Notes under the pieces: generated by a model
Seen by the model: the letters and a program-made list of their open reading frames with translations, nothing else
Told to the model about the DNA's origin: nothing
The model's database searches: none
Assembly (NCBI RefSeq): GCF_004337705.1
Contig: NZ_SKBU01000009.1
Coordinates: 1 to 63,179 of the forward strand
Direction of reading: 5' to 3'
DNA from: Rubrobacter taiwanensis
GTDB lineage: Bacteria; Actinomycetota; Rubrobacteria; Rubrobacterales; Rubrobacteraceae
Length of the DNA: 63,179 nt
Shown: positions 1 to 63,179 of the stretch, piece by piece
How positions within the stretch are numbered: position 1 is the stretch's first letter
Layout of the letters: every line of letters starts with the position of its first letter
Program-made: the position numbers and the translations under genes

Positions 1-174
1 CCTATTCACGGCGCGCCGGGCCCCGGGCGGCCGGGCGCGCGCTTCGTAAGCGGAGAGGAATTTGGGATAATCCAGTACCTGCAGGGACGCGCCCGGCGGT
101 TCGAAGACCGCCCGGCCGGGGATAGAATCGTTTTTGTGAAGAGCCAACTTCCGAGGATCGGGCCATAGGATCAT
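1..174 (-). CDS. possible N-terminal part of a leftward gene, cut by the window edge
   Basis: Reading leftward from an ATG whose complement is at 172-174, the frame stays open for 58 codons to the window edge (MILWPDPRKLALHKNDS... ending ...RRAVNR). An AGAGG lies about five bases before that ATG. The peptide uses Lys, Asn, Asp and Tyr more like a real protein than the neighbouring GC-driven antisense frames do, but in DNA this rich in G+C a 58-codon open frame proves little. I recognise no family. The rightward gene starts at 173, so both starts would share two bases. A promoter-like pair at 100-128 in the same stretch argues that this may instead be a regulatory region. Uncertain. Confidence 0.3.
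   Translation of the reverse strand, partial: MILWPDPRKLALHKNDSIPGRAVFEPPGASLQVLDYPKFLSAYEARARPPGARRAVNR
100..128 (+). promoter_or_regulatory. putative promoter of the cwlM-like gene
   Basis: TTCGAA at 100-105, a 17-bp spacer and TAGAAT at 123-128 fit a housekeeping sigma promoter (weak -35, good -10). Transcription would begin near 135, about 40 bases before the ATG at 173. Confidence 0.4.
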
Positions 175-1246
175 GAGACCTCTGAAGCGGGGGATGCGCG
201 GGCGGGAGGTCGTGGACCTCCAGACCCGGCTGAGCGCTCTGGGCTACGAGCTGGGCAACCGGGGGATAGACGGCGTCTTCGGTCCCGCGACGGAGCTGGC
301 CGTGAGGCAGTTCCAGCGGGATCTCGGCCTCCTGGCGGACGGGATCGTGGGCGAGATCACCTGGCGCGAGCTGGTCGAGAGCGGTTACCGGCCGGGCGAC
401 CGGCTGCTCTACCTGCGCCAGCCGCCCTTCCGGGGCGCCGACGTGATGGAGCTGCAGCGGATGCTGAACGATCTGGGCTTCGACCCCGGCGCTGTCAACG
501 GCCTCTTCGACGGCCGGACGGTGCGCGCCGTCCGGGAGTTTCAGCGCAACACGGGGCTGGAGGCGGACGGGGTCGTGGACTACGAGGTCTTCAGAACCCT
601 GAGGACGCTCGCCGCCCAGAGCCTCGGCACCCACCCCTACCCGGACAAGAACGGCGGCTACTTCCCGGACGACCTCTTCTCCGGCATGATCGTGGTGGAC
701 GCCGCCCACGGCGGGGAGGATGCCGGGCACGTGGCGGCCTCGGGCCTGCGCGAGTCCGACCTGAACCTGGCCGTGGCGCTGGAGTTGGAGAAGGTGCTGC
801 CGGCGCAGGAGGTGCTTCTGACCCGCCGCTATGACGAGCACATCGCGCTTTCTGACCGGGCGTTTTTGGCCAACACCTCGCGCGCGAAGATGATTATCTC
901 CATCCACCACGGCTGGCACCCCACGCCCGCCGCCTCCGGGACCGCCACTTACTACTTCGAGCGGCTGGGCTACCACTCGCACCGGGGCAGGATGGCCGCC
1001 GCCTACATCCAGCGCGGCGTGAGCCGGGCGCTCGGCACGGTGGATATCGGGGAGTTCGGGCGCTCGTACGAGATCCTGCGCGAGACTAATATCCCGGCCG
1101 TGCAGGTGGAGCCGCTGCATATCTCCAATCCGGACGAGCTGCGCCTGGCCGAGGAGCCCTCCTACCCGGCGAGGGTCGCCGAGGCCATCGCCGGCGCTCT
1201 GGAGCTCTACGCCAGCCGCGACCGCAGCTTCATCGCCGCCCGGTAG
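173..1246 (+). CDS. cwlM: CwlM-like protein: two peptidoglycan-binding domains plus amidase_3 domain
   Basis: 357 residues. Two PG_binding_1 repeats come first (about residues 10-65 and 85-140, each with the L-x-x-LGF/Y...DG.FG/DG.T..AV..FQ pattern). An N-acetylmuramoyl-L-alanine amidase (amidase_3) domain follows from about residue 165. Visible zinc-site segments are DAAHGG, the Glu in LRESDLNLAVALELE, and SIHHG; VEPLHISNPDE occupies the usual catalytic-Glu region. There is no signal peptide: the protein begins MRPLKRGMRGREVVDL, as in mycobacterial CwlM, a cytoplasmic regulator of peptidoglycan precursor synthesis with the same domain order. murJ, a known CwlM partner in mycobacteria, lies about 9 kb away. 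The assignment to CwlM rather than a secreted amidase rests on the missing signal peptide and is inference. Confidence 0.75.
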   Translation: MRPLKRGMRGREVVDLQTRLSALGYELGNRGIDGVFGPATELAVRQFQRDLGLLADGIVGEITWRELVESGYRPGDRLLYLRQPPFRGADVMELQRMLNDLGFDPGAVNGLFDGRTVRAVREFQRNTGLEADGVVDYEVFRTLRTLAAQSLGTHPYPDKNGGYFPDDLFSGMIVVDAAHGGEDAGHVAASGLRESDLNLAVALELEKVLPAQEVLLTRRYDEHIALSDRAFLANTSRAKMIISIHHGWHPTPAASGTATYYFERLGYHSHRGRMAAAYIQRGVSRALGTVDIGEFGRSYEILRETNIPAVQVEPLHISNPDELRLAEEPSYPARVAEAIAGALELYASRDRSFIAAR

Positions 1247-1250
1247 AGCC

Positions 1251-2249
1251 ATGCTCCTCTATACCGACGCCTCGCTCGCAAAGCACGTAAACGAGCTCTC
1301 CGCCTTCGAACGCCCGGAGCGCCTGCCCGCGGCCCTGGCCGGGGCCGAGGCGGCCCGCCGGGCCGGAGCCCGCGTGGAGCGCCGCGCCTTCGAACCCGCC
1401 GACCCCGGCCTCCTGCGCGAAGTGCACGCCCCGGAGTACCTGAACCTCCTGCGCTCCACGGCGGAGTCCGGCGGGGGGACTCTGGACCCGGACACCGCCA
1501 TGAACGAGCACTCCTGGTCGGCAGCGCGCCTCGCCGCCGGAGCCGCTGCCGCCGCGGCCGAAAGCGCACTCTCCGGAACCCCGGCGTTCGCCGTGGTGCG
1601 TCCGCCGGGACACCACGCCGAGAGCGGCCGGGCGATGGGCTTCTGCTACCTGAACAACGCCGCCGCAGCCGCCTCCCGCGCCCTCGCCCGGGGGGCCGGA
1701 CGCGTGGCGGTGCTGGACTGGGACGTGCACCACGGCAACGGGGTGCAGGAGATCTTCTACTCCGATCCCCGCGTGCTCTACCTCTCCGTCCACCGCAGCC
1801 CGTTCTACCCCGGCACGGGCGCTGCGGAGGAGACGGGCGAAGGACCCGGAGAGGGCTTCACCGTTAACGTCCCGCTCCCGGCGCGCAGCGGTGCCCCGGT
1901 CTACGCCGCCGCCTTCGCCGGGGTCCTGCTGCCCGTGCTGCGGGAGTTCGAGCCCGGGCTCGTTGTAGTCTCTGCCGGCTACGACGCTCACCGCCGGGAC
2001 CCTCTGGGCGGCATGGAGCTCGATGAGAGAGACTTCGGAGCCTTCGCCGCCGCGCTGAGGAGGGAGGCGCCGCTCGCGCTGGTGCTGGAGGGTGGCTACG
2101 ATCTGAAGGCCCTGGCCGCGAGCGTGCGCGAGACGGTGCTGGGAGCGGAGAGCGGCGGACCCCCGGTGTGGAGGTTCTCGGACGACCTGCCGGAGCCGGT
2201 GCGCCGCGCCCGGCGCATCCTCTCCCGGTACTGGGAGGGGATGCGGTAG
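1251..2249 (+). CDS. histone deacetylase / acetoin utilization (AcuC) family amidohydrolase
   Basis: 332 residues, the usual length for a bacterial class II HDAC-like Zn hydrolase. Motifs in order: RPPGHHAE (active-site His pair), GFCYLNNAA, LDWDVHHGNG (zinc Asp and His), SVHRSPFYPGTG, and SAGYDAHRRDPLGGM (second zinc Asp, C-terminal loop). The family removes acetyl or acyl groups from lysine, polyamines or small amides; the bacterial substrate cannot be read from sequence. The ATG lies four bases after the stop of the cwlM-like gene, so the two are probably co-transcribed. Family assignment is sure, the substrate is not. Confidence 0.88.
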   Translation: MLLYTDASLAKHVNELSAFERPERLPAALAGAEAARRAGARVERRAFEPADPGLLREVHAPEYLNLLRSTAESGGGTLDPDTAMNEHSWSAARLAAGAAAAAAESALSGTPAFAVVRPPGHHAESGRAMGFCYLNNAAAAASRALARGAGRVAVLDWDVHHGNGVQEIFYSDPRVLYLSVHRSPFYPGTGAAEETGEGPGEGFTVNVPLPARSGAPVYAAAFAGVLLPVLREFEPGLVVVSAGYDAHRRDPLGGMELDERDFGAFAAALRREAPLALVLEGGYDLKALAASVRETVLGAESGGPPVWRFSDDLPEPVRRARRILSRYWEGMR

Positions 2250-2255
2250 AGCCCG

Positions 2256-2285
2256 TTGGTCAGACCGGCACCCTTCGGTTATAAT
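2256..2285 (+). promoter_or_regulatory. promoter of tRNA-Pro
   Basis: TTGGTC at 2256-2261, an 18-bp spacer and a perfect TATAAT at 2280-2285. The predicted start near 2292 is about 9 bases before the mature tRNA. Confidence 0.65.
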
Positions 2286-2300
2286 GACGCACCGGACAGT

Positions 2301-2374
2301 CGGGACGTAGCGCAGCCTGGTAGCGCGCCTCGTTCGGGACGAGGAGGTCGGAGGTTCAAATCCTCTCGTCCCGA
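2301..2374 (+). tRNA. tRNA-Pro (CGG anticodon)
   Basis: A 74-nt cloverleaf. The acceptor arm CGGGACG pairs with CGTCCCG, with discriminator A at 2374. The anticodon stem CCTCG/CGAGG encloses the loop TTCGGGA, giving anticodon CGG (reads CCG). The T-loop is TTCAAAT. No CCA is encoded. CCG should be a major proline codon in this GC-rich genome. Confidence 0.95.
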
Positions 2375-2388
2375 CTCTCTTTTGTCTC

Positions 2389-2417
2389 TTGCAGCCTTGT
2401 ATCAAATATCTTATAGT
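2389..2417 (+). promoter_or_regulatory. promoter of rex
   Basis: TTGCAG at 2389-2394, a 17-bp spacer and TATAGT at 2412-2417, about 35 bases before the rex start. No obvious Rex operator of the TTGTGAA-n-TTCACAA type was seen, so autoregulation is not supported here. Confidence 0.6.
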
Positions 2418-2451
2418 GTCTCGACTTACGATAAGCGGGGGGTGAGGTGTC

Positions 2452-3081
2452 TTGGCAGTAGGGCGCGGACTGGCGCGGCGGCTGGCGAAGTATCTGCGAT
2501 GCGTCGCCGCCCTGCGCGAGGAGGGTCTGGATGCGGTCTCTTCGTGGATGCTGGGCGAGTACACGGGCGTAAACCCGGCGCAGGTGCGCCGGGATCTGGC
2601 GGGCCTCGGGATCGGGGGTACGCGCGGGGTGGGTTACGAGACGGAGGAGGTCTTCGGCACTCTCCGGAGGGTGCTGGGGCTGGATCGGGTCCACGACGTG
2701 GTTCTCGTGGGGGCCGGGCGGCTGGGGACTGCGGTTGCGGGCAGCGAGCTGCTGGTGAAGCGGGGTTTCCGGGTTGCGCAGCTCTTCGACCGGGATCCGG
2801 CGAAGATCGGGCGCAGGGTGGGGAACCTCACGGTCCGGGATGTGAGGGAGCTGGACGGCGGCGAGAGGATGCCGGAGATCGGGATCATCGCCGTACCCTC
2901 GCAGAACGCGCAGGAGGTGGCGGACCGGCTGGTCGCCTCGGGGGTCGTCGTAATAGTTAACTACACGGACGCTCTGCTGCACGTGCCGGCCGGTGTGCAG
3001 GTGCACGACGTGGATCCCTCCAGCCAGCTCATGCACACCCTGTACTATCTTACGCGCTCCGGGGAGGAGATTCCGGCCTGA
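2452..3081 (+). CDS. rex: redox-sensing transcriptional repressor Rex
   Basis: 209 residues, the standard Rex length. The N-terminal winged helix (about residues 1-80) contains the YLRCVAALREEG and QVRRDLAGLG helices. A Rossmann domain follows with VVLVGAGRLGTAV as the NADH-binding Gly loop. Rex binds DNA when NAD+/NADH is high and derepresses respiratory and fermentative genes when NADH rises. I chose the TTG start because GGGGGGTGAGG lies just before it and the protein then begins like other Rex proteins. It is preceded by its own promoter at 2389-2417. Confidence 0.93.
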   Translation: MAVGRGLARRLAKYLRCVAALREEGLDAVSSWMLGEYTGVNPAQVRRDLAGLGIGGTRGVGYETEEVFGTLRRVLGLDRVHDVVLVGAGRLGTAVAGSELLVKRGFRVAQLFDRDPAKIGRRVGNLTVRDVRELDGGERMPEIGIIAVPSQNAQEVADRLVASGVVVIVNYTDALLHVPAGVQVHDVDPSSQLMHTLYYLTRSGEEIPA

Positions 3082-3094
3082 GGCGGCCGTCCGC

Positions 3095-3943
3095 TCAGTC
3101 CGGCGTCTCGCCGCCGGCGTCGAGCCCGAACTGCTCCACCGGGTTCAGACGCTCCACGGTCGAGCGGTACTCCATGCGCACGGTTCCGTTGGCGAAGTTG
3201 GAGCCGCCGCTGCCGAGCCGGATGTAGTGGGTGTAGAACTCGGCCTCTTTCTCCGTTCGGGTGTAGCCGGTTCCGGCTTCGTACTCGCCCTCGAAGAAGA
3301 TGTAGAGCTCTCCGGTGCCGGAGAGGCGTTCGCCGGCCGTCTCCGAGACGAAGTTGCGGCCGGTGGAGACGGCGTACCCTTCTACCGTTCCGGAGGAGCC
3401 GTCCGTGCCGGTCAGGACGTAGCGCAGGCGGGCGGGAGGGCCGCTGAGGTTGGAGAAGGGCACGGGTGTGTCTGCGACCCAGGCGTCGTCGCGCTGCATC
3501 GTCTCGCCGGGAACGGCGGGGAAGAGGGAGAGGATGACCTCCCGCATCGAGATGAGCGGTACGCCCGCCTCCAGCAGCTCCTCGTCGCCGCGCACGCCGG
3601 TGGCCACGCCCGGCGGCCGGAACTCCACCGTTGCCCGCCGTCCCCGCAAGGAGTCCAGGTCGAGGGCGACCATCTCCCCGTCCGGGCTCTCCACGCTCGC
3701 CGCGGCGTAGAGCACCTCCACGCCGGCTTCGGAGTCCGAGACCGGGTCCACCCGGAAGGCCGCCGTGAGCTCCGTCGAGCCCCGGCGGTCCGAGATCGCG
3801 CCGGAGAGCTCGCTCGCCGCCTGCGCGCTCACCCGGTAGACGGCGGGGGCTTCGGTGGCGGGCTCCAGGGCGAGCGAGCCGGGAGCGGCGCAGGAGGTCA
3901 GGAGGAGGAGGGCGAGCGCCAGCGGGGCGAGGATCCGGGTCAC
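3095..3943 (-). CDS. hypothetical lipoprotein
   Basis: 282 residues. The N-terminus MTRILAPLALALLLLTSCAAPG is a lipoprotein signal with lipobox LLTSC, so the mature protein should be anchored outside the membrane through Cys18. The rest is soluble, rich in Thr, Ser and Glu, and resembles secreted beta-rich proteins, but I recognise no family. Its start overlaps the stop of the ABC-F gene by four bases (3940-3943), so translation is probably coupled. The pairing has no obvious functional logic. Confidence 0.75.
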   Translation of the reverse strand: MTRILAPLALALLLLTSCAAPGSLALEPATEAPAVYRVSAQAASELSGAISDRRGSTELTAAFRVDPVSDSEAGVEVLYAAASVESPDGEMVALDLDSLRGRRATVEFRPPGVATGVRGDEELLEAGVPLISMREVILSLFPAVPGETMQRDDAWVADTPVPFSNLSGPPARLRYVLTGTDGSSGTVEGYAVSTGRNFVSETAGERLSGTGELYIFFEGEYEAGTGYTRTEKEAEFYTHYIRLGSGGSNFANGTVRMEYRSTVERLNPVEQFGLDAGGETPD

Positions 3944-5832
3944 AACCCCGCCTCTTCGGCTTCTTTAAGCAGCTCCTCCCAGTCCTCATACAGCCGCTCC
4001 AGGGCGCTCTTGAGCTGCCGGTGCTCCAGCACGACCTTGCGCGAGCGCTCCCCGTCGGCGTAGAGCTCGGCCGTGGCGAGCTCCTTCTCCAGCCGGTTCA
4101 CGCGGCGTTCGGCCGCCTCTATCTCGCCCTCGACGGCGACCAGGCGGCTCGCGACCACGCTCTGCCGGTCGTCCATCCCCGGGCGCAGGCGCTTGCGAGG
4201 CCGCCGGCGTCCGCCCTGCGGTCTTGGGGCGTCCAGTTGCCGGTGCGCGCGGTAGTAGTCGTAGCCGCCGGGGTAGTCGGAGAGCTCCCCGCCCTCCAGC
4301 TCCAGCACGCGCGTGGCCAGCTTGCGCAGGAAATAGCGGTCGTGCGAGATGAAGAAGAGCGTCCCTCCGTACTCCAGCAGCGCCCTCTCCAGCGCCTCGC
4401 GCGCCGGGATGTCCAGGTTGTTGGTGGGTTCGTCCAGCAGGAGCAGGTTCGCCCCGCTCGCCACGAGCTCGGCCAGCGAGAGCCGGTTCCGCTCCCCGCC
4501 GGAGAGGGAGGAGACCCTCTTGAAGACCTCCTCGCCGGAGAAGAGGAAGGCGCCCAGGAGGCTCCGCGCGTCTGCCGGATCGAGGCCGGTGGCCTCCGTG
4601 ACCTCCTCCAGGACGGTCTTCTCCGGGTCGAGGTTTGCGAGCTGCTGGTCCTGGTAGGCGGCGCTCACGTTGTGCCCGAGGCGCACCAGGCCGCTCCGGG
4701 GCTCGAGCTCGCCGGCTGCGAGGCGCATGACGGTGCTCTTGCCGGAGCCGTTCGGGCCGAGCAGGGCGACCCGCTCGCCGCGCTCGAGAACGAGGTTGGC
4801 GCCGGAGAGGAGGGGTTTGTCGGCGCCGTAGCCGAAGGTCACGTCCTCGAACTCCAGCACGACCCGGCCCGCGCGCTGCACCCCGCCGCCCAGGTCCACC
4901 CGCATGGCGCGGGCCTCCTGCCGTGGGGTGTCGATCTCCTCCATCCGCTGCAGGAGCTTCTGCTTGCTCTTGGCCTGCTTCGCCTTGGTGGCCTTGGCCC
5001 CGTACCTCTCGATGAACGTCTGGAGCTGCTCGCGGCGGGCGCGGTTGGCCTTCGCCTTGCGCTCCAGGCTCTCCTGCCGGGCGCGTTTTTCCGCGACGTA
5101 CCTGGTGTAGTTGCCCGCATACCGGGTGATACGCCCGTCCTCCAGCTCCAGGATCGAGTCCGCCACCTCGTCCAGGAAGTGCCGGTCGTGGGAGACGACG
5201 AGCACCGCGGACTTCGCGCCCTTCACGAAGCCCTCCAGCCACTCTATCGCTTTGAGGTCCAGGTGGTTGGTGGGCTCGTCCAGCAGGATCACCTCCGGCT
5301 CCGAGAGCAGCAGGCGCGCGAGCGCGATCCTGCTCTGCTCCCCACCGGAGAACGATCCCACCGGGCGCTCCCAGTCCTCTCTATCGAAGCCCAGGCCGCT
5401 CAGCGCCGAGGCCGCCCGTGCCCGGTACTCGTAGCCGCCGTCCCGCTCGAACTCGGCCTGCAGCCGCCCGTAGCGCTCCAGCAGGGCGGGGGAGTGTTCG
5501 CTCTGCAGCCGCGCTTCCAGCTCGCGGAGCTCCCGCTCTCGCCGTATGAGGTGTGCGAAGGCCCCGAGCAGCTCGTCCTTGACCGGACGGTCCACGCCGG
5601 CGTAGAGGCTCTGGTCCGTCAGGCCGACCTTCGATTCGCCGGCCCGCTCGACCGTTCCGCCGTCCGGCTCTGTGTGCCCGGCCAGAATGTTCAGCAGGGT
5701 CGTCTTGCCGGCCCCGTTGCGCCCGACGAGGCCGAGCTTCTCCCCGGCCTCTATCTCCAGGGTCGCGCCGGCGAGCACCTTCACGGCGCCGCCGAGGTAC
5801 TTTACGATGTTCTGGGCGACAAGGACCTTCAT
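3940..5832 (-). CDS. ABC-F family ATPase (ribosome-associated)
   Basis: 630 residues, two ABC domains on one chain and no membrane segments, which defines ABC-F. Domain 1: Walker A GRNGAGKTT, signature SFSGGEQSRIALA, Walker B ILLDEPTNHLD. A basic linker (about residues 245-310) follows. Domain 2: GPNGSGKST, SSLSGGERNRLSLA, LLLDEPTNNLD. The C-terminal ~90 residues form a coiled coil (VEGEIEAAERRVNRLEKEL...), as in Uup-type members. Such proteins act on the ribosomal E site in translation or antibiotic protection. Reading leftward there is a perfect TATAAT (complement of 5843-5848) about 11 bases before the ATG, so the mRNA may be nearly leaderless. Confidence 0.9.
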   Translation of the reverse strand: MKVLVAQNIVKYLGGAVKVLAGATLEIEAGEKLGLVGRNGAGKTTLLNILAGHTEPDGGTVERAGESKVGLTDQSLYAGVDRPVKDELLGAFAHLIRRERELRELEARLQSEHSPALLERYGRLQAEFERDGGYEYRARAASALSGLGFDREDWERPVGSFSGGEQSRIALARLLLSEPEVILLDEPTNHLDLKAIEWLEGFVKGAKSAVLVVSHDRHFLDEVADSILELEDGRITRYAGNYTRYVAEKRARQESLERKAKANRARREQLQTFIERYGAKATKAKQAKSKQKLLQRMEEIDTPRQEARAMRVDLGGGVQRAGRVVLEFEDVTFGYGADKPLLSGANLVLERGERVALLGPNGSGKSTVMRLAAGELEPRSGLVRLGHNVSAAYQDQQLANLDPEKTVLEEVTEATGLDPADARSLLGAFLFSGEEVFKRVSSLSGGERNRLSLAELVASGANLLLLDEPTNNLDIPAREALERALLEYGGTLFFISHDRYFLRKLATRVLELEGGELSDYPGGYDYYRAHRQLDAPRPQGGRRRPRKRLRPGMDDRQSVVASRLVAVEGEIEAAERRVNRLEKELATAELYADGERSRKVVLEHRQLKSALERLYEDWEELLKEAEEAGL

Positions 5833-5859
5833 GAGAGGTTAGATTATATCGGGAATGCG

Positions 5860-6642
5860 ATGCCGTTGAGCCCCGGAGAGCGGGAGGAGTACGAGAGCGA
5901 CCTCATAGCCTTCTGCGACCGGGAGCTGGACCTGCTCGGGGAGATCCGGGGGCTGCGCACGCTCTACGCCGGGGGAGCGGCGGCACTCTGGATCGAGGGC
6001 CTGAGCCAGAGACTCGGGGAAGAGGGGGAGCTGCACGTGCTGGAGCTGGATGCCGGAAAGGTGGAGGCCGCCCGCGAGCTGCTGCGGGAGGCCGCTCTTG
6101 CCGCTCCGGTCCGGCTCATCCGCGGCGACGTGCACGCTCCGCCGTTCGAGGCGGGCTCGTTCGACCTCGTCTACTCCGCCGGGCTCTTCCACGAGCTGGA
6201 CGTCTCGGAGCGCCCGGCGGAGGCTGCACTGGAGGGTATGGCGGCGCTGCTGCGCCCCGGCGGGCGGCTCGCCACCTCGGACTTCGTGGATCAGGTCCCG
6301 GCCCTGCAGCTGGAGGACGAGGCGCTGGAGGCGGAGCTGGCGCGCGCCGGCGGGAGGCGCCTGTACGGCATCGGGCCGCCGGAGCGGCTCGTAAAGCTGC
6401 ACCGGAAGGTGCTCTCCGGCCTGCGGTGGCACATCAGCCCGCCGTTTCGCATCCGGCACCTCGGGCGGGTGATCGTGGAGGGCGACGACTTCGCGCAGCG
6501 GGCACGGGGGAGCGGGCTCCTCCGGCGGCGTGCAAGATTCCTGGAGCGCGTGCGGCGGGAGGGGTACACCCGGCCCGCGACGCTCTATGTGGAGGGTTTT
6601 GCGCCTACCGTTCCAGGATCACGGTCACGGGGCCGGAGTTGA
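5860..6642 (+). CDS. class I SAM-dependent methyltransferase
   Basis: 260 residues. An N-terminal helical part ([19 protein letters not shown]...) is followed by a Rossmann methyltransferase core. The usual Gly-rich motif I is degenerate ([15 protein letters not shown]), followed by [18 protein letters not shown], then [27 protein letters not shown] (motifs II-III) and [15 protein letters not shown]. The substrate is unknown. The ATG at 5860 is 27 bases from the divergent ABC-F start; no strong ribosome site is visible. The 3' end overlaps the convergent dtd gene by about 38 bases. Confidence 0.75.
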
Positions 6643-7042
6643 CGAGCCCGACCTCCATCATCGCTCCGAAGACGCCGGTCCCGACCCGCAGGCCCTTCTC
6701 CCGCAGCCGCCCGCAGAAGTAGTCGAAGAGGGGCTCGGCCTCCCCGGGCGGGGCCGCGTTCACGAAGCTCGGGCGCTTGCCCTTGCGGGTGTCGGCGAGC
6801 AAGGTGAACTGGGAGACGGCCAGTATCTCGCCGCCCACGTCCCGCACGCTCAGGTTCATCCGCCCCGCTGCGTCCTCGAAGATCCTGAGGCCACTTATCT
6901 TCTCCGCCAGCCAGTCGGCCTGAGCCCGGGTGTCTCCCCGCGCCACCCCGACGAGCAGGAGCAGCCCCCGGCCGATGCTCGAGACGGTCTCGCCGTCCAC
7001 GGTAACGGAGGCGCGGGAGACGCGCTGGACGACCACCTTCAT
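6605..7042 (-). CDS. dtd: D-aminoacyl-tRNA deacylase
   Basis: 145 residues, the standard DTD length. It begins [18 protein letters not shown] and carries both family signatures, SQFTL (about residue 80) and the Gly-cisPro motif [10 protein letters not shown] near the C-terminus. The enzyme removes D-amino acids (and misattached Gly) from tRNA. The start overlaps the stop of the DUF2203 gene by four bases, making it the last gene of a leftward three-gene operon. Confidence 0.95.
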
Positions 7043-7422
7043 TCCAGCGGCCGCCTCCCGGCGTAGCCCGCGTCCACCTCGTGCCAGTACATCACGCGCT
7101 CCTCGGGGGGGTGCCAGCAGAGGAAGACGATCCTGCCCTCCCGCTCGTGCGGGAAGTCTATAAGACCCGCGTCCAGATCCTTGAGCATGACGCCCAGCTC
7201 GCGGATGCGGGAGATCGCGCGGTAGAGCCGGTACGCCTCCGCGCCGTACTCGCTCCCGGCCCGGCCGCCGCCGTTGTGCGGGGCTTGCTCCAGGACCGGC
7301 TCCAGCTGCGGAGCGCGGCGGCGGAGCTCGTCGCGGTGGCGGAAGGCCTCCTGCAGGAGTTCCGTCAGGCGGGGGAGGAGGGCGTTCGCCTCCTCAACGC
7401 TGAAGAGCCGGTAGCGCTCCAC
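7039..7422 (-). CDS. DUF2203 family protein
   Basis: 127 residues from a GTG start with GAGGCG just upstream. It begins [22 protein letters not shown], a helical opening typical of DUF2203. The conserved C-terminal part [18 protein letters not shown] with ...[22 protein letters not shown] is also diagnostic. Function unknown; the conserved acidic and His residues near the end could bind a metal. It lies between the metallophosphoesterase (5-base gap) and dtd (4-base overlap). Confidence 0.8.
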
Positions 7423-7427
7423 CGCCT

Positions 7428-8147
7428 CTAGCGGCCGACGGCCAGCCGGGCTGCGAGCATGTCGGGCAGTCCGGCGGCCCGGATCCTGGCCTGCGACCTC
7501 TCGATGTCGTACTGCACGAAGCGGTAGGTTACGGTCAGGCCCTCGACCGTCACGTAGGAGGCGAAGGTGTCGCCGTCGCGGGGCTGGCCCACGGAGCCTG
7601 GGTTGATGAGGTACGGCCCGTTCTCGCTCAGGTCCAGGGCGCCCGAACCGTTCGCCGGGTGCGGCGGCCGGGGGGCGATCGACTTGACGTGCGTGTGCCC
7701 GAAGAAGCAGAGGGGAACGCCCGGGTACTCGCTTTTGAGCAGCGCCAGGTTCTCCTCGGCGGTCGTGTGATCCATGATGTACTCGTCCGGGTCGCGGATG
7801 GAGCCGTGCACGAAGAGGGCGTCCGCGCTCTGCATCATCCGGGGCAGCCCGAGCAGGAACTTCCGGTTCTCTTCGGTCAGCTGCTCGCGCCCCCACAGCA
7901 CGGCCGCGGCGGCGACCGGGTTGAACCAGCTGATATCCGAGCTCTCATCCGCGATGGCGAGGTCGTGGTTGCCGGAGATGGTCAGGATCTCCCGCTCCCG
8001 GATCAGGTCGCAGCACTCGTTGGGGCTGGCGCCGTAGCCGATCACGTCCCCCAGGCAGTAGATCCGCTCCAGATCCCCGGGCATGTCGCCGAGCACGGCC
8101 TCGAGCGCCTCCAGATTGCCGTGGATGTCGGATATTACCGCGTACAT
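7428..8147 (-). CDS. metallophosphoesterase (calcineurin-like, YfcE/MJ0936 type)
   Basis: 239 residues. The metal-site motifs are in order: SDIHGNLEALEAVL (D-x-H), LGDVIGYG (GD), SGNHDLAI (GNHD), FVHGS and FGHTHVKS (GHTH). The family hydrolyses phosphodiesters or phosphomonoesters using two metal ions; the substrate is unknown. It is the first gene of the operon leading to DUF2203 and dtd. Confidence 0.88.
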   Translation of the reverse strand: MYAVISDIHGNLEALEAVLGDMPGDLERIYCLGDVIGYGASPNECCDLIREREILTISGNHDLAIADESSDISWFNPVAAAAVLWGREQLTEENRKFLLGLPRMMQSADALFVHGSIRDPDEYIMDHTTAEENLALLKSEYPGVPLCFFGHTHVKSIAPRPPHPANGSGALDLSENGPYLINPGSVGQPRDGDTFASYVTVEGLTVTYRFVQYDIERSQARIRAAGLPDMLAARLAVGR

Positions 8148-8229
8148 GGTCCTCTCTTACGCTGGAGAGAGTAGTTTACCGGCCGGATGCGGGATTTGAA
8201 AGGCTCGGAGGGGGAGATTCTCCCGGGCT

Positions 8230-9423
8230 TCAGCGCAGCTCCACGCCCAGGATGGTGGCGTCGTCCCGCAGGGGGTCGTCCCCGAACTCGACGACCTCCC
8301 GGATCAGGGCTTGCACGTACGGGAAGGGCGGCAGGTTGGCGTACCGCTGTGCGCGCCGCAGCAGCCCCTTCAGGCCCAGAGGGCTCCGGTCCCGGCCCCG
8401 GCGCTCCAGCACCCCGTCGGAGAGGAAGAGCAGCCGCAGCCCCGGCTCCAGCCGGAAGATATCCGGATTGTAGGTCTGGCCGTCTTCCAGTCCCCCGAGC
8501 GGCGGGTAGATCGAGGAAGTCCGGAGCGGGAGGGGCTCCTTTCCGCCCACGGCCACCGGGAGGGGATGGCCGGCGTTGATCACGCGCATCTCGCGCGTGC
8601 GGAGGTCTATCTCGGCGACGAGCAGCGTGGCGAACTGCTCCGGGCCGGTGCTCTCGAGCAGGGCCCGGTGGGCGGCGAGCATCGTCTCCTGCAGGCTCAG
8701 GCCCCGCCGCCGGGAGTTGCGGACCGCGCCGAGCGAGATCGTGGCCACCGCGGCGGCCCGGAGCGCCTTGCCGGCGGCGTCGCAGATGGCCACGGAGAGG
8801 CGGTCGCCGTTGAGCGCGTAGTCGAACCAGTCCCCCCCGATATCGTAGGCGGGTTCTATGAACCCGGCGACGCCGACCCGCTCGGTGTAGAGCTCGTTCG
8901 GGGGCAGGGCTTCCTGCTGCAGCTCGGCGGCGATGGAGAGCTCCGCCCGGCGGCGCATCCTCTTCAGCTCGTCCGTGTAGCGGTCGGCGATCGCGAGCGC
9001 GGACCCGGCCCGGACCCCCAGGCGCGCCAGCTCTCTCAGCGTCTCCGCGCCGAACGGCTCCGCCCCGCCCAGCACCAGCGCCCCGGCGACCGAGTCGCCC
9101 GCCAGCACCGGGGCCGCGGCCAGATACTCCGCGCCGGAGAGGGGGCCGGGCTCCCCGGGGAGCCCGGCCGCCGAGAGCGCCGCGGGCCGCCGGTCGTGGA
9201 TCACCCGGCTCAGCGGATGCTCCCGCAGGTCCAGCACCTCCCGCTTCCCGGGCTCCGGGTGGGATGCTGCCAGATGCAGCGCGGTGTTGTCCAGATCCAG
9301 CACGAAGAGGGCGGCGGGAAGCCCGAAGGTCTCCGAGACCCGCCGCGCTATGTGTCCGGGGATCCGGCCCGGCGGCGGGGCAAGAAAGTCTTCTCCTCCC
9401 GGCAGGGTCTCCGGATGCCTCAA
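8230..9423 (-). CDS. GAF-PP2C (SpoIIE/RsbU-type) serine phosphatase
   Basis: 397 residues from a TTG start. An N-terminal GAF-like sensor domain (about residues 15-165, including FVLDLDNTALHLAA) is followed by a SpoIIE-type PP2C phosphatase (about 180-395) with GFIEPAYDIGGDWFDYA, SVAICDAAGKAL, INAGHPLPV and FLSDGVLERR, which carry the metal-binding Asp residues. Such proteins dephosphorylate anti-sigma-factor antagonists. I prefer the TTG at 9423 because AAGGAGG lies directly before it. The upstream in-frame ATG at 9528 falls inside the -10 box of the tRNA-Arg promoter. Confidence 0.8.
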   Translation of the reverse strand: MRHPETLPGGEDFLAPPPGRIPGHIARRVSETFGLPAALFVLDLDNTALHLAASHPEPGKREVLDLREHPLSRVIHDRRPAALSAAGLPGEPGPLSGAEYLAAAPVLAGDSVAGALVLGGAEPFGAETLRELARLGVRAGSALAIADRYTDELKRMRRRAELSIAAELQQEALPPNELYTERVGVAGFIEPAYDIGGDWFDYALNGDRLSVAICDAAGKALRAAAVATISLGAVRNSRRRGLSLQETMLAAHRALLESTGPEQFATLLVAEIDLRTREMRVINAGHPLPVAVGGKEPLPLRTSSIYPPLGGLEDGQTYNPDIFRLEPGLRLLFLSDGVLERRGRDRSPLGLKGLLRRAQRYANLPPFPYVQALIREVVEFGDDPLRDDATILGVELR

Positions 9424-9499
9424 AACCCTCCTTGCGTCCGCATGAGAGAACTGCCCCTGGATTATGCGGCCGGCCGGAGTCTCTGGCAAGGCCGGCGCG

Positions 9500-9528
9500 T
9501 TGAAGGACCGGCCGCCGTGCGGTACCAT
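9500..9528 (+). promoter_or_regulatory. promoter of tRNA-Arg
   Basis: TTGAAG at 9500-9505, a 17-bp spacer and TACCAT at 9523-9528. The start would fall about 12 bases before the mature tRNA. Confidence 0.55.
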
Positions 9529-9547
9529 ATTGCGGCCGGATTTTCAC

Positions 9548-9620
9548 GGGCCTGTAGCTCAGGGGATAGAGCAGCGGTTTCCGGGGCCGCGTGTCGGAGG
9601 TTCGAATCCTTCCAGGCCCG
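9548..9620 (+). tRNA. tRNA-Arg (CCG anticodon)
   Basis: A 73-nt cloverleaf. The acceptor arm GGGCCTG pairs with CAGGCCC, discriminator G. The anticodon stem GCGGT/GCCGC encloses TTCCGGG, giving anticodon CCG (reads CGG). The T-loop is TTCGAAT. No CCA is encoded. Confidence 0.94.
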
Positions 9621-9643
9621 CTTTTGCACAGGGGGTGGTGATC

Positions 9644-10021
9644 GTGGGAGCCGGAGACGGCGCCCTTTCTCCAGAGGTTACGCACATCTCCTGGGGCCGG
9701 CTGGAGGCCGGCGGGCGTGTTTTCAAGGACGCCAGGCTCTACCCCGGCGGCGCCCGCGAGTGGGACTGGAACGAGACCGGGACCCGCCACGAGCCCGGCA
9801 TCCGGCCGGCCGACGTGGAGGAGCTGCTTGCCCGCGGGGCCCGGGTGGTCGTCCTCTCCCGGGGATTCTACGGGCGGCTGAGGGTCATGCCGGAGACGTT
9901 GGAGCTGCTTGCGCGCCGGGGCGTAAGGGCACACGTGCTGCGCACAGAGGAGGCCGTCCGCCTCTACAACGAGCTGCGGCGGAAGGAGCCCGCCGGAGCG
10001 CTCGTACACACTACCTGCTAG
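9644..10021 (+). CDS. Mth938-like domain protein
   Basis: 125 residues. The HISWGRLEAGGRVFKDARLYPGGAREWDWNETGTRHEPGI segment and the VVLSRGFYGRLRVMPETLELL segment match the Mth938/DUF498 fold, also found in NDUFAF3. Function in bacteria is not established. I chose the GTG at 9644 because AGGGGGT lies about eight bases upstream; GTG at 9638 or 9635 is possible. The 3' end overlaps the convergent murJ by 11 bases. Confidence 0.72.
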   Translation: MGAGDGALSPEVTHISWGRLEAGGRVFKDARLYPGGAREWDWNETGTRHEPGIRPADVEELLARGARVVVLSRGFYGRLRVMPETLELLARRGVRAHVLRTEEAVRLYNELRRKEPAGALVHTTC

Positions 10022-11594
10022 GGGGCTGCAGCCGGCCGCGCAGGAGGCTCAGACCCGAGCGCAGCTCCTGCACGCGCAGCGCGAGCGCGGCCCCCAGGTA
10101 GACGGCGACCGAGGCTCCCCCGACGCCGGCCAGAATTGCGGCGCGCTGCGCGAAGTCCGAGCCCGGCCCCAGGATCTGCATCCCGAGGTGTGCCGTGGCG
10201 AACATGGCTGCCCCCGCGAGCAGGATGCGGATGAGCGAGTTCAGCAGCCGGCGGCCGTCTATGCTCTTGGTCTCCCGGCGCATGGCGAGGAGCAGGGCGA
10301 GCGCCAGAACGAAATACGCGGCGGAGAACGCCCAGGCTATGCCCTGTGCGCCGAGGATGCGCGAGAGCCCGTAGGCCAGGGCGACGTAGAGCGCCAGCAG
10401 GAAGACGTTCATCGCCGCCGGGGTCTTCGTGTTCTGCCGGGCGTAGAAGGCCCGGGCCAGGATGAAGTAGGTGGCGTAGCCGAGGAGGCCCGCGGCGTAG
10501 GCCACGAGCAGGGCGGAGACGGTCCGGGTATCTTGCGGGGTAAACTCGCCGCGCTCGTACAGCAGCCCCACGATAGGTTCGGAGAGCGTGATCAGGCCGA
10601 CCGTGGCGGGAACCACGATAAACGCCATGATCCTGAGCCCGAACGAGAGCGTGCGGCGGTAGCCTTCGGCGTCCGAGGCCGAGAACCGCTCGGAGAGCTC
10701 GGGCATCAGGGCCGTGGCTATGGCGACGACGAAGATGCCGTAGGGGAGGGAGTAGATCATGAACGCGTACCACAGGTACTCCACGGCTCCGAACTGGCTC
10801 CCGATCAGGTTCGCTGCGAACTGCACGCCGACCGCTGCTGCGACGAAGACGAGCATCGGCCCGGCCAGCCGCGCCGCGGAGCGCAGGGCCGGGTGGCCGA
10901 GCCGGGGCCGGGGCCGGTAGCCGAGCCGGATCACGGGCGGCAGCAGCACCAGCGACATGACCGCCACGCCGAGGGTGGTCCCTCCGGCGAGCACGTAGAC
11001 GGCTCCGGCGGGGTTCTCTTCCCGGAGCAGCCAGTACCCGGCGAAGGAGGCGATCACCACCAGGTTGTTGAAGACCGGTGCGAAGGTGGGCAGGAAGAAC
11101 CTGCGGTGCGAGTTGAGCACGCCGATGCACACGGCCCCTATGCCGTAGAAGATGATCTGCACGGCGAAGATCCTGAACATCAGGATGGCGAGCTCGGTGG
11201 CCTGCCGCGCCTCCTCCGGGGAGAGGTTGCCCTCGGCGGCCTCAAAGTCCGAGGCCAGCCTCACCAGCGGCCCGGCGAAGAGTACTCCCAAAAGCGAGAC
11301 GGCTGCCAGAACCGGCACGACGAGCGTGAACAGGGCGTCGGTGAACCGCCGGGCGTCCTCCTCGCCGTGCTTCTGGATGCGCTCGACCAGCAGCGGGATG
11401 AAGATCGAGTACAGGATCCCGCCCATGAAGAGCTCGTAGATCTGGTTCGGCAGCGTGTTGGAGAGCGTGTAGGCGTTGGCCACGACGCCGCTGCCCAGCG
11501 TCGCCGCCATCACCATCGTGCGCAGGTATCCGGTTATTCTGGAGACGGTGGTGGCCGCCGACATCGAGAGGACGGCCCGCACGATCCCTGTCAT
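10011..11594 (-). CDS. murJ: lipid II flippase MurJ (MviN family)
   Basis: 527 residues with about 14 hydrophobic segments. The start MTGIVRAVLSMSAATTVSRITGYLRTMVMA is the typical MurJ first helix with its conserved Arg residues, and ANAYTLSNTLPN follows. MurJ moves lipid-linked peptidoglycan precursor across the membrane. The C-terminus ends at the last helices and a short basic tail; the long cytoplasmic kinase-like extension of mycobacterial MviN is absent. It is divergent from the sugar kinase across 61 bases. Confidence 0.92.
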   Translation of the reverse strand: MTGIVRAVLSMSAATTVSRITGYLRTMVMAATLGSGVVANAYTLSNTLPNQIYELFMGGILYSIFIPLLVERIQKHGEEDARRFTDALFTLVVPVLAAVSLLGVLFAGPLVRLASDFEAAEGNLSPEEARQATELAILMFRIFAVQIIFYGIGAVCIGVLNSHRRFFLPTFAPVFNNLVVIASFAGYWLLREENPAGAVYVLAGGTTLGVAVMSLVLLPPVIRLGYRPRPRLGHPALRSAARLAGPMLVFVAAAVGVQFAANLIGSQFGAVEYLWYAFMIYSLPYGIFVVAIATALMPELSERFSASDAEGYRRTLSFGLRIMAFIVVPATVGLITLSEPIVGLLYERGEFTPQDTRTVSALLVAYAAGLLGYATYFILARAFYARQNTKTPAAMNVFLLALYVALAYGLSRILGAQGIAWAFSAAYFVLALALLLAMRRETKSIDGRRLLNSLIRILLAGAAMFATAHLGMQILGPGSDFAQRAAILAGVGGASVAVYLGAALALRVQELRSGLSLLRGRLQPPSR

Positions 11595-11655
11595 GATCCC
11601 TGGATGTTACTCCCTGATCGCTCCGGATGTCGAGCTGTGGTATAAGGGCGGCGGT

Positions 11656-12612
11656 ATGGGGAAGATAGTCGCTCTGGGAGAGGTCGTGGCGGACATCTAC
11701 CGGGCCGGAAGCGAGCGTCCGGAGGAGCTGCCCTTCATAGCCCGCCCCGGCGGGGCGCCCGCGAACCTAGCCGCCGCCGCAGCGAGGCTGGGCTCTGTGG
11801 CCGCCTTCATCGGCCGGGTGGGGGAGGACCTCTTCGGGAACTTCATCCTGCACGCCCTGCAGGCCTGTGGAGTGGACGTCTCGGGCGTGAGGCGCTGCGA
11901 TCCTCCCACCCGCACCTCCATAGCCTTCGTGGAAGTCTCCCCGTCCGGCGAGCGCTCCTTCACCTTCTACCGCACCAGCCCGGCGGCCGATGAGCTCCTC
12001 TCGGCGGAGGACGTTACGCGCAAATCCCTCTCCGGCGCTTCGTTCGTGACCTTCGGGAGCATCCCGCTGCTGCGCGAGCCCTCCCGCTCTGCCGTCCGCC
12101 GGGCCGTGGAGCTGGCGGAGGAGCTGGACGTGCCCGTGGCCTTCGACGTGAACCTGCGCCCGCACCTCTGGGAGGGCCTTGAGGAGGCGCGGCGCGAGAT
12201 CCTGCCGCTCCTCGGGCGCGCCCGGATCGTCAAGCTGAGCGACGACGAGATAGGGCCGCTGCTGGGGACAGAGGAGCCCCTGGCCGCCGCCGGCCGGCTG
12301 CTGGAGGCGGGGGTCTCGCTGGCATTCATCACGCTGGGGGCCGCCGGAGCCTTCTACGCCGCGCCGGGTTTCCGGGGCTCCGTCCCCGCCTTCAGCGTGA
12401 GAGCCGTGGACTCAACCGGGGCGGGCGACGCCTTCACCGCCGCGGTCCTGGATCATCTCTCCAGAGGCCCGTGGAGCGAAGCCCGCGTCCGGGAGGCGGC
12501 CACGCGGGGAGCTGCGGCCGGGGCGCTGGTCTGTACCGCCTTCGGGGCGCTCGGAGCGCTGCCGGACGCCGGGGAGGTGGAGGCCCTAATCTCTAGCGGC
12601 GCACCCGGCTAA
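11656..12612 (+). CDS. PfkB-family carbohydrate kinase (fructokinase-like)
   Basis: 318 residues. The opening MGKIVALGEVVADIY, then RPGGAPANLAAAAARLG (sugar-binding GG motif), VDVSGVRRCDPPTRTSIAFVEV, FDVNLRPHLWEG, and the ATP-site signature DSTGAGDAFTAAVL with its catalytic Asp (about residue 255) are all present. The likely reaction is phosphorylation of fructose or a related ketose, but PfkB specificity cannot be read reliably. I chose the ATG at 11656 after AAGGGCGGCGG; a TATAAG just upstream may be the -10. The end overlaps the convergent nif3-like gene by 20 bases. Confidence 0.85.
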   Translation: MGKIVALGEVVADIYRAGSERPEELPFIARPGGAPANLAAAAARLGSVAAFIGRVGEDLFGNFILHALQACGVDVSGVRRCDPPTRTSIAFVEVSPSGERSFTFYRTSPAADELLSAEDVTRKSLSGASFVTFGSIPLLREPSRSAVRRAVELAEELDVPVAFDVNLRPHLWEGLEEARREILPLLGRARIVKLSDDEIGPLLGTEEPLAAAGRLLEAGVSLAFITLGAAGAFYAAPGFRGSVPAFSVRAVDSTGAGDAFTAAVLDHLSRGPWSEARVREAATRGAAAGALVCTAFGALGALPDAGEVEALISSGAPG

Positions 12613-13678
12613 CCTCTACCGGCACGTCCACCAGCCCACCGAGCCTCTCCGCCAGCGGGCGCAGGGAGGGGAGCTCGGTTGCGGCGTGGCCGGCGTCTAT
12701 GAGGGGCAGGCCCAGGGACTCGGCCAGCAGGGCCTCGTGGTACCGGATGTCCCCGGTCACGTACGCCTCCGCTTCTGAGGCCGCCACCCGCCGGATGAAG
12801 GACCCTCCGGAGCCACCGAGTACGGCCACGCGCCCGACCTGCCGCTCCGGCTCCGGGTCCGAGACCAGCCGGGCCGGGAAGCCCAGCCTCCCGGAGACGT
12901 ACTCCGCGAGCCGCCGCGGCGTCATGGCCTCGGGCAGCCGGCCCGTCCGCCCGTACCCGCAGCCCTCCGGGTGCCCGTCCACCGGGTAGAGGTCGTAGGC
13001 CATCTCCTCATAGGGGTGTGCTTCCGCGGCGGCGGCGGCCGCGCGGCGCGCCAGATGCGCCGGCACGACCGTCTCCAGCCGGATCTCCGCGACCTGCTCC
13101 AGCCTCCCGGCCTCGCCGATGTGGGGGCTCGTGTGCTCGCTGCCTCTGAACGTCCCGGTCCCGGGAGTGCGGAACGTGCAGTGGGTGTACTCCCCGATCA
13201 CACCCGCCCCTGCCGCGGAGAGGGCGTCCGATAGCTCCCCGGCGTTCTCCTCCGGGACGAAGACGACCAGCTTCCTCAGCTCCCCCGCCGGGACCACGAC
13301 CTCCAGCGGCCCCTCAAGCCCCAGCGCTCTCGCCAGCGCGACCGAGACACCCCCCGGCGCGGCGTCGTAGCTGGTGTGCGCGGCGTAGACGGTGAGCCCG
13401 GCCCGCGCCGCCCGCAGGATGAGATCCCCGGGGTAGCGGCCGAAGTCCACGCTCCGCAGCGGGTCGCCGAAGATGAGCGGGTGGTGGAAGAGCAGGAAGT
13501 TTGCGCCCAGCTCCTCCGCCTCGTCGAAGACCTCCGGCAGCGGGGTGAGTGCGACCAGCACCCTCTCCACCGGAGCGTCGAGCGAACCGGCCTGCAGCCC
13601 GCAGTTGTCCCAGCTCTCGGCCAGCCCGCCGGGAGCGATCTTCTCCACAGCTGCCGCTATGTCTCTGCCTCGCACCAT
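12593..13678 (-). CDS. Nif3-like dinuclear metal center protein (GTP cyclohydrolase I type 2 family)
   Basis: 361 residues, the length of the long Nif3 form that carries an inserted PII-like domain (about residues 130-230, with the HPYEEMAYDLYPV motif). Metal ligands: NFLLFHHPLIFGD (His pair), HTSYDAAPGGV, and near the end YHEALLAE with IDAGHAATE. The enzymatic role of the family is debated. ATG at 13678. Five bases upstream of it is an 18-bp near-palindrome shared with the divergent membrane-protein gene. Confidence 0.9.
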   Translation of the reverse strand: MVRGRDIAAAVEKIAPGGLAESWDNCGLQAGSLDAPVERVLVALTPLPEVFDEAEELGANFLLFHHPLIFGDPLRSVDFGRYPGDLILRAARAGLTVYAAHTSYDAAPGGVSVALARALGLEGPLEVVVPAGELRKLVVFVPEENAGELSDALSAAGAGVIGEYTHCTFRTPGTGTFRGSEHTSPHIGEAGRLEQVAEIRLETVVPAHLARRAAAAAAEAHPYEEMAYDLYPVDGHPEGCGYGRTGRLPEAMTPRRLAEYVSGRLGFPARLVSDPEPERQVGRVAVLGGSGGSFIRRVAASEAEAYVTGDIRYHEALLAESLGLPLIDAGHAATELPSLRPLAERLGGLVDVPVEVSRVRR

Positions 13679-13682
13679 GGTG

Positions 13683-13700
13683 TGTACGATCGATTGTACA
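13683..13700. promoter_or_regulatory. 18-bp near-palindrome between divergent genes
   Basis: TGTACGATCGATTGTACA is self-complementary except for one internal position pair. It sits five bases before the nif3-like start and twelve before the divergent GTG, and it overlaps a TACAAT at 13697-13702 that could be the rightward -10. It could be an operator for either gene; no known regulator is assigned. Confidence 0.35.
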
Positions 13701-13711
13701 ATCTCCGGGTC

Positions 13712-14287
13712 GTGGACCGCATCCGCACCGCAGAGCTCGTCTCCGAGGCCACGCGCCTGCCGTTTATCGTCGTGCCCCTCTTCCTGCTGCTGGGATACTC
13801 GGCGGCGGGTGGGAGCGGGCTCCTCTGGGGCGCGCTGTGCATCTTCCTGACCAGCGGGCTCTCGCTGCTCTACCTGCTGCACCTCACGCGCTCGGGGAAG
13901 GTGAGGGACCCGCGCAGGATCGGCCGGGAGGAGCGCGTGAGACCCCTGTGGATCGTGGCCGGGCTGCACGCCTCGGCTTGGCTCGTGCTGACCCTGCTCG
14001 GCGCTCCGGCGGTGCTGCGGGCGGTCCTGCTCTCCTACGTCCTCGCCACGCTGGCGTTCGCCCTGCTCACGCCGGTCGTAAAGATCTCGCTCCACGCCGC
14101 CGGCGTCTCGGGCGCCACGGTCTGCCTGCTCTTCGTCTTCGGGTGGTGGGGAGCGCTCGCCGCCCCGCTGCTGCCGGTGGTGTGGTGGGCCAGAAGCGCC
14201 CTCGGCCGCCACACGCCGCCCGAACTCGCCCTCGGCTCCGCCGTTGGCGGCGGGTCTGCCCTGCTGGCCTTCTTCGTGCTGCTGTAG
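13712..14287 (+). CDS. integral membrane protein, PAP2-like, function unknown
   Basis: 191 residues from a GTG. An amphipathic N-terminus (DRIRTAELVSEATRLP) is followed by about six hydrophobic segments. SLHAAGVSGAT resembles the region around the active-site His of phosphatidic-acid phosphatase type 2 proteins, but a complete PAP2 motif (KxxxxxxRP...PSGH...SRxxxxxHxxxD) is not present. Enzymatic activity is therefore doubtful. No strong ribosome site is visible; together with the TACAAT close upstream this suggests a leaderless or nearly leaderless mRNA. Confidence 0.6.
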   Translation: MDRIRTAELVSEATRLPFIVVPLFLLLGYSAAGGSGLLWGALCIFLTSGLSLLYLLHLTRSGKVRDPRRIGREERVRPLWIVAGLHASAWLVLTLLGAPAVLRAVLLSYVLATLAFALLTPVVKISLHAAGVSGATVCLLFVFGWWGALAAPLLPVVWWARSALGRHTPPELALGSAVGGGSALLAFFVLL

Positions 14288-14344
14288 TAACGCCTGGCCC
14301 GGGAGAGGCAGCCGTGACCGGCTCGTACGTCCCGCAGTTATTGG

Positions 14345-14371
14345 TTGATACACCGGCCAGCGCGGTACAAT
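14345..14371 (+). promoter_or_regulatory. putative promoter of the LLM oxidoreductase operon
   Basis: TACAAT at 14366-14371 is a good -10. The best -35 candidates are TTGATA at 14345-14350 (15-bp spacer, short) or TTGGTT at 14341-14346 (19-bp spacer). A perfect palindrome follows at once, so the promoter may depend on a regulator. Confidence 0.5.
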
Positions 14372-14374
14372 CGC

Positions 14375-14392
14375 CCGGTAGATATCTACCGG
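14375..14392. promoter_or_regulatory. perfect 18-bp palindrome, candidate operator
   Basis: CCGGTAGATATCTACCGG equals its own reverse complement. It begins four bases after the -10 box, across the expected transcription start, and lies about 20 bases before the TTG of the fusion oxidoreductase gene. That position suits a repressor of the TetR, MarR or GntR type; none is encoded next to it. Confidence 0.55.
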
Positions 14393-14412
14393 AGAGGAGC
14401 CTCTAAGAGATT

Positions 14413-16614
14413 TTGGGTTACGGCCATCGTCTGGAGTTCGGGATCACGATCCCTCCGGTGTTGCCAGAGGGGGCGGCCGCGTTCGCGCGGCGGGCCGAGG
14501 AGCTGGGGTACGACGTGGTGACGTTCCGGGATGCGCCCGGAAGATCCCTCGACGCCTGGACCCTCGCGTCGTGGGTCGCGGGCCGGACGGACCGGGTGCG
14601 CGTCGGGGCGCACGTGCCGTGCGCGACGCCGGCGGTTCTGGCCCGCGCGGCGGCGAGCCTGGACCTGCTCTCCGGCGGGAGGCTCGAGCTGGGGCTCGGG
14701 GCCGGGGAGGAGGCCGCGGCGCTGGGGGAGGCCATAGACATAATCCGGGGGCTCCTCGACGCCGGGGAGCGGGGCCCGCTGAGGTTCGAGGGCGAGCACT
14801 ACCGCGTCCGGGGCGCCCGGCGCGGACCCGCGCCGGAGCGCTACGTGCCGGTACACGTGGAGGCCCACGATCCCCCGATGCTGCGGCTCGCGGGACGCAA
14901 GGCCGACGGCTGGGTGGCGACGCTCGGGCGGATCAAGGCCGGCGGGATACGGGCCGCGAACGGGCTCCTCGACGAGACCGCGCGCGAAGCGGGGAGGGAC
15001 CCGCGCGAGATCCGGCGCCTCCTGAACATCTCGGGGCGGTTCTCCGGGGAGCGCGGCGGGTTCCTCGACGGGCCGCCCGGGGCGTGGGTCGAAGACCTCC
15101 TCCCGCTCGTGATCGAGGAGGGCGTCGGGACCCTCGTCCTCGCCACGGACGGTGCGGAGGGTATGGAGCGGTTCGCCCGCGAGGTCGTCCCGGCGCTGCG
15201 CGAGGCCGCCGGGCGCGAGCTCGCCGGGGCGCCCTCGGGGCCCGCCGTGCGTCCCGCCTGGGTGCGGGCCAGGCGCCAGCCCGGCATCGACTACGGCCGC
15301 ATCCCCGCCTCGCTCGGAGAGAACGCGGTGGAGCCCGGAGACCCCGCCTACGCGCGCGTCAGGTCCACCTACCTGCGCGGCGGGGCGCCGGGGCTCGTTT
15401 TGCGGGCCGGGAGCCCGGAGCAGGTAGCCGAGGCCCTCGCCTTCGCCCGCTCCCACCCCGAGGTGCCGCTCGGAATCCGCAGCGGCGGGCACGGCATAAG
15501 CGGCCGGTCCACCAACAGGGGCGGCATCGTCATAGACCTCTCTAAGATGGACGGCATCGAAGTCCTCGACGAGGCGAGCCGGCGGGTGCGCCTCGGGCCG
15601 GGGGCGCGCTGGATGGACGTGGCCGCGGCGCTCGCCCCGTACGGGTGGGGGCTCAGCTCGGGGGACTACGGCGGCGTGGGGGTCGGCGGGCTCGCGACCG
15701 CCGGCGGCATCGGCTGGCTCGCGCGCAAGCGCGGCCTCACCATAGACCGCCTGCGCGCCGTGGAGATGGTGCTCGCCGACGGCTCGGTGGTCCGCGCCGG
15801 CGGCGAGGAGAACCCGGACCTCTTCTGGGCCGTCCGGGGCGCGGGCGCGAACTTCGGCATCGTCACCTCGTTCGAGTTCGAGGCCTACGAGGTCGGGGAG
15901 GTCGGCTGGGGGCAGTTCCTGGTGGACGCGAGCGACACGGCGGGGCTCCTCCGGCGGTGGGGCGCGGCGGTCGAGGTGGCGCCGCGGGACCTCACCAGCT
16001 TCATAATCCTGGGGGCGCAGCGGCCCGGACGGCCGGCGGTGGCGCAGGTGTTTGCGGTCGTCGACTCCGACCGGCCGGAGGTCGTCGCCGGGCAGCTCGA
16101 GCCCGTGGCCCGGGCGGCGCCCGTGTACGACCAGAGCGCCGTCATCACCCCGTACGCGAGCGTCATGGCCAACGCGCAGGGGAGCTACCACGAGGCCCGG
16201 GGCGAGCCGGTAGCGCGCTCCGGCCTCATCCGGCACATCACGCCGCGGTTCGCCGCCGCGGCGGAGATGCTGCTGCGGAGCGGGGCGGCGTACTTCTTCC
16301 AGATCCGGTCGGTCGGCGGGGCGGTCTCTGACGTCGCGCCGGAGGCGACCGCCTACGCCGGCCGGTCGGCTAACTTCCACGTCGCCGCGTTCGGGGCGAG
16401 CCCGGAGCGCCTGGACGCGGCATGGGACGCGATGCGCACCCACTTCGAGGGCACCTACCTAAGCTTTGAGACCGACCGGCGCCCGGAGCGCCTGCGGGAG
16501 GCGTTCCCGCCCGGGGTGCTGGAGCGCCTGCGCGAGCTCAAGGGACGCTACGATCCGGAGAACGTCTTCCGCGACAACTTCAACATCCCCCCGGCAGAGA
16601 GGAGACAGGGATGA
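14413..16614 (+). CDS. LLM-class oxidoreductase fused to a BBE-type FAD-linked oxidase
   Basis: 733 residues from a TTG. Residues 1 to about 275 form a luciferase-like (LLM) TIM barrel (LEFGITIPPVLPEG..., RAAASLDLLSGGRLELGLGAG, RKADGWVATL), normally using FMN or F420. From about residue 295 to the end is a PCMH-type FAD oxidase: VRSTYLRGGAPGLVLRAGSPEQ, IRSGGHGISGRS (His expected to hold FAD covalently), GGIGWLARKRGLTIDRL, LFWAVRGAGANFGIVTSFEF, and the berberine-bridge C-terminus RYDPENVFRDNFNIPP. There is no Cys in the usual second attachment region (DYGGVGVGGLATAG), so single covalent linkage is expected. It overlaps the next LLM gene by four bases. The two enzymes on one chain suggest consecutive oxidations of one substrate. 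Confidence 0.85.
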   Translation: MGYGHRLEFGITIPPVLPEGAAAFARRAEELGYDVVTFRDAPGRSLDAWTLASWVAGRTDRVRVGAHVPCATPAVLARAAASLDLLSGGRLELGLGAGEEAAALGEAIDIIRGLLDAGERGPLRFEGEHYRVRGARRGPAPERYVPVHVEAHDPPMLRLAGRKADGWVATLGRIKAGGIRAANGLLDETAREAGRDPREIRRLLNISGRFSGERGGFLDGPPGAWVEDLLPLVIEEGVGTLVLATDGAEGMERFAREVVPALREAAGRELAGAPSGPAVRPAWVRARRQPGIDYGRIPASLGENAVEPGDPAYARVRSTYLRGGAPGLVLRAGSPEQVAEALAFARSHPEVPLGIRSGGHGISGRSTNRGGIVIDLSKMDGIEVLDEASRRVRLGPGARWMDVAAALAPYGWGLSSGDYGGVGVGGLATAGGIGWLARKRGLTIDRLRAVEMVLADGSVVRAGGEENPDLFWAVRGAGANFGIVTSFEFEAYEVGEVGWGQFLVDASDTAGLLRRWGAAVEVAPRDLTSFIILGAQRPGRPAVAQVFAVVDSDRPEVVAGQLEPVARAAPVYDQSAVITPYASVMANAQGSYHEARGEPVARSGLIRHITPRFAAAAEMLLRSGAAYFFQIRSVGGAVSDVAPEATAYAGRSANFHVAAFGASPERLDAAWDAMRTHFEGTYLSFETDRRPERLREAFPPGVLERLRELKGRYDPENVFRDNFNIPPAERRQG
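14629..14707 (+). repeat. 79-bp near-identical repeat, copy 1
   Basis: This stretch inside the LLM domain of the fusion gene matches 16851-16929 at 78 of 79 positions (one C/T difference at 14693). It encodes PAVLARAAASLDLLSGGR plus flanking residues. Identity far above that of the rest of the two genes points to gene conversion or a recent partial duplication. Confidence 0.85.
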
Positions 16615-17510
16615 CGGACTACGGACACGACCTGCTCTTCGGAGCCTTCATAACCCCCGCGGCCCGGCCCCCCACGCACGCGGTCGAGCTGGCGGTGGCC
16701 GCCGAGCGGGCGGGGCTGGACCTGGTGACCTTCCAGGACCATCCCTACCAGCCGGCCTTCCTCGACACCTGGACGCTGCTCTCCTACGTCGCCGCGCGCA
16801 CCGAGCGGGTCCGGCTGAGCGGGAACGTGATCAACCTGCCCCTCCGGCACCCGGCGGTTCTGGCCCGCGCGGCGGCGAGCCTGGACCTGCTCTCCGGCGG
16901 GAGGTTCGAGCTGGGGCTCGGGGCCGGGGGGTTCTGGGACGCGATCGAGGCCATGGGCGGGCGCCGGCTGACGCCGGGGCAGTCCGTGGAGGCGCTCGGG
17001 GAGGCCATCGGGATCATCCGCGAGCTGTGGGACACGGAGAAGCGCGGCGGGGCGCGCTTCGACGGCGAGTACTACAGCCTCAAGGGCGCCAAGCGCGGCC
17101 CCGCCCCCGCCCACGGCATCGGGATATGGGTCGGGGCGTACGGGCCCAGGATGCTGCGCCTCACCGGGCGGATGGCCGACGGGTGGGTACCCTCACTCCC
17201 CTACCTCTCCGGCGGCCCCGCCAACCTCGCGGAGATGAACCGGCGCATCGACGAGGGAGCGGCCTCCGCCGGGCGCGACCCCTCCGCCGTGCGCCGCCTG
17301 CTCAATATCTCGGGGCAGTTCCAGCCCTCCCGGGGCTCCCTCCTCGTCGGGCCGCCGCGGCAGTGGGCCGAGGAGCTCGCGGAGATCTCGCTCGAGCACG
17401 GCGTGAGCGGCTTTATCCTGATGGCCGACGACGCCGCCCCGATCGAGCTCTTCGCCTCCGAGGTCGCCCCCGCCACCCGCGAGCTGGTCGCCGCCGGGCG
17501 CGCCCGGTGA
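16611..17510 (+). CDS. LLM class flavin/F420-dependent oxidoreductase
   Basis: 299 residues, a single luciferase-like barrel. The ATG overlaps the fusion gene's stop (ATGA), with GGAGAGGAGACAGG upstream. LLFGAFITPAARPP, LVTFQDHPYQPAFLDTWTLLSYVA, NVINLPLRHPAVLARAAASLDLLSGGRFELGLGAGGFW and GRMADGWVPSLPYLSGG are the barrel segments; this pattern is common in F420-dependent reductases. It is paralogous to the LLM half of the upstream fusion, including the LLNISG.F...RG..L.GPP segment. Substrate unknown. Confidence 0.85.
   Translation: MTDYGHDLLFGAFITPAARPPTHAVELAVAAERAGLDLVTFQDHPYQPAFLDTWTLLSYVAARTERVRLSGNVINLPLRHPAVLARAAASLDLLSGGRFELGLGAGGFWDAIEAMGGRRLTPGQSVEALGEAIGIIRELWDTEKRGGARFDGEYYSLKGAKRGPAPAHGIGIWVGAYGPRMLRLTGRMADGWVPSLPYLSGGPANLAEMNRRIDEGAASAGRDPSAVRRLLNISGQFQPSRGSLLVGPPRQWAEELAEISLEHGVSGFILMADDAAPIELFASEVAPATRELVAAGRAR
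16851..16929 (+). repeat. 79-bp near-identical repeat, copy 2
   Basis: Second copy of the repeat at 14629-14707, same strand, 2,222 bp downstream, inside the next LLM gene. Confidence 0.85.
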
Positions 17511-17544
17511 GCGGAGTGCCGGCACACTCAGGAGGTCGGAAAGG

Positions 17545-18558
17545 ATGACCCCGGCGCTCTCGGTACTGGATCTCTCCCCGGTCAGCGCCGGGTCCGGCTC
17601 CTCCCGCGCCCTGCGCAACACCCTGGAGCTCGCCCGGCTCGCCGACCGGCTCGGCTACGCCCGCTACTGGCTCGCCGAGCACCACAACCTCCCGAGCGTT
17701 GCGAGCCCCGCGCCGGAGGTCATGATCGGGCACGTGGCCGGCGCGACCTCCCGCATCCGGGTCGGGGCCGGCGGCATCATGCTCCCCAACCACGCCCCGC
17801 TGAAGGTCGTCGAGACCTTCCGGCTGCTCGAGGCGTTGCACCCCGGGCGGGTAGATCTCGGGATAGGGCGTGCCCCGGGCACCGACCCCGTTACCGCCGC
17901 GGCGCTGCGCAGGGGCCTTGGGGCGGAGGCCGACGACTTCCCGCAGCTCTTCGGCGAGCTGCTGGCCTTCGCCGGCGAGGGCTTCCCGGAGGGCCACCCC
18001 TTCGCCTCCGTCAGGGCCGTGCCCGACGACGTGGAGCTGCCCCCCATCTGGCTTCTCGGCTCGAGCGGCTACTCCGCGAAGGCGGCCGGGGAGATGGGCC
18101 TCGGCTACGCCTTCGCCTCCCACTTCAGCCCCGTGAACCCCGCCCCGCCCATGCTCGCCTACCGCGAGCACTTCAGCCCCTCGGAGAGCTTCCCCGAGCC
18201 CCACGCCATCCTCGCCGCTTCTGTCGTCTGCGCCGAGACGGAGGAGAGGGCCGGGGAGCTCGCCTCCTCCATGGGCCTCGCCTGGGTGAGGATGCGCACC
18301 GGCAAGCCCGGCCCGCTGCCGAGCCCCGAGGAGGCGCTCTCCTACCCCTACAGCCCGGCGGAGCGGCGGCTGCTGGAGAGCTACCGCTCCATGCAGGTCG
18401 TGGGCGACCCGGAGTCCGTCAGGGAGCGTCTCACCGGGATGGCGGAGAGCACCGGTGCCGACGAGGTCATGGTCACCACCATGGTCTACGACCACGGGGC
18501 CAGGCTCCGCTCCTACGAGCTCCTGGCAGAGGCCTTCGGCCTGGGAGACGGGCGGTAG
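17545..18558 (+). CDS. LLM class flavin-dependent oxidoreductase (MsnO8-like)
   Basis: 337 residues. The opening LSVLDLSPVSAGSGSSRALRNTLELARLADRLGYARYWLAEHHNLPSVASPAPEV, then GAGGIMLPNHAPLKVVETFRLLEALHPGRVDLGIGRAPGTDPVTA and WLLGSSGYSAKAAGEMGLGYAFASHF, are diagnostic of this FMN-dependent group of the bacterial luciferase family. The ATG follows AGGAGG by nine bases. It is 34 bases after the previous LLM gene, so probably the third gene of one operon. Substrate unknown. Confidence 0.88.
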   Translation: MTPALSVLDLSPVSAGSGSSRALRNTLELARLADRLGYARYWLAEHHNLPSVASPAPEVMIGHVAGATSRIRVGAGGIMLPNHAPLKVVETFRLLEALHPGRVDLGIGRAPGTDPVTAAALRRGLGAEADDFPQLFGELLAFAGEGFPEGHPFASVRAVPDDVELPPIWLLGSSGYSAKAAGEMGLGYAFASHFSPVNPAPPMLAYREHFSPSESFPEPHAILAASVVCAETEERAGELASSMGLAWVRMRTGKPGPLPSPEEALSYPYSPAERRLLESYRSMQVVGDPESVRERLTGMAESTGADEVMVTTMVYDHGARLRSYELLAEAFGLGDGR

Positions 18559-18591
18559 GCAAGGGGCGGCTCTGCTAAACTGACGTTCGCC

Positions 18592-18807
18592 ATGAAGCTC
18601 TCGAGGCGACAGTGCAACCTGCTGCTGGGGATGGGGATCGTGATGCTCTTCTTCTGGGTCACCCGCGGCTACACGTGGTACGCCAACGACCTGCAGAGCG
18701 ACCCCTACCTGGCCTTGCTGCACCTGCCGATCATAGCCGTCTCGCTCGCCATCGGCGCCTACCTCGCCTACCTCGGGATCAAGGGACGCCGGCAGACCGG
18801 CGGCTAG
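18592..18807 (+). CDS. small two-helix membrane protein
   Basis: 71 residues with two hydrophobic segments (about 10-27 and 41-63), a WYANDLQSDPY loop between them and a basic C-terminus (GIKGRRQTGG). Function unknown. It lies 33 bases after the MsnO8-like gene and may belong to that transcript. Confidence 0.6.
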   Translation: MKLSRRQCNLLLGMGIVMLFFWVTRGYTWYANDLQSDPYLALLHLPIIAVSLAIGAYLAYLGIKGRRQTGG

Positions 18808-18812
18808 TGCAT

Positions 18813-18834
18813 CCCCGGAAGATGCAGGGGTTTT
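18813..18834 (+). terminator. weak candidate terminator
   Basis: CCCC at 18813-18816 pairs with GGGG at 18827-18830, followed by TTTT. A competing GCATC/GATGC stem overlaps. The stem is short, so this is only suggestive. It lies between the small membrane protein gene and the 3' end of the opposite-strand tRNA-Ala. Confidence 0.3.
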
Positions 18835-18839
18835 ATGAG

Positions 18840-18912
18840 TGGAGCCGGGGGGACTCGAACCCCCGACCTCTGCCATGCGAAGGCAGCGCTCTCCCGGCTG
18901 AGCTACGGCCCC
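18840..18912 (-). tRNA. tRNA-Ala (CGC anticodon)
   Basis: Read leftward: acceptor GGGGCCG pairs with CGGCTCC (one G-U), discriminator A. The anticodon stem CTGCC/GGCAG encloses TTCGCAT, giving anticodon CGC (reads GCG). The T-arm GGGGGTTCGAGTCCCCC is perfect. No CCA is encoded. Confidence 0.94.
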
Positions 18913-18924
18913 TCCGACCCGCAT

Positions 18925-18953
18925 ATCGTAACACATTGTTCTGCGGCCGTCAG
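18925..18953 (-). promoter_or_regulatory. promoter of tRNA-Ala
   Basis: On the minus strand, CTGACG (complement of 18948-18953), a 17-bp spacer and TACGAT (complement of 18925-18930), about 12 bases before the mature tRNA. Confidence 0.5.
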
Positions 18954-19018
18954 CCTTTGGCCGGTGTTACTCTCTGCGAGCGGGTCAGGGGCGCGGTGCT
19001 TCGCTGATCCGGCACGGA

Positions 19019-19054
19019 CGAAGAGGCCCGGCCCCACGGGGCCGGGCCTCTTCG
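19019..19054 (-). terminator. strong GC-rich hairpin at the end of the LPXTG gene
   Basis: A 16-bp perfect stem, CGAAGAGGCCCGGCCC paired with GGGCCGGGCCTCTTCG, with a four-base loop. It lies 19 bases past the stop at 19073. There is no clear U-run, so it may act as a non-canonical, possibly bidirectional terminator or protect the mRNA 3' end. Confidence 0.65.
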
Positions 19055-19072
19055 CGATCGGCGCAGCTCTCC

Positions 19073-19660
19073 CTAGCCCGTTCGCCGGTTGAGACGGCGG
19101 AGCATGATCAGCCCGGCGCTGACGAAGGCCACCGAGCTCAGCGCCACCAGGATGCCCTGGAGCCCGCCGGTAAACGGGAGGAAGTCCGCCGGCAGCACGG
19201 CCGCCTCCGCCTCGGTGGTCGGCACCTGCGCCTCGGTAGGCGCGACGCCCGTTACGGAGACCACGAAGAGCCCCTCGGTGTTGAGCACGCCGTCCCCGCC
19301 GTGTACATTGATCGGGTCGGCGGTGACCTCGATGATCAGGCTCCCGGCCGAGATGTTGGCGTTCGTACCGTCGATGAAGGTGCCCTGGGTGCCATCTCCG
19401 TCCTGCAGGACCACGGAGGCGCCCGGTGTCACCGCGAAGTCGCCTTCGCACTCGATCACGTCGCCCGCGTTGACGATCCCGTCCGTGTCGTTCGGAACCA
19501 CGCACTGGCTCTCTTCGGCCGGTCCGGGAGGCGGCGCGGGGGCCGCGTACTGATCCCCGGCGGGCTGCTGGGCTCCGGCAGCGGCTGCCACCCCGAGCAT
19601 GGCTGCGACGGCGAACACAAGCGCTACCATGACGTAATTGACTCTGATTGCCGGCCCCAT
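19073..19660 (-). CDS. secreted protein with LPXTG-type sorting signal
   Basis: 195 residues. An N-terminal signal (hydrophobic stretch about 9-28, likely cleavage after AGA) leads to a Pro/Ala-rich segment (36-48) and a beta-rich domain with two Cys (53 and 71). The C-terminus has LPFTG at 161-165, a hydrophobic segment (about 168-187) and the basic tail RRLNRRTG. That is the complete cell-wall sorting layout, so a sortase should anchor it to the envelope. No sortase gene is in this window. The ATG has AGGGAGGG upstream and its own promoter. The middle domain belongs to no family I recognise. Confidence 0.8.
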   Translation of the reverse strand: MGPAIRVNYVMVALVFAVAAMLGVAAAAGAQQPAGDQYAAPAPPPGPAEESQCVVPNDTDGIVNAGDVIECEGDFAVTPGASVVLQDGDGTQGTFIDGTNANISAGSLIIEVTADPINVHGGDGVLNTEGLFVVSVTGVAPTEAQVPTTEAEAAVLPADFLPFTGGLQGILVALSSVAFVSAGLIMLRRLNRRTG

Positions 19661-19709
19661 GATTTCCCTCCCTGAAGCTTTGCGGAAATTTGTTATCTTT
19701 GTTTAAGTA

Positions 19710-19739
19710 AGACTACGCCAGTCCGGCTGCCCGCGTCAA
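19710..19739 (-). promoter_or_regulatory. promoter of the LPXTG-protein gene
   Basis: On the minus strand: TTGACG (complement of 19734-19739), an 18-bp spacer and TAGTCT (complement of 19710-19715), about 50 bases before the ATG. The leader between them is A+T-rich, unlike its surroundings. Confidence 0.5.
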
Positions 19740-19803
19740 GGGCAAACGGCGCAAAAAAGTCCGTTGGAAGCGGAAAAAAGAGAAATCTGCTCCGGCCGCC
19801 GCC

Positions 19804-22080
19804 CTACGACCGCGCGAGCACGATCCGGTCCTCCGCCCCTATCCCGGCTCTGTCGAAGAAGCCGCTCTCGGCGGCGAGGACGAGGCGGTAGGGCTGGTCC
19901 TCGCTCACGGACCCGGAGACGCCGCGCTCCACGCGCAGGATGGACCCGGCGGAGTCCGCGAGCGCCACGTCCACCGGCGCTCCGGCGCCGCGCAGCCTAA
20001 GCTCGCCGACCGTGTTGGCCGGCAGGATCAGGAGGGTCCCCGGCCGGAGCGCTACGGGATGGTCCGCGGCGCTCCTCGCCACCTCCGCGGTGAGCCCGGC
20101 CCGCTCCTCGCCCCGGTGCCGGAGCCCTACCTCCACCGACTCGACGCCGGTCTGGTAGGCGAGGTGGACGGCTCTCCGGTTGAGGTCGGAGTCCAGCGGG
20201 TTCCGCCGCAGCGCCTCCTGATACATCTCCAGGGCCTTCTCCAGCTCGCCGCGCCGCTCGTAGAAGTCGGCGAGGAACATGTAGGGCGCGTAGTGCTCCG
20301 GGTTCAGCTCGATGGCCCGGCGGTAGGAGAGCTCGACCCGCTCCCAGTCGCCCGCGCTCATCGCCAGCTCGGCCTCGCGCTGGGCCAGCCGCGGGTTGAG
20401 CGGGTCGAAGCGCTGGGCCCGCTCGACGAGCTCCAGCGCTTCCTGCGGGCTCTCGGCGGCGTAGCTGCGCTGCACGTAGTGGTCGGCCGCATACAGCGGG
20501 ATCACGGCGGCGAGCGTCAGGATCGAGGCGACCAGCCCCGCCGCCCGCGCGGTCCAGCCGGAGGCGGAGGCGTTGCTGCGGCCCCAGGGGCCCGCGAGCA
20601 GCGCCAGGTAGAAGATCGCCGGCAGCGTGATCGCCGGCATCTGCCAGAACCACTCGGCGCCGGAGTGCACGAACCAGTAGGCGACGCAGGCCAGCAGGGC
20701 CCCGACCTGAGCCTTGCCCTGCGGGTTCAGCTCCCGGAATCTGGCCCACAGCCCGCCGGCCGCGCAGACCGCGAGGAAGCCCAGAAAGAGCGCCCCGCCC
20801 ACCGCGCCGCGCTCGGCCAGCACCTCCAGCGGCAGCATGTGCGGCTGGCGCACCCAGAAGCCCCCCCGCTCCCGCAGCTGGTAGAAGGTCGCCTCGTAGT
20901 TGTGCGTGCCCACCCCTGTGATCGGGTTCTCCGCGAAGTCCCGCCAGGCCACCTGCCAGAGCGTGTAGCGGCCCGAGCCGGAGATGCTCAGGTAGCGGCT
21001 CTGCTCGTGGCCGGCCGGGTCGTTGGACTTGAACGCCTCCCAGCGGCTTTCGGCCCACCCGACGGGGTCCCCGACGCGTTCGAGCGCCGCCGCTCCGGCG
21101 ACCACCGTGGCGACGATGACCCCGGCTAGCACCAGGCTCCCCAGGACGCGTGTCGCGACGGTCGAGAGACGCCAGTTGCTATCGGCCGCGCCCCAGAGCA
21201 GCCCGTAGAGCCCGGCCGCCGCCGCTCCCAGCCAGATCTTCGGGAGCGCAGCGGAGAGGGCCGCTCCGGCGGCTTCCTCCCGCAGGAACGCTTGGTATAC
21301 CTCGTTCAGATCCGGGAAGGCCGCCGCCAGTGCCAGGGCGGCGGGGAGCAGGGCCACAAACCCCCGCAGGCGCTGGCCGGAGAGCGCGAAGTAGACCAAT
21401 AAAGAGACCCCCAGGGAGACCATGGCCCCGCGCGACTGGGTCAGGACCGCCAGGTTCAGGCTCAGCGCCGCCCCGGCGAGCAAGAGTCCGCGCAGGAGCG
21501 GATGCACGCGCCGGGAGGCAGCGAGATAGATAGCGGCCCAGAACGGCACCAGCAGGAAGGCCGCCTGCCCGTTGGCGTAGCCGGCGGTGCCGAGCAGGCG
21601 GCCGTACTCGAAGAGGTCCTCCGTATGGGCGGGCAGCATCAGCAGCGTGAAGGCCGCCACCGCCGCAGGGCCGAGCGCCGTCGCCGCCAGCACCCGGCGC
21701 CGGGACGCCCCCGCCCCGAGCATGGCCAGCACAATCCAGAACGCCATGAGGTAGAGCAGGGTCTGCCCGGTGCCCACCCACGCGTCCCCTGCGTTCGGCG
21801 ACCAGAGCATGGAGAGGGCGGTCCACGCCGCGAAGGCGGTAAAGAGGGCCAGCGCTATCCCGCTCCAGTCACGCCGGAGGGGCGGGCAGAGCCCGGCCAG
21901 CGAAGCCAGGAGCACCAGGAGCGCCGTTATCCCGGCGGCCACCGTCCACTGCCCGGGGAAGTATCCGGCTCCGAAGAGCCCCATCCACGGGACGAGCAGC
22001 GCCACGGCTACGAGCACCGCCGTGGGGAGGAGCCGGTCGTCGTTGCTATTATTCGTTATCTTGCCGAAAGCATCCTTCAC
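19804..22080 (-). CDS. O-antigen ligase/polymerase-family membrane protein with C-terminal TPR
   Basis: 758 residues from a GTG. About a dozen hydrophobic segments fill residues 15-520, with the Wzy_C/O-antigen-ligase loop GVGTHNYEATFYQLRERGGFWVRQPHMLPLEVLAERG (ITGVGTHNYE is the family hallmark). Two or three tetratricopeptide repeats follow (about 550-640: ELVERAQRFDPLNP, YRRAIELNPEHYAPYMFLADFYERRGELEKALEMYQEALRRNPLD). A ~110-residue C-terminal domain is unassigned. It may join finished glycan to a cell-wall or protein acceptor, or polymerise units. It is divergent from the Wzz-like gene. A longer ATG start at 22140 is possible but lacks a ribosome site. Confidence 0.8.
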   Translation of the reverse strand: MKDAFGKITNNSNDDRLLPTAVLVAVALLVPWMGLFGAGYFPGQWTVAAGITALLVLLASLAGLCPPLRRDWSGIALALFTAFAAWTALSMLWSPNAGDAWVGTGQTLLYLMAFWIVLAMLGAGASRRRVLAATALGPAAVAAFTLLMLPAHTEDLFEYGRLLGTAGYANGQAAFLLVPFWAAIYLAASRRVHPLLRGLLLAGAALSLNLAVLTQSRGAMVSLGVSLLVYFALSGQRLRGFVALLPAALALAAAFPDLNEVYQAFLREEAAGAALSAALPKIWLGAAAAGLYGLLWGAADSNWRLSTVATRVLGSLVLAGVIVATVVAGAAALERVGDPVGWAESRWEAFKSNDPAGHEQSRYLSISGSGRYTLWQVAWRDFAENPITGVGTHNYEATFYQLRERGGFWVRQPHMLPLEVLAERGAVGGALFLGFLAVCAAGGLWARFRELNPQGKAQVGALLACVAYWFVHSGAEWFWQMPAITLPAIFYLALLAGPWGRSNASASGWTARAAGLVASILTLAAVIPLYAADHYVQRSYAAESPQEALELVERAQRFDPLNPRLAQREAELAMSAGDWERVELSYRRAIELNPEHYAPYMFLADFYERRGELEKALEMYQEALRRNPLDSDLNRRAVHLAYQTGVESVEVGLRHRGEERAGLTAEVARSAADHPVALRPGTLLILPANTVGELRLRGAGAPVDVALADSAGSILRVERGVSGSVSEDQPYRLVLAAESGFFDRAGIGAEDRIVLARS

Positions 22081-22111
22081 GCGTCTTGACTTCGATGCTG
22101 CTCCTGGAAAA

Positions 22112-22151
22112 TCTACGGCGCATCGTAGACTTTCGTGCACATAATGTCTAC
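22112..22151. promoter_or_regulatory. overlapping, mutually exclusive inverted repeats between divergent operons
   Basis: TCTACG (22112-22117) pairs with CGTAGA (22124-22129). GTAGAC (22125-22130) pairs with GTCTAC (22146-22151). The middle arm is shared, so only one hairpin can form at a time. A CATAAT at 22140-22145 lies inside. The element sits in the 158-bp space between the ligase-like gene and the wzz-like gene and may be an operator cluster or an RNA switch. No other feature was seen in this gap. Confidence 0.4.
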
Positions 22152-22238
22152 ACTACGGCACTGTGGAACCAGGGCGGATGGGATCGAGGCCCACCTGCTT
22201 CCCTACCGCTCCAGATGTTTAGAAGGTGTGCGCCACAG

Positions 22239-22970
22239 ATGATCAGCGATAGACCGGGAAGCGAACCCGCCGCCAGAGACGAGGAGTACGTGATCTCCCT
22301 CAGAGACCTGCTCCAGGTTCTCTGGCGGCGGCTGTGGGTGATCCTGCTCGTCTCCATCGTCTTCACCGGCGTCGCTGCGGGCTACAGCCTGCTGCAGACG
22401 CCACACTACGAGGGCTCCATAAAGATCCTGGTCGGCCAGGAGCGGGGCATCACCGAAGACCCCACGCAGGCCACGGGCCTGCAGCAGCTCACCCAGACGA
22501 TAGCCGAGATAGTCAACACGCAGACGGTGGCCGCGGCGGTCATCGAGGAGCTGGATCTGGGCGTGACGCCCGAGGAGTTCCTGGAGAACATGAGGGTCGA
22601 GCAGATCCCCAACACCCAGGTCATCCAGGTGTTCTACCAGGACCCGGACCCGCAGCGGGCCCAGCTCGTGGCCAACACCGTCGGGGACGTGTTCTCCGAG
22701 CAGGTCGCCGAGGTGAGCCCCAGCGCCAACGCCATAACCGCCACGGTGTGGGAGCGCTCCTCCGTGCCGGAAGACCCCGTGAGCCCCAACCCGGTCCGCA
22801 ACGGGCTCCTGGCGCTGATGCTGGGCCTGATACTGGGTGTGGCGCTGGCCGTCCTCCTGGAGTACCTCGACGACAGCTGGCGCTCGCCCGAGGAGTTGGA
22901 GGAGTTCTCGCGCGTGCCGAACTACGGTATCATCCCGCGGTTCGAGGCCGTGCGCAGGAAGGGGAAATGA
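22239..22970 (+). CDS. Wzz/YveK-type polysaccharide chain-length and kinase-activator protein
   Basis: 243 residues. YVISLRDLLQVLWRRLW opens the Wzz domain, with a first membrane helix at about 33-52, an extracellular domain, and a second helix at about 188-207 (NGLLALMLGLILGVALAVLL). A short cytoplasmic tail follows, in the position that activates the partner BY-kinase in Gram-positive systems. It controls glycan length with the separate kinase encoded next. I chose the ATG at 22239 because AGAAGGTG precedes it and it gives the family's usual short N-terminus. Confidence 0.88.
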   Translation: MISDRPGSEPAARDEEYVISLRDLLQVLWRRLWVILLVSIVFTGVAAGYSLLQTPHYEGSIKILVGQERGITEDPTQATGLQQLTQTIAEIVNTQTVAAAVIEELDLGVTPEEFLENMRVEQIPNTQVIQVFYQDPDPQRAQLVANTVGDVFSEQVAEVSPSANAITATVWERSSVPEDPVSPNPVRNGLLALMLGLILGVALAVLLEYLDDSWRSPEELEEFSRVPNYGIIPRFEAVRRKGK

Positions 22971-22971
22971 G

Positions 22972-23691
22972 ATGATCATCTCGCGCCGCAAGAAGCGCAG
23001 CGAGCGGGAAGAGGACCTCTCGGGCCGGCTGGTCACCATCCTGGACCCGGAGGGGCCCGCCGCGGAGGCGTACCGCACGCTGCGGACCAACCTGCTCTAC
23101 GCCCTGGTAGACGACCCGCTGAAGGTGGTCACGTTCACCTCTCCGGGCCCCGGAGAGGGCAAGAGCACCACCTGCGCCAACCTGGGCGTGGTGCTGGCGC
23201 AGGCGAACAAGAATACCCTGATCCTGGACTGCGACTTCCGCCGCCCCGTGATGCACCGGTTCTTCGGGCTGCGCAACGTCTGGGGCGTAGTGGACGTGCT
23301 GGTGGGCAAGCGGAGCCTGCCGGACACGATGCAGGAGGTCCTGGTTGGTCTGAACGTGCTGACGTGCGGTCCCATCCCGCCCAACCCGGCCGAGCTGCTC
23401 AGCTCCCAGCGGTTCGCAGAGTTCGTCGCCCGGGTGCGGGCGGAGTTCGACTACGTGCTCATAGACGCCCCGCCGGTCGGCCTGGTCTCCGACCCGGTCG
23501 TGATCTCCACCCAGGGAGACGGGGTAATGCTCGTCCTGGACGCCCACAGCACCGGCAAAGGAGCCCTGCGCAAGAGCCTGCACAGCCTGGAGGCCGTCGG
23601 AGCCAACATCATCGGCACCGTAATGAACAACGTCCGCGGCGGCAAGGGCGGCTACTACCGCTACGGTTATGGCGGGTACACGTACAAATAA
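22972..23691 (+). CDS. BY-type tyrosine kinase (CpsD/CapB/Wze-like)
   Basis: 239 residues. The start has GGAAGGGGA upstream and lies one base after the wzz-like stop. AEAYRTLRTNL (about 32-41) is the oligomerisation motif. Walker A is SPGPGEGKST (57-66), Walker A' is LILDCDFRRP, and Walker B is YVLIDAPPV. The C-terminus GGYYRYGYGGYTYK is a Tyr cluster, the site of autophosphorylation in this family. Cycling of its phosphorylation controls capsule polymerisation. No partner phosphatase (PHP or low-molecular-weight type) is present in the window. Confidence 0.92.
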   Translation: MIISRRKKRSEREEDLSGRLVTILDPEGPAAEAYRTLRTNLLYALVDDPLKVVTFTSPGPGEGKSTTCANLGVVLAQANKNTLILDCDFRRPVMHRFFGLRNVWGVVDVLVGKRSLPDTMQEVLVGLNVLTCGPIPPNPAELLSSQRFAEFVARVRAEFDYVLIDAPPVGLVSDPVVISTQGDGVMLVLDAHSTGKGALRKSLHSLEAVGANIIGTVMNNVRGGKGGYYRYGYGGYTYK

Positions 23692-23768
23692 TACGTGGGG
23701 CGTCCGTACTGCAAATATCGAGTGCCGCGCCGGTTGAATGCGCGGACACGGAGAGTTGGAAGGAGAGG

Positions 23769-24809
23769 ATGTCTGCGCTGGAGGTAGGGGTAGTCGGACT
23801 CGGTTACTGGGGTCCAAACCTGCTCAGGAGCCTGAGCCGCGTGTCGCAACTCAAGGTGAGATACGCGTGCGATCTTGACGACGAGAAACGGGCGAAGCTG
23901 GCCCACTCATATCCGCAGACGCGCTTTACCGGGAACTTCCAGGAACTTCTGGACGACAGAGATCTCGGAGCGGTAGTAGTTGCTTCGCCGGCTCCGACCC
24001 ACGCCGACCTCGCCCGGCGAGCCCTGCTGGCCAACAAGGACGTCTTCGTAGAGAAGCCTCTGGCGCTCGCCGCCTCGGACGCGGAAGAGCTGGTAGAGCT
24101 GGCCTCCGAGCGGGACCGGGTCCTGATGACGGGGCACCTACTGGAGTACCATCCCGCCGTCACCCGGCTAAAGGAGACCATCGAAGCCGGAGAGCTCGGC
24201 GAGATCTTCTACGTATACACCCACCGGCTCAACCTCGGCGTGATCCGCCGCAACGAGAACGCCTTGTGGTCACTGGCTCCGCACGACCTCTCCCTTATCA
24301 CCTACCTTCTGGGACAGGAGCCGGTGGAGGTTCGCGCCGTAGGCCACTCTTACCTGGGCGGGGAGGTAGAAGACGTAGTCTTCGGCACCCTGCGTTTCGC
24401 CGACGGCAAGCTTGCTCACCTCCACGTCAGCTGGCTGGACCCTCACAAGGAGCGCAAGATCACCGTCGTGGGCAGCAAGAAGATGGCAGTCTTCGACGAC
24501 ATGGCCCGGGACGGCAAGCTCAAGATCTACGACAAGGGAGCGGAGGCACCCGAGTACCGGTCTTACGGTGAATACCTGAACCTCCGCTTCGGGGACATAG
24601 TAATGCCCTACGTTCCCAACGACGAACCACTGAGGCTGGAGTGCGAGCACTTCGCCGAGTGTCTGGCAGAGCGCAAGCAGCCGCGCAGCGACGGTCACAG
24701 CGGCCTCCGTGTGGTGCGAGCCCTGGAGGCCCTGCAGCATTCGTTGAGCGCCGGTGGCCAGGCTGTATCCCTGCAGTCTACGCTGTTGGCCAGGGAGTCT
24801 GGCGGATGA
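23769..24809 (+). CDS. wbpB: UDP-GlcNAcA 3-dehydrogenase (WbpB/WlbA-like, Gfo/Idh/MocA)
   Basis: 346 residues. The NAD-binding GVVGLGYWGPNLLR opens the protein. VASPAPTHADLARRALLANKDVFVEKPLAL holds the family EKP Lys, and TGHLLEYHPAV and ALWSLAPHDLSLI complete the active-site region. WlbA/WbpB oxidises C3 of UDP-GlcNAc uronic acid to the 3-keto sugar. The ATG follows GGAAGGAGAGG. It overlaps the next gene by four bases. The assignment to WbpB is strengthened by WbpA, D, E and I homologues in the same run. Confidence 0.85.
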   Translation: MSALEVGVVGLGYWGPNLLRSLSRVSQLKVRYACDLDDEKRAKLAHSYPQTRFTGNFQELLDDRDLGAVVVASPAPTHADLARRALLANKDVFVEKPLALAASDAEELVELASERDRVLMTGHLLEYHPAVTRLKETIEAGELGEIFYVYTHRLNLGVIRRNENALWSLAPHDLSLITYLLGQEPVEVRAVGHSYLGGEVEDVVFGTLRFADGKLAHLHVSWLDPHKERKITVVGSKKMAVFDDMARDGKLKIYDKGAEAPEYRSYGEYLNLRFGDIVMPYVPNDEPLRLECEHFAECLAERKQPRSDGHSGLRVVRALEALQHSLSAGGQAVSLQSTLLARESGG

Positions 24810-26131
24810 CCACCGGCACGAGTTCTCTTGTCCAGGATACGCTGGGCAAGTTCAGAACCCGCACGGCTACGGTCGGTGTCGTAGGTCTCGGCTACGTGGG
24901 CTTGCCCCTGCTCGTAGAGAAGGCGAGGAGCGGCTTCAAGGTCGTCGGTATAGACCGCAAGTCGGAGCGCACGGGGATGGTCGCCCGGGGCGAGAGCTAC
25001 ATCGATGACGTCAGTGGCGATGAGCTGCGCGACGTGGTCGAGCGCGGGTTGGTTTCGACCACCACTTCTCTGGAGGCGGTAGCCGAGCTGGACGTAATAG
25101 TCATATGCGTCCCCACCCCCTTGACCAAGAACCTGACGCCGGATCTACAGTACGTACGGGGCGTAACGCGCAAGGTAGCTCGCTACCTGCGTCCCGGGCA
25201 ACTGGTCAGCCTGGAGTCCACCACCTACCCCGGAACCACCGAAGAGGTCATGAAGCCCATCCTGGAGCAGAGCGGTCTCCGGGCCGGCTCCGACTTCTTC
25301 CTGGCCTACTCCCCGGAGCGCGTGGATCCCGGCAACAAACGGTATACGACCAAAAACACGCGGAAGGTGGTCGGGGCAAGCGATCCCGTGAGCCTGGAGG
25401 TGGCCCTCGGTTTCTACGGGGAGACTATCGAGCACCTGGTGCCGGTGAGCAGCGCGAAGGCCGCCGAGCTGGTCAAGGTCTACGAGAACACCTTCCGGGC
25501 CGTAAACATCGCACTCGCCAACGAGGTCGCCATGCTCTGCGACCGCATGGGCCTGGACGTTTGGGAGGTCCTGGACGCGGCCTTCACCAAGCCGTTCGGC
25601 ATCATGCCGTTCTACCCCGGTCCCGGGGTCGGCGGACACTGCATACCGCTGGACCCGCACTACCTGGAGTGGAAGGCGCGCGAGTACGACTTCCAGACCC
25701 ACTTTATCGCTCTGGCCGGCGAGACCAACCGCAAGATGCCCGAGTTCGTGGTGGACAAGGCTGCGCGGGTGCTCAACCGGGAGAGGAAACCCCTCAACGG
25801 CTCCAGCATCTTGCTCCTGGGTATGGCCTACAAGCCCGACATCGGCGACCACCGCGAGTCGCCGGCGATTCCCGTGTACCGGCAGCTCCGGGAGTCGGGG
25901 GCGCGGGTGAGCTTCCACGACGCGCGAGTTCCGGCTGTTCGGGAAGGAGACCTGGATATCGAGAGCGTGGAGCTGACCGATGAAGCGCTGCGGGGCTCCG
26001 ACCTGGTGATCATAACCACCGCCCACAGCGACGTGGACTACCGGCGGGTGGTCGAGCTCGCGCCGCTGGTCCTGGACACCCGCAACGTCACGCGCGGAAT
26101 AGAGTCGAACGGCAAGGTTACGCTCCTGTGA
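24806..26131 (+). CDS. wbpA: UDP-N-acetyl-D-glucosamine 6-dehydrogenase (WbpA-like)
   Basis: 441 residues, nucleotide-sugar dehydrogenase family. VGVVGLGYVGLPL (NAD loop), VICVPTPLTKNLTPD, SLESTTYPGTTEEV, YSPERVDPGN, KVYENTFRAVNIALANE and the catalytic Cys in PGVGGHCIPLDPHYL are all present, and the C-terminal UDP-binding domain (SSILLLGMAYKPDIGDHRESPA) is intact. It performs the two-step oxidation of C6 to a carboxylate. WecC-like use of UDP-ManNAc is possible; the context favours UDP-GlcNAc. Confidence 0.9.
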   Translation: MTTGTSSLVQDTLGKFRTRTATVGVVGLGYVGLPLLVEKARSGFKVVGIDRKSERTGMVARGESYIDDVSGDELRDVVERGLVSTTTSLEAVAELDVIVICVPTPLTKNLTPDLQYVRGVTRKVARYLRPGQLVSLESTTYPGTTEEVMKPILEQSGLRAGSDFFLAYSPERVDPGNKRYTTKNTRKVVGASDPVSLEVALGFYGETIEHLVPVSSAKAAELVKVYENTFRAVNIALANEVAMLCDRMGLDVWEVLDAAFTKPFGIMPFYPGPGVGGHCIPLDPHYLEWKAREYDFQTHFIALAGETNRKMPEFVVDKAARVLNRERKPLNGSSILLLGMAYKPDIGDHRESPAIPVYRQLRESGARVSFHDARVPAVREGDLDIESVELTDEALRGSDLVIITTAHSDVDYRRVVELAPLVLDTRNVTRGIESNGKVTLL

Positions 26132-26138
26132 GGCTCCG

Positions 26139-26729
26139 TTGAACGACTACTACGCGCACGAGTCCGCCTACATAGACGAGGGGGCTAGCATCGGTCGGGG
26201 CACCAGGATCTGGCACTTCTGCCACGTGATGGGGGGCGCGGTCATCGGGGAGGAGTGCACGCTCGGACAGAACGTGATGGTCGCCGGCAACGTCCGGATC
26301 GGCAGTGGCTGCAAGATCCAGAACAACGTCTCGGTCTACGAAGGCGTAGTCCTCGAAGACCACGTGTTCTGCGGCCCGAGCATGGTGTTCACCAACGTAA
26401 AGACTCCTCGAGCGGCCTACCCGCGCAACACGAGCGAGGACTACGCCCCGACGCGGGTGCGGCGCGGGGCGAGCATCGGGGCCAACGCTACGGTGGTCTG
26501 CGGCGTTACGATCGGGGAGTGGGCTTTCGTGGCGGCGGGCGCGGTGGTAACACGGGACGTGCCACCCTACGCGCTCGTCGCCGGCGTACCGGGCAGAGTC
26601 GTCGGGTGGACTTGCGAGTGCGGGGTTCCACTGCGGTTCAGCGGAGACACGGCCGTCTGCGCCGCGTGCGGCAAGGAATACGAAAAGAGCGGCGAAACCT
26701 GCGCCCGGCGGAAGGAGCCCGCGCGGTGA
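26139..26729 (+). CDS. wbpD: UDP-3-amino sugar N-acetyltransferase (WbpD/WlbB-like) with zinc-ribbon tail
   Basis: 196 residues, left-handed beta-helix. Hexapeptide repeats run from about residue 10 to 150. QNNVSVYEGVVLEDHVFCGP and SMVFTNVKTPRA are the hallmark of WbpD/WlbB, which acetylates the 3-amino group of UDP-GlcNAc3NA. After the helix, Cys159, 161, 174 and 177 form a CxC...CxxC pair of knuckles that could hold zinc. The TTG start is chosen because GAGG precedes it by about six bases and the protein begins at the expected point. The end overlaps the aminotransferase start by four bases. Confidence 0.87.
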   Translation: MNDYYAHESAYIDEGASIGRGTRIWHFCHVMGGAVIGEECTLGQNVMVAGNVRIGSGCKIQNNVSVYEGVVLEDHVFCGPSMVFTNVKTPRAAYPRNTSEDYAPTRVRRGASIGANATVVCGVTIGEWAFVAAGAVVTRDVPPYALVAGVPGRVVGWTCECGVPLRFSGDTAVCAACGKEYEKSGETCARRKEPAR

Positions 26730-27838
26730 GCAAGACCGGGAAGATACCGATGCTCGACCTCTCGGTCGAGATCGAAGCGCTCTGGGACGAGATCAACGCC
26801 GCCGTGCAGCGAGTACTGCGTTCAGGACAGTTCATCATGGGCCCGGAGGTCGAGGGCTTCGAGCGCGAGGCGGCGGAGTATCTGGGTGTGCGGCACGCTG
26901 TGGGGGTGAACTCGGGTACTGATGCCCTGGTTATCGCGCTGCGGGCGCTCGGTATCGGCAGCGGCGACGAGGTTATCGTCCCATCTTTCACCTTCTTCGC
27001 CACCGCCGAGGCGGTAAGCCTGGTCGGAGCCACGCCCGTCTTTGCGGACATAGACCCTCGAACGTACAACGTCGCTCCGGAGCGGATCGAAGAGAGGATC
27101 ACGTCCCGCACCCGGGCGATCCTGCCGGTCCACCTCTTCGGCCAGGCCGTTCAGATGGACCGGATCCGGGCCATCGCTAGAGACAACCGGCTCGTGGTGG
27201 TCGAAGACGTGGCTCAGGCATTCGGCGGGGAGTACCGGGGGAGGAAGCTCGGCTCCATCGGCGACGCCGGAGCTTTCTCCTTCTTTCCCTCGAAGAACCT
27301 CGGGGCCTACGGCGACGGCGGGCTCATCGCGACGGACGACGACGATGTCGCGGAGCAGGCGCGCATGCTGAGGACTCACGGCGCGAAGAAGAAGTACCAC
27401 AATGAGACCATAGGGTACAACTCCCGGCTCGACGCGTTGCAAGCCGCCATCTTACGGGTGAAGCTAGCGCACATAGACGAGTGGAACGAAGGCCGGCGGG
27501 CAGCCGCCCGACGTTACGGAGAGATGCTGGCTGATGTTTCCGGAGTCGAGACGCCTTACGAGGCTTCGCATATCCGACACGTCTACCACCAGTACACCGT
27601 CCGGGTCCGGGACGGAGGTCGGGACGCCGTACGCGAGCGGCTCGCGGAGGCCGGTGTCGGCACGATGGTCTACTACCCGGTACCGGTGCATCTGCTGCCC
27701 GTGTACGCGGCTTCGGGCTACGAGCTGCCCGCGACCGAGGCTGCTTCCGGCGAGGTGCTCAGCCTGCCGATCTGGCCGCAGATGGCGCGGACGGTACAAG
27801 AGCAGGTTGTTGACTCTTTGCGCGAAGCCCTGAAATGA
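26726..27838 (+). CDS. wbpE: DegT/DnrJ/EryC1 aminotransferase (WbpE/WlbC-like)
   Basis: 370 residues from a GTG overlapping the upstream stop (GTGA). IPMLDLSVEIEALWDEINAAVQRVLRSGQFIMGPEV, HAVGVNSGTDALVIALRALGIGSGDEVIVPSFTFFATAEAV and the PLP-Lys segment FSFFPSKNLGAYGDGG are typical. WbpE aminates the 3-keto sugar made by WbpB. It overlaps the flippase start by four bases, so the operon continues. Confidence 0.9.
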   Translation: MSKTGKIPMLDLSVEIEALWDEINAAVQRVLRSGQFIMGPEVEGFEREAAEYLGVRHAVGVNSGTDALVIALRALGIGSGDEVIVPSFTFFATAEAVSLVGATPVFADIDPRTYNVAPERIEERITSRTRAILPVHLFGQAVQMDRIRAIARDNRLVVVEDVAQAFGGEYRGRKLGSIGDAGAFSFFPSKNLGAYGDGGLIATDDDDVAEQARMLRTHGAKKKYHNETIGYNSRLDALQAAILRVKLAHIDEWNEGRRAAARRYGEMLADVSGVETPYEASHIRHVYHQYTVRVRDGGRDAVRERLAEAGVGTMVYYPVPVHLLPVYAASGYELPATEAASGEVLSLPIWPQMARTVQEQVVDSLREALK

Positions 27839-29313
27839 GCCGTATGCGGAACCAACTCAAGGGAATACTCCCCAGAGGGCAGTTCACTCGCGGCGTAGCT
27901 GTGCTCGCCGGAAGTACCGTATTGGCCCAGGGACTCATCCTCCTAGCCTCACCGTTGCTTACTCGATTTTATACGCCAGCGGAGTTTGGCATCTTCGCGA
28001 TCTACGTGGCGATACTCTTACCGCTGGTGACGATGGCCTCCTGGCGTTATGAGTTGGCTATTCCGCTTCCAGAGGATGAGGATATTGCGGCCAACTTACT
28101 GGTCGTTTCTCTTGTCCTCGTGGTTGGGATGAGCTTACTGTCCGCTGTCGGCGTGTGGATGCTTGGAGAGCAGATCGCGCGCTGGTTCAACGCCGCAACT
28201 CTGAAACCTTATCTATGGTTGGTGCCCGCGGGCCTTTTGGGTGCAGGAGCATACCAAGCGCTGAGCTACTGGGCAGTGCGCAAGAAAGAGTTCGGACCTT
28301 TGGCTCGAACAAAGTTAACACAGAGTTTAGGCCAGGTGTTACCCCAGATAGGGCTCGGCTTGCTGAAGCTGGGTCCCCTGGGTCTGTTGGTCGGTGACAC
28401 AATAGGCCGCGCTTTAGGGGGCGGTTTTCTGGCAATCCTGTTTTGGCGTGATGGAGCCAGGGGAGCAATTCGACTTCGGTCGATGTTCGATTGCCTCCGC
28501 AACTACTCCGTGTACCCAAAGATCATGCTTTGGGCCTCTTTATTGAATATAGTAGCCTTGCAGAGCCCGTTCCTTCTGCTACCGCGCTACTTCGATGTAG
28601 CAGTCGCCGGATTGTACTTATTAGCTTATCGCGTAATGGTTTTGCCAGCATCCCTCTTTGGGAGCGCAGTCGGCCAAGTGTTCTTTGGAAGAGCTGCCGA
28701 AGACCGGCGTAATCCTGAAAGGCTCAGGCTCATCTCAGTACGGGTCGCCATTGCTTTGTTCGCTATCAATTTGCCGATTTATATCGGGGTGACACTTGCT
28801 GGAAAGGATGTTTTCTCACTGGTGTTCGGCGAGCAGTGGAGTCTTGCCGGAACCTTTGCACAAGTGCTGGCTCCTATGACCTTGATGTGGTCAGTAGCAA
28901 GCCCTCTGAGCGGGCTCCTAATCGTAGCAAATCGCGAGTTGGAGAGCTTCGGTTTTACTGCTCTGGAACTCGCGGTGAGAGTTTCAGCGATACTCATAGG
29001 AGTATACCTGAACTCGATAATGGTTGCAGTCATCTTGATTTCACTCAGCGGTTTCATACTGTCGCTTGCGGCGATCGTACGATTTCTGCGCGCTGCCAAC
29101 GTATCCGCCAAGGAACTGATTATGCCAGTCACCCGGTTGATACTCATCAATTTGCCATCCGTGCTGATTCTGGTTCTAGCCTTGCAAGCCGAGAAGCCTT
29201 GGGTAACGCTCATCGCTCTCATGGGCACGGTTCTACTAAGTTATACTGCAACGCTGAAGTATTTCCCTGAGCTTCGGTTTACGCTGCTGGGGAGGGACAG
29301 CAAGCCATGGTAA
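27835..29313 (+). CDS. Wzx-type polysaccharide-unit flippase
   Basis: 492 residues with about 12-14 hydrophobic segments, polysaccharide biosynthesis/MATE-like fold (GVAVLAGSTVLAQGLILLASPLLTRFYTPAEFGIFAIY at the start is the family opening). It should move the undecaprenyl-linked repeat unit outward. From here to about 35,030 the DNA is clearly richer in A+T and in codons such as TTA and ATA than the flanking genes. The stop overlaps the next start by seven bases. Confidence 0.88.
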   Translation: MSRMRNQLKGILPRGQFTRGVAVLAGSTVLAQGLILLASPLLTRFYTPAEFGIFAIYVAILLPLVTMASWRYELAIPLPEDEDIAANLLVVSLVLVVGMSLLSAVGVWMLGEQIARWFNAATLKPYLWLVPAGLLGAGAYQALSYWAVRKKEFGPLARTKLTQSLGQVLPQIGLGLLKLGPLGLLVGDTIGRALGGGFLAILFWRDGARGAIRLRSMFDCLRNYSVYPKIMLWASLLNIVALQSPFLLLPRYFDVAVAGLYLLAYRVMVLPASLFGSAVGQVFFGRAAEDRRNPERLRLISVRVAIALFAINLPIYIGVTLAGKDVFSLVFGEQWSLAGTFAQVLAPMTLMWSVASPLSGLLIVANRELESFGFTALELAVRVSAILIGVYLNSIMVAVILISLSGFILSLAAIVRFLRAANVSAKELIMPVTRLILINLPSVLILVLALQAEKPWVTLIALMGTVLLSYTATLKYFPELRFTLLGRDSKPW

Positions 29314-30254
29314 GAATTGCCTTAACTGGACAAACCTTCTGGGCGATGCACTTGACTCGTCTTATGAATCAATATGGGCGGGGGAAAGTGCACGCTACTG
29401 TGATCCCGCTTCACTGGAGCCGCCCGTTCAGCCAGATCAGAGACTATCTACGGGCGGACATCCTGGTCAGAGTAGGATTTAGGCCCGGCGCGGCGACTAT
29501 CCGGGGACTTGCGTTTGACGCGTTCTGGTACCTTGCCCGAATACTGAACCCCCGAGCGAGGGTTGTCTACTACTGGATCGGCACCGACGTACTTAACGCC
29601 ATAGAAGATTCAAAGAATGGAAATCTTGTGCGGTTGTTCTTCAATCGGGCGTTAAAAGATTACCACATCGCTGGCGCGCCATGGTTCGTTAGGGAACTGA
29701 CGAGTATCGGAGTAAAAGCAACCTATGTTTGTTTCCCTAGCTCTCTACCTGAACTGAGGTCTCCGCCTCCGTTACCAGAAACGTTTACCATACTGTCGTA
29801 TGTGCCTGACCAGCGGTACGAGTTCTTTGGCGGTAGGACTATATACGCCGCTGCGCAGAGGCTCCCTAATGTCCAATTCAATATCGTTGGAGGCCAGGGC
29901 GAGTGGGTACCAAAGGACCTTCCGAATCTCAAGTTCCACGGGTGGCAGCGTAATATGGATCGGTTTTACGCTGATGCCTCAGTTATCGTGCGGATAGTCC
30001 CTCACGATGCTATTGGCGGTACAGTACGCGAAGGACTAGCCTTTGCAAGGCACGTGATATATACGTACCCTTTGCCGTTCGTACGGGTGATCGAGTTTGG
30101 CGTTCTGGAGAACTTGACAGAAGCCATTGAAGGATACTTTCGTCTTCACCAGAAGGGCGAACTAAAACCAAATCTGGAAGGACGCGCTTACGTGATAAAA
30201 AATTTTGATGCTAGAGACGCGACACAATCGCTAATCGATGCCTTAACAAAATAG
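29307..30254 (+). CDS. GT-B glycosyltransferase-like protein
   Basis: 315 residues. The N-terminal half is a Rossmann-like domain (MVRIALTGQTFWAMHLTRLMNQYG, VYYWIGTDVLNAIED). The C-terminal half contains FNIVGGQGEWVPKDLPNLKFHGWQRNMDRFYADASVIVRIVPHDAIGGTVREGLAFARHVIYT, the donor-binding layout of GT4-like enzymes; the Glu of GGTVREGLA takes the usual E-x7-E position. Donor and acceptor unknown. It is shorter than a standard GT4 enzyme. A+T-rich codons. Confidence 0.7.
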   Translation: MVRIALTGQTFWAMHLTRLMNQYGRGKVHATVIPLHWSRPFSQIRDYLRADILVRVGFRPGAATIRGLAFDAFWYLARILNPRARVVYYWIGTDVLNAIEDSKNGNLVRLFFNRALKDYHIAGAPWFVRELTSIGVKATYVCFPSSLPELRSPPPLPETFTILSYVPDQRYEFFGGRTIYAAAQRLPNVQFNIVGGQGEWVPKDLPNLKFHGWQRNMDRFYADASVIVRIVPHDAIGGTVREGLAFARHVIYTYPLPFVRVIEFGVLENLTEAIEGYFRLHQKGELKPNLEGRAYVIKNFDARDATQSLIDALTK

Positions 30255-30339
30255 GCTGAAGAACCGATGCTACCTACTGCTTTCAAGAACAATTTGCTAA
30301 AGGTAAAGCTTATCCGTTCACTATACACATGAGATTAAC

Positions 30340-31437
30340 ATGGTAGCAGTTCTTACCGTTGTTGGTGCACGACCCCAGTTCATAAAGGCTGCGACAGTCT
30401 CACGCAGGCTCCACAGTATGTCAGGGATGGAGGAGGTGCTGGTCCATACCGGACAACACTACGATGAGAATATGTCCGATGTGTTCTTCGAGGAGTTGGA
30501 GATCCCAAAGCCGGACCGTTATCTAGGAATAGGTTCGGGGACTCACGGTAGCCAAACCGGACGAATGCTTGACGCTATTGAGCAGGTACTCCTGGAGGAA
30601 AAGCCGGACTGGGTGCTGGTCTACGGGGACACAAACTCCACCCTGGCTGCGGCTCTGGCTGCGGTCAAACTACATATTCCGGTAGCGCATGTGGAGGCTG
30701 GGCTGCGCTCGTTCAATCGGAGAATGCCGGAGGAGATCAACCGCGTGCTTACCGATCATGCCTCTGACCTGCTTTTTGCCCCTACCCAGGGGGCCGTCGA
30801 AAACCTTCGCAGCGAAGGACTACCTGAGGATAGAATTCACTTAGTGGGCGACGTAATGTACGACGCAGCCCTGTACTATGGGGTCAAGGCAGATAACGAG
30901 AGCCGGATTCTGGATACAATAGATCTGAAGCCTAAGGAATACATCCTTGCCACGGTTCATCGGGCCGAGAACACTGACGAGGCTACCCGCCTCCGGATTA
31001 TATTTGAAGGGCTTAGGCAAGCGTCGAAGGAGGTGCCGGTAGTTCTTCCCCTTCATCCGCGCACCCGGAAAGCTTTGGAGCGAGAAGAAATATTTACAAA
31101 GGCTTCCCGGCACCTGCAGCTGATTGAACCCGTGGGGTATCTAGATATGGTAATGCTGGAGAAGAACGCCCGGCTCATCGCTACCGACTCTGGTGGTGTG
31201 CAGAAAGAGGCCTTCTTTTACCAAGTGCCGTGTATTACCCTTCGGGAGGAGACCGAGTGGGTAGAGTTGGTGAAGGTCGGGTGGAATCGACTAGTTTCTC
31301 CCCTTAAGGTACAGGATGTTATAGAAAGTATACAGGCCGGGCTTGCTTTCTGGGCAGTTGGACAATATCCGGCTGGACTCTACGGCGAAGGAAACGCAGC
31401 GCAGAGGATTGCCAGGGTGTTGGAGGGAGTCCGGTGA
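30340..31437 (+). CDS. wbpI: UDP-GlcNAc/UDP-GlcNAc3NAcA 2-epimerase (WbpI/WecB-like)
   Basis: 365 residues. VVGARPQFIKAATVSR, VLVHTGQHYDENMSDVFFEEL, VLVYGDTNSTLAAALAAVKLHIPVAHVEAGLRSFNRRMPEEINRVLTDH and ATDSGGVQKEAFFY are the complete signature of the hydrolysing/non-hydrolysing 2-epimerase family. The phrase SFNRRMPEEINR is typical of WbpI-type enzymes, which complete UDP-ManNAc3NAcA. WecB (UDP-GlcNAc to UDP-ManNAc) is the alternative; four other Wbp steps nearby favour WbpI. It overlaps the next gene by four bases. Confidence 0.85.
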   Translation: MVAVLTVVGARPQFIKAATVSRRLHSMSGMEEVLVHTGQHYDENMSDVFFEELEIPKPDRYLGIGSGTHGSQTGRMLDAIEQVLLEEKPDWVLVYGDTNSTLAAALAAVKLHIPVAHVEAGLRSFNRRMPEEINRVLTDHASDLLFAPTQGAVENLRSEGLPEDRIHLVGDVMYDAALYYGVKADNESRILDTIDLKPKEYILATVHRAENTDEATRLRIIFEGLRQASKEVPVVLPLHPRTRKALEREEIFTKASRHLQLIEPVGYLDMVMLEKNARLIATDSGGVQKEAFFYQVPCITLREETEWVELVKVGWNRLVSPLKVQDVIESIQAGLAFWAVGQYPAGLYGEGNAAQRIARVLEGVR

Positions 31438-32540
31438 AAGGGCAGGTTGCCTACCTCTGCTTGCAGGCCACTCGCGAAGGTCAGGCTTCCTATGCTCACG
31501 TTCATGAAATCATCGGAGGGCTTCGGCGTAGGGGATGGCAGGTGGATCTCTTCGAACCAGATTATGTCGGAAAGGAGACCGTGCCTGGTTTCTTGGAAAG
31601 GATTCGCGCGTTTATCAGCGTGCAGGCGCAACTCTGGCGAAGAGCGCATGGAGCGAAGGCTCTCTATATTCGTGCTCACCCAGCCTCCTTACCTACGGCG
31701 CTCTGGGCTAGGGCGCGCAGAATGCCTGTAGTTCAGGAACTAAACGGCCCTTACGAGGATCTCTTTATAGCCTATCCCTGGACGCGATCATTTGCGCCTC
31801 TGTTCAGAGCCCTGATCCGAGTGCCTCTGGCGATGGCCGACGCGCTCATCGTGGTCACTCCTCAACTCCGGGACTGGGCGTGGGAGGTAGTGGGACAGAA
31901 ACCGACATACGTGATCCCCAACGGCGCCAACACCAAACTATTTCACCCGAATTCTACCGTTCAATACCCACTGCCCAAACCGTACGTGGTCTTCTTCGGG
32001 GCTTTGGCTCGTTGGCAGGGCGTAGACACCTTGCTGCAGGCCGTAGAAAGACCAGAGTGGCCTACTGAGTTGAATTTAGTAATCGTAGGTGACGGTGTGG
32101 AGCGAGCCAAAGTACAAGCGGCAGCTACCCACAACCCCAAAGTCGTGTATATGGACAGGGTTCCCTACTCGGACGTACCAGGCATTATAGCCAACAGCAT
32201 CGCGGGCTTGAGTCCCAAAAATGGTACAGGAGGACACTCTAAGACGGGCCTCTTCCCCCTCAAGGTGTTTGAAACTCTGGCATGTGGAGTTCCGGTTGTG
32301 GTCACCGATTTTCCCGGACAAGCCAATTTAGTACAGGATTGCGCCTGCGGCCTAGTCGTACCGCCTGAAGACCCTGTCGCTCTGGCCCAGGCGGTAGACT
32401 ACCTCTATCGTAACCCCGATCAGGGAGCGGAGATGGGGTTTCGGGGGCGGAAGGCGATCGAGCAGGAACATTCTTGGGATCGTAGAGCGGAAGAGACTGC
32501 AAAAATACTCACGATGATAAGCCATTCGAGTGAAGCATGA
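31434..32540 (+). CDS. GT4 family glycosyltransferase
   Basis: 368 residues from a GTG. QVAYLCLQATREGQASYAHVHEIIGGLRRRGW opens the acceptor domain. ADALIVVTPQLRDW and YVIPNGANTKLFHP link to the donor domain, with KTGLFPLKVFETLACGVPVVVTDF as the E-x7-E motif. One of three transferases that would build the repeat unit; its linkage cannot be predicted. It overlaps the polymerase start by four bases. Confidence 0.87.
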   Translation: MKGQVAYLCLQATREGQASYAHVHEIIGGLRRRGWQVDLFEPDYVGKETVPGFLERIRAFISVQAQLWRRAHGAKALYIRAHPASLPTALWARARRMPVVQELNGPYEDLFIAYPWTRSFAPLFRALIRVPLAMADALIVVTPQLRDWAWEVVGQKPTYVIPNGANTKLFHPNSTVQYPLPKPYVVFFGALARWQGVDTLLQAVERPEWPTELNLVIVGDGVERAKVQAAATHNPKVVYMDRVPYSDVPGIIANSIAGLSPKNGTGGHSKTGLFPLKVFETLACGVPVVVTDFPGQANLVQDCACGLVVPPEDPVALAQAVDYLYRNPDQGAEMGFRGRKAIEQEHSWDRRAEETAKILTMISHSSEA

Positions 32541-33877
32541 AGAAGCGGAACATCGACTTCTGGCCCAACCTGATTCTTATCTGGGTAGTATTGTGCGTCT
32601 TGCTTGCGGACAGACTGACGATCGACGTCAGTTCCGGTGGCCGAGGAATCGTTCCTATCCTCATTCTCCTTACTCCGTTGCTGGCTGCGCTCGTTGGCTT
32701 TCTCTCGCGCGGGATGGCGCTAGGCTTTCTGAAGCACCTTATGTTCCGGATGTTCTGGGGTCCGTTTCTACTGCTAACGTTTCTACTACCTCTACTCGGG
32801 GTCTTGTTTACCACATACCCGACACGGACACTGTTTGCCTCGATGCAAGCGATCGTCGTGCTTTCTTTTGTCTCACTCGGTTATTGGTTGGGCAGAACGG
32901 CTTCAAACCCGGAGATCCTTTGGAATCGATATTTGCCTATCGCGATCATTGTACAATTTATTTATGCCCTCGGGCAGCACCTTTCTCGCACGGGCTCGAT
33001 CTCTTCTAGCTTTTGGAACCCATTTTACGAATGGGATTTGAGTTCACAGTTGGCCTATGGAAGCGAGGTAGTTCTCGGGCGAAGTACCGGATTCTACGTG
33101 AGTGCCAACACGCTCGGATTTTGGGGTGTAATCGCTGTATGCGCCTCCTTATACTTGATCACATCGCGACTACGCTACGTGAGCTTGGTGGCCGCACTTC
33201 TCACCATTCTCATAAGCCAGTCGCGCGGTGCGCTAGTGGCTGTTTCAGTCGTTCTCATCGCAGCGTTGATATGGCAGTTTGTGTTCGTAAGACGCTTTCG
33301 CATGCAGGATCTTATTCTCAGCGCCTTCACAATCGTAATCGTCACCGGAGCAGGATGGTTGCTCATTCAGCAAGGGTTTGCAGAACAATCTGTTGTAGAC
33401 CGATTTGCGGGTGGACTTAGCGTCGTGACGCAGGGGAGCACAGCCGATCAAAACCTTGTGGGACGCTTCAAATTCTGGTCGGAGGCACTGAGGCTTCATT
33501 CAGAGTATCTATTGGGAACCTTTGGCCCTCCCGAATACAAGCTCGGCACCGCCATCGACAACGATTGGGTTCGCCTACTGGTACAGGGTGGCATAATCTA
33601 CGTGCTAACCTTTATACTCATGCTTGGCGCGGGGATTTCACTCTTGTGGCGAGAAGGGGAGGGGCGCTTCATAGGCGCACTCTCCGGCGCGATCGCCCTG
33701 GCAGGGCTTACGCAAACACCTCTAGGATACACGCCCATACTGCTCTACTGGTTCATTCTAGGAGTGGTTTTCAGCTATGGCAGCTATGGCAGGCAGTGTA
33801 GAGAGTTAAGAACGTTTAGGTCGCGAAAAGGTTCTCTGCTATTTGTACGGTTACCACGAGTCAGGGTAGTTCGGTGA
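32537..33877 (+). CDS. O-antigen/capsule polymerase (Wzy-like)
   Basis: 446 residues with about 11-12 hydrophobic segments and a large periplasmic-type loop before GRFKFWSEALRLHSEYLLGTFGPPEYKLGTAIDNDWVRLLVQGGI, the position of the Wzy_C loop. ISQSRGALVAVSVVLIA is also typical. It should polymerise flipped repeat units on the outer face. Polymerases are the least conserved genes of such loci, so assignment rests on topology, loop and place. It overlaps the next gene by four bases. Confidence 0.8.
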   Translation: MKKRNIDFWPNLILIWVVLCVLLADRLTIDVSSGGRGIVPILILLTPLLAALVGFLSRGMALGFLKHLMFRMFWGPFLLLTFLLPLLGVLFTTYPTRTLFASMQAIVVLSFVSLGYWLGRTASNPEILWNRYLPIAIIVQFIYALGQHLSRTGSISSSFWNPFYEWDLSSQLAYGSEVVLGRSTGFYVSANTLGFWGVIAVCASLYLITSRLRYVSLVAALLTILISQSRGALVAVSVVLIAALIWQFVFVRRFRMQDLILSAFTIVIVTGAGWLLIQQGFAEQSVVDRFAGGLSVVTQGSTADQNLVGRFKFWSEALRLHSEYLLGTFGPPEYKLGTAIDNDWVRLLVQGGIIYVLTFILMLGAGISLLWREGEGRFIGALSGAIALAGLTQTPLGYTPILLYWFILGVVFSYGSYGRQCRELRTFRSRKGSLLFVRLPRVRVVR

Positions 33878-35031
33878 GGCGACTGATATTCATAACGACG
33901 GTTCCTGTAACCCTGAGTGCTTTCCTTCTACCCTTCGCACGCCACTTTCGCACTCAAGGCATACAAATAGACGCTATGGCACAGGGAATATCGACAAGTA
34001 GCGAGTGTGTGGAGGCCTTTGACCGAGTTTGGGAAGTGAAATGGTCGCGTAATCCGCTGGCCCCCCGCAACTTTCTGCAAGCTCCGAGAGTAGTTAGAGA
34101 GGTAGTAGAACGAGAGGCTTACGGTCTGGTACACGTGCATACGCCGGTGGCAGCACTTGTAACCCGTTATGCATTGCGGGGTTTGCGAAATCGGGGAAGA
34201 CTGAAGGTCGTCTACACCGCCCACGGCTTTCACTTCTACCAGGGAGGAAATGTGGTAAAGAACGCCATATTCCTCGGTCTTGAAAAACTGGCCGGATACT
34301 GGACAGATTACTTGATAGTAATCAACCGGGAGGACGAGAGAGCAGCCAAGCGTTACCGCATAGTACCTCCCAACCGGGTGCGTTATATGCCGGGGATAGG
34401 TATAGATCTAAGCAAGTACTCACCACGGAAGGTTCAGGAGGCTGAGGTGGAACGAGTGCGCGCCGAGTTGGGACTCAAGTCTAACCAGCCGCTTTTCCTG
34501 ATAATTGCTGAATTCACAACAGATAAGCGTCATCGGGATGCAGTATTGGCCTTTGCCTGTACGAGTCATCCGACTGCACACCTGGCCTTTGTCGGGACTG
34601 GGGCACAGATAGCCAAAATAAAGACTCTCGTTCAGAAACTCGGGATTACTGACCGGGTACATTTCCTCGGCTTCCGCCATGATATTCCTGCTCTGATCCG
34701 AGCTTCAATCACTACTGTAATGCCCTCTATACGAGAAGGACTGCCGCGCAGCGTGATGGAGTCGTTGAGCCTGGAGGTGCCAGTTATCGGCACTGATATT
34801 CGCGGAACACGAGATTTGCTGCAGGGAGGATGTGGGCTTCTGGTGCCTGTGGGAGACGTTGCGGCGCTAACGCGGGCCATGACATGGATATTAGACCATC
34901 CAGAAGAGGCAAGGAATATGGGTAAGCTTGGGCGTCAGCAGATGGCTGCCTACGACTTACGCCACATCATTGCGCAACATGAGGCGTTGTATGCGGAGGC
35001 TATGGAGAAAGATCATCATACATTCAGCTGA
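33874..35031 (+). CDS. GT4 family glycosyltransferase (PglA/EpsD-like)
   Basis: 385 residues from a GTG. YGLVHVHTPVAALVTRYALRG and VVYTAHGFHFYQGG form the acceptor-domain signature shared with PglA- and EpsD-type enzymes, which act on undecaprenyl-linked first sugars such as diacetylbacillosamine. YMPGIGIDLSKYSP, FLGFRHDIPALIRASITTVMPSIREGLPRSVMESLSLEVPVIGTD is the donor domain with E-x7-E. Given the PglC/D/E/F homologues downstream, it probably adds the second sugar. It is the last A+T-rich gene of the core. Confidence 0.85.
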   Translation: MRRLIFITTVPVTLSAFLLPFARHFRTQGIQIDAMAQGISTSSECVEAFDRVWEVKWSRNPLAPRNFLQAPRVVREVVEREAYGLVHVHTPVAALVTRYALRGLRNRGRLKVVYTAHGFHFYQGGNVVKNAIFLGLEKLAGYWTDYLIVINREDERAAKRYRIVPPNRVRYMPGIGIDLSKYSPRKVQEAEVERVRAELGLKSNQPLFLIIAEFTTDKRHRDAVLAFACTSHPTAHLAFVGTGAQIAKIKTLVQKLGITDRVHFLGFRHDIPALIRASITTVMPSIREGLPRSVMESLSLEVPVIGTDIRGTRDLLQGGCGLLVPVGDVAALTRAMTWILDHPEEARNMGKLGRQQMAAYDLRHIIAQHEALYAEAMEKDHHTFS

Positions 35032-35060
35032 GTTCAAGCGACTTCTCTTCACCCTACTCT

Positions 35061-35369
35061 TTAGCTGGAAGCTCTGCGGGCAGAGGAAGCTTTCCGCTCT
35101 GTGGAGGACGCCTCTTCGAGCTCGGCGGCGACCAGCGCTTCGACTTCTTCCCCGGACATGTCCGAGAAAGATCCTCTGGCCTCTTCAGTCGCCTGAAGAA
35201 GCTTCCTTCGCTCCTCTTCCAGGAACCTGTAGAGCCTCATGGGTACCAGAGCGAAAGCCTCCTCACCCCGGCGTTCCACCACCACGGCTCTCCCTCCCTC
35301 CACCGTCCGGGCCACCCTGCCCAGAGACCGGCGTAGTTCCTCCAGAGATATTCTGCTTTGCCCTTCCAT
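35061..35369 (-). CDS. Phd/YefM-type antitoxin-like protein
   Basis: 102 residues. SRISLEELRRSLGRVARTVEGGRAVVVERRGEEAFALVPMRLYRFLEEE matches the N-terminal DNA-binding fold of prevent-host-death antitoxins (short helix, beta hairpin, VP..xYxxLEE). The C-terminal half is helical and charged, where an antitoxin would wrap its toxin. No toxin gene is adjacent on this strand. I chose the ATG at 35369 after GAGAGG. It sits between the glycan core and the initiating-transferase block. Confidence 0.6.
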   Translation of the reverse strand: MEGQSRISLEELRRSLGRVARTVEGGRAVVVERRGEEAFALVPMRLYRFLEEERRKLLQATEEARGSFSDMSGEEVEALVAAELEEASSTERKASSARRASS

Positions 35370-35478
35370 CGAACCTCTCGCTCCGCGCGGACCATGTGGT
35401 TCACATCGTAGCAAAGGAACTCTCGCAGCTCAGTGTTAAGTGTGCAGGGTAGGCGTTTCCCTGTGGTAGAGTGGAGCC

Positions 35479-35790
35479 GTGATCGCTCTGGTCGAGGACA
35501 GGAGGGCAGAGGTCGCGGAGATCTGCAGGCGCTACGGCGTCGAACGGCTAGATCTCTTCGGTTCGGCTGCGGAAGGTGGCTTTGATCCCGAGCGCAGCGA
35601 CCTGGATTTCATCGTCGCCTTCGAGCGGCGTGACCCTCCCGATCTCTTCCGCAGGTACTTCGGATTGGAGGAGGATCTGGAGAACCTGTTCGGGCGGAAC
35701 GTGGATCTGGTGATGGAGGGCGCGCTTCGCAAAGACCGGCGTTTTGCGGAGGCGTTGGTGAAAGAACGCGTGCCAATATATGCGGTCTGA
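35479..35790 (+). CDS. MNT-type minimal nucleotidyltransferase (MntA-like)
   Basis: 103 residues from a GTG. LDLFGSAAEGGFDPERSDLDFIVAFE is the nucleotidyltransferase signature GS-x10-DxD, complete. FGRNVDLVMEGALRKDRRFAEALVKERVPIY is the usual C-terminal part. In HEPN-MNT toxin-antitoxin pairs this protein AMPylates and neutralises the HEPN RNase encoded directly downstream. Here only a 20-codon frame follows, so the antitoxin appears orphaned. A TAGAGT at 35467-35472 may be its -10. Confidence 0.8.
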   Translation: MIALVEDRRAEVAEICRRYGVERLDLFGSAAEGGFDPERSDLDFIVAFERRDPPDLFRRYFGLEEDLENLFGRNVDLVMEGALRKDRRFAEALVKERVPIYAV

Positions 35791-35794
35791 GCCG

Positions 35795-35857
35795 ATGCCC
35801 AGAAGAGCTTCCATCAATGAGCTGACCGGAATGCGCGATGTACCGGGCTTTCGGTAA
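35795..35857 (+). pseudogene. possible stub of the HEPN (DUF86) partner
   Basis: A 20-codon frame, MPRRASINELTGMRDVPGFR, begins five bases after the MNT stop. ELTGMRDV resembles the segment of DUF86 HEPN proteins just before the RNxxxH-type catalytic motif. If homologous, nearly all of the toxin has been deleted and the junction runs into the sugar-transferase start at 35838. The match is short and could be chance. Confidence 0.3.
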
Positions 35858-36455
35858 ACGTCTGTTTGATCTGGCTCTCGCTATCCCGTTGGTTATCGGG
35901 CTCTCACCGGTGCTGGCGCTGGTGGCGCTTCTTGTGCGCCGGGACCTCGGTTCTCCCGTGCTCTTCCGGCAAACCCGGCCGGGCTTGTACGGCCAGCCTT
36001 TCGTGATGTACAAGTTCCGCACCATGCGGGAGGCGCGGGACGAATCGGGCCGGCTGCTTCCGGACGAGCAGCGTATTACGCCCTTCGGGCGCTTCGTGCG
36101 GCGCGCGAGCCTGGACGAGCTTCCGGAGCTGTTCAACATTCTGAAGGGAGATATGAGTCTGGTGGGGCCGCGGCCGCTGCTGATGGAGTACCTGGACCTC
36201 TATACGCCGGAACAGAACCGGCGGCACGAGGTCAGGCCCGGCGTCACCGGGTGGGCGCAGGTGAACGGACGCAACGCGCTCGGTTGGGACGACAGGTTCG
36301 CTCTGGACCTGTGGTACGTGGACAACCATTCTCTCCGGCTGGACCTGAAGATCCTCTGGCTCACTCTCGTCAAGGTACTGCGAGGAGAGGGGGTCAGCGC
36401 CAGGGGACACGCGACGATGCCGAAGTTCACCGGCTCGAGACCGGTCGAGCGGTGA
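35838..36455 (+). CDS. pglC: undecaprenyl-phosphate sugar-1-phosphate transferase (PglC-like)
   Basis: 205 residues, the size of a minimal monotopic phosphoglycosyltransferase. One hydrophobic re-entrant helix (about 12-34), then GSPVLFRQTRPGLYGQPFVMYKFRTM, the catalytic Asp-Glu in RRASLDELPELFNILKGDMSLVGPRPL, and RHEVRPGVTGWAQVNGRN. It transfers a sugar phosphate to undecaprenyl phosphate and so begins the repeat unit. PglD, E and F homologues next door point to diNAcBac-1-P as substrate. Overlaps pglD by four bases. Confidence 0.9.
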   Translation: MYRAFGKRLFDLALAIPLVIGLSPVLALVALLVRRDLGSPVLFRQTRPGLYGQPFVMYKFRTMREARDESGRLLPDEQRITPFGRFVRRASLDELPELFNILKGDMSLVGPRPLLMEYLDLYTPEQNRRHEVRPGVTGWAQVNGRNALGWDDRFALDLWYVDNHSLRLDLKILWLTLVKVLRGEGVSARGHATMPKFTGSRPVER

Positions 36456-37078
36456 GGGGGATCCACGTCGTCGGGGGTGGGGGGCACGCGAAGGTAGTCG
36501 TCGGTACGCTCCAGGCTGCCGGCTATAGCGTCAGGGCCGCGTTCGACGACGATCCGCGCAAGCAGGGAAGCCGGCTGCTGGGGGTGCCCGTGGAGGGAGC
36601 TACCAGAGAGATCGAGAAGCTGGCTTCCGCCAGGACCGTACTCGCCGTCGGAGACAACGCCTCCCGGAAAAGGCTCGCGGAGCGGTTCCGCACGGTCGAT
36701 TGGGTCACGGTGGTGCATCCGGAGGCGTTCGTTCACCCGTCGGTGAGGCTCGGTCCGGGTACGGTGGTCTTCGCGGGGGCTGTCGTCCAGCCGGACACGG
36801 TGGTCGGCGCGCACTGCATCGTCAACACGGGTGCCACGGTGGACCACGACTGCGTGCTGGGCGACTACGTGCACGTCGCTCCGGGAGCCAACCTGGCGGG
36901 GGAGGTCCGGTTGGATGACGGCGTGCTATTGGGCATCGGCGGGACGGCCGCGCCGGGAGCCGCGGTCGGCGCCTGGACGACGGTCGGGGCTGGGAGTACC
37001 GTGATCGGGGAGTTGTCCGCCGGGGTGGTGGCCGTTGGGACTCCGGCGCGGCCGGTAAGGAGGGCGTCCGGTGACTGA
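36452..37078 (+). CDS. pglD: UDP-4-amino-sugar N-acetyltransferase (PglD/NeuD-like)
   Basis: 208 residues from a GTG (GTGA overlap). The N-terminal Rossmann-like UDP-binding domain GIHVVGGGGHAKVVVGTLQAAGY is followed by a left-handed beta-helix. His132 in NTGATVDHDCVLGDYVHVAPG matches the catalytic base of PglD, and GIGGTAAPG binds acetyl-CoA. It acetylates the 4-amino group to give UDP-diNAcBac. Its stop overlaps the aminotransferase start by eight bases. Confidence 0.9.
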   Translation: MRGIHVVGGGGHAKVVVGTLQAAGYSVRAAFDDDPRKQGSRLLGVPVEGATREIEKLASARTVLAVGDNASRKRLAERFRTVDWVTVVHPEAFVHPSVRLGPGTVVFAGAVVQPDTVVGAHCIVNTGATVDHDCVLGDYVHVAPGANLAGEVRLDDGVLLGIGGTAAPGAAVGAWTTVGAGSTVIGELSAGVVAVGTPARPVRRASGD

Positions 37079-38174
37079 CCGGATACCCATGGCCTCCGCC
37101 GACCTGGAGGACTCGGATATCCAGGCCGTTCTGGAAGTTCTTCGTTCCGGGCGGCTGGCTCTGGGACCGAAGACCGGAGAGTTCGAGCGGAGTCTGGCGG
37201 AGTATGTGGGGGTGCGCCACGCGGTGGCGGTCAGCTCCGGCACGGCGGCGCTGCACCTCATCGTCAAGGCGCTGGGGATCGGTCCCGGCGACGAGGTGCT
37301 GGTGCCCTCCTTCACCTTCGCGGCCAGCGTGAACGTGATCCTCTACGAGGGCGCTACCCCGGTCTTCGTGGACATAGAACCGGAGACCTACAACCTGGAC
37401 CCCGAAGACCTGGAGCGGAAGGTCACTTCCCGCACGCGGGCGATCATGGCCGTGGACGTTTTCGGCCACCCCGCGGACTGGGATGCCATCCTGGAGATAG
37501 CCGGCCGGCACGGGTTGCGGGTGATCGACGACTCCTGCGAGGCGCTCGGCGCGGAGTACCGGGGGCGGAAGCTCGGCGGCTTCGGCGAGGCGGCGGCCTT
37601 CGCCTTCTACCCGAACAAGCAGATGACGACCGGCGAGGGCGGGATCGTCGTGACCGACAGCGACGAGGTCGCCCGGCTGGCTCGCAGCCTGCGCAACCAG
37701 GGGCGGGGTGAGATGGGGGCCTGGCTGGAGCACGAGCGGCTGGGGTACAACTACCGGCTGGACGAGATGTCCGCCGCTTTGGGAGTCTCCCAACTGCGGC
37801 GGATCGAAGAGTTCCTGCGGAAGCGGGAGCGAGTAGCCGGAATGTACTCCGGGCGTCTGGAGGGGTTGGATGGGGTGAGGCCGCCCCGGGTGAAGTCTCA
37901 CGTGCGGATGAGCTGGTTCGTCTACGTCGTCACCCTGCGAGAGGGCCTGGAGCGCGACCCGGTGATCCGGTCTATGGCGGAGCAGGGAGTGCCGGCGCGG
38001 GGATACTTCTCGCCGGTGCACCGGCAACCGTACGTCCGCGAGCGGCTCGGAAACGGGGCGCTGCCGGTGACCGAGTCCGTGGCGCGCCGCACTGTGGCCC
38101 TGCCTTTCCACAACAACCTCACCGGGGAGCAGGTCTCCCGGGTGGTCGAGGCGCTGGCGCGGGCGATCGTATAG
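37071..38174 (+). CDS. pglE: DegT/DnrJ/EryC1 aminotransferase (PglE-like)
   Basis: 367 residues from a GTG. HAVAVSSGTAALHLIVKALGIGPGDEVLVPSFTFAASVNVI, VIDDSCEALGAEYRGRKLGGFGEAAAFAFYPNKQMTTGEGG (PLP Lys in YPNK) and NYRLDEMSAALGVSQL are present. PglE aminates the C4 keto group of the PglF product. It is paralogous to the WbpE-like enzyme at 26,726 but clearly distinct in the PLP-Lys segment. Confidence 0.88.
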   Translation: MTDRIPMASADLEDSDIQAVLEVLRSGRLALGPKTGEFERSLAEYVGVRHAVAVSSGTAALHLIVKALGIGPGDEVLVPSFTFAASVNVILYEGATPVFVDIEPETYNLDPEDLERKVTSRTRAIMAVDVFGHPADWDAILEIAGRHGLRVIDDSCEALGAEYRGRKLGGFGEAAAFAFYPNKQMTTGEGGIVVTDSDEVARLARSLRNQGRGEMGAWLEHERLGYNYRLDEMSAALGVSQLRRIEEFLRKRERVAGMYSGRLEGLDGVRPPRVKSHVRMSWFVYVVTLREGLERDPVIRSMAEQGVPARGYFSPVHRQPYVRERLGNGALPVTESVARRTVALPFHNNLTGEQVSRVVEALARAIV

Positions 38175-38267
38175 TAGTGGAGGTAAGAGGGTGAGCGAGC
38201 TTCCCAAGCATGGGGTGAGTCCGGTAAACTAGAGCTATAGTCTCTCGCTACGCATGAAAGGTGTTGG

Positions 38268-40151
38268 GTGAAGACTCTGTTGAGGAGGGGGCAGGCCCTG
38301 GTCGGCCAATCGCCACCGAAGATACGCCAACTGGCGGCTGTAGGGATCGACGCGGTCATCGTGGTCGTGTCCCTGGCGCTGGCCCTGCTCTTCCGCTTCG
38401 ACGGGCGGGTGCCGCCGCACTTTTGGGAGACGTTCTGGCCGTTCGCGGTGTTCTCCGCGGCCGTGTTCGTGGCGCTCCTGTACGCCAGCGGGATCTACCG
38501 CCACGTCATGCGCTACACCGGCATCTACCAGAGCGTGCAGCTCGCCGCCGCGACGTCGGTGGCGGTGGGGGTTCTGCTGATGGCGAACCTCGGGGCCGAC
38601 ATGTTGTGGACGCGGCCGGTGCCGATCTCGGTGGTTCTGATAGGCGGTTTGCTGGCCTACGTGCAGCTCGTCGTGGTGCGGTTGTACCCGAGGTTCTTCT
38701 ACGAGTTCTCGCTGCGCGAGGTCGGCCAGAAGCACCGGGCCCTGATCGTCGGGGCCGGAGACGCCGGGGTGGCGCTGGCCCGCCAGCTCTGGCGGATGCC
38801 CGAGATGGAGATCCGGGTGGTCGGGTTCGTGGACGAGGACCCGAAGCTGCTGGGACGCCAGATCGAGGGCGCGACGGTCCTCGGTGGGCCGGAGCGCCTG
38901 GAAGAGATCGTGAACCAGCAGGCCGCGGACCGCGTCTTGATCGCCATGCCCGAGGCCCCGCCGGAGAAGATAGACCGCATCTGGCGGGAGTGCATGAAGA
39001 CCGGTGCGGGGGTCAAGGTGGTCCCCAGGCTGGCGGAGTTCCTCAAGGGGGAGACCGTGCCCTTGCGGGAGCTGCGCATCCAGGACCTGCTGGGCCGCGA
39101 GCAGGTAGAGATAGACCTCGATGCGCTGACGGGCTTCGTGAACGGCAAGCGCGTGCTGGTGACCGGGGCGGGCGGGAGCATCGGGCGCGAGCTGTGCCGG
39201 CAGCTCGCCCGTCTGGGACCCGCGCAGCTCGCCCTTCTGGACCGGGACGAGAGCGCCCTGTACTACCTGGAGCAGGACCTGCAGCGCGAAGGATTCGCCG
39301 CATCCCGCCCGGTCATAGGCGACGTCACGGCGGCCGGGCGCATGCGGGAGCTGTGCGCGAGCTTCAAGCCGCACCTCGTCTTCCACGCCGCCGCCTACAA
39401 GCACGTGCCGCTCATGGAGCTGCACCCGGACGACGCAGTCATCAACAACGTGGAGGGGTCCCTGATAGCTGCCCGGGCCGCCGGAGAGTGCGGGGCGGAG
39501 AAGTTTATAAACGTCTCGACCGACAAGGCCGTGCGGCCTGCGAACGTGATGGGGCTGACCAAGCGCGTCTCGGAGATGGTGGTGCAGGCCGTCTCCCGGG
39601 AGTACCCGAAGACGGTCTATGCCACGGTGCGCTTCGGCAACGTGCTGGGCAGCCGGGGCAGCGTGGTGCCCACCTTCCAGCGCCAGATAGAGGCCGGAGG
39701 GCCGGTCACCGTCACCCACCCGGAGATGACCCGCTACTTCATGACCATCCCGGAAGCGGTCTCGCTGATCCTGCAGGCCGGGGCCATGGCCGACTCCTAC
39801 GCCACCTACGTGCTGGAGATGGGCCGGCCGGTGAAGATCGTGGACCTGGCCCGCAAGATCATGGAGCTGATGCGCGCCCCGAACGTGGAGGTCAGGTTCG
39901 TCGGGCTCCGGCCCGGCGAGAAGCTGCACGAGGAGCTCTACGAGGAGAACGAACGCCCGGCGCGCACCGGCCACCCCATAATCTTCCGCCTCACCTCGGA
40001 GGACGAGCTGCCCCCCGGAGTGCTCGGCCGCGTGGAGGAGCTGATCCTGCACGCCCGTGCCCGCGGCCCGGAGGGGACGGTGGAGCTGATGCACGCCCTG
40101 ATCCCCGGCCGCTCCGGGGAGACCCGCGACGGCAGCGGCACTGCTGCCTGA
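38268..40151 (+). CDS. pglF: membrane UDP-GlcNAc 4,6-dehydratase (PglF/CapD-like)
   Basis: 627 residues from a GTG with AAAGGTG upstream. Four hydrophobic segments (about 18-140), a CoA-binding-like Rossmann domain (RALIVGAGDAGVALARQL), then the SDR catalytic domain: VLVTGAGGSIGRELCRQLARL, FHAAAYKHVPLMELHP and KFINVSTDKAVRPANVMGLTKRVSE, in which Met replaces the usual SDR Tyr as in PglF. It makes UDP-4-keto-6-deoxy-GlcNAc, the first step to bacillosamine. The 93-bp gap before it could hold its own promoter, but none is convincing. Confidence 0.9.
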   Translation: MKTLLRRGQALVGQSPPKIRQLAAVGIDAVIVVVSLALALLFRFDGRVPPHFWETFWPFAVFSAAVFVALLYASGIYRHVMRYTGIYQSVQLAAATSVAVGVLLMANLGADMLWTRPVPISVVLIGGLLAYVQLVVVRLYPRFFYEFSLREVGQKHRALIVGAGDAGVALARQLWRMPEMEIRVVGFVDEDPKLLGRQIEGATVLGGPERLEEIVNQQAADRVLIAMPEAPPEKIDRIWRECMKTGAGVKVVPRLAEFLKGETVPLRELRIQDLLGREQVEIDLDALTGFVNGKRVLVTGAGGSIGRELCRQLARLGPAQLALLDRDESALYYLEQDLQREGFAASRPVIGDVTAAGRMRELCASFKPHLVFHAAAYKHVPLMELHPDDAVINNVEGSLIAARAAGECGAEKFINVSTDKAVRPANVMGLTKRVSEMVVQAVSREYPKTVYATVRFGNVLGSRGSVVPTFQRQIEAGGPVTVTHPEMTRYFMTIPEAVSLILQAGAMADSYATYVLEMGRPVKIVDLARKIMELMRAPNVEVRFVGLRPGEKLHEELYEENERPARTGHPIIFRLTSEDELPPGVLGRVEELILHARARGPEGTVELMHALIPGRSGETRDGSGTAA

Positions 40152-40161
40152 GTGCGAACCT

Positions 40162-40947
40162 CTACCGCTCCATAAACGGCGCGGAGGCCCCGCCGGCCTC
40201 CCGGATCACGTCCAGCGCCACCGCGTAGGAGTTCTGCGGCCGGTTGTCGTCCATGGGGACCACGGTCAGCAGATCCGGAGCCCTGAGAGCCGCGACCGCC
40301 AGCGCCGGATCGTTTGTGTCCATGACCGCGATGGCGGGTATGCCCGCCGCCGCTGCAGCCCCGGCGAAGCCGTGGTCGGCCACTACGAGATCCACCGCTC
40401 CAACCTCCCCGAGCACGTCCCGCATGGGGTCCGGGCTGTGGGTGTGGTGCAGATGCGCCCCGTCGCCCAGAACACCCACCTTCCCGACCCAGTCGAGGGG
40501 CGAACCGTGCTCGTAGAGCCGCTCGGTGCCGGCCGTGAGAACCCTGCCGCCCAGCGTCTCGGCCCACCGGCTCAGCTCCAGGTAGTAGAGGAGCAGCGCA
40601 CCGGGATGCCCGGTGCCGAACAGGAGCGTCCCGCCACCCCCGGCTACCTTCCGGATGCGCCGCGCAGCCTCCACGAGCCCCTCCACCGTGCGAACCGGAT
40701 CTATGCGCCCCCGCTCCGGATTCTCCTCCCGGTCTGGGGGATGGCCCGTGAAGCGCCCAACCGCCGAGTACGCCTCCTCAAAGTCCACGCCCTCTAGCAA
40801 CGGCTCCAGCCCGAAGGTGTAGACGGGGTTGTGCATCACGACCTGCTCTATCTTGTACAGATTGTCCCGCGCACCGTGCGAAGTGCGGTCCCCGGCAACC
40901 CCGGCCTCCAGCAGCCGCAGCGCATAGCTTTCTATTCTTCCGTTCAT
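40162..40947 (-). CDS. conserved protein of unknown function, phosphatase-like motifs
   Basis: 261 residues. Recognisable conserved-looking blocks are ASDRTSHGARDNLYK-like RTSHGARDNLY near the start, LLFGTGHPGALLLYYLEL, GDGAHLHHTHSPDPMRDVL, VVADHGFAGAAAAAGIPAIAVMDTNDPALAVA and VVPMDDNRPQNSYAVALDVI near the end. The many His and Asp residues suggest a metal- or phosphate-binding enzyme, but I cannot assign a family with confidence. It is convergent with pglF (10-base gap) and has its own upstream region shared with the 41,117 gene. Confidence 0.7.
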   Translation of the reverse strand: MNGRIESYALRLLEAGVAGDRTSHGARDNLYKIEQVVMHNPVYTFGLEPLLEGVDFEEAYSAVGRFTGHPPDREENPERGRIDPVRTVEGLVEAARRIRKVAGGGGTLLFGTGHPGALLLYYLELSRWAETLGGRVLTAGTERLYEHGSPLDWVGKVGVLGDGAHLHHTHSPDPMRDVLGEVGAVDLVVADHGFAGAAAAAGIPAIAVMDTNDPALAVAALRAPDLLTVVPMDDNRPQNSYAVALDVIREAGGASAPFMER

Positions 40948-41050
40948 GTAACGGAGTGTAACTCATGACGCCCCCGCTCCGAAAGGAGCCCCCGGCAGCC
41001 GGCGTTCCTTTCTTCTCGATTCTTAAAGAATTCACCGTATTTTTACCTGA

Positions 41051-41093
41051 TTGTTACCGTAGTGTAATGAAAAGGGCTTACTCTTGGTAACAA
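41051..41093. promoter_or_regulatory. 8-bp inverted repeat upstream of a small gene
   Basis: TTGTTACC (41051-41058) and GGTAACAA (41086-41093) are exact reverse complements 27 bases apart, inside an unusually A+T-rich 170-bp intergenic region between divergent genes. A TGTAAT lies between the arms at 41063-41068 and could be a -10. A regulator binding both arms or a hairpin in the leader are both possible. Confidence 0.35.
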
Positions 41094-41116
41094 GGGGCAC
41101 GAGAGAAGGAGCAGTC

Positions 41117-41317
41117 ATGATAAGGGTTTCCGTGGAGGTTCGCCGGGGGGACATCAGCTACCGGGTGGCGGTTCAGGCCCGGAGCATCCGGCGGGCGCTG
41201 GAGATTCTGGGCGGCCGGAATCCCGGCTGCGAGCTGCGGGTGGTCTTCCCGATAGACCCTGAGAGCTTCTTCGTGCGGGGCGAGGGGGTCGAGCGGATAG
41301 AGCCGGAGGCGGCCTGA
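41117..41317 (+). CDS. 66-residue conserved-looking small protein
   Basis: MIRVSVEVRRGDISYRV... to ...GVERIEPEAA. It predicts as a beta-alpha-beta fold (two strands, the helix ARSIRRALEILGGRN, two strands). No family recognised; the pattern resembles small ligand- or nucleic-acid-binding domains. AAGGAG lies six bases before the ATG, so it is very likely translated. It stands alone behind an A+T-rich promoter region with an inverted repeat, and ends four bases from the convergent aldolase gene. Confidence 0.7.
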   Translation: MIRVSVEVRRGDISYRVAVQARSIRRALEILGGRNPGCELRVVFPIDPESFFVRGEGVERIEPEAA

Positions 41318-41321
41318 GCCT

Positions 41322-42089
41322 TCAGTCCCGGCGGCGGGCTTGTGCGGCCTCTCTTTGCGCCGCGTCCGCGAGGAGGTAGGCGTCCACGGCGGCGGTGGCG
41401 AAGTCGAAGCCCTGTTCTGCGTACTCCCGGGCCTCTCCGCCCGAGGAGCCGTGCATCCCGGCTGCGATGCCGGACCTGTGGCAGGCATCCCTTATCCTCT
41501 GCACGGCCTTTCGGTGCTCGGGGTTCTCTCCGGCCGACGCCGGCTCCAGCCCCAGCGAGAGGGCCAGATCCGCCGGTCCGACGTATATGCCGTCCAGGCC
41601 CGGGGTGGCGGCGATCTCCTCCACGTTCGCGAGTCCCTCCCGGGTCTCGATCATCGCGAGGCACAGCACCTCGCCGGCGAGGTGCTCCGGGGAGCCGGAG
41701 CCCAGAACGCCTGCGGCCCGGATGGGGCCGTAGGAGCGCTCGCCCCGGGGCGGGAAGCGGCAGGCGGCGACCGCGCGGGCGGCCTCTTCCGGCGTGTTCA
41801 CCAGCGGCACGATAACCCCGAGGGCTCCGGCGTCCAGGGAGCGCATGATCTCGGCCGGGCTGTTCTGCGTCACCCGGGTCAGGGGCGCGAGCCCAGCGTT
41901 CTCGGCGGCCCGCAGCATGGAGACCAGCGTCTCGTAGCCGATGAGGCCGTGCTGCCGGTCCACGCAGACGTAGTCGAAGCCGCCCCCGGCCATGAGCTCC
42001 ACGGCGAACGGGTCGGGGAGCGTGGCCCACAGTCCGAACGCCTTCCGGCCCTCCGAGAACGCGCGCTTCAGCGGGTTGTGGTTCGGCAT
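41322..42089 (-). CDS. HpcH/HpaI family class II aldolase
   Basis: 255 residues. LWATLPDPFAVELMAGGGFDYVCVDRQHGLIGYE (VDxQHG), PLTRVTQNSPAEIMRSLDAGALGVIVPLVNTPEEA, CLAMIETREGLANVEEI (metal Glu) and GLDGIYVGPADLALSLG (metal Asp) mark a pyruvate-forming 2-keto-3-deoxy-acid aldolase. The substrate may be a 2-keto-3-deoxy sugar acid or a 4-hydroxy-2-oxo acid. It is divergent from the PTS island and may supply the cleavage step of the same pathway. Confidence 0.87.
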   Translation of the reverse strand: MPNHNPLKRAFSEGRKAFGLWATLPDPFAVELMAGGGFDYVCVDRQHGLIGYETLVSMLRAAENAGLAPLTRVTQNSPAEIMRSLDAGALGVIVPLVNTPEEAARAVAACRFPPRGERSYGPIRAAGVLGSGSPEHLAGEVLCLAMIETREGLANVEEIAATPGLDGIYVGPADLALSLGLEPASAGENPEHRKAVQRIRDACHRSGIAAGMHGSSGGEAREYAEQGFDFATAAVDAYLLADAAQREAAQARRRD

Positions 42090-42125
42090 GCCCGGCAGTA
42101 TACCGGAGCACGGCCCGGTTCTGCG

Positions 42126-42287
42126 CTACCGGACCGCCGCTAAGATCCGCCGGTAGACGCCTTCTGCCAGCCCGCGCAGCGTGGCGGACTTCTCCCGCAG
42201 CATCCAGGCGGCTTCATCGACTGTGAAGTTCTCCTCTACCAGCGCTCGCGCCTCGTCATTAAACACCGGCTCCAGCTGCCGCCCCAC
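42126..42287 (-). CDS. possible 53-residue protein upstream of the aldolase
   Basis: Reading leftward from a GTG: GRQLEPVFNDEARALVEENF... ending ...VYRRILAAVR. Codon use is ordinary for this genome and the peptide is well balanced (Phe, Asn, Trp, Lys present). No ribosome site is clear for this GTG or for the GTG at 42266. It lies 36 bases before the aldolase start on the same strand. It could also be the tail of a decayed gene. No family recognised. Confidence 0.38.
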   Translation of the reverse strand: MGRQLEPVFNDEARALVEENFTVDEAAWMLREKSATLRGLAEGVYRRILAAVR

Positions 42288-42324
42288 CGCACCAATATAA
42301 CCTGACCAATGCCGGCCTTCGCTT

Positions 42325-42338
42325 ATATCAATTGATAT
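42325..42338. promoter_or_regulatory. perfect 14-bp palindrome with a second CAATTG core
   Basis: ATATCAATTGATAT (42325-42338) equals its own reverse complement, and CAATTG recurs at 42348-42353, 19 bases away (about two helical turns). Together they lie 50-70 bases before the first PTS gene, in an A+T-rich patch of otherwise GC-rich DNA. This is the expected form of a sugar-operon operator; the SorC regulator at 48,478 is the natural candidate. The 309-base gap from 42090 to 42398 holds this element and the possible small gene, nothing else seen. Confidence 0.5.
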
Positions 42339-42398
42339 CTACTCGAACAATTGCTAAAATCGCTACCACGGTTACTTGAGCGGGAGAAAGGAAGAGTT

Positions 42399-42686
42399 GT
42401 GGGAAGGAAGAGACGGGTCTTGATCGTTTGCGGAACTGGGATAGCTACCTCGACGGTGGTGGCGCAGAAGATTCGGGACTACTGCGCGGAGCGGGGGATA
42501 GAGGTGGATATTCAGCAGACGAAGGTCATGGAGACCCTGCGGGGGGTTGAGGACTACGACCTCGTAGTTTCCACGACCCAGATGCCCGGAGGGTCTGGTG
42601 TTCCGACGGTGAACGGGATGCCGTTTCTCACCGGGGTGGGCGTGGAGCAGACGCTTGAGGAGATAGGGGAGAGGCTTCAGAGTTAG
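42399..42686 (+). CDS. gatB: PTS galactitol-type subunit IIB
   Basis: 95 residues from a GTG with GAAAGGAAG upstream. RRVLIVCGTGIATSTVVAQKI is the IIB P-loop with the phosphorylated Cys at residue 11; VSTTQMPGGSGVPTVNGMPFLTGVG is the typical C-terminal part. It accepts phosphate from IIA and passes it to the incoming sugar. First gene of the B-C-A unit. Confidence 0.9.
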   Translation: MGRKRRVLIVCGTGIATSTVVAQKIRDYCAERGIEVDIQQTKVMETLRGVEDYDLVVSTTQMPGGSGVPTVNGMPFLTGVGVEQTLEEIGERLQS

Positions 42687-42697
42687 GGGTATTGGGT

Positions 42698-44095
42698 ATG
42701 GAGACTGTAACGCAGTTTATTACCGATCTGGGGCCGGCGGTGGTCTTGCCGGTCTTGATCTTCGTCTTTGCGGTTATTCTGGGGCTGCGTCCTGGCCGGG
42801 CGTTTCGGGCGGGTGTGCTCATCGGGATCGGCTTCGTAGGCATCGGTCTGGTAATAACGCTCCTTCTGGAGCAGCTCGGTCCTGCTGCGGAGGGTCTGGC
42901 CGAGCGCTTCGAGGTTCAGCTCAACGTCATAGACGTGGGCTGGCCGTCGACGGCGGCCATTGCGTTTGGCTCCCAGGTGGGGGCTTTCATTATTCCGCTG
43001 GGGCTGGCGGTCAACATAGCGCTGCTGGGGATCGGTCTTACCCGCACCCTGAACATAGACCTGTGGAACTACTGGCACATGGCCTTCATCGGGGCCATCG
43101 TCGCCATCGTGACGGAGAGCCTCTTGTGGGGCTTCGTGGCTGCGGCCATACACATGGTCATCCTGCTCGCACTGGCCGACTGGAGCGCGCCCTGGATCCA
43201 GAGGTACTACAACTTCCCGAACGTTTCGCTGCCACACGGAACGTCTGCTCCGTACGTGTTCCTCGCGATCCCGCTCAACTATCTCTTCGACCGGATCCCG
43301 GTGGTCCGGGACTGGAAGCTCGATCCGGACACGATCCAGCGTCGTTTCGGGGTGTTCGGCGAGTCCATCATTCTGGGGCTGGTGCTGGGGATTGTACTCG
43401 GTGTCCTGGGCGGCCTCTCCCTGAATGCGGTTCTGCAGCTCGGGATAAGCCTGGCCGCAGTGATGCTGCTCCTGCCGCGGATGGTAGCGATCCTGATGGA
43501 GGGCCTGGCACCGGTCGCCGAGGCGGCGCGGGAGTTCGTCCAGCGCCGTTTCCCGGGCCGCAACCTCTACATTGGGCTGGACTCGGCCATCGCGGTCGGG
43601 GCTCCGGCTGTGATCGCGACCGCCCTCCTGATGGTCCCGATTACGCTGGTCATCGCCGTGGTGCTGCCGGGCAACCAGGTGCTGCCCTTCGGGGATCTGG
43701 CCACCATGCCGTTTATCGTTTGTATGATGGTCCCGATCTTCCGGGGCAACATCTTCCGCTCGGTGGTGGCCGGGGCTATCGCCATCGCCGGAGGTCTCTA
43801 CATCGCCACGGCTATCTCCCCCGTCTTCACCCAGGCGGCCAACAACGTGAACTTCCAGGCTCCCGGGGATGCCACCCAGCTCTCTTCGCTCGTCGACGGA
43901 GCTAACCCGGTCACCGGCCTCTTCTTCGGTGTGGCCCAGGCACCGGCTGTCGGGCTGCCCCTGCTCGGCGCCGCCGCCCTGCTCTTCGCCTGGTGGGTCT
44001 CCCGCCGCCAGCCCGGCGAACCGGCGGTCGCCGGGAGCAAACCTCGCCCCGGGGAGCCGGAGCGCGCCCGGGAGCCGCAGGAGGAGCGGATCTAG
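42698..44095 (+). CDS. gatC: PTS galactitol-type subunit IIC (permease)
   Basis: 465 residues with about 10-12 hydrophobic segments. LRPGRAFRAGVLIGIGFVGIGLVI, FEVQLNVIDVGWPSTAAIAFGSQVGAFIIPLGLAVN and NVSLPHGTSAPYVFLAIPLNYLFDRIP are typical of the GatC family. ATG at 42698 after AGGGGT. The charged C-terminal tail (about 30 residues, Pro, Glu and Arg-rich) is longer than needed for the fold. It imports the polyol or sugar while it is phosphorylated. Confidence 0.92.
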   Translation: METVTQFITDLGPAVVLPVLIFVFAVILGLRPGRAFRAGVLIGIGFVGIGLVITLLLEQLGPAAEGLAERFEVQLNVIDVGWPSTAAIAFGSQVGAFIIPLGLAVNIALLGIGLTRTLNIDLWNYWHMAFIGAIVAIVTESLLWGFVAAAIHMVILLALADWSAPWIQRYYNFPNVSLPHGTSAPYVFLAIPLNYLFDRIPVVRDWKLDPDTIQRRFGVFGESIILGLVLGIVLGVLGGLSLNAVLQLGISLAAVMLLLPRMVAILMEGLAPVAEAAREFVQRRFPGRNLYIGLDSAIAVGAPAVIATALLMVPITLVIAVVLPGNQVLPFGDLATMPFIVCMMVPIFRGNIFRSVVAGAIAIAGGLYIATAISPVFTQAANNVNFQAPGDATQLSSLVDGANPVTGLFFGVAQAPAVGLPLLGAAALLFAWWVSRRQPGEPAVAGSKPRPGEPERAREPQEERI

Positions 44096-44104
44096 ATCTC
44101 CGGG

Positions 44105-44575
44105 ATGGGAGCCGCGCGTTCCAGCTTCCATCCCGGCCTGATCCGGCTGGGAATGAAAGCCCCCGACCGCGAGGCCGCGATCCGGGAGCTGGCCGGACTC
44201 CTGAAACGGGAGGGAAGGGTGAAGGACTCCTTCACCAAAGCCGTACTCGCCCGGGAGGCCGAGTTTCCCACCGGCCTCCCCACTCGCGGCGTGGCGATAG
44301 CCATCCCCCACGCCGACACCCGCCACTGCCTGAAGCCCGCCGTGGCCGTCGGAATACTGGCGGAGCCGGTAGAGTTCCAGGAGATGGGTTCCCCAGAGAA
44401 CACACTGAAGGTGGGCGTGATCTTCCTGCTCTCCATAACCAACCCCGAAGCCCACGTCGAATGGCTCAGCCGCTTCGCCGAAGCCTTCCAGAAACCACAA
44501 ACCCTCCAGAAACTGCTCGAAGCACCGAACCCCCAGGAGGCCTGCTACCTCCTGCGCAGAGCGGTCGAAGAATAA
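44105..44575 (+). CDS. gatA: PTS subunit IIA (fructose/galactitol type)
   Basis: 156 residues. EAEFPTGLPTRGVAIAIPHADTRHCLKPAVAVGIL contains the phosphorylated His69 in PHADT, the IIA signature; AVAVGILAEPVEFQEMGSPENTLKVGVIFLLSITNPEAHVEWLSRFAEAF is the rest of the domain. It accepts phosphate from HPr. It starts nine bases after gatC. Confidence 0.92.
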   Translation: MGAARSSFHPGLIRLGMKAPDREAAIRELAGLLKREGRVKDSFTKAVLAREAEFPTGLPTRGVAIAIPHADTRHCLKPAVAVGILAEPVEFQEMGSPENTLKVGVIFLLSITNPEAHVEWLSRFAEAFQKPQTLQKLLEAPNPQEACYLLRRAVEE

Positions 44576-44622
44576 CGGCCGCCCCCTACATACTTCATGA
44601 TGCCGAAAATTTGACATTTGTT

Positions 44623-44652
44623 CTTGACAAAAACAAAAGTCAAGTGTAATGT
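44623..44652 (+). promoter_or_regulatory. strong promoter with overlapping operator, glucitol-PTS operon
   Basis: A perfect -35 TTGACA (44624-44629), a 17-bp spacer and TAATGT (44647-44652). The inverted repeat CTTGAC (44623-44628) / GTCAAG (44639-44644) covers the -35 and spacer, so a bound regulator would block or reposition polymerase. Another TTGACA lies at 44611-44616. The leader to gutM is about 30 bases, with AAGGAGG ten bases before its ATG. Confidence 0.65.
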
Positions 44653-44688
44653 GTTGCGAAAAGCGGGGAGTAAGGAGGCAATACGCAT

Positions 44689-45111
44689 ATGGGTGTAGTT
44701 GCGTGGCTGTTACTGATTCTGGCGGTTTTGTGGGCGCTGCAGGCGGTGGGCACCTACTTCCAGATGCGGCACTACCGGGAGGTTTTGAGTAGTGTCATGC
44801 GTGAAGGGGGCGAGGGTTATGTGGGGGTTGGCAATGCGAAGGCGCGGTTTGGGAAGGGTGTGATCCTGATGCTCGTGACCGACGAGGGTGGTTCGGTTAT
44901 CAGGAGGGCGTTGAAGATGCGTGGTGCGACGGTATTCGCCCGGTTCAGGGAGGCTCCTGAGCTGGTGGGGGTTGGCCTGGATGAGCTGCGGAGTGGGGAG
45001 CGTGAGGAGCCCCGGAGTGAGCGGGGGACGCTTCTGGCTGCGCGGCGGGCTATCGAGCAGATAGACAGGATCCGGGCCGAGCGGGAGGGGAGGGAAGTGA
45101 TCATGAGTTAG
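44689..45111 (+). CDS. gutM: GutM-like glucitol operon activator family protein
   Basis: 140 residues. One N-terminal membrane helix (about 3-22, VVAWLLLILAVLWALQAVGTY), then the GutM pattern FQMRHYREVLSSVMREGGEGYVGVGNAKARFGKGVILMLVTDEGG. GutM proteins accompany glucitol PTS genes and activate the operon in enterics. The C-terminal ~35 residues are charged. First gene after the promoter at 44623-44652. Confidence 0.88.
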   Translation: MGVVAWLLLILAVLWALQAVGTYFQMRHYREVLSSVMREGGEGYVGVGNAKARFGKGVILMLVTDEGGSVIRRALKMRGATVFARFREAPELVGVGLDELRSGEREEPRSERGTLLAARRAIEQIDRIRAEREGREVIMS

Positions 45112-45165
45112 GGTGCTTATCTTCTCTGCGGGGTGTTTGCTTCTTAAATTTCAGGTGGTGAGTAT

Positions 45166-45780
45166 ATGCAGGGAGTGCTTGCTCAGTTGACGTGGTTCGT
45201 GGCGTTGCTCCAGCAGGAGGGGGAGGAGGCCGTTGCACGGCAGGGAGGTATCCTCGGTGCGCTGGAGGATGCGGGCACGTGGTTCATCGGGCTGTTTCAG
45301 GCTGGTGCGGATGTGTTCGTCGGTTTTGTGACCGGGATCATACCGCTCGTGATCGTGCTGTTGACGGCGTTCTACACGATAGTCAATTTGGTCGGTGAGC
45401 AGCGGGTGAACCGGGCAGCTCAGTTTGCCGCTGGCAACGTGCTGACGCGGTACTCGTTGCTGCCGCTTCTGGCGGTGTTCTTCCTGACCAATCCGATGGC
45501 CTACACGTTTGGCCGGTTTCTGGAGGAGAAGTACAAGCCGGCCTTCTACGACTCGGCGGTGAGCTTCGTTCATCCGCCGCTGGGGCTCTTCCCGCACGTC
45601 AATCCCGCGGAGCTCTTCGTGTGGCTTGGGGTTGCGCGGGGGTTGCAGCAGCTGGATCTTCCGCTCGGGCCGCTGGCCGTCAGGTATCTTCTGGCGGGGT
45701 TGGTGGTTATCTTCATCCGGGGGCTGGTCACGCAGTTCATGACCGCATTTTTGGCCCGGCGGCAGGGCGTGGAGCTGTAG
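45166..45780 (+). CDS. srlA: PTS glucitol/sorbitol-type subunit IIC
   Basis: 204 residues with four or five hydrophobic segments. [43 protein letters not shown] and [49 protein letters not shown] are characteristic of SrlA. The first ~40 residues precede the core and contain an acidic insert. It forms the membrane channel with SrlE. Confidence 0.92.
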
Positions 45781-45793
45781 GGGGCTGAGGAGG

Positions 45794-46822
45794 ATGCAGC
45801 AGAAAGAGTATAAGGCCGTCCGGGTCGAGCGTGGTCCTCAGGGCTGGGGTGGGCCGCTCGTGATCCGGCCCACGGCGGAGAAGAACAAGATAGTCGCGAT
45901 CACCGGCGGGGGCATACCGGAGGTGGCCCGCCGGATAGCCGAGCTGACCGGTGCGGAGGCGGTGGATGGTTTCCGTGCGCCGCCGCCTGAGAGTGAGATC
46001 GCCTGCGTGGTGGTGGACTGCGGCGGGACGGCGCGCCTCGGCGTCTATCCCAGGAAGAGGATACCCACGATCAACCTGACTCCTGTAGGACAGGCCGGTC
46101 CGCTGGCGCAGTTCGTGCAGGAGGATATCTACGTCTCGGGCGTGCGTCCGGAGGACATAAGCCTGGCCGAGGGGGATCAGGCTGCGGCCGGAGAAGACGG
46201 TGAGCGAGAGGGGATGGCCAGCCCGTTCGCGACCGGGGACGGAGCGAGGGCCGGGGCCGAGGCTGCGGCTGCACCCGAGATGGGCGGCGGGATAGCGGGT
46301 TTCATCGCCCGGATCGGTCGGGGCATCGGAGGCGTGGTGGGGGTGCTCTTCCAGAGCGGCCGGCAGGCTGTAGATCAGGTGGTCCGGAACATACTGCCCT
46401 TCATGGCCTTCGTGACCCTGCTCATCGGCGTCATCCAGGCGTCGGGGATCGGGGATGTCATTGCCAACACGCTCTCGCCGCTCGCGGGGAGTCTGGGCGG
46501 TCTCCTGGTGCTCTCGCTGATCGTGGGTCTGCCGTTCCTCTCGCCGGTGCTCGGTCCGGGGGCGGTGATTGCGCAGGTCATCGGAGTCCTGATCGGGGAC
46601 CAGATCGGGCGCGGGGCGATAGATCCGCAGTTCGCCCTGCCGGCGCTGTTTGCGTACAACGTGCAGGTCGGCTGCGACTTCGTCCCGGTGGGGCTCGCGC
46701 TCGGTGAGGCCCAGCCCAAGACGGTGGAGATCGGGGTTCCCGCGGTGCTCTTCTCCCGCCAGATCACGGGCCCCATCGCGGTCATCGTCGGGTGGCTGTT
46801 CAGCTTCGGTCTCTATTCTTAG
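45794..46822 (+). CDS. srlE: PTS glucitol/sorbitol-type subunit IIB (with IIBC membrane part)
   Basis: 342 residues. The N-terminal IIB domain (about 1-130) contains [36 protein letters not shown]; Cys76 in DCGG is kept, while the residue two after Arg is Leu rather than the Cys often seen in this motif, so the phosphocysteine assignment should be checked. A Glu/Ala-rich linker (about 130-165) leads to the membrane part, with [48 protein letters not shown] near the end. Confidence 0.9.
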
Positions 46823-46836
46823 GGTCGGAGAGAGTT

Positions 46837-47220
46837 TTGGAGACCATATACAGGACGGAGATCACCGAGGTAGGGGCGGAGGTCCCGGAGTTTCTGGAGT
46901 CGGGACTCCTGATCCTGTTCAAGACGGGAGCTCCGCCCGAGCTGGCCGAGATCTCGGTGCTGCACGATCCCGGGGTCTGCCGGGAGAGTCCGCCCGGGCC
47001 CGGTGATGTCGTCTCGATCGGCGACCGGGAGTTCCGGATAACGGCGATCGGGGAGAAGGCCTGGGAGAACGTCCGGAAGCTGGGCCATGCGGTATTCAAG
47101 TTCAACGGTCTGGAAGAAGCCGAACTGCCCGGTGAGATCTGTCTTGAGAGGTCGGATCCGGACGCGCTGGGCGACAACGTCCGGCCCGGTGTCCGGGTGG
47201 AGATACGTTCCGCTGAGTAG
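46837..47220 (+). CDS. srlB: PTS glucitol/sorbitol-type subunit IIA
   Basis: 127 residues from a TTG with GGAGAG upstream. FKTGAPPELAEISVLHDP carries the phosphoacceptor His, and DREFRITAIGEKAWENVRKLGHAVFKFNG is the second family block. It passes phosphate from HPr to SrlE. It follows srlE by 14 bases. ATG is absent; the TTG gives the standard SrlB length. Confidence 0.9.
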   Translation: METIYRTEITEVGAEVPEFLESGLLILFKTGAPPELAEISVLHDPGVCRESPPGPGDVVSIGDREFRITAIGEKAWENVRKLGHAVFKFNGLEEAELPGEICLERSDPDALGDNVRPGVRVEIRSAE

Positions 47221-47233
47221 AAAGGACCTTGCC

Positions 47234-48481
47234 TTGGGTCTGAGAGAGAAGCTGGAGGCTCTAGCCCGCTCCGGAACGCCCATAAGGGTGGGTGTCGTCG
47301 GGGTCGGTCAGATGGGACGGGGGTTCATAGCGCAGACCGCTACGATCCCCGGACTGGAGGTCGTCGCGGCCGCCGATGTGAGGCCGGAGCGCGCCCGCAC
47401 CGCCCTCCAGGAGGCCGGATACGAGCCGGGGGAGGGTGTCCCGGGCTTCACCGGCGACGCGCTGGAAGTGGCCCGTTCGGAGGTGGTGGACGTGCTGGTG
47501 GAGGCGACCGGCGTTCCGGATGTCGGAGCCCGGGTCGCATATGAGGCCATACACAGCGGCCGGCACGTGGTGATGCTCAACGCTGAGGCGGACGTGACGG
47601 TTGGAGCCGTTCTGAGCCAGATGGCCCGCAGCGCCGGGATAGTCTACACCGGCTCCGCCGGGGATGAGCCCGGCGCGATCATGGAGCTATACGACTTCGC
47701 CCGGTCTCTGGGGTTCGAGGTCGTGACGCTGGGCAAGGGGAAGAACAATCCTCTGGACGTCGCCGCCACGCCGGATTCGCTCGCGCGGGAGGCCAAAGAG
47801 CGCGGTATGAACCCGAAGATGCTGGCCTCCTTCGTGGATGGTACCAAGACGATGGTCGAGATGGCCGCCGTGGCCAACGCCACGGGGTTCGCTCCCGACA
47901 CACCGGGGATGCACGGCATCAAGGAGGCCGAACCGGCGCGGCTGGCCGCCATCCTGTGTCCGAGAGAAGAGGGCGGCATACTTGCCGCTCCCGGAGCCGT
48001 GGAGTATGTGCGGGGCGTCGCGCCCGGCGTGTTCGCCGTCGTGCGGTCGGACGTGGGTCCGGTGCGGGAGACGCTCAGGTATCTGGGGCTGGGGGAGGGG
48101 CCGAACCACGTTCTGTACCGTCCCTACCACCTGACAAGCCTAGAGACCGCCATCTCGGTGGCACGGGCGGCTATCTATGGCGAGCCCACCATAGCTCCCC
48201 GGCCGACGCCCGCCGCCGAGGTGGTCGCGGTAGCCAAACGGGATCTCGCCGCCGGAGAGCTTCTGGACGGCATCGGGGGGGCGGACTACTACGGCTTCCT
48301 CTACGCGGTCTCCGAGGCCCGGGACATGCTGCCTATCGGGCTGGCTCAGGGAGCGCGGATCGTGCATCCGGTAAAACGGGGCGCCGTGATACCCCGCTCG
48401 GCAGTGGAGCTGTCCGGGGACTCTTTCGTCGTGAGGCTGCGCAGGCTGCAGGAGGCGCTGGTCGGAGGGGGGACGGCATGA
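47234..48481 (+). CDS. NAD(P)-dependent oxidoreductase with C-terminal SAF domain
   Basis: 415 residues from a TTG (AAAGGA eight bases before). IRVGVVGVGQMGRGFIAQTATIPGLEVVAAADV is the NAD(P) loop; VVDVLVEATGVPDVGARVAYEAI and VVMLNAEADVTVGAVLSQMA resemble homoserine-dehydrogenase and Gfo-type catalytic folds. The C-terminal ~80 residues (VAVAKRDLAAGELLDGIGGADYYGFL...) form a SAF domain, as in antifreeze- and sialic-acid-related proteins. Its place behind the glucitol PTS genes suggests it oxidises the imported polyol phosphate or a derivative. Substrate unknown. Overlaps the regulator start by four bases. Confidence 0.82.
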   Translation: MGLREKLEALARSGTPIRVGVVGVGQMGRGFIAQTATIPGLEVVAAADVRPERARTALQEAGYEPGEGVPGFTGDALEVARSEVVDVLVEATGVPDVGARVAYEAIHSGRHVVMLNAEADVTVGAVLSQMARSAGIVYTGSAGDEPGAIMELYDFARSLGFEVVTLGKGKNNPLDVAATPDSLAREAKERGMNPKMLASFVDGTKTMVEMAAVANATGFAPDTPGMHGIKEAEPARLAAILCPREEGGILAAPGAVEYVRGVAPGVFAVVRSDVGPVRETLRYLGLGEGPNHVLYRPYHLTSLETAISVARAAIYGEPTIAPRPTPAAEVVAVAKRDLAAGELLDGIGGADYYGFLYAVSEARDMLPIGLAQGARIVHPVKRGAVIPRSAVELSGDSFVVRLRRLQEALVGGGTA

Positions 48482-49479
48482 GGGGCGCTGCAGGCTACCG
48501 GCTGGTGGATTCCCGGCAGCTCTCCGAGCAGGATCATCTGATACTCAAGGTGCTCCGGCTCTACTACGAGCACGATCTCACACAGGCCGAGGTGGCACGC
48601 CGCATGGGTTTCTCGCGGCCCAAGGTCTCCAAGCTCATCTCCGAGGGCCGAGCCCGCGGGCTGGTCAAGATAGAGATAGCCGAGCCCGCCGGGGACTTTG
48701 CCGCGCTGGAGATAGCCCTGGAGGATCGGTACGGGCTCACCGAGGCCATGGTGGTCGACGTCCGGGAGGACCGCCGGAGCACGGAGCTTTCGGCCGGCGG
48801 CGCGGGCGGAGCGCTGCTGGCCCGGCTGTGCACCGCCGAGTCGGTGCTCGGGGTCTCTTGGGGAACCTCCCTGCGGGCGCTGGCCGATGCGCTGCCACAC
48901 CGGGCCTTCGCCTGCAAGCGCATCGTGCCGCTCGTGGGTGGCATGGGGAAGGCCAAGACGGAGCTGCACTCGAACCAGATCTGCGTCGCTCTAGCGGAGA
49001 AGGTGGGTGGCGAGTACCTGCAGCTTGCGGCTCCGGCCATCGCCAGCTCGGCCGAGAGCAGGGCCGAGCTCATGGAACTGCCGGGCATCGGGGATACGCT
49101 GGCCGAGGCGGCCGCCTGCGATGTGGCCGTGGTGGGCATCGGAGGCATCCTGCCCACCTCCACCATGGTCGGAGCCGGATACTTCACGCCGGAGGAATTT
49201 CTGAGGCTCCGGAATCGGGGAGCGGTGGGCGATGTCTGCTGCCACTTCCTGAACGCATGCGGTGAGCCGTGTCTGCCGGACCTCTCCGCGCGCATAATCG
49301 GCGTAACCCCGGAGCAGCTGCGCGAGATCCCGCGCACGATCGGCATAGCGACCGGGCCGGAGAAGGCTCCGGGCGTGGCGGCGGTGCTCCGGAGCGGCTG
49401 CGTGGACACCCTGGTCTGCGACCGGAGACTGGCCGAGGAACTGCTGGATATACCCCCTCGGGAAGGAGGATCGGCTTGA
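48478..49479 (+). CDS. SorC/DeoR-type sugar-binding transcriptional regulator
   Basis: 333 residues. The N-terminal helix-turn-helix LKVLRLYYEHDLTQAEVARRMGFSRPKVSKLISEGRARGLVKIEI (about 18-65) is followed by a sugar-phosphate-binding domain of the SorC family (VLGVSWGTSLRALADALP, IVPLVGGMG, ELHSNQICVALAEKVGGEYLQLAAPA, VGIGG). These proteins sense a phosphorylated sugar and control their own operon. Candidate operators are the palindrome at 42,325 and the inverted repeat at 44,623. Overlaps both neighbours by four bases, so it is in the operon. Confidence 0.9.
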   Translation: MRGAAGYRLVDSRQLSEQDHLILKVLRLYYEHDLTQAEVARRMGFSRPKVSKLISEGRARGLVKIEIAEPAGDFAALEIALEDRYGLTEAMVVDVREDRRSTELSAGGAGGALLARLCTAESVLGVSWGTSLRALADALPHRAFACKRIVPLVGGMGKAKTELHSNQICVALAEKVGGEYLQLAAPAIASSAESRAELMELPGIGDTLAEAAACDVAVVGIGGILPTSTMVGAGYFTPEEFLRLRNRGAVGDVCCHFLNACGEPCLPDLSARIIGVTPEQLREIPRTIGIATGPEKAPGVAAVLRSGCVDTLVCDRRLAEELLDIPPREGGSA

Positions 49480-50432
49480 AGAGCACGGAGGAACGCCGGG
49501 AGATGCTGTGGAAGATGCTGCTCATAAGGGCTTTCGACGAGAAGGTCAACGACCTCTATGCCGAAGGCAGGGTTCACGGCACGGCTCACTTCTACGTCGG
49601 GCAGGAGGCCGTGGCCGTGGGCGCGGTGGCGGCGCTGAAGGAGGGAGATGTGATCACCTCGACCCATCGCGGCCACGGTCACGCCATCGCCTTCGGATTG
49701 GATGTAGACAGGATGGCTGCGGAGCTTCTGGGAAAGGCGACCGGATACTGCCGGGGCAAGGGCGGCTCGATGCACATAGCGGATGTCTCTGCGGGCATGC
49801 TCGGCGCCAACGGCATCGTGGGCGGGAGCATGGGTATCGCCTGTGGCGCCGGGTGGGCCTTTAAACGGCGCGGTCAGGACCGCGCCGCCCTCTGTTTCTT
49901 CGGGGACGGGGCGGTACAGGAGGGCATCTCCAGCGAGACGTTCAATCTGGCCGCCATTTGGAAGCTGCCGGTGGTCTTTCTGTGCGAGAACAACCAGTAC
50001 GCGATGTCCCTGAGCGTGAGGAAGGCGTTCGCCGTCGAGCCCATCTCCGGCAGGGCGGCGGCCTACGGCATGCCCGGCGAGACGGTCGATGGCATGGATC
50101 TTGAGGAGGTCTACAGAGCCGCCGCCGCCGCTCTAAAGCGGGCCCGCGACGGTGAGGGGCCTACCCTGATCGAGACCGTTACCTACCGCTATCTGGGGCA
50201 CTCTAAGAGCGATGCCAATCTCTACCGCACGCGCGAGGAGATCCGGCAGTGGCGCGAGATGGATCCCATCGAGCGTTTCGCCGGAAAGCTGCAGGAGGAG
50301 GGCGCCCTGGCGGAGAACGAGCTGCAGGAGATGGAGAGCCGGGCCTACCGGCGGATCGATGAGGCCTTCGAGAAGGCTGCAAAAGAGCCCGAACCGGAAC
50401 TTAAGAGCGCTCTGGAGGACGTGTATGCCTGA
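49476..50432 (+). CDS. acoA: TPP-dependent 2-oxoacid/acetoin dehydrogenase E1 alpha
   Basis: 318 residues from a TTG preceded by [76 protein letters not shown] and the TPP motif [33 protein letters not shown] are complete. It decarboxylates acetoin, pyruvate or a branched 2-oxoacid with thiamine diphosphate. The G-H-x-A-M-S-type motif and the length favour the acetoin/pyruvate (AcoA) subgroup. Directly overlaps the SorC regulator gene. Confidence 0.9.
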
Positions 50433-51432
50433 GGCCAGGGTGATCACCTATCGTGAAGCCGTCCGGGAGGCGATGGTGCAGGCTATGCGCCACAACGAAG
50501 AGGTCTTCCTGATGGGCGAGGACGTGGGGGTCTACGGCGGTGCCTTCGGCGTGAGCCGGGGCATGGTCGAGGAGTTCGGCGAAGATAGGGTTGTGGACAC
50601 CCCGCTCTCCGAGGCTGGCTTCGTGGGCTTGTGCACCGGGGCGGCCCTTCTGGGCATGCGTCCCATCGCCGAGATCCAATTCTCGGACTTCATAACCCAC
50701 TGTATGGACCAGCTCGTGAACCAGGCGGCCAAGGTGCGCTACATGTTCGGCGGCGAGGCCTCGGTCCCGCTGGTGGTGCGCACGCCCGGAGGAGCCGGGA
50801 CCGGGGCCGCAGCCCAGCACTCCCAGAGCCTCGAGGCCTGGTTCGTCCACGTTCCGGGCCTGAAGGTCGTAATGCCCTCAACCCCCTACGACGCCAAGGG
50901 GCTGCTGCTCGCCGCCCTTGACGATCCCAACCCCGTGATCTTCTACGAGCACAAACTCCTCTACAACCGCAAGGGTGAGGTGCCGGAAGATCTCTACCGC
51001 GTTCCTCTGGGTGAGGCTGCCCTCAGCCGCGAGGGGGAGGACGTTACCCTCGTCGCGGCCGGGCTGATGCACCACTACGCGCTGGAGGCCGCCGACGCTC
51101 TCTCCGGCGAAGGGGTGGAGGCCGAGGTTATAGACCTGCGCACCCTCTCGCCGATGGACCACAGGACCGTGGCACGCTCGGTGGAGAAGACCGGCAAGCT
51201 CGTCGTGGTCGAGGAGGATGTGAAGACCTGTGGCTGGGGGGCCGAGGTCGTCTCCCGGATCGTGGAGAGCGAGAGCTTCTACGCCCTGGACCGTTCCCCG
51301 GCCCGGGTTGCGGCGGCCGACGTTCCCATCCCCTACAACAGGCGGCTGGAAGCTTACGTGCGGCCCACTCCGGAGAAGGTGGTTGAGGCGGTAAAGGCCC
51401 TTTTGGACGCTCGGGTGGGGGTGTATGCCTGA
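50425..51432 (+). CDS. acoB: TPP-dependent 2-oxoacid/acetoin dehydrogenase E1 beta
   Basis: 335 residues, starting inside acoA (8-base overlap) with GGAGGACGTGT before the [110 protein letters not shown] and [15 protein letters not shown] are the family blocks. It completes the alpha2beta2 E1 enzyme. Confidence 0.92.
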
Positions 51433-52643
51433 TGGCTGCCGAACTGAAGGTTCCCCGGCTGAACATGGACATGGAGGAGGCCACCATCATCCGGTGGCTG
51501 GTCGAGGAGGGCGATGAGGTGAAGGAGGGAGACCCCGTTCTGGAGATAGATACGGACAAGGTCTCCTTCGAGCTTGAGGCTCCGGCCGACGGTATCGTGC
51601 GCAACCTCCGCGGTGCGGCAGGAGATGTCGTGCCCGTGGGGACGACATTACTCTACATCGCCGCTCCGGGCGAAGAGGTGCCGGAGACCGGGAGAGAGGC
51701 TGCCGGAACCCCCGCCGAGCCGCAGAGGGAGCTTGCGACATCCGCTCCACCGAGGGAGCCTGGAACCGATGGGAAGGGCCGGAGCCCGGTCCGGGCCTCT
51801 CCGGCGGCCCGCCGGGCCGCCGCCCAGCGGGGTTTGGCCATAGAGGCCATCGCCGGGTCCGGACCCGGCGGGCGGGTCTATCTTTCGGACGTTCTCGAGG
51901 CCGATGTTCGCCGGCAGCCGCGCGAAGTTCCGGCCCCTCCAGAGGGAGAGCCCTCGGCAGCTGGGGCGCTCCGGAGGGAGAAGCTCTCCCGCATCCGGCG
52001 CATTGGCGCCGAACGGACGGCCCGCAGCTTCGCGGAGGTGCCGCACTTCTACCTGAGGCGGGAGCTCGGGGCCGACCGGCTGCTTGAGCTGCGGGAGCGC
52101 CTGAAGGAGAGGCTTGATCCCGCGCCCACCCTCACGGATCTTCTGGCGCTGGCCGTCGCCCGGACGCTCAGGAGCCATCCGCGGCTCAACGCCCGTTACA
52201 TAGAGGGCGGCGAGATGGAGCTGAACCCGCGGGTCAATCTGGGAATAGCGGTGGCCACGGAGGAAGGGCTTCTGGTGCCGGTGGTGAAGGGGGCCGATGC
52301 GCTCCCTCTGAGGGAGCTGGTCCCGGCGGTCAGGGATCTCATCCTGCGGGCGCGGGAGGGCCGGCTCGGGAGCGAGGACCTCTCGGGAGGAACCTTTACC
52401 CTCTCCAACCTGGGGATGATGGAGGTGGATGGGTTCGACGCCATCATAAACCCGCCGCAGGCGGCCATCCTGGCGGTAGGGAGGGTGCGGACCGTTCCGG
52501 AGTGGCGCGAGGACGAGTGGGTGCCGCGGCGCGTGATCTCGGCTACGCTCTCGGTGGATCACCGGGTGGCCGACGGCGCCGACGGGGCTCGGTTCCTCAT
52601 GGACCTGCAGTCCGTGCTGCTGGACTGGGAGCTCCTGCTGTGA
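51432..52643 (+). CDS. acoC: dihydrolipoamide acyltransferase E2
   Basis: 403 residues, start overlapping the acoB stop by one base. The lipoyl domain (about 1-78) has the lipoylated Lys43 in EIDTDKVSF. The peripheral subunit-binding domain is at about 115-155 (ASPAARRAAAQRGLAIEAIAGSGPGGRVYLSDV). The catalytic domain (about 175-403) ends with SVDHRVADGADGARFL, holding the active-site His and Asp. It transfers the acyl group to CoA. No E3 (lipoamide dehydrogenase) gene follows; E3 must come from elsewhere. Confidence 0.93.
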   Translation: MAAELKVPRLNMDMEEATIIRWLVEEGDEVKEGDPVLEIDTDKVSFELEAPADGIVRNLRGAAGDVVPVGTTLLYIAAPGEEVPETGREAAGTPAEPQRELATSAPPREPGTDGKGRSPVRASPAARRAAAQRGLAIEAIAGSGPGGRVYLSDVLEADVRRQPREVPAPPEGEPSAAGALRREKLSRIRRIGAERTARSFAEVPHFYLRRELGADRLLELRERLKERLDPAPTLTDLLALAVARTLRSHPRLNARYIEGGEMELNPRVNLGIAVATEEGLLVPVVKGADALPLRELVPAVRDLILRAREGRLGSEDLSGGTFTLSNLGMMEVDGFDAIINPPQAAILAVGRVRTVPEWREDEWVPRRVISATLSVDHRVADGADGARFLMDLQSVLLDWELLL

Positions 52644-52668
52644 GACGGACTGTCTGGAGGTGATGACC

Positions 52669-52947
52669 GTGGTGGAGAGGGAGACGCGAGTGGGACCTGA
52701 AGAGGGGCTGCACGCCCGCCCGGCGGCGCGGTTTGTCAAGACCGCAAGAAGGTTCTCCTCGGAGATCGTGGTCGTAAAGGACGGGAGGGAGGCCAACGCC
52801 AAGAGCTCGCTCAAGGTCATGACCTTGGGAGCGAAGAAGGGGGACAGGGTCATCATCCGGGCCGAGGGAGAGGACGCCCGGCAGGCCGTCGACGCCCTGG
52901 TGGAGCTCATCTCGGCCGACGAGCACGAGCCGCAAGAAGACGCCTGA
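52669..52947 (+). CDS. ptsH: phosphocarrier protein HPr
   Basis: 92 residues. I chose the GTG at 52669 because GGAGG lies eight bases upstream and because it places the phosphorylated His exactly at position 15 (GLHARPAA) and the regulatory Ser at position 46 (NAKSSLKVM), the classic HPr numbering; the nearby ATG at 52663 is too close to the ribosome site. HPr supplies phosphate to the IIA proteins here. Ser46 implies control by HPr kinase. It is 25 bases after E2. No enzyme I gene is present in the window. Confidence 0.93.
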   Translation: MVERETRVGPEEGLHARPAARFVKTARRFSSEIVVVKDGREANAKSSLKVMTLGAKKGDRVIIRAEGEDARQAVDALVELISADEHEPQEDA

Positions 52948-52971
52948 CCCGGAGATCCTGCACTCCGGCGA

Positions 52972-52991
52972 GCCCGGAGCCCCGGGCTTTT
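52972..52991 (+). terminator. rho-independent terminator after ptsH
   Basis: GCCCGG (52972-52977) pairs with CCGGGC (52982-52987) around a four-base loop, followed by TTTT. It separates ptsH from ppdK. The short stem and U-run suggest partial read-through. Confidence 0.6.
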
Positions 52992-53022
52992 GGAGTAGAC
53001 TGTGTAAATAAAGGAGCGAGCC

Positions 53023-55695
53023 ATATCAGATACCGGCAAATCGGTCTACAGGCTCCCGGAGGGGTCGAAGGAGATGAAGGACCTCCTCGGCGGGAAGGGG
53101 GCCGGTCTTGCGGAGATGAGCCGCCTGGGGCTGCCGGTGCCGCCGGGTTTCATCATCACCACCGAAGCCTGCCGCACATACATGCGCACCGGCGAGCTCC
53201 CCGAGGGGCTCATGCAGGAGGTCGCAGTCCATCTCCGGTGGCTCGAAGGCGAGACCGGCAAGTGCCTCGGCGACCCCGAGAACCCGCTGCTGGTCTCGGT
53301 CAGGAGCGGGGCTGCAGTCTCGATGCCGGGAATGATGGACACCGTGCTGAACCTCGGTCTGAACGACGCCACGGTAGAGGGGCTGGCCGAGAGGACGGGG
53401 GATGCGCGCTTCGCCTACGATTGCTACCGGCGCTTCGTCCAGATGTTCGGCGAGATCGTGCTGAAGGTGAGGGCGCACAGCTTCGAGGAGGCGCTCGATG
53501 ACCTCAAGAGGGAGCGCGGGGTCGAGCAGGACCAGGAGCTTTCGGCAGAGGACCTGAAGGGCCTGGTGCGCGCCTTCAAGGGCATCGTGGAGGAAGCGAC
53601 GGGCCGCCCGTTCCCGCAAGACCCCGAGGAGCAGTTGGAGCGGGCCGTGAAAGCCGTCTTCGACTCCTGGGACAACGAGCGAGCCAGAGCATACCGCAGG
53701 GAGTTCGGCATCCCCGACGACCTGGGAACGGCGGTCACCGTACAGGCCATGGTCTTCGGGAACATGGGGGAAACTTCGGCCACCGGCGTGGCCTTCACCC
53801 GCAACCCGGCCACCGGCGAGCAGGGGATCTTCGGGGAGTTCCTCCTGAACGCCCAGGGGGAGGACGTGGTGGCCGGCATCCGCACCCCGAAGCCGCTTGC
53901 GGAGATGGAGGAGGTCCTGCCCCGGGCCTACGGGGAGCTGCTGAGGGTGATGCAGGCTCTGGAGCGTGAGTACAAGGACATGCAGGACATAGAGTTTACC
54001 GTGGAGCGTGACCGGCTCTACATGCTCCAGACGCGCAGCGGCAAGCGCACGGCGCGGGCAGCGCTGAAGATAGCGCGCGAGATGGCCGAGGAGGGTTTGA
54101 TCTCCCGGGATGAAGCCCTCCTGCGCATCGACCCCAAGGGGCTCAACCAGCTCCTGCACCCGCACATAGACCCTGAAGCCCGGCTGGAGGTCCTGGCCCG
54201 GGGACTCCCGGCCTCTCCCGGGGCGGCTGTGGGCAGGATCGTGCTCGACGCCGACGAGGCCGAACGCCTGGGGGAGGTGGGGGAGGCCGTGATCCTGATC
54301 AGGAGGGAGACCAACCCCGACGACGTACACGGCATGATACGCGCGAGGGGCGTGCTCACCGCCCTCGGAGGCATGACCAGCCACGCGGCGGTGGTGGCCC
54401 GGGGCCTGGGCAAGCCCGCGGTGACCGGCTGCAAGGAGCTTGAGGTGGACCCCGGAGCGGGGGAGATCCGGCTCGCAGGCCGGACGTTCCGGGCCGGGGA
54501 GACCATCACCATCGAGGGGAGCACGGGGCGGGTGATCGCGGGCGAGGTACCGCTCGTAGAAGCGGAAACGAACGAGGATTTCGAGCAGATCCTGCGCTGG
54601 GCTGACGAGGTGAGGACTCTGGGCGTGAGGGCCAACGCCGACACCCCCGAAGACGCCAGGAAAGCCCGGGAGTTCGGGGCCGAAGGCATCGGGCTGTGCC
54701 GCACCGAGCACATGTTCATGGACGAGGGGCGTCTGGAGGTGATGCGGGAGGTGATCCTGGCCGAAGACGAGGCGGCCCTCGACGCGGCGCTCGCCCGGCT
54801 CGAACCCCTCCAGAGAGGCGACTTCGAGGAGATCTTCGCGGCCATGGATGGCCTGCCCGTCACGGTCCGGCTCCTGGACCCCCCGCTGCACGAGTTCCTC
54901 CCCGGCTCCGAAAAGCTCAAGCAGAGTATCGCCGGGCTCGAAGCCGGTGGCGGCTCGCCGGAGGATATCTCCGGGCTGCGCCGGCAACTGAAGGCCGTGG
55001 AGAGCCTCGAAGAGAGGAACCCCATGCTCGGCCTGAGGGGGGTGAGGCTCGGGATCGTGCGCCCGGAGATCTACCGGATGCAGGTGCGGGCTATCGCCGC
55101 GGCGGTGAAGTCCCTGGGGGAGCGTGGCCGCAACCCCGTCGTCGAGATCATGATACCGCTCGTCGGCTTCCCCGCAGAGCTCAAGGAGACCCGCCGGCAG
55201 GCCGGGGCCGTGCTCGAGGAGGTACTCGGCGAGGAGAACTCCGTCAAGATCGGCACCATGATCGAGCTGCCGAGGGCGTGCGCGGTGGCCGACGAGATAG
55301 CCCAAGAGGCCGACTTCTTCTCCTTCGGGACCAACGATCTCACCCAGACCGTCTGCGGGCTCAGCCGGGACGACGCCGAGGGCAAGTTCCTGCCCGAGTA
55401 CCTCCATCGGGGCATCTTCGAGAATAACCCCTTCGAGACCCTCGACCGCAGGGGCGTGGGGCGGCTAGTAGCTATGGCCTGCGAGCTGGGGCGGGGGGCG
55501 AAACCCTCCCTCAAGCTCGGCATCTGCGGCGAGCACGGAGGCGACCCCGAGAGCATCCGCTTCTTCCAGGGAGTGGGCCTCGACTACGTCTCCTGCTCGC
55601 CCTACCGGGTGCCGGTGGCGCGCCTGGCCGCAGCCCGGGCAGCCCTGACGGAGCGGCGCGATGGAGGTGAGAGAATGTACGACGGGGGTGCATGA
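53023..55695 (+). CDS. ppdK: pyruvate, phosphate dikinase
   Basis: 890 residues if read from ATA at 53023. The N-terminal ATP-grasp part has KDLLGGKGAGLAEMSRLGLPVPPGFIITTEACR and SGAAVSMPGMMDTVLNLGLN; the phosphohistidine domain has GGMTSHAAVVARGLGKPAVTG; the PEP/pyruvate barrel ends with FFSFGTNDLTQTVCGLSRDDAEGKFLPEYL and LKLGICGEHGGDPESI (catalytic Cys). It converts pyruvate, ATP and Pi to PEP and AMP, or the reverse. The first canonical start, ATG 53074, lacks a spaced ribosome site and would remove the conserved KSVYRLPEGSKE opening, whereas AAGGAG lies six bases before ATA. No ATG, GTG or TTG occurs between the upstream in-frame stop and 53074. Confidence 0.9.
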   Translation: MSDTGKSVYRLPEGSKEMKDLLGGKGAGLAEMSRLGLPVPPGFIITTEACRTYMRTGELPEGLMQEVAVHLRWLEGETGKCLGDPENPLLVSVRSGAAVSMPGMMDTVLNLGLNDATVEGLAERTGDARFAYDCYRRFVQMFGEIVLKVRAHSFEEALDDLKRERGVEQDQELSAEDLKGLVRAFKGIVEEATGRPFPQDPEEQLERAVKAVFDSWDNERARAYRREFGIPDDLGTAVTVQAMVFGNMGETSATGVAFTRNPATGEQGIFGEFLLNAQGEDVVAGIRTPKPLAEMEEVLPRAYGELLRVMQALEREYKDMQDIEFTVERDRLYMLQTRSGKRTARAALKIAREMAEEGLISRDEALLRIDPKGLNQLLHPHIDPEARLEVLARGLPASPGAAVGRIVLDADEAERLGEVGEAVILIRRETNPDDVHGMIRARGVLTALGGMTSHAAVVARGLGKPAVTGCKELEVDPGAGEIRLAGRTFRAGETITIEGSTGRVIAGEVPLVEAETNEDFEQILRWADEVRTLGVRANADTPEDARKAREFGAEGIGLCRTEHMFMDEGRLEVMREVILAEDEAALDAALARLEPLQRGDFEEIFAAMDGLPVTVRLLDPPLHEFLPGSEKLKQSIAGLEAGGGSPEDISGLRRQLKAVESLEERNPMLGLRGVRLGIVRPEIYRMQVRAIAAAVKSLGERGRNPVVEIMIPLVGFPAELKETRRQAGAVLEEVLGEENSVKIGTMIELPRACAVADEIAQEADFFSFGTNDLTQTVCGLSRDDAEGKFLPEYLHRGIFENNPFETLDRRGVGRLVAMACELGRGAKPSLKLGICGEHGGDPESIRFFQGVGLDYVSCSPYRVPVARLAAARAALTERRDGGERMYDGGA

Positions 55696-55762
55696 TCTCC
55701 GGTAGAATATGCATAGCCGGACCTGGAGCGTCGGCTTACGGTCACCCGGAAGAGGAGCGCGC

Positions 55763-56122
55763 GTGAGGGTCGAGGAAGACGCCATACTCACCTGCTCAAC
55801 CTGCGGGGTCGAGGGAGAGCACGAACTTCTGTACCTCTCCGACCATCTGCGCGCCAGCCGGTGCCGCAGCTGCGGAGCTACCGGAGTCTACTCGCCGCAT
55901 ATCTACGCGGATTATGCGCGTGACGTGGCCGAGCGCACAGCCCGACTACCGATGCGGCTGGCCGGAGAGGCGATCCGCCGCCCCACGCACCTGCTGCTCT
56001 GGCCGTGGAAGGCGCTGCGCAAGCCCTTCGGCCTTCTGGACGAGGTGGGCCGGGTCTACACCTTCGACCGAGACCGGCGCTGTCGCACCCGCGCCGCCGT
56101 TCGCAGAGTACGCAGCTCCTAG
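55763..56122 (+). CDS. small zinc-ribbon protein
   Basis: 119 residues from a GTG after AGAGGAG. LTCSTCGVEGEHELLYLSDHLRASRCRSCGATGVY is a CxxC...CxxC zinc ribbon (about residues 10-40). The rest is helical and basic (LRLAGEAIRRPTHLLLWPWKALRKPFGLLDEVGRVYTFDR), possibly membrane-associated. I know no function. It follows ppdK by about 70 bases; a TAGAAT at 55703-55708 may be its -10. Confidence 0.65.
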   Translation: MRVEEDAILTCSTCGVEGEHELLYLSDHLRASRCRSCGATGVYSPHIYADYARDVAERTARLPMRLAGEAIRRPTHLLLWPWKALRKPFGLLDEVGRVYTFDRDRRCRTRAAVRRVRSS

Positions 56123-56130
56123 ATGGTAGC

Positions 56131-56429
56131 TTGAAGCACGGAGAGCTTCGGGAGGAGATCGTCCGGACGGCGCGTGCGATGAGCGGTCGGGGCTCATCAC
56201 CGGCACATCGGGCAACGTCAGTGCCCGCACCCCGGACGGCCACGCTCTCATAACCCCGATGCACACCGGGATCTACTGCTCCCGGCCCGAGGTCGGCGGG
56301 ATCGTAGACACCCACGCTCCGTACTCGCCGGCGCTGGCCTGCCTGGGTGGGAGATACCGCCGGTCCATGGCCGCTCTCTGCTACCGGACCCGGGTAGCCG
56401 GTGCTGCTCACGCCGGAGCAGACCTCTGA
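56131..56429 (+). pseudogene. decayed class II aldolase (fuculose-phosphate aldolase family)
   Basis: From 56131, LKHGELREEIVRTARAMSGR is the standard N-terminus of class II aldolase/adducin-family proteins. One base has been lost at about 56188-56190; in the next frame the sequence continues GLITGTSGNVSARTPDGHALITP (the substrate-phosphate loop TGTSGN) to a TGA at 56427. About 30 residues that normally follow ITP are missing, then RPEVGGIVDTHAPYSPALACLGG resembles the zinc-binding HTHxxY segment, with the first His replaced by Asp. The C-terminal third is gone. A frameshift, deletions and a lost metal ligand all mark a dead gene. Confidence 0.75.
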
Positions 56430-56512
56430 GGCCGCGGCCATAGCGGGAGGCCGGAGCGTGCCCATGCTAGAATCATGTTCTGCCGGTGTTTCCTTAGGGG
56501 AAGGGAGCGAGT

Positions 56513-58048
56513 GTGGCGGCGAAGCGACCGACGATCGGGCAGCTGAGGGATATCGCGCACGAGTACAACCTGCGTCTGGAGGATGCGGATCTGGAGTCCT
56601 ACCGGGATCTGATGGGCGGGGTGCTGGCCTCGTATGCGCGGCTGGACGAGCTGGCGGAGCCCGCGCCGGAGGTGAAGTACCCGCGCTCCGGCGGCTACCG
56701 GCCCGGTCCGGATGAGAACGCCCTGGGCGCCTGGTACTGGAAGTGCTCCGTGAAGGGGGCGCAGAGCGGCCCGCTCTCCGGCAAGCGCGTAGCGGTAAAG
56801 GACAACGTGTGCGTCGCCGGGGTTCCGATGATGAACGGCAGCTCCGTCCTGGAGGGGTACGTGCCCGAGACGGACGCGACCATCGTCACGCGCATCCTGG
56901 ATGCGGGCGGTGAGATCGCGGGCAAGGCCGTCTGCGAGCACCTCTGCTTCTCGGGCGGCAGCCACACGAGCGATACGGGGCCCGTCCTCAACCCGCACGA
57001 CCCCTCGCGCTCGGCGGGCGGGTCTTCCAGCGGGAGCGCGGCGCTCGTCGCCGCCGGAGAGGTGGACATGGCCATCGGCGGGGACCAGGGCGGCTCCATC
57101 CGTATCCCCAGCTCCTGGTGCGGGGCCTACGGCCTCAAGCCCACGCGCGGGCTGGTGCCCTACACCGGGATCTTCCCGATAGAGCTCACGCTGGACCACA
57201 CCGGGCCCATCGCCGCTACGGTCGAGGACGTGGCGCTGCTGCTCGCGGCGATAGCGGGGGAGGACGGGCTAGATCCGCGCCAGAGAGACGTGCAGGTCGG
57301 AGACTACACCGGCGCGCTGGAGGGCGGTGCGGAGGGCCTGCGCGTCGGGGTCGTGCCCGAGGGCTTCGGCTGGCCGGGCGTCTCTGAGGAGGATGTGGAC
57401 CGGATGGTGCGCGAGGCGGTCCGGAAGTTCGGGGAGATCGGGGCGAAGGTGGGGGAGGTCTCGATCCCCATGCACCGGGACGGCATCCACATCTGGAACG
57501 CCATCGCGGTCGAAGGGGCGACGGCGCTGATGGTCCGGGGCAACAGCATGGGCACCAACTGGACGGGGCACTACACCACCTCGCTGCTGGACGCCTATGC
57601 CCGCGGCAGGATCACGCGCGGTGGCGACCTCTCCGATACGGTCAAGCTCGTGGTGCTGCTCGGCCAGTACATGCAGGACGCCTACCACGGCCGCTACTAC
57701 GCCAAGGCGCAGAATCTGGCCCGCAGGCTCACCGCCGCCTACGACGAGGCCCTGAGCGAGGTGGACCTGCTGGCGATGCCGACCCTCCCGATGAAGGCTA
57801 CTCCCATACCCCCGCCGGACGCGCCGCGGGAGGAGGTCGTGGCCCGCGCCCTGGAGATGATCCCGAACACCGCCCCGTTCGACGTCTCCGGGCACCCGGC
57901 GATGAACGTGCCCTGCGGCCTCTCGGACGGTCTGCCGGTGGGCCTGATGCTGGTGGGCCGCCGCTGGGAGGAGGCGACCGTGCTGCGCGCCGCGCGCGCC
58001 TTCGAGCAGGCGAGCGGTTACACCGTGCGACCCGGAGGAGGGAGGTAG
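56513..58048 (+). CDS. amidase signature family amidohydrolase
   Basis: 511 residues from a GTG (GGGGAAGGGAGCGA upstream). The catalytic triad is visible: Lys96 in VAVKDN, cis-Ser171 in GGSSSGSAA and nucleophile Ser195 in GGDQGGSIRIP, with the same 24-residue spacing as in fatty-acid amide hydrolase. About 85 residues precede the core, as in amidases that carry a helical N-terminal cap (KRPTIGQLRDIAHEYNLRLEDADL). The substrate is a small amide or nitrile-derived amide; the sequence does not say which. The Dabb protein follows two bases after the stop. Confidence 0.92.
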   Translation: MAAKRPTIGQLRDIAHEYNLRLEDADLESYRDLMGGVLASYARLDELAEPAPEVKYPRSGGYRPGPDENALGAWYWKCSVKGAQSGPLSGKRVAVKDNVCVAGVPMMNGSSVLEGYVPETDATIVTRILDAGGEIAGKAVCEHLCFSGGSHTSDTGPVLNPHDPSRSAGGSSSGSAALVAAGEVDMAIGGDQGGSIRIPSSWCGAYGLKPTRGLVPYTGIFPIELTLDHTGPIAATVEDVALLLAAIAGEDGLDPRQRDVQVGDYTGALEGGAEGLRVGVVPEGFGWPGVSEEDVDRMVREAVRKFGEIGAKVGEVSIPMHRDGIHIWNAIAVEGATALMVRGNSMGTNWTGHYTTSLLDAYARGRITRGGDLSDTVKLVVLLGQYMQDAYHGRYYAKAQNLARRLTAAYDEALSEVDLLAMPTLPMKATPIPPPDAPREEVVARALEMIPNTAPFDVSGHPAMNVPCGLSDGLPVGLMLVGRRWEEATVLRAARAFEQASGYTVRPGGGR

Positions 58049-58050
58049 GC

Positions 58051-58341
58051 ATGGTAGATCACCTGGTCTTCTTCACCGTCGAGCCGCACGCCTCAGAGGA
58101 GGAGGTGGAGGACCTGCTGGACTCCATCCGGGCGCTGAAGGAGAAGGTGCCCGGCGTCGTGGACCTGACGGCCGGGGAGAACTTCAGCCCCAGATCCGGC
58201 GGCTACACGCACGGGCTCTTCGCCCGGTTCGAGAACCGGCAGGCGCTGGACAACTACATGAACCACTCCGAGCACCTGGCCGTGGTCGAGAAGCTCGACC
58301 GGCTCACGACCGGCCGCATCGTGGTGGACTACGAGACCTGA
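58051..58341 (+). CDS. Dabb (stress-responsive alpha/beta barrel) protein
   Basis: 96 residues. VDHLVFFTVEPHASEEEVEDLLDSIRALKEKVPGVVDLTAGENFSPRSGGYTHGLFARFENRQALDNYMNHSEHLAVVEKL is a textbook Dabb domain: the His and central strand motifs are intact. These dimeric barrels serve as small-molecule binders or cyclases. Co-transcribed with the amidase. The 281 bases that follow hold only a short CTCC/GGAG hairpin and the promoter at 58,559; no gene seen there. Confidence 0.9.
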   Translation: MVDHLVFFTVEPHASEEEVEDLLDSIRALKEKVPGVVDLTAGENFSPRSGGYTHGLFARFENRQALDNYMNHSEHLAVVEKLDRLTTGRIVVDYET

Positions 58342-58558
58342 GCCCGGCCAGCCGGAGGCCTCCTCCTTGAGGAGCTCTTCGGCCTAGCTTGGGGAAGTGC
58401 TGGTGGAAGGGAAGCCTTCACCGGCCGCCGCTTCTGCCCGCCTAAAGGTCCGGCCGCGTGTTCGGCACCTCCGGCAGGCAGTCTGGGCTCACAGCTCCTC
58501 CTGCTCTCCGCTGGCCGGATGCCGGCGCTTCCTGCTGCGCTGAGCGAAAAGGTCTGTG

Positions 58559-58587
58559 TTGACGGGTAACGTCCAGAGCGTTATGTT
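58559..58587 (+). promoter_or_regulatory. promoter of the symporter operon
   Basis: TTGACG (58559-58564), a 17-bp spacer and TATGTT (58582-58587), about 36 bases before the ATG at 58623, which has a run of six G at a good distance. Confidence 0.6.
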
Positions 58588-58622
58588 GGTCCTTGCCCGG
58601 CAGGCGCTTTCAGGGGGGACAG

Positions 58623-58865
58623 ATGAATAATGGGCACGGCGAACGCCGGAGGGGCCGCACCCGAAGAATCGCTTACGTAATGGGAGCATACTTCCTGATC
58701 TGCACGCTGGCCCTGATCTGGCCGGTGGCGGGGCTTGCGAACAGGATAGAGCCGGTGGTGTTCGGGATGCCGTTCTTCTTTTTCTGGCACGTGCTGTGGG
58801 TGTTCATGGTCTTCGTGGGGTGTCTGGTGACCTACCTGTGGGAGTATGCGGGGGAGGACGAGTAG
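58623..58865 (+). CDS. DUF3311-like small membrane subunit paired with a symporter
   Basis: 80 residues. Basic N-terminus, then two membrane helices (about 18-37 and 48-70); NRIEPVVFGMPFFFFWHVLWVF is the conserved DUF3311 core. Such proteins are commonly encoded just before sodium/solute symporters and are thought to be accessory subunits. The symporter ATG follows the stop directly, with no spacer. Confidence 0.8.
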   Translation: MNNGHGERRRGRTRRIAYVMGAYFLICTLALIWPVAGLANRIEPVVFGMPFFFFWHVLWVFMVFVGCLVTYLWEYAGEDE

Positions 58866-60398
58866 ATGGTGCCGGACTGGGTGATCGTCTCGGGGATAAC
58901 GTTCTCGTACCTGCTCTTCGTCCTGTACGTAGGGCTGCGGGCCCGCACGCGGGAGACCGGCTCGACCCTGGAGCAGTACGTGGCGCACGGCCGGAGCCTG
59001 GGGCTCTTCATTTTGTTCTTCATCATGGGAGCCGAGATCTTCAGCGCCTTCGCGTTCCTCGGCGGGCCGGGCTGGGCCTACAGCCAGGGGGCTCCGGGTC
59101 TGTACATCATCGGGTACCTGGCGCTGGGGCTTCTGCCGTGGTGGGTCATCGGCCCCAAGACCGCCCGGCTGGGCAAGAAGTACGGGTACCTGACCCAGGC
59201 GGAGCTGATCTCCGACCGCTTCAAGAGCAAGGCGCTCTCGGCGATCATAGCCCTGGTCAGCATCGGGGCGTTCGTGCCGTACCTGACGATCCAGATCACC
59301 GGCGCGGGCTTCCTCTTTGAGGCGGCCACCGAGGGCAACATCCCCTTCTGGCTCGGAGGCTTCGTGGCGTTCCTGATCGTGACCATCTACGTGGTTGCCA
59401 GCGGGCTGCGGGGCATCGGGTGGACGGCCGTGATCCAGGGCATGCTCATGGTAATCGTGGCGTGGGTGATCGGGATCGCCATCACGCGCGAGTTCTACGG
59501 CGGGGTGGGGGAGATGTTCGGCCGCATCGCCGCCGAGGCTCCGGAGTACCTGACCATACCCGGCCATGAAGGGGCCATGTCCCCGGTAGCCTTCTCTACC
59601 GCCGTTCTGGTGAGCGCTTTAGGCTTCATCATGTGGCCGCACCTCTTCAACAAGGCGTACGGCGCAAACAGCGAGAAAACGATAAAGAAGACGATCATCA
59701 TCTACCCGCTCTACGGATACCTGCTCGTCCCGCTGATGTTCGTGGGCTTCGCCGGGGTGCTGATCTTCCGGGACGAGCCGCTCGCCAACCCGGACAGCGT
59801 GCTGCTGGAGCTGGTGATGATGTCCGGCATCTCGCCGTGGCTGGTCGGCGTCCTGCTCTCCGGAGCGCTGGCGGCGGCGATGTCCACCGGGGCCAACCTC
59901 GCCCATACGGCGGCCTCGATCGTGGTCCGGGACATCTACGTGCGGCTCTTCGACCCGCCGGCCTCGGCGACCCTGGAGCGCCGGCTGGTGTGGCTGACGC
60001 GGGTCTTTGTGGTCCTGATCTCGCTCACCTCGTTCGTGCTGGCGCTCTTCAATCCGGCGACGCTGGTCGCCCTGCTGCTCGGGGCTTACGGGGCTATCGT
60101 GCAGCTCCTGCCGCTGGTGGTCGCGCTCTTCTTCTGGCGGCGGGCAACGACGGCGGGCGCTTACGCCGGGCTTATCTCCGGCACGCTGGTGATGCTCTAC
60201 TACTCCTTCCTCGCCCCGCCGCTCTTCGACATCCACGCCGGGATACTGGGCCTTATGGTCAACACCGCGCTGCTGGTCGGCGTGAGCCTCGCGACCCGGC
60301 CGATGGAGAAGGAGCACGTGGACCGCTTCGTGGAGGACTCGAAGGTCCCGCTGCAGAAGATCGAGCGCCGCGCTTCCAGGCCCGCCGGAGCGGGTTAG
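58866..60398 (+). CDS. sodium:solute symporter family transporter
   Basis: 510 residues with about 13 hydrophobic segments. SAFAFLGGPGWAYSQGAPGLYIIGYLALG, TQAELISDRFKSKALSAIIALVSIGAFVPYLTIQITGAG and LSGALAAAMSTGANLAHTAASIVVRDIY (the Na+-site helix 8) identify the SSS family. The absence of a ribosome site and the abutting start suggest coupling to the DUF3311-like gene. Substrate unknown; the amidase nearby hints at a carboxylate or amide product, which is speculation. Confidence 0.9.
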   Translation: MVPDWVIVSGITFSYLLFVLYVGLRARTRETGSTLEQYVAHGRSLGLFILFFIMGAEIFSAFAFLGGPGWAYSQGAPGLYIIGYLALGLLPWWVIGPKTARLGKKYGYLTQAELISDRFKSKALSAIIALVSIGAFVPYLTIQITGAGFLFEAATEGNIPFWLGGFVAFLIVTIYVVASGLRGIGWTAVIQGMLMVIVAWVIGIAITREFYGGVGEMFGRIAAEAPEYLTIPGHEGAMSPVAFSTAVLVSALGFIMWPHLFNKAYGANSEKTIKKTIIIYPLYGYLLVPLMFVGFAGVLIFRDEPLANPDSVLLELVMMSGISPWLVGVLLSGALAAAMSTGANLAHTAASIVVRDIYVRLFDPPASATLERRLVWLTRVFVVLISLTSFVLALFNPATLVALLLGAYGAIVQLLPLVVALFFWRRATTAGAYAGLISGTLVMLYYSFLAPPLFDIHAGILGLMVNTALLVGVSLATRPMEKEHVDRFVEDSKVPLQKIERRASRPAGAG

Positions 60399-60406
60399 AC
60401 TCTGCC

Positions 60407-60434
60407 TTGACCTTCGGGCGGGTTCCGCTACGAT
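60407..60434 (+). promoter_or_regulatory. promoter of the DMT exporter gene
   Basis: TTGACC (60407-60412), a 16-bp spacer and TACGAT (60429-60434), 50 bases before the GTG at 60484. Confidence 0.5.
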
Positions 60435-60483
60435 CTCTCCATTGGTTATCTGGTCCGGCGTTTGAGAGAGAAGGTCTTACGGA

Positions 60484-61356
60484 GTGGCTGTCTCCTGGCG
60501 AACGGTGGCGGCGTTCGCTGCCTTGGTCCTTATCTGGGGCTCGGCGTTCTCGTTCATCAAGGTGGGACTGGACTACTCCCCGCCGGTGCTCTTCGCGGGC
60601 GTCCGGACCCTTGTCGGCGGCTTCGTGCTCGTAGCGGCCGCCTCAGTGTGGGGCGGGGCGCCGGAACTGAAGCGGACGTGGCCGATGCTCCTCGTCTCGG
60701 CGCTCTTCAACGTGATCCTGTTCATCGGGCTGCAGACGTTCGCCGTCGAGTACCTGACGAGCGGGCTAGCGGCCGTCCTGGTCTACCTGCAGCCCATCCT
60801 GGTAGGGGTCATGGCCTGGCTCTGGCTCGCCGAACCTCTCTCCGTCCCGAAGGTTGCCGGGCTGTTGCTGGGCTTCGCCGGGGTCGTCGCCATCAGCGCC
60901 GGGAGCCTGAACGGCGGCTTCTCGTTCGCCGGGATCCTGGTCGGCGTCCTGGCGGCGCTCGCCTGGGCGGCCGGAACGGTGTACTTCAAGCGGGTGCAGG
61001 CACGGGTCTCGATGCTCTGGTTCGTCGCCGGGTCGTTCATGACCGGCGGAGTCGTGTTGCTGCTCGCCGGGCTCGCGGTTGAGCCGTGGAGCGGGATAGA
61101 GTGGACCGGAGCCTTCCTCTTCAGCCTCTTTCATACGGGCGTGCTGGGCTGCTCGGTGGCCTGGATGCTCTGGCTCTGGCTGGTGCGGGCCGGCGAGGCC
61201 AGCCGCGTCTCCGCCTACGCCTTCTTCGTGCCGCTGGTCTCCGTGATCCTCGGAGCCCTCTTCCTGAACGAGCCCGTCGAGCTCTCCCTGCTGCTCGGCG
61301 CGGCCTGCATCGTGACCGGGATCTACCTGGTCAACCGCCGTCCCGCCAAGGGCTAG
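60484..61356 (+). CDS. EamA/DMT-family transporter
   Basis: 290 residues from a GTG, ten predicted helices in two EamA repeats (about 7-135 and 148-285). FAALVLIWGSAFSFIKVGLDYSPPVLFAGVRTLVGG opens repeat 1 and LVGVLAALAWAAGTVYFKRV opens repeat 2; ALFLNEPVELSLLLGAACIVTGIYLVNRR closes it. The family exports amino acids or other metabolites. Its end overlaps the convergent MFS gene by four bases. Confidence 0.9.
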   Translation: MAVSWRTVAAFAALVLIWGSAFSFIKVGLDYSPPVLFAGVRTLVGGFVLVAAASVWGGAPELKRTWPMLLVSALFNVILFIGLQTFAVEYLTSGLAAVLVYLQPILVGVMAWLWLAEPLSVPKVAGLLLGFAGVVAISAGSLNGGFSFAGILVGVLAALAWAAGTVYFKRVQARVSMLWFVAGSFMTGGVVLLLAGLAVEPWSGIEWTGAFLFSLFHTGVLGCSVAWMLWLWLVRAGEASRVSAYAFFVPLVSVILGALFLNEPVELSLLLGAACIVTGIYLVNRRPAKG

Positions 61357-62498
61357 GGAGCCCGCCGCATATCTAGGCGCACCAGGGCCATCGCCGCGAG
61401 CAGCAGCGCGCCCGTCAGGTAGAAGGCCGGTGAGAACCCCGCGGCCTCGATCACGAGCCCGAAGGCGAGCGCGCCCGCTCCCGTCCCGGCGTCGAAGGCC
61501 ACGTTCCACAGCGTGCTGGCCAGCCCGTACTCGCTGCGCTTGACGCGGTTCATCATCAGGACCAGCGTCGCGTTCTGGAGCGCCCCCAGCCCGAGGCCGT
61601 AGACCACAGCTCCGCCTATCAGGAGGGGGGCCTGGCCGGACTGCGCCAGCGCCACCATACCCGCCGCGGCGGCGGCGAGACCCGGAGCCAGGAGCAGGTG
61701 CGGGCCGTAGCGGTCGCCAAGCCGGCCCGCCCACCAGCGCGCGAAGGTGGTGGTGAGCCCGAGGACGAGCAGCGCCGCGGCCGCTGCGCCGGGAGCGGCG
61801 AGGGGCAGGAACGTCACCACCACGCCGGTCGAAACGGTGGTCGCCGTGAAGACCGCGAACGGTCTCAGGAGCGCGCCGCGCCGCAGCCCGGCCAGGAACC
61901 GGCCGTCTTCGCCCGGAGAGGAGGGTGGAGCCGCCCGGATGCCGAGTGCCGCCGCGATGCCGAGCAGCGGCGCCGCAGCCGCAAGGGTGAAGACCGCGGG
62001 GTACCCGGTGTTCTGGGCGAGCCAGATCCCGAACGGCAGGCCGAAGACCGTCGGCAGGGCTGCGGCGAGGCCGTAGAGCCCGATACCCTCGCCGCGGCGT
62101 TCGACCGGGATGAGCTCGGCGATGAGCGCCGCCGAGACGACGGTCGTGATCCCGAACCCCACCCCCCTCAGCAGCGTCACCAGCAATATCGAGGGCACGC
62201 TCTCGGCCGCGGGATAGAAGAAGGTGGGAAGCCCCAGGAAGAGCAGTCCGGCGGCGAGCGCGGGCCGGTAGCCGAAGCGGCCCAGGATGCGGGGCATCTG
62301 GATCTGAACGACCACGGTCGTCAGCATCAGCGCCATCGTCGCCAGCCCGGCGTCCGAACTCCCGCCCCCCGCGTCCCGCACGTAGAGCGGCACCACCGAG
62401 AGCAGGAGCTGGAAGCTGGAGAAGGCCGCAAGCGAGGTGAAGAGCAGCAGCAGTACCTGCCGGGTGAAGATGGTGCCCCTGTAAGCCTTCCGCGCCAT
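61353..62498 (-). CDS. MFS transporter
   Basis: 381 residues, twelve hydrophobic segments in two halves. RQVLLLLFTSLAAFSSFQLLLSVVPLYVRDAGG is helix 1-2 and the Arg-rich GRFGYRPALAAGLL the usual loop 2-3 motif; RWWAGRLGDRYGPHLLLAPG is its repeat in the second half. Drug- or metabolite-efflux type; substrate unknown. I chose the ATG at 62498 because the protein then starts at the first helix; no ribosome site is visible, and TAGTAT about nine bases upstream hints at a leaderless mRNA. Confidence 0.87.
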   Translation of the reverse strand: MARKAYRGTIFTRQVLLLLFTSLAAFSSFQLLLSVVPLYVRDAGGGSSDAGLATMALMLTTVVVQIQMPRILGRFGYRPALAAGLLFLGLPTFFYPAAESVPSILLVTLLRGVGFGITTVVSAALIAELIPVERRGEGIGLYGLAAALPTVFGLPFGIWLAQNTGYPAVFTLAAAAPLLGIAAALGIRAAPPSSPGEDGRFLAGLRRGALLRPFAVFTATTVSTGVVVTFLPLAAPGAAAAALLVLGLTTTFARWWAGRLGDRYGPHLLLAPGLAAAAAGMVALAQSGQAPLLIGGAVVYGLGLGALQNATLVLMMNRVKRSEYGLASTLWNVAFDAGTGAGALAFGLVIEAAGFSPAFYLTGALLLAAMALVRLDMRRAP

Positions 62499-62540
62499 GA
62501 GCAGGGGGATACTACCCGATGGGTGCGGGAGCGTCCATGG

Positions 62541-62569
62541 TTGACCCGGATGTTGCAAGGTAGTAGATT
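62541..62569 (+). promoter_or_regulatory. promoter of the solute-binding protein gene
   Basis: TTGACC (62541-62546), a 17-bp spacer and TAGATT (62564-62569), about 60 bases before the ATG at 62630. Confidence 0.55.
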
Positions 62570-62629
62570 CCTCTCTGGAGGAGACGGGCCATTCTGGCCG
62601 GGCGTTCCGCACCGGAAGAGGAGGACAAG

Positions 62630-63179
62630 ATGGGCAGGAGGAGGAGGGGCAGGATCAGCCGCCGGGACTTCCTGAAGCTCGGCGGCGCGGGGCTCGCCGG
62701 AGCCGCGCTGGTGGGGAGCGCCGCCTGCACGCCTGCGGGCAACGGCGGCGGTAACGGCGGCGAGGGGCCCGTCACCCTCACCTTCTCGTTCGGTCCGGAC
62801 GAGTCCGGGACGATGCAGGAGCTGATCGACCGCTTCAACCGGCAGCACGAGGGGGAGATCCAGGTCGAGTGGCGGCAGATGCCCGCGGATACCGGCTAGT
62901 ACTTCGACCAGCTGCGCACCGAGTTCCAGGCCGGCGGCGGCGAGATAGACGTGATTAGCGGGGATGTGATCTGGCCCGCGCAGTTCGCCGCCAACGGCTG
63001 GATCGTCGACCTCTCGGACCGCTTCGGCAACCGGGGAGACTTCCTCGAAGGCACCATCCAGTCCAACACCTACGAGGGGGCAATCTACGGAGTGCCCTGG
63101 TTCACCGACGCCGGCATGCTCTACTACAGGGCCGACCTGCTCGAAGAGGCGGGGGTGGAGCCGCCCACAACCTGGGACG
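62630..63179 (+). pseudogene. extracellular sugar-binding protein, interrupted by in-frame TAG; cut by window edge
   Basis: It begins with the Tat signal RISRRDFLKLGGAGLAG and lipobox VGSAAC, then the ABC solute-binding fold (VTLTFSFGPDESGTMQELIDRFNRQHEGEIQVEWRQM). After ...MPADTG, codon 90 is TAG (62897-62899). The same frame then continues perfectly: YFDQLRTEFQAGGGEIDVISGDVIWPAQFAANGWIVDL ... GVPWFTDAGMLYYRADLLEEAG to the edge. Relatives usually have a Gln or similar residue there, and CAG to TAG is one base change. So this is a recent nonsense mutation, a sequencing error or, less likely, read-through. Transport genes would be expected beyond the edge. AGAGGAGG supports the start. Confidence 0.85.

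Follow-up and report, generated by a model that had tools for sequence, protein, structure and literature searches.

The window analyzed here, 63,179 bases in length, is the entire contig C57 of a draft genome of Rubrobacter taiwanensis (3,035,128 bases, 57 contigs), and it ends within the N-terminal part of a gene for a sugar-binding protein (SBP; 62630..63179, + strand). The frame starts with an ATG at 62630 and comprises 89 codons, an in-frame TAG at 62897-62899 (codon 90, + strand), and 93 further open codons up to the contig edge. When a residue is substituted for the stop, the domain SBP_bac_1 (PF01547) covers residues 56-183 in one piece across the TAG (E-value of 1.9e-24, profile positions 2-132), and the match passes the curated cut-off (87.6 versus 26 bits). 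A profile search of the genome contigs likewise flagged one TAG within this match. Translation and the domain match across the stop confirm the original prediction of a sugar-binding lipoprotein frame that is interrupted at codon 90 and retains family similarity up to the edge. Chance does not explain two frames of 89 and 93 codons that belong to the same family and are in register.

Several features frame the gene. A twin-arginine-type lipoprotein signal region (ISRRDFLK ... SAAC; 62654..62728, + strand) was assigned by Pfam TAT_signal, which scored barely above its cut-off at residues 9-27 (22.8 versus 22.7 bits), and the lipoprotein cysteine was assigned by eye. A Shine-Dalgarno-like GGAGG (62620..62624, + strand), read in the sequence, is located 5 bases upstream of the ATG. 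The promoter-like site TTGACC-17-TAGATT (62541..62569, + strand) was recognized only by its match to the consensus, with one site found and 0.1 expected from shuffled sequences. Between this site and the start codon, we noted by eye a short palindrome (GGCCA-TTC-TGGCC, 62587-62599) that could be a putative operator. Neither permease nor ATPase genes adjoin the SBP gene on C57; instead, the upstream neighbor is a divergent MFS transporter gene (61353..62498, - strand; MFS_1, E-value of 5.1e-35), which lies outside the ABC system.

At the contig edge, the assembly broke within a repeat common to two SBP paralogues, and both genes are cut there. A second copy of the N-terminal part, 90% identical over about 525 bases, is found on contig C36, where an open frame of 193 codons without any stop also ends at the contig end. 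C57 and C36 stop at the same point of the SBP, and two C-terminal halves, on C22 and C35, start there at contig ends. The last 88 bases of C57 (63092..63179, + strand) are identical to the end of C36 by copy comparison, the first 88 bases are common to C22 and C35, and all four possible joins show the same 18-base overlap. SBP_bac_1 matches over both gene halves, and the two C-terminal halves are both open to a natural stop, which is TAG in each case. The window copy thus lacks an uninterrupted two-lobe frame, with a TAG at codon 90 and its C-terminal half on another contig. Comparison with the C36 copy, which has no stop at this site, supports the view that one base change suffices for the TAG. 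Apart from the TAG, the window copy shows little decay, and the earlier statement that no further decay is visible holds in this slightly weaker form. A loop two codons shorter than in C36 was considered as a second lesion and rejected; the same length occurs in 15 of 117 aligned relatives (120 rows, three of which have no letters at that place).

A sequencing or consensus error near the contig end, in which case the true codon is a sense codon and the SBP may be functional, is an unlikely alternative. The distance from the TAG to the contig end, where a repeat is broken, is 280 bases; the site differs by one base from the C36 copy, and there is little other decay. These points are opposed by three others. 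The stop base is absent from the C36 copy, so that a TAG produced by mixing of the two copies could be rejected; copy-specific differences are present within about 50 bases on either side of the TAG, so that reads would be sortable; and nonsense codons are not rife in the assembly, with a stop in one of 20 SBP_bac_1 matches (the window gene itself) and in one of 64 ABC_tran matches (a weak partial match of 26.7 bits). The latter match, with an internal TAG, is located at G000 C49:152503-152625, with an SBP_bac_1 match (C49:150186-151052) at a distance of about 1.5 kb, and possibly represents a decayed ATPase gene.

The genes next to the other three SBP fragments bear on the question of which halves belong together. 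On C36, the gene for a GH3 protein is followed by that for an ATPase containing a MalK OB domain and then by the SBP N-terminal half, and C22 carries the SBP C-terminal half, two permease genes, and a gene for an HD-domain protein. According to NCBIfam, the ATPase is above the UgpC cut-off (491.7 versus 432 bits) and the GH3 protein just below the beta-N-acetylhexosaminidase cut-off (203.1 versus 207 bits). Within the genome, 23 further matches to the first C22 permease show ≤36% identity each, and none of them is thus a close homologue. Seven stretches from relatives were fetched, two for their stops and five for gene order. Four of the latter (L187, L190, L191, and L192) show the order GH3-ATPase-SBP-permease-permease-HD around one SBP gene, and the fifth (L193) has an orphan SBP gene without any of the five operon partners. 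Because relatives keep this order, C36 would continue into C22, resulting in an open importer operon of GH3, ATPase, SBP, two permease, and HD genes. This leaves C35 for the window copy, and the gene at 62630..63179 most likely runs on past the contig end onto C35. It would then be an orphan between the MFS gene and a methyltransferase gene, which adjoins the SBP C-terminal half on C35 without any transporter genes. A complete ABC sugar importer operon is therefore not found at the window, its parts being located on C36 and C22. Regarding the transporter genes that had been suspected beyond the edge, none would follow on C35 by the proposed join, whereas two permease genes exist on C22 and an ATPase gene on C36.

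A wider set of loci was analyzed for the same gene neighborhood. It comprises the best 80 of 137 matches, most of these closest loci being from Rubrobacter or Rubrobacteraceae assemblies; the SBP shows at least 50% identity in 63 of the 80 and less in 17. Among the 63 loci, 15 have matches to the ATPase upstream and to a permease downstream, four have the permease only, 26 have neither, and 18 are too short to judge. The 'neither' class is defined by at least about 1.5 kb on both sides with no tblastn match at 1e-15 to these permeases and none of at least 50% to the ATPase, a screen that would miss unlike transporters nearby; six of the 26 loci contain a distant ATPase match (32-36%). This set overlaps with the gene-order set at two places (L187 = L035 and L190 = L047). 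We compared both C-terminal halves with the SBPs of these loci. The C22 half is nearer than the C35 half to the SBPs of L187, L190, L191, and L192, and also in 12 of the 15 operon loci, with one tie and two reversed cases (rounded identities). Of the 26 orphan loci, used as a control, 14 are nearer to the C22 half and 12 to the C35 half (rounded identities), and orphan L193 prefers the C35 half only slightly (63.0 versus 61.8%). This half-by-half comparison is soft, and the proposed pairing draws mainly on synteny. The other pairing, i.e., C57 into C22, with the stop in the copy beside the permeases, and C36 into C35, gains from this softness and from the contig ends, which by themselves do not discriminate between the four joins. 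However, it is very unlikely, because relatives keep all six genes together and, in this genome, C36 bears the GH3-ATPase part of that arrangement and C22 the permease-HD part.

Many Rubrobacteraceae carry orphan SBP genes of the window family besides the operon copies (e.g., at L032, L033, L052, L061, L064, L071, and L088). A conserved genomic place of the orphan was considered and rejected, as neither the window MFS gene nor the C35 methyltransferase gene had a match listed at 1e-15 in the best 80 loci, which include flanks of 5 kb at most and in many cases less. Literature searches retrieved nothing on this SBP family among the matches listed. A related idea, orphan ATPases serving several sugar importers, appears in PMC7658222.

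Readthrough or reassignment of UAG, by which a full-length orphan SBP is made, is highly improbable. It gains from the conserved downstream frame and the presence of promoter-like and Shine-Dalgarno-like sites, but the suppression that the original prediction had named as a possible need is unlikely because none of the 44 tRNA genes found by an Rfam search of the genome, which could overlook tRNAs that are divergent or fall into assembly gaps, has the anticodon CTA, and because TAG is an ordinary stop here, terminating 17 of 33 window genes (as called by a simple filter on length and GC3) as well as both C-terminal halves of the SBP pair; amber suppression and code reassignment were rejected on these grounds. 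ARAGORN additionally called a tRNA-Gln (ctg) at 52275-52354 of the window, which is unlisted by the Rfam search and located inside a predicted gene (51432-52643); this call is probably false.

A family survey yielded 118 matches at 1e-20 or better in 39 genomes (38 with at least one match). Three of them contain stops: the window gene, with its TAG, and two matches in the fragmented genome G023, one with a TAG and the other with a TGA. None of the other 117 matches in the 39 genomes has a stop at the window's codon-90 site. The G023 TAG is several residues upstream of this site, and the TGA falls into a poorly matching N-terminus. The window copy thus has a premature stop that is missing from its homologues. 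In aligned loci with at least 50% identity, the codon-90 site is occupied by Q in 71, E in 16, A in five, D in one, and a gap in six of 99 rows; some places are included twice, and frames were cut at stops, so that this alignment is unable to show a stop. The in-frame TAG of G023 belongs to another SBP gene of the same family, L188 (G023:C351, 1660-2199), and, in this fragmented assembly, is probably due to chance or error.

Differences between the copies are unevenly distributed. The alignment of C57 with C36 shows 43 substitutions and six gap columns in 531, and that of C22 with C35 shows 96 substitutions and three gap columns in 800, clustered in both cases. The longest identical runs are 118 (C57/C36) and 107 bases (C22/C35), lengths reached by two and none of 5000 shuffles, respectively, and identical tracts are thus longer than overall divergence predicts. 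The simplest account suggested by this mosaic of identical and divergent segments would be interlocus gene conversion; uneven constraint along the gene could add to the pattern. Nei-Gojobori estimates were pS = 0.134 and pN = 0.064 for the N-terminal half, and pS = 0.207 and pN = 0.096 for the C-terminal half; with pN/pS near 0.5, the copies are neither clearly neutral nor strongly constrained relative to each other. At P85, D87, D130, and R131, the window copy has the relatives' common residue where C36 differs, and the reverse applies to S110, G133, and N134. Judged from these sequence comparisons, the window copy was presumably under selection until recently.

Exchange within genomes was also assessed for the family, using 49 SBP genes hand-picked from 19 genomes with at least two such genes (single-copy genomes and the short L077, L092, and L095 were omitted), of which 1126 of 1176 pairs with at least 800 aligned bases were kept. 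The ratio of the longest shared run to expectation was 1.71 within genomes (45 pairs) versus 1.50 between genomes (1081 pairs), a difference reached by three of 2000 label shuffles. The longest runs overall were found between genomes, and several within-genome pairs showed no excess. These values hint weakly at family-wide exchange within genomes, and shared codon bias could add to the excess.

We consider a recent nonsense mutation in a redundant orphan duplicate of the importer SBP to be the best explanation, with a probability of roughly 0.8. An orphan paralogue of the sugar-importer SBP would be located at the window end, the importer operon would be encoded elsewhere with open frames, and the orphan copy would have been hit by a single recent nonsense mutation. 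We infer that the TAG is present in the real genome and that the window copy is now non-functional; speaking against a loss of function, both C-terminal halves are open to the natural stop, and nothing but the TAG points to a loss. The expected product would be an 89-residue precursor consisting of the signal peptide and, as judged by eye, no more of lobe 1 than its first beta-alpha-beta part, and it is predicted not to bind sugar. Gene conversion with the operon copy would keep most of the window gene looking intact. The cell would lose at most an accessory binding protein, and the importer would be spared. The earlier suggestion that the transporter is recently dead is hence not supported, because the ATPase and the permeases pair by synteny with the unstopped C36/C22 copy and none of them lies beside the window copy on C57 or, by the proposed join, on C35. 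A premature stop in one redundant binding-protein gene is by itself of little weight; the result corrects a natural but unsupported dead-transporter inference drawn at a contig end, and it indicates a family pattern in which recombination may occur between orphan sugar-binding protein genes and one operon copy. A quite doubtful extension of this pattern is that, in Rubrobacteraceae, orphan SBP genes serve as a reservoir of sequence from which segments are exchanged with the SBP of one conserved importer operon, so that specificity varies, with a nonsense copy persisting as a donor and being restorable by conversion.

The gene pair resembles known systems in several respects. SBP_bac_1 over both halves is typical of family 1 SBPs of sugar ABC importers (PF01547), but the window copy ends at codon 90 and has no adjoining permease or ATPase gene. 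In this it is like orphan or satellite SBPs with a transporter encoded elsewhere, a comparison consistent with the 26 of 63 related loci without a similar permease or ATPase nearby; it differs from them by its nonsense codon, and the sharing of a transporter is presumed. The product of the orphan probably served a shared transporter as a second binding protein. Like recent single-mutation pseudogenes in duplicates, the window copy has one stop in an otherwise kept frame and an open paralogue in the genome; unlike typical recent pseudogenes, it shares long identical tracts with the other copy, as though conversion had corrected it. Among solved structures, both halves match best the maltose-binding protein MalE3 (6dtq; 6.6e-47 for the C22 half and 3.4e-23 for the C36 half), followed for the C-terminal half by a trehalose/maltose-binding protein (1eu8). 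By sequence, the importer is of the MalE/MalK kind, and the neighboring GH3 gene hints at amino-sugar oligosaccharides as a putative substrate.
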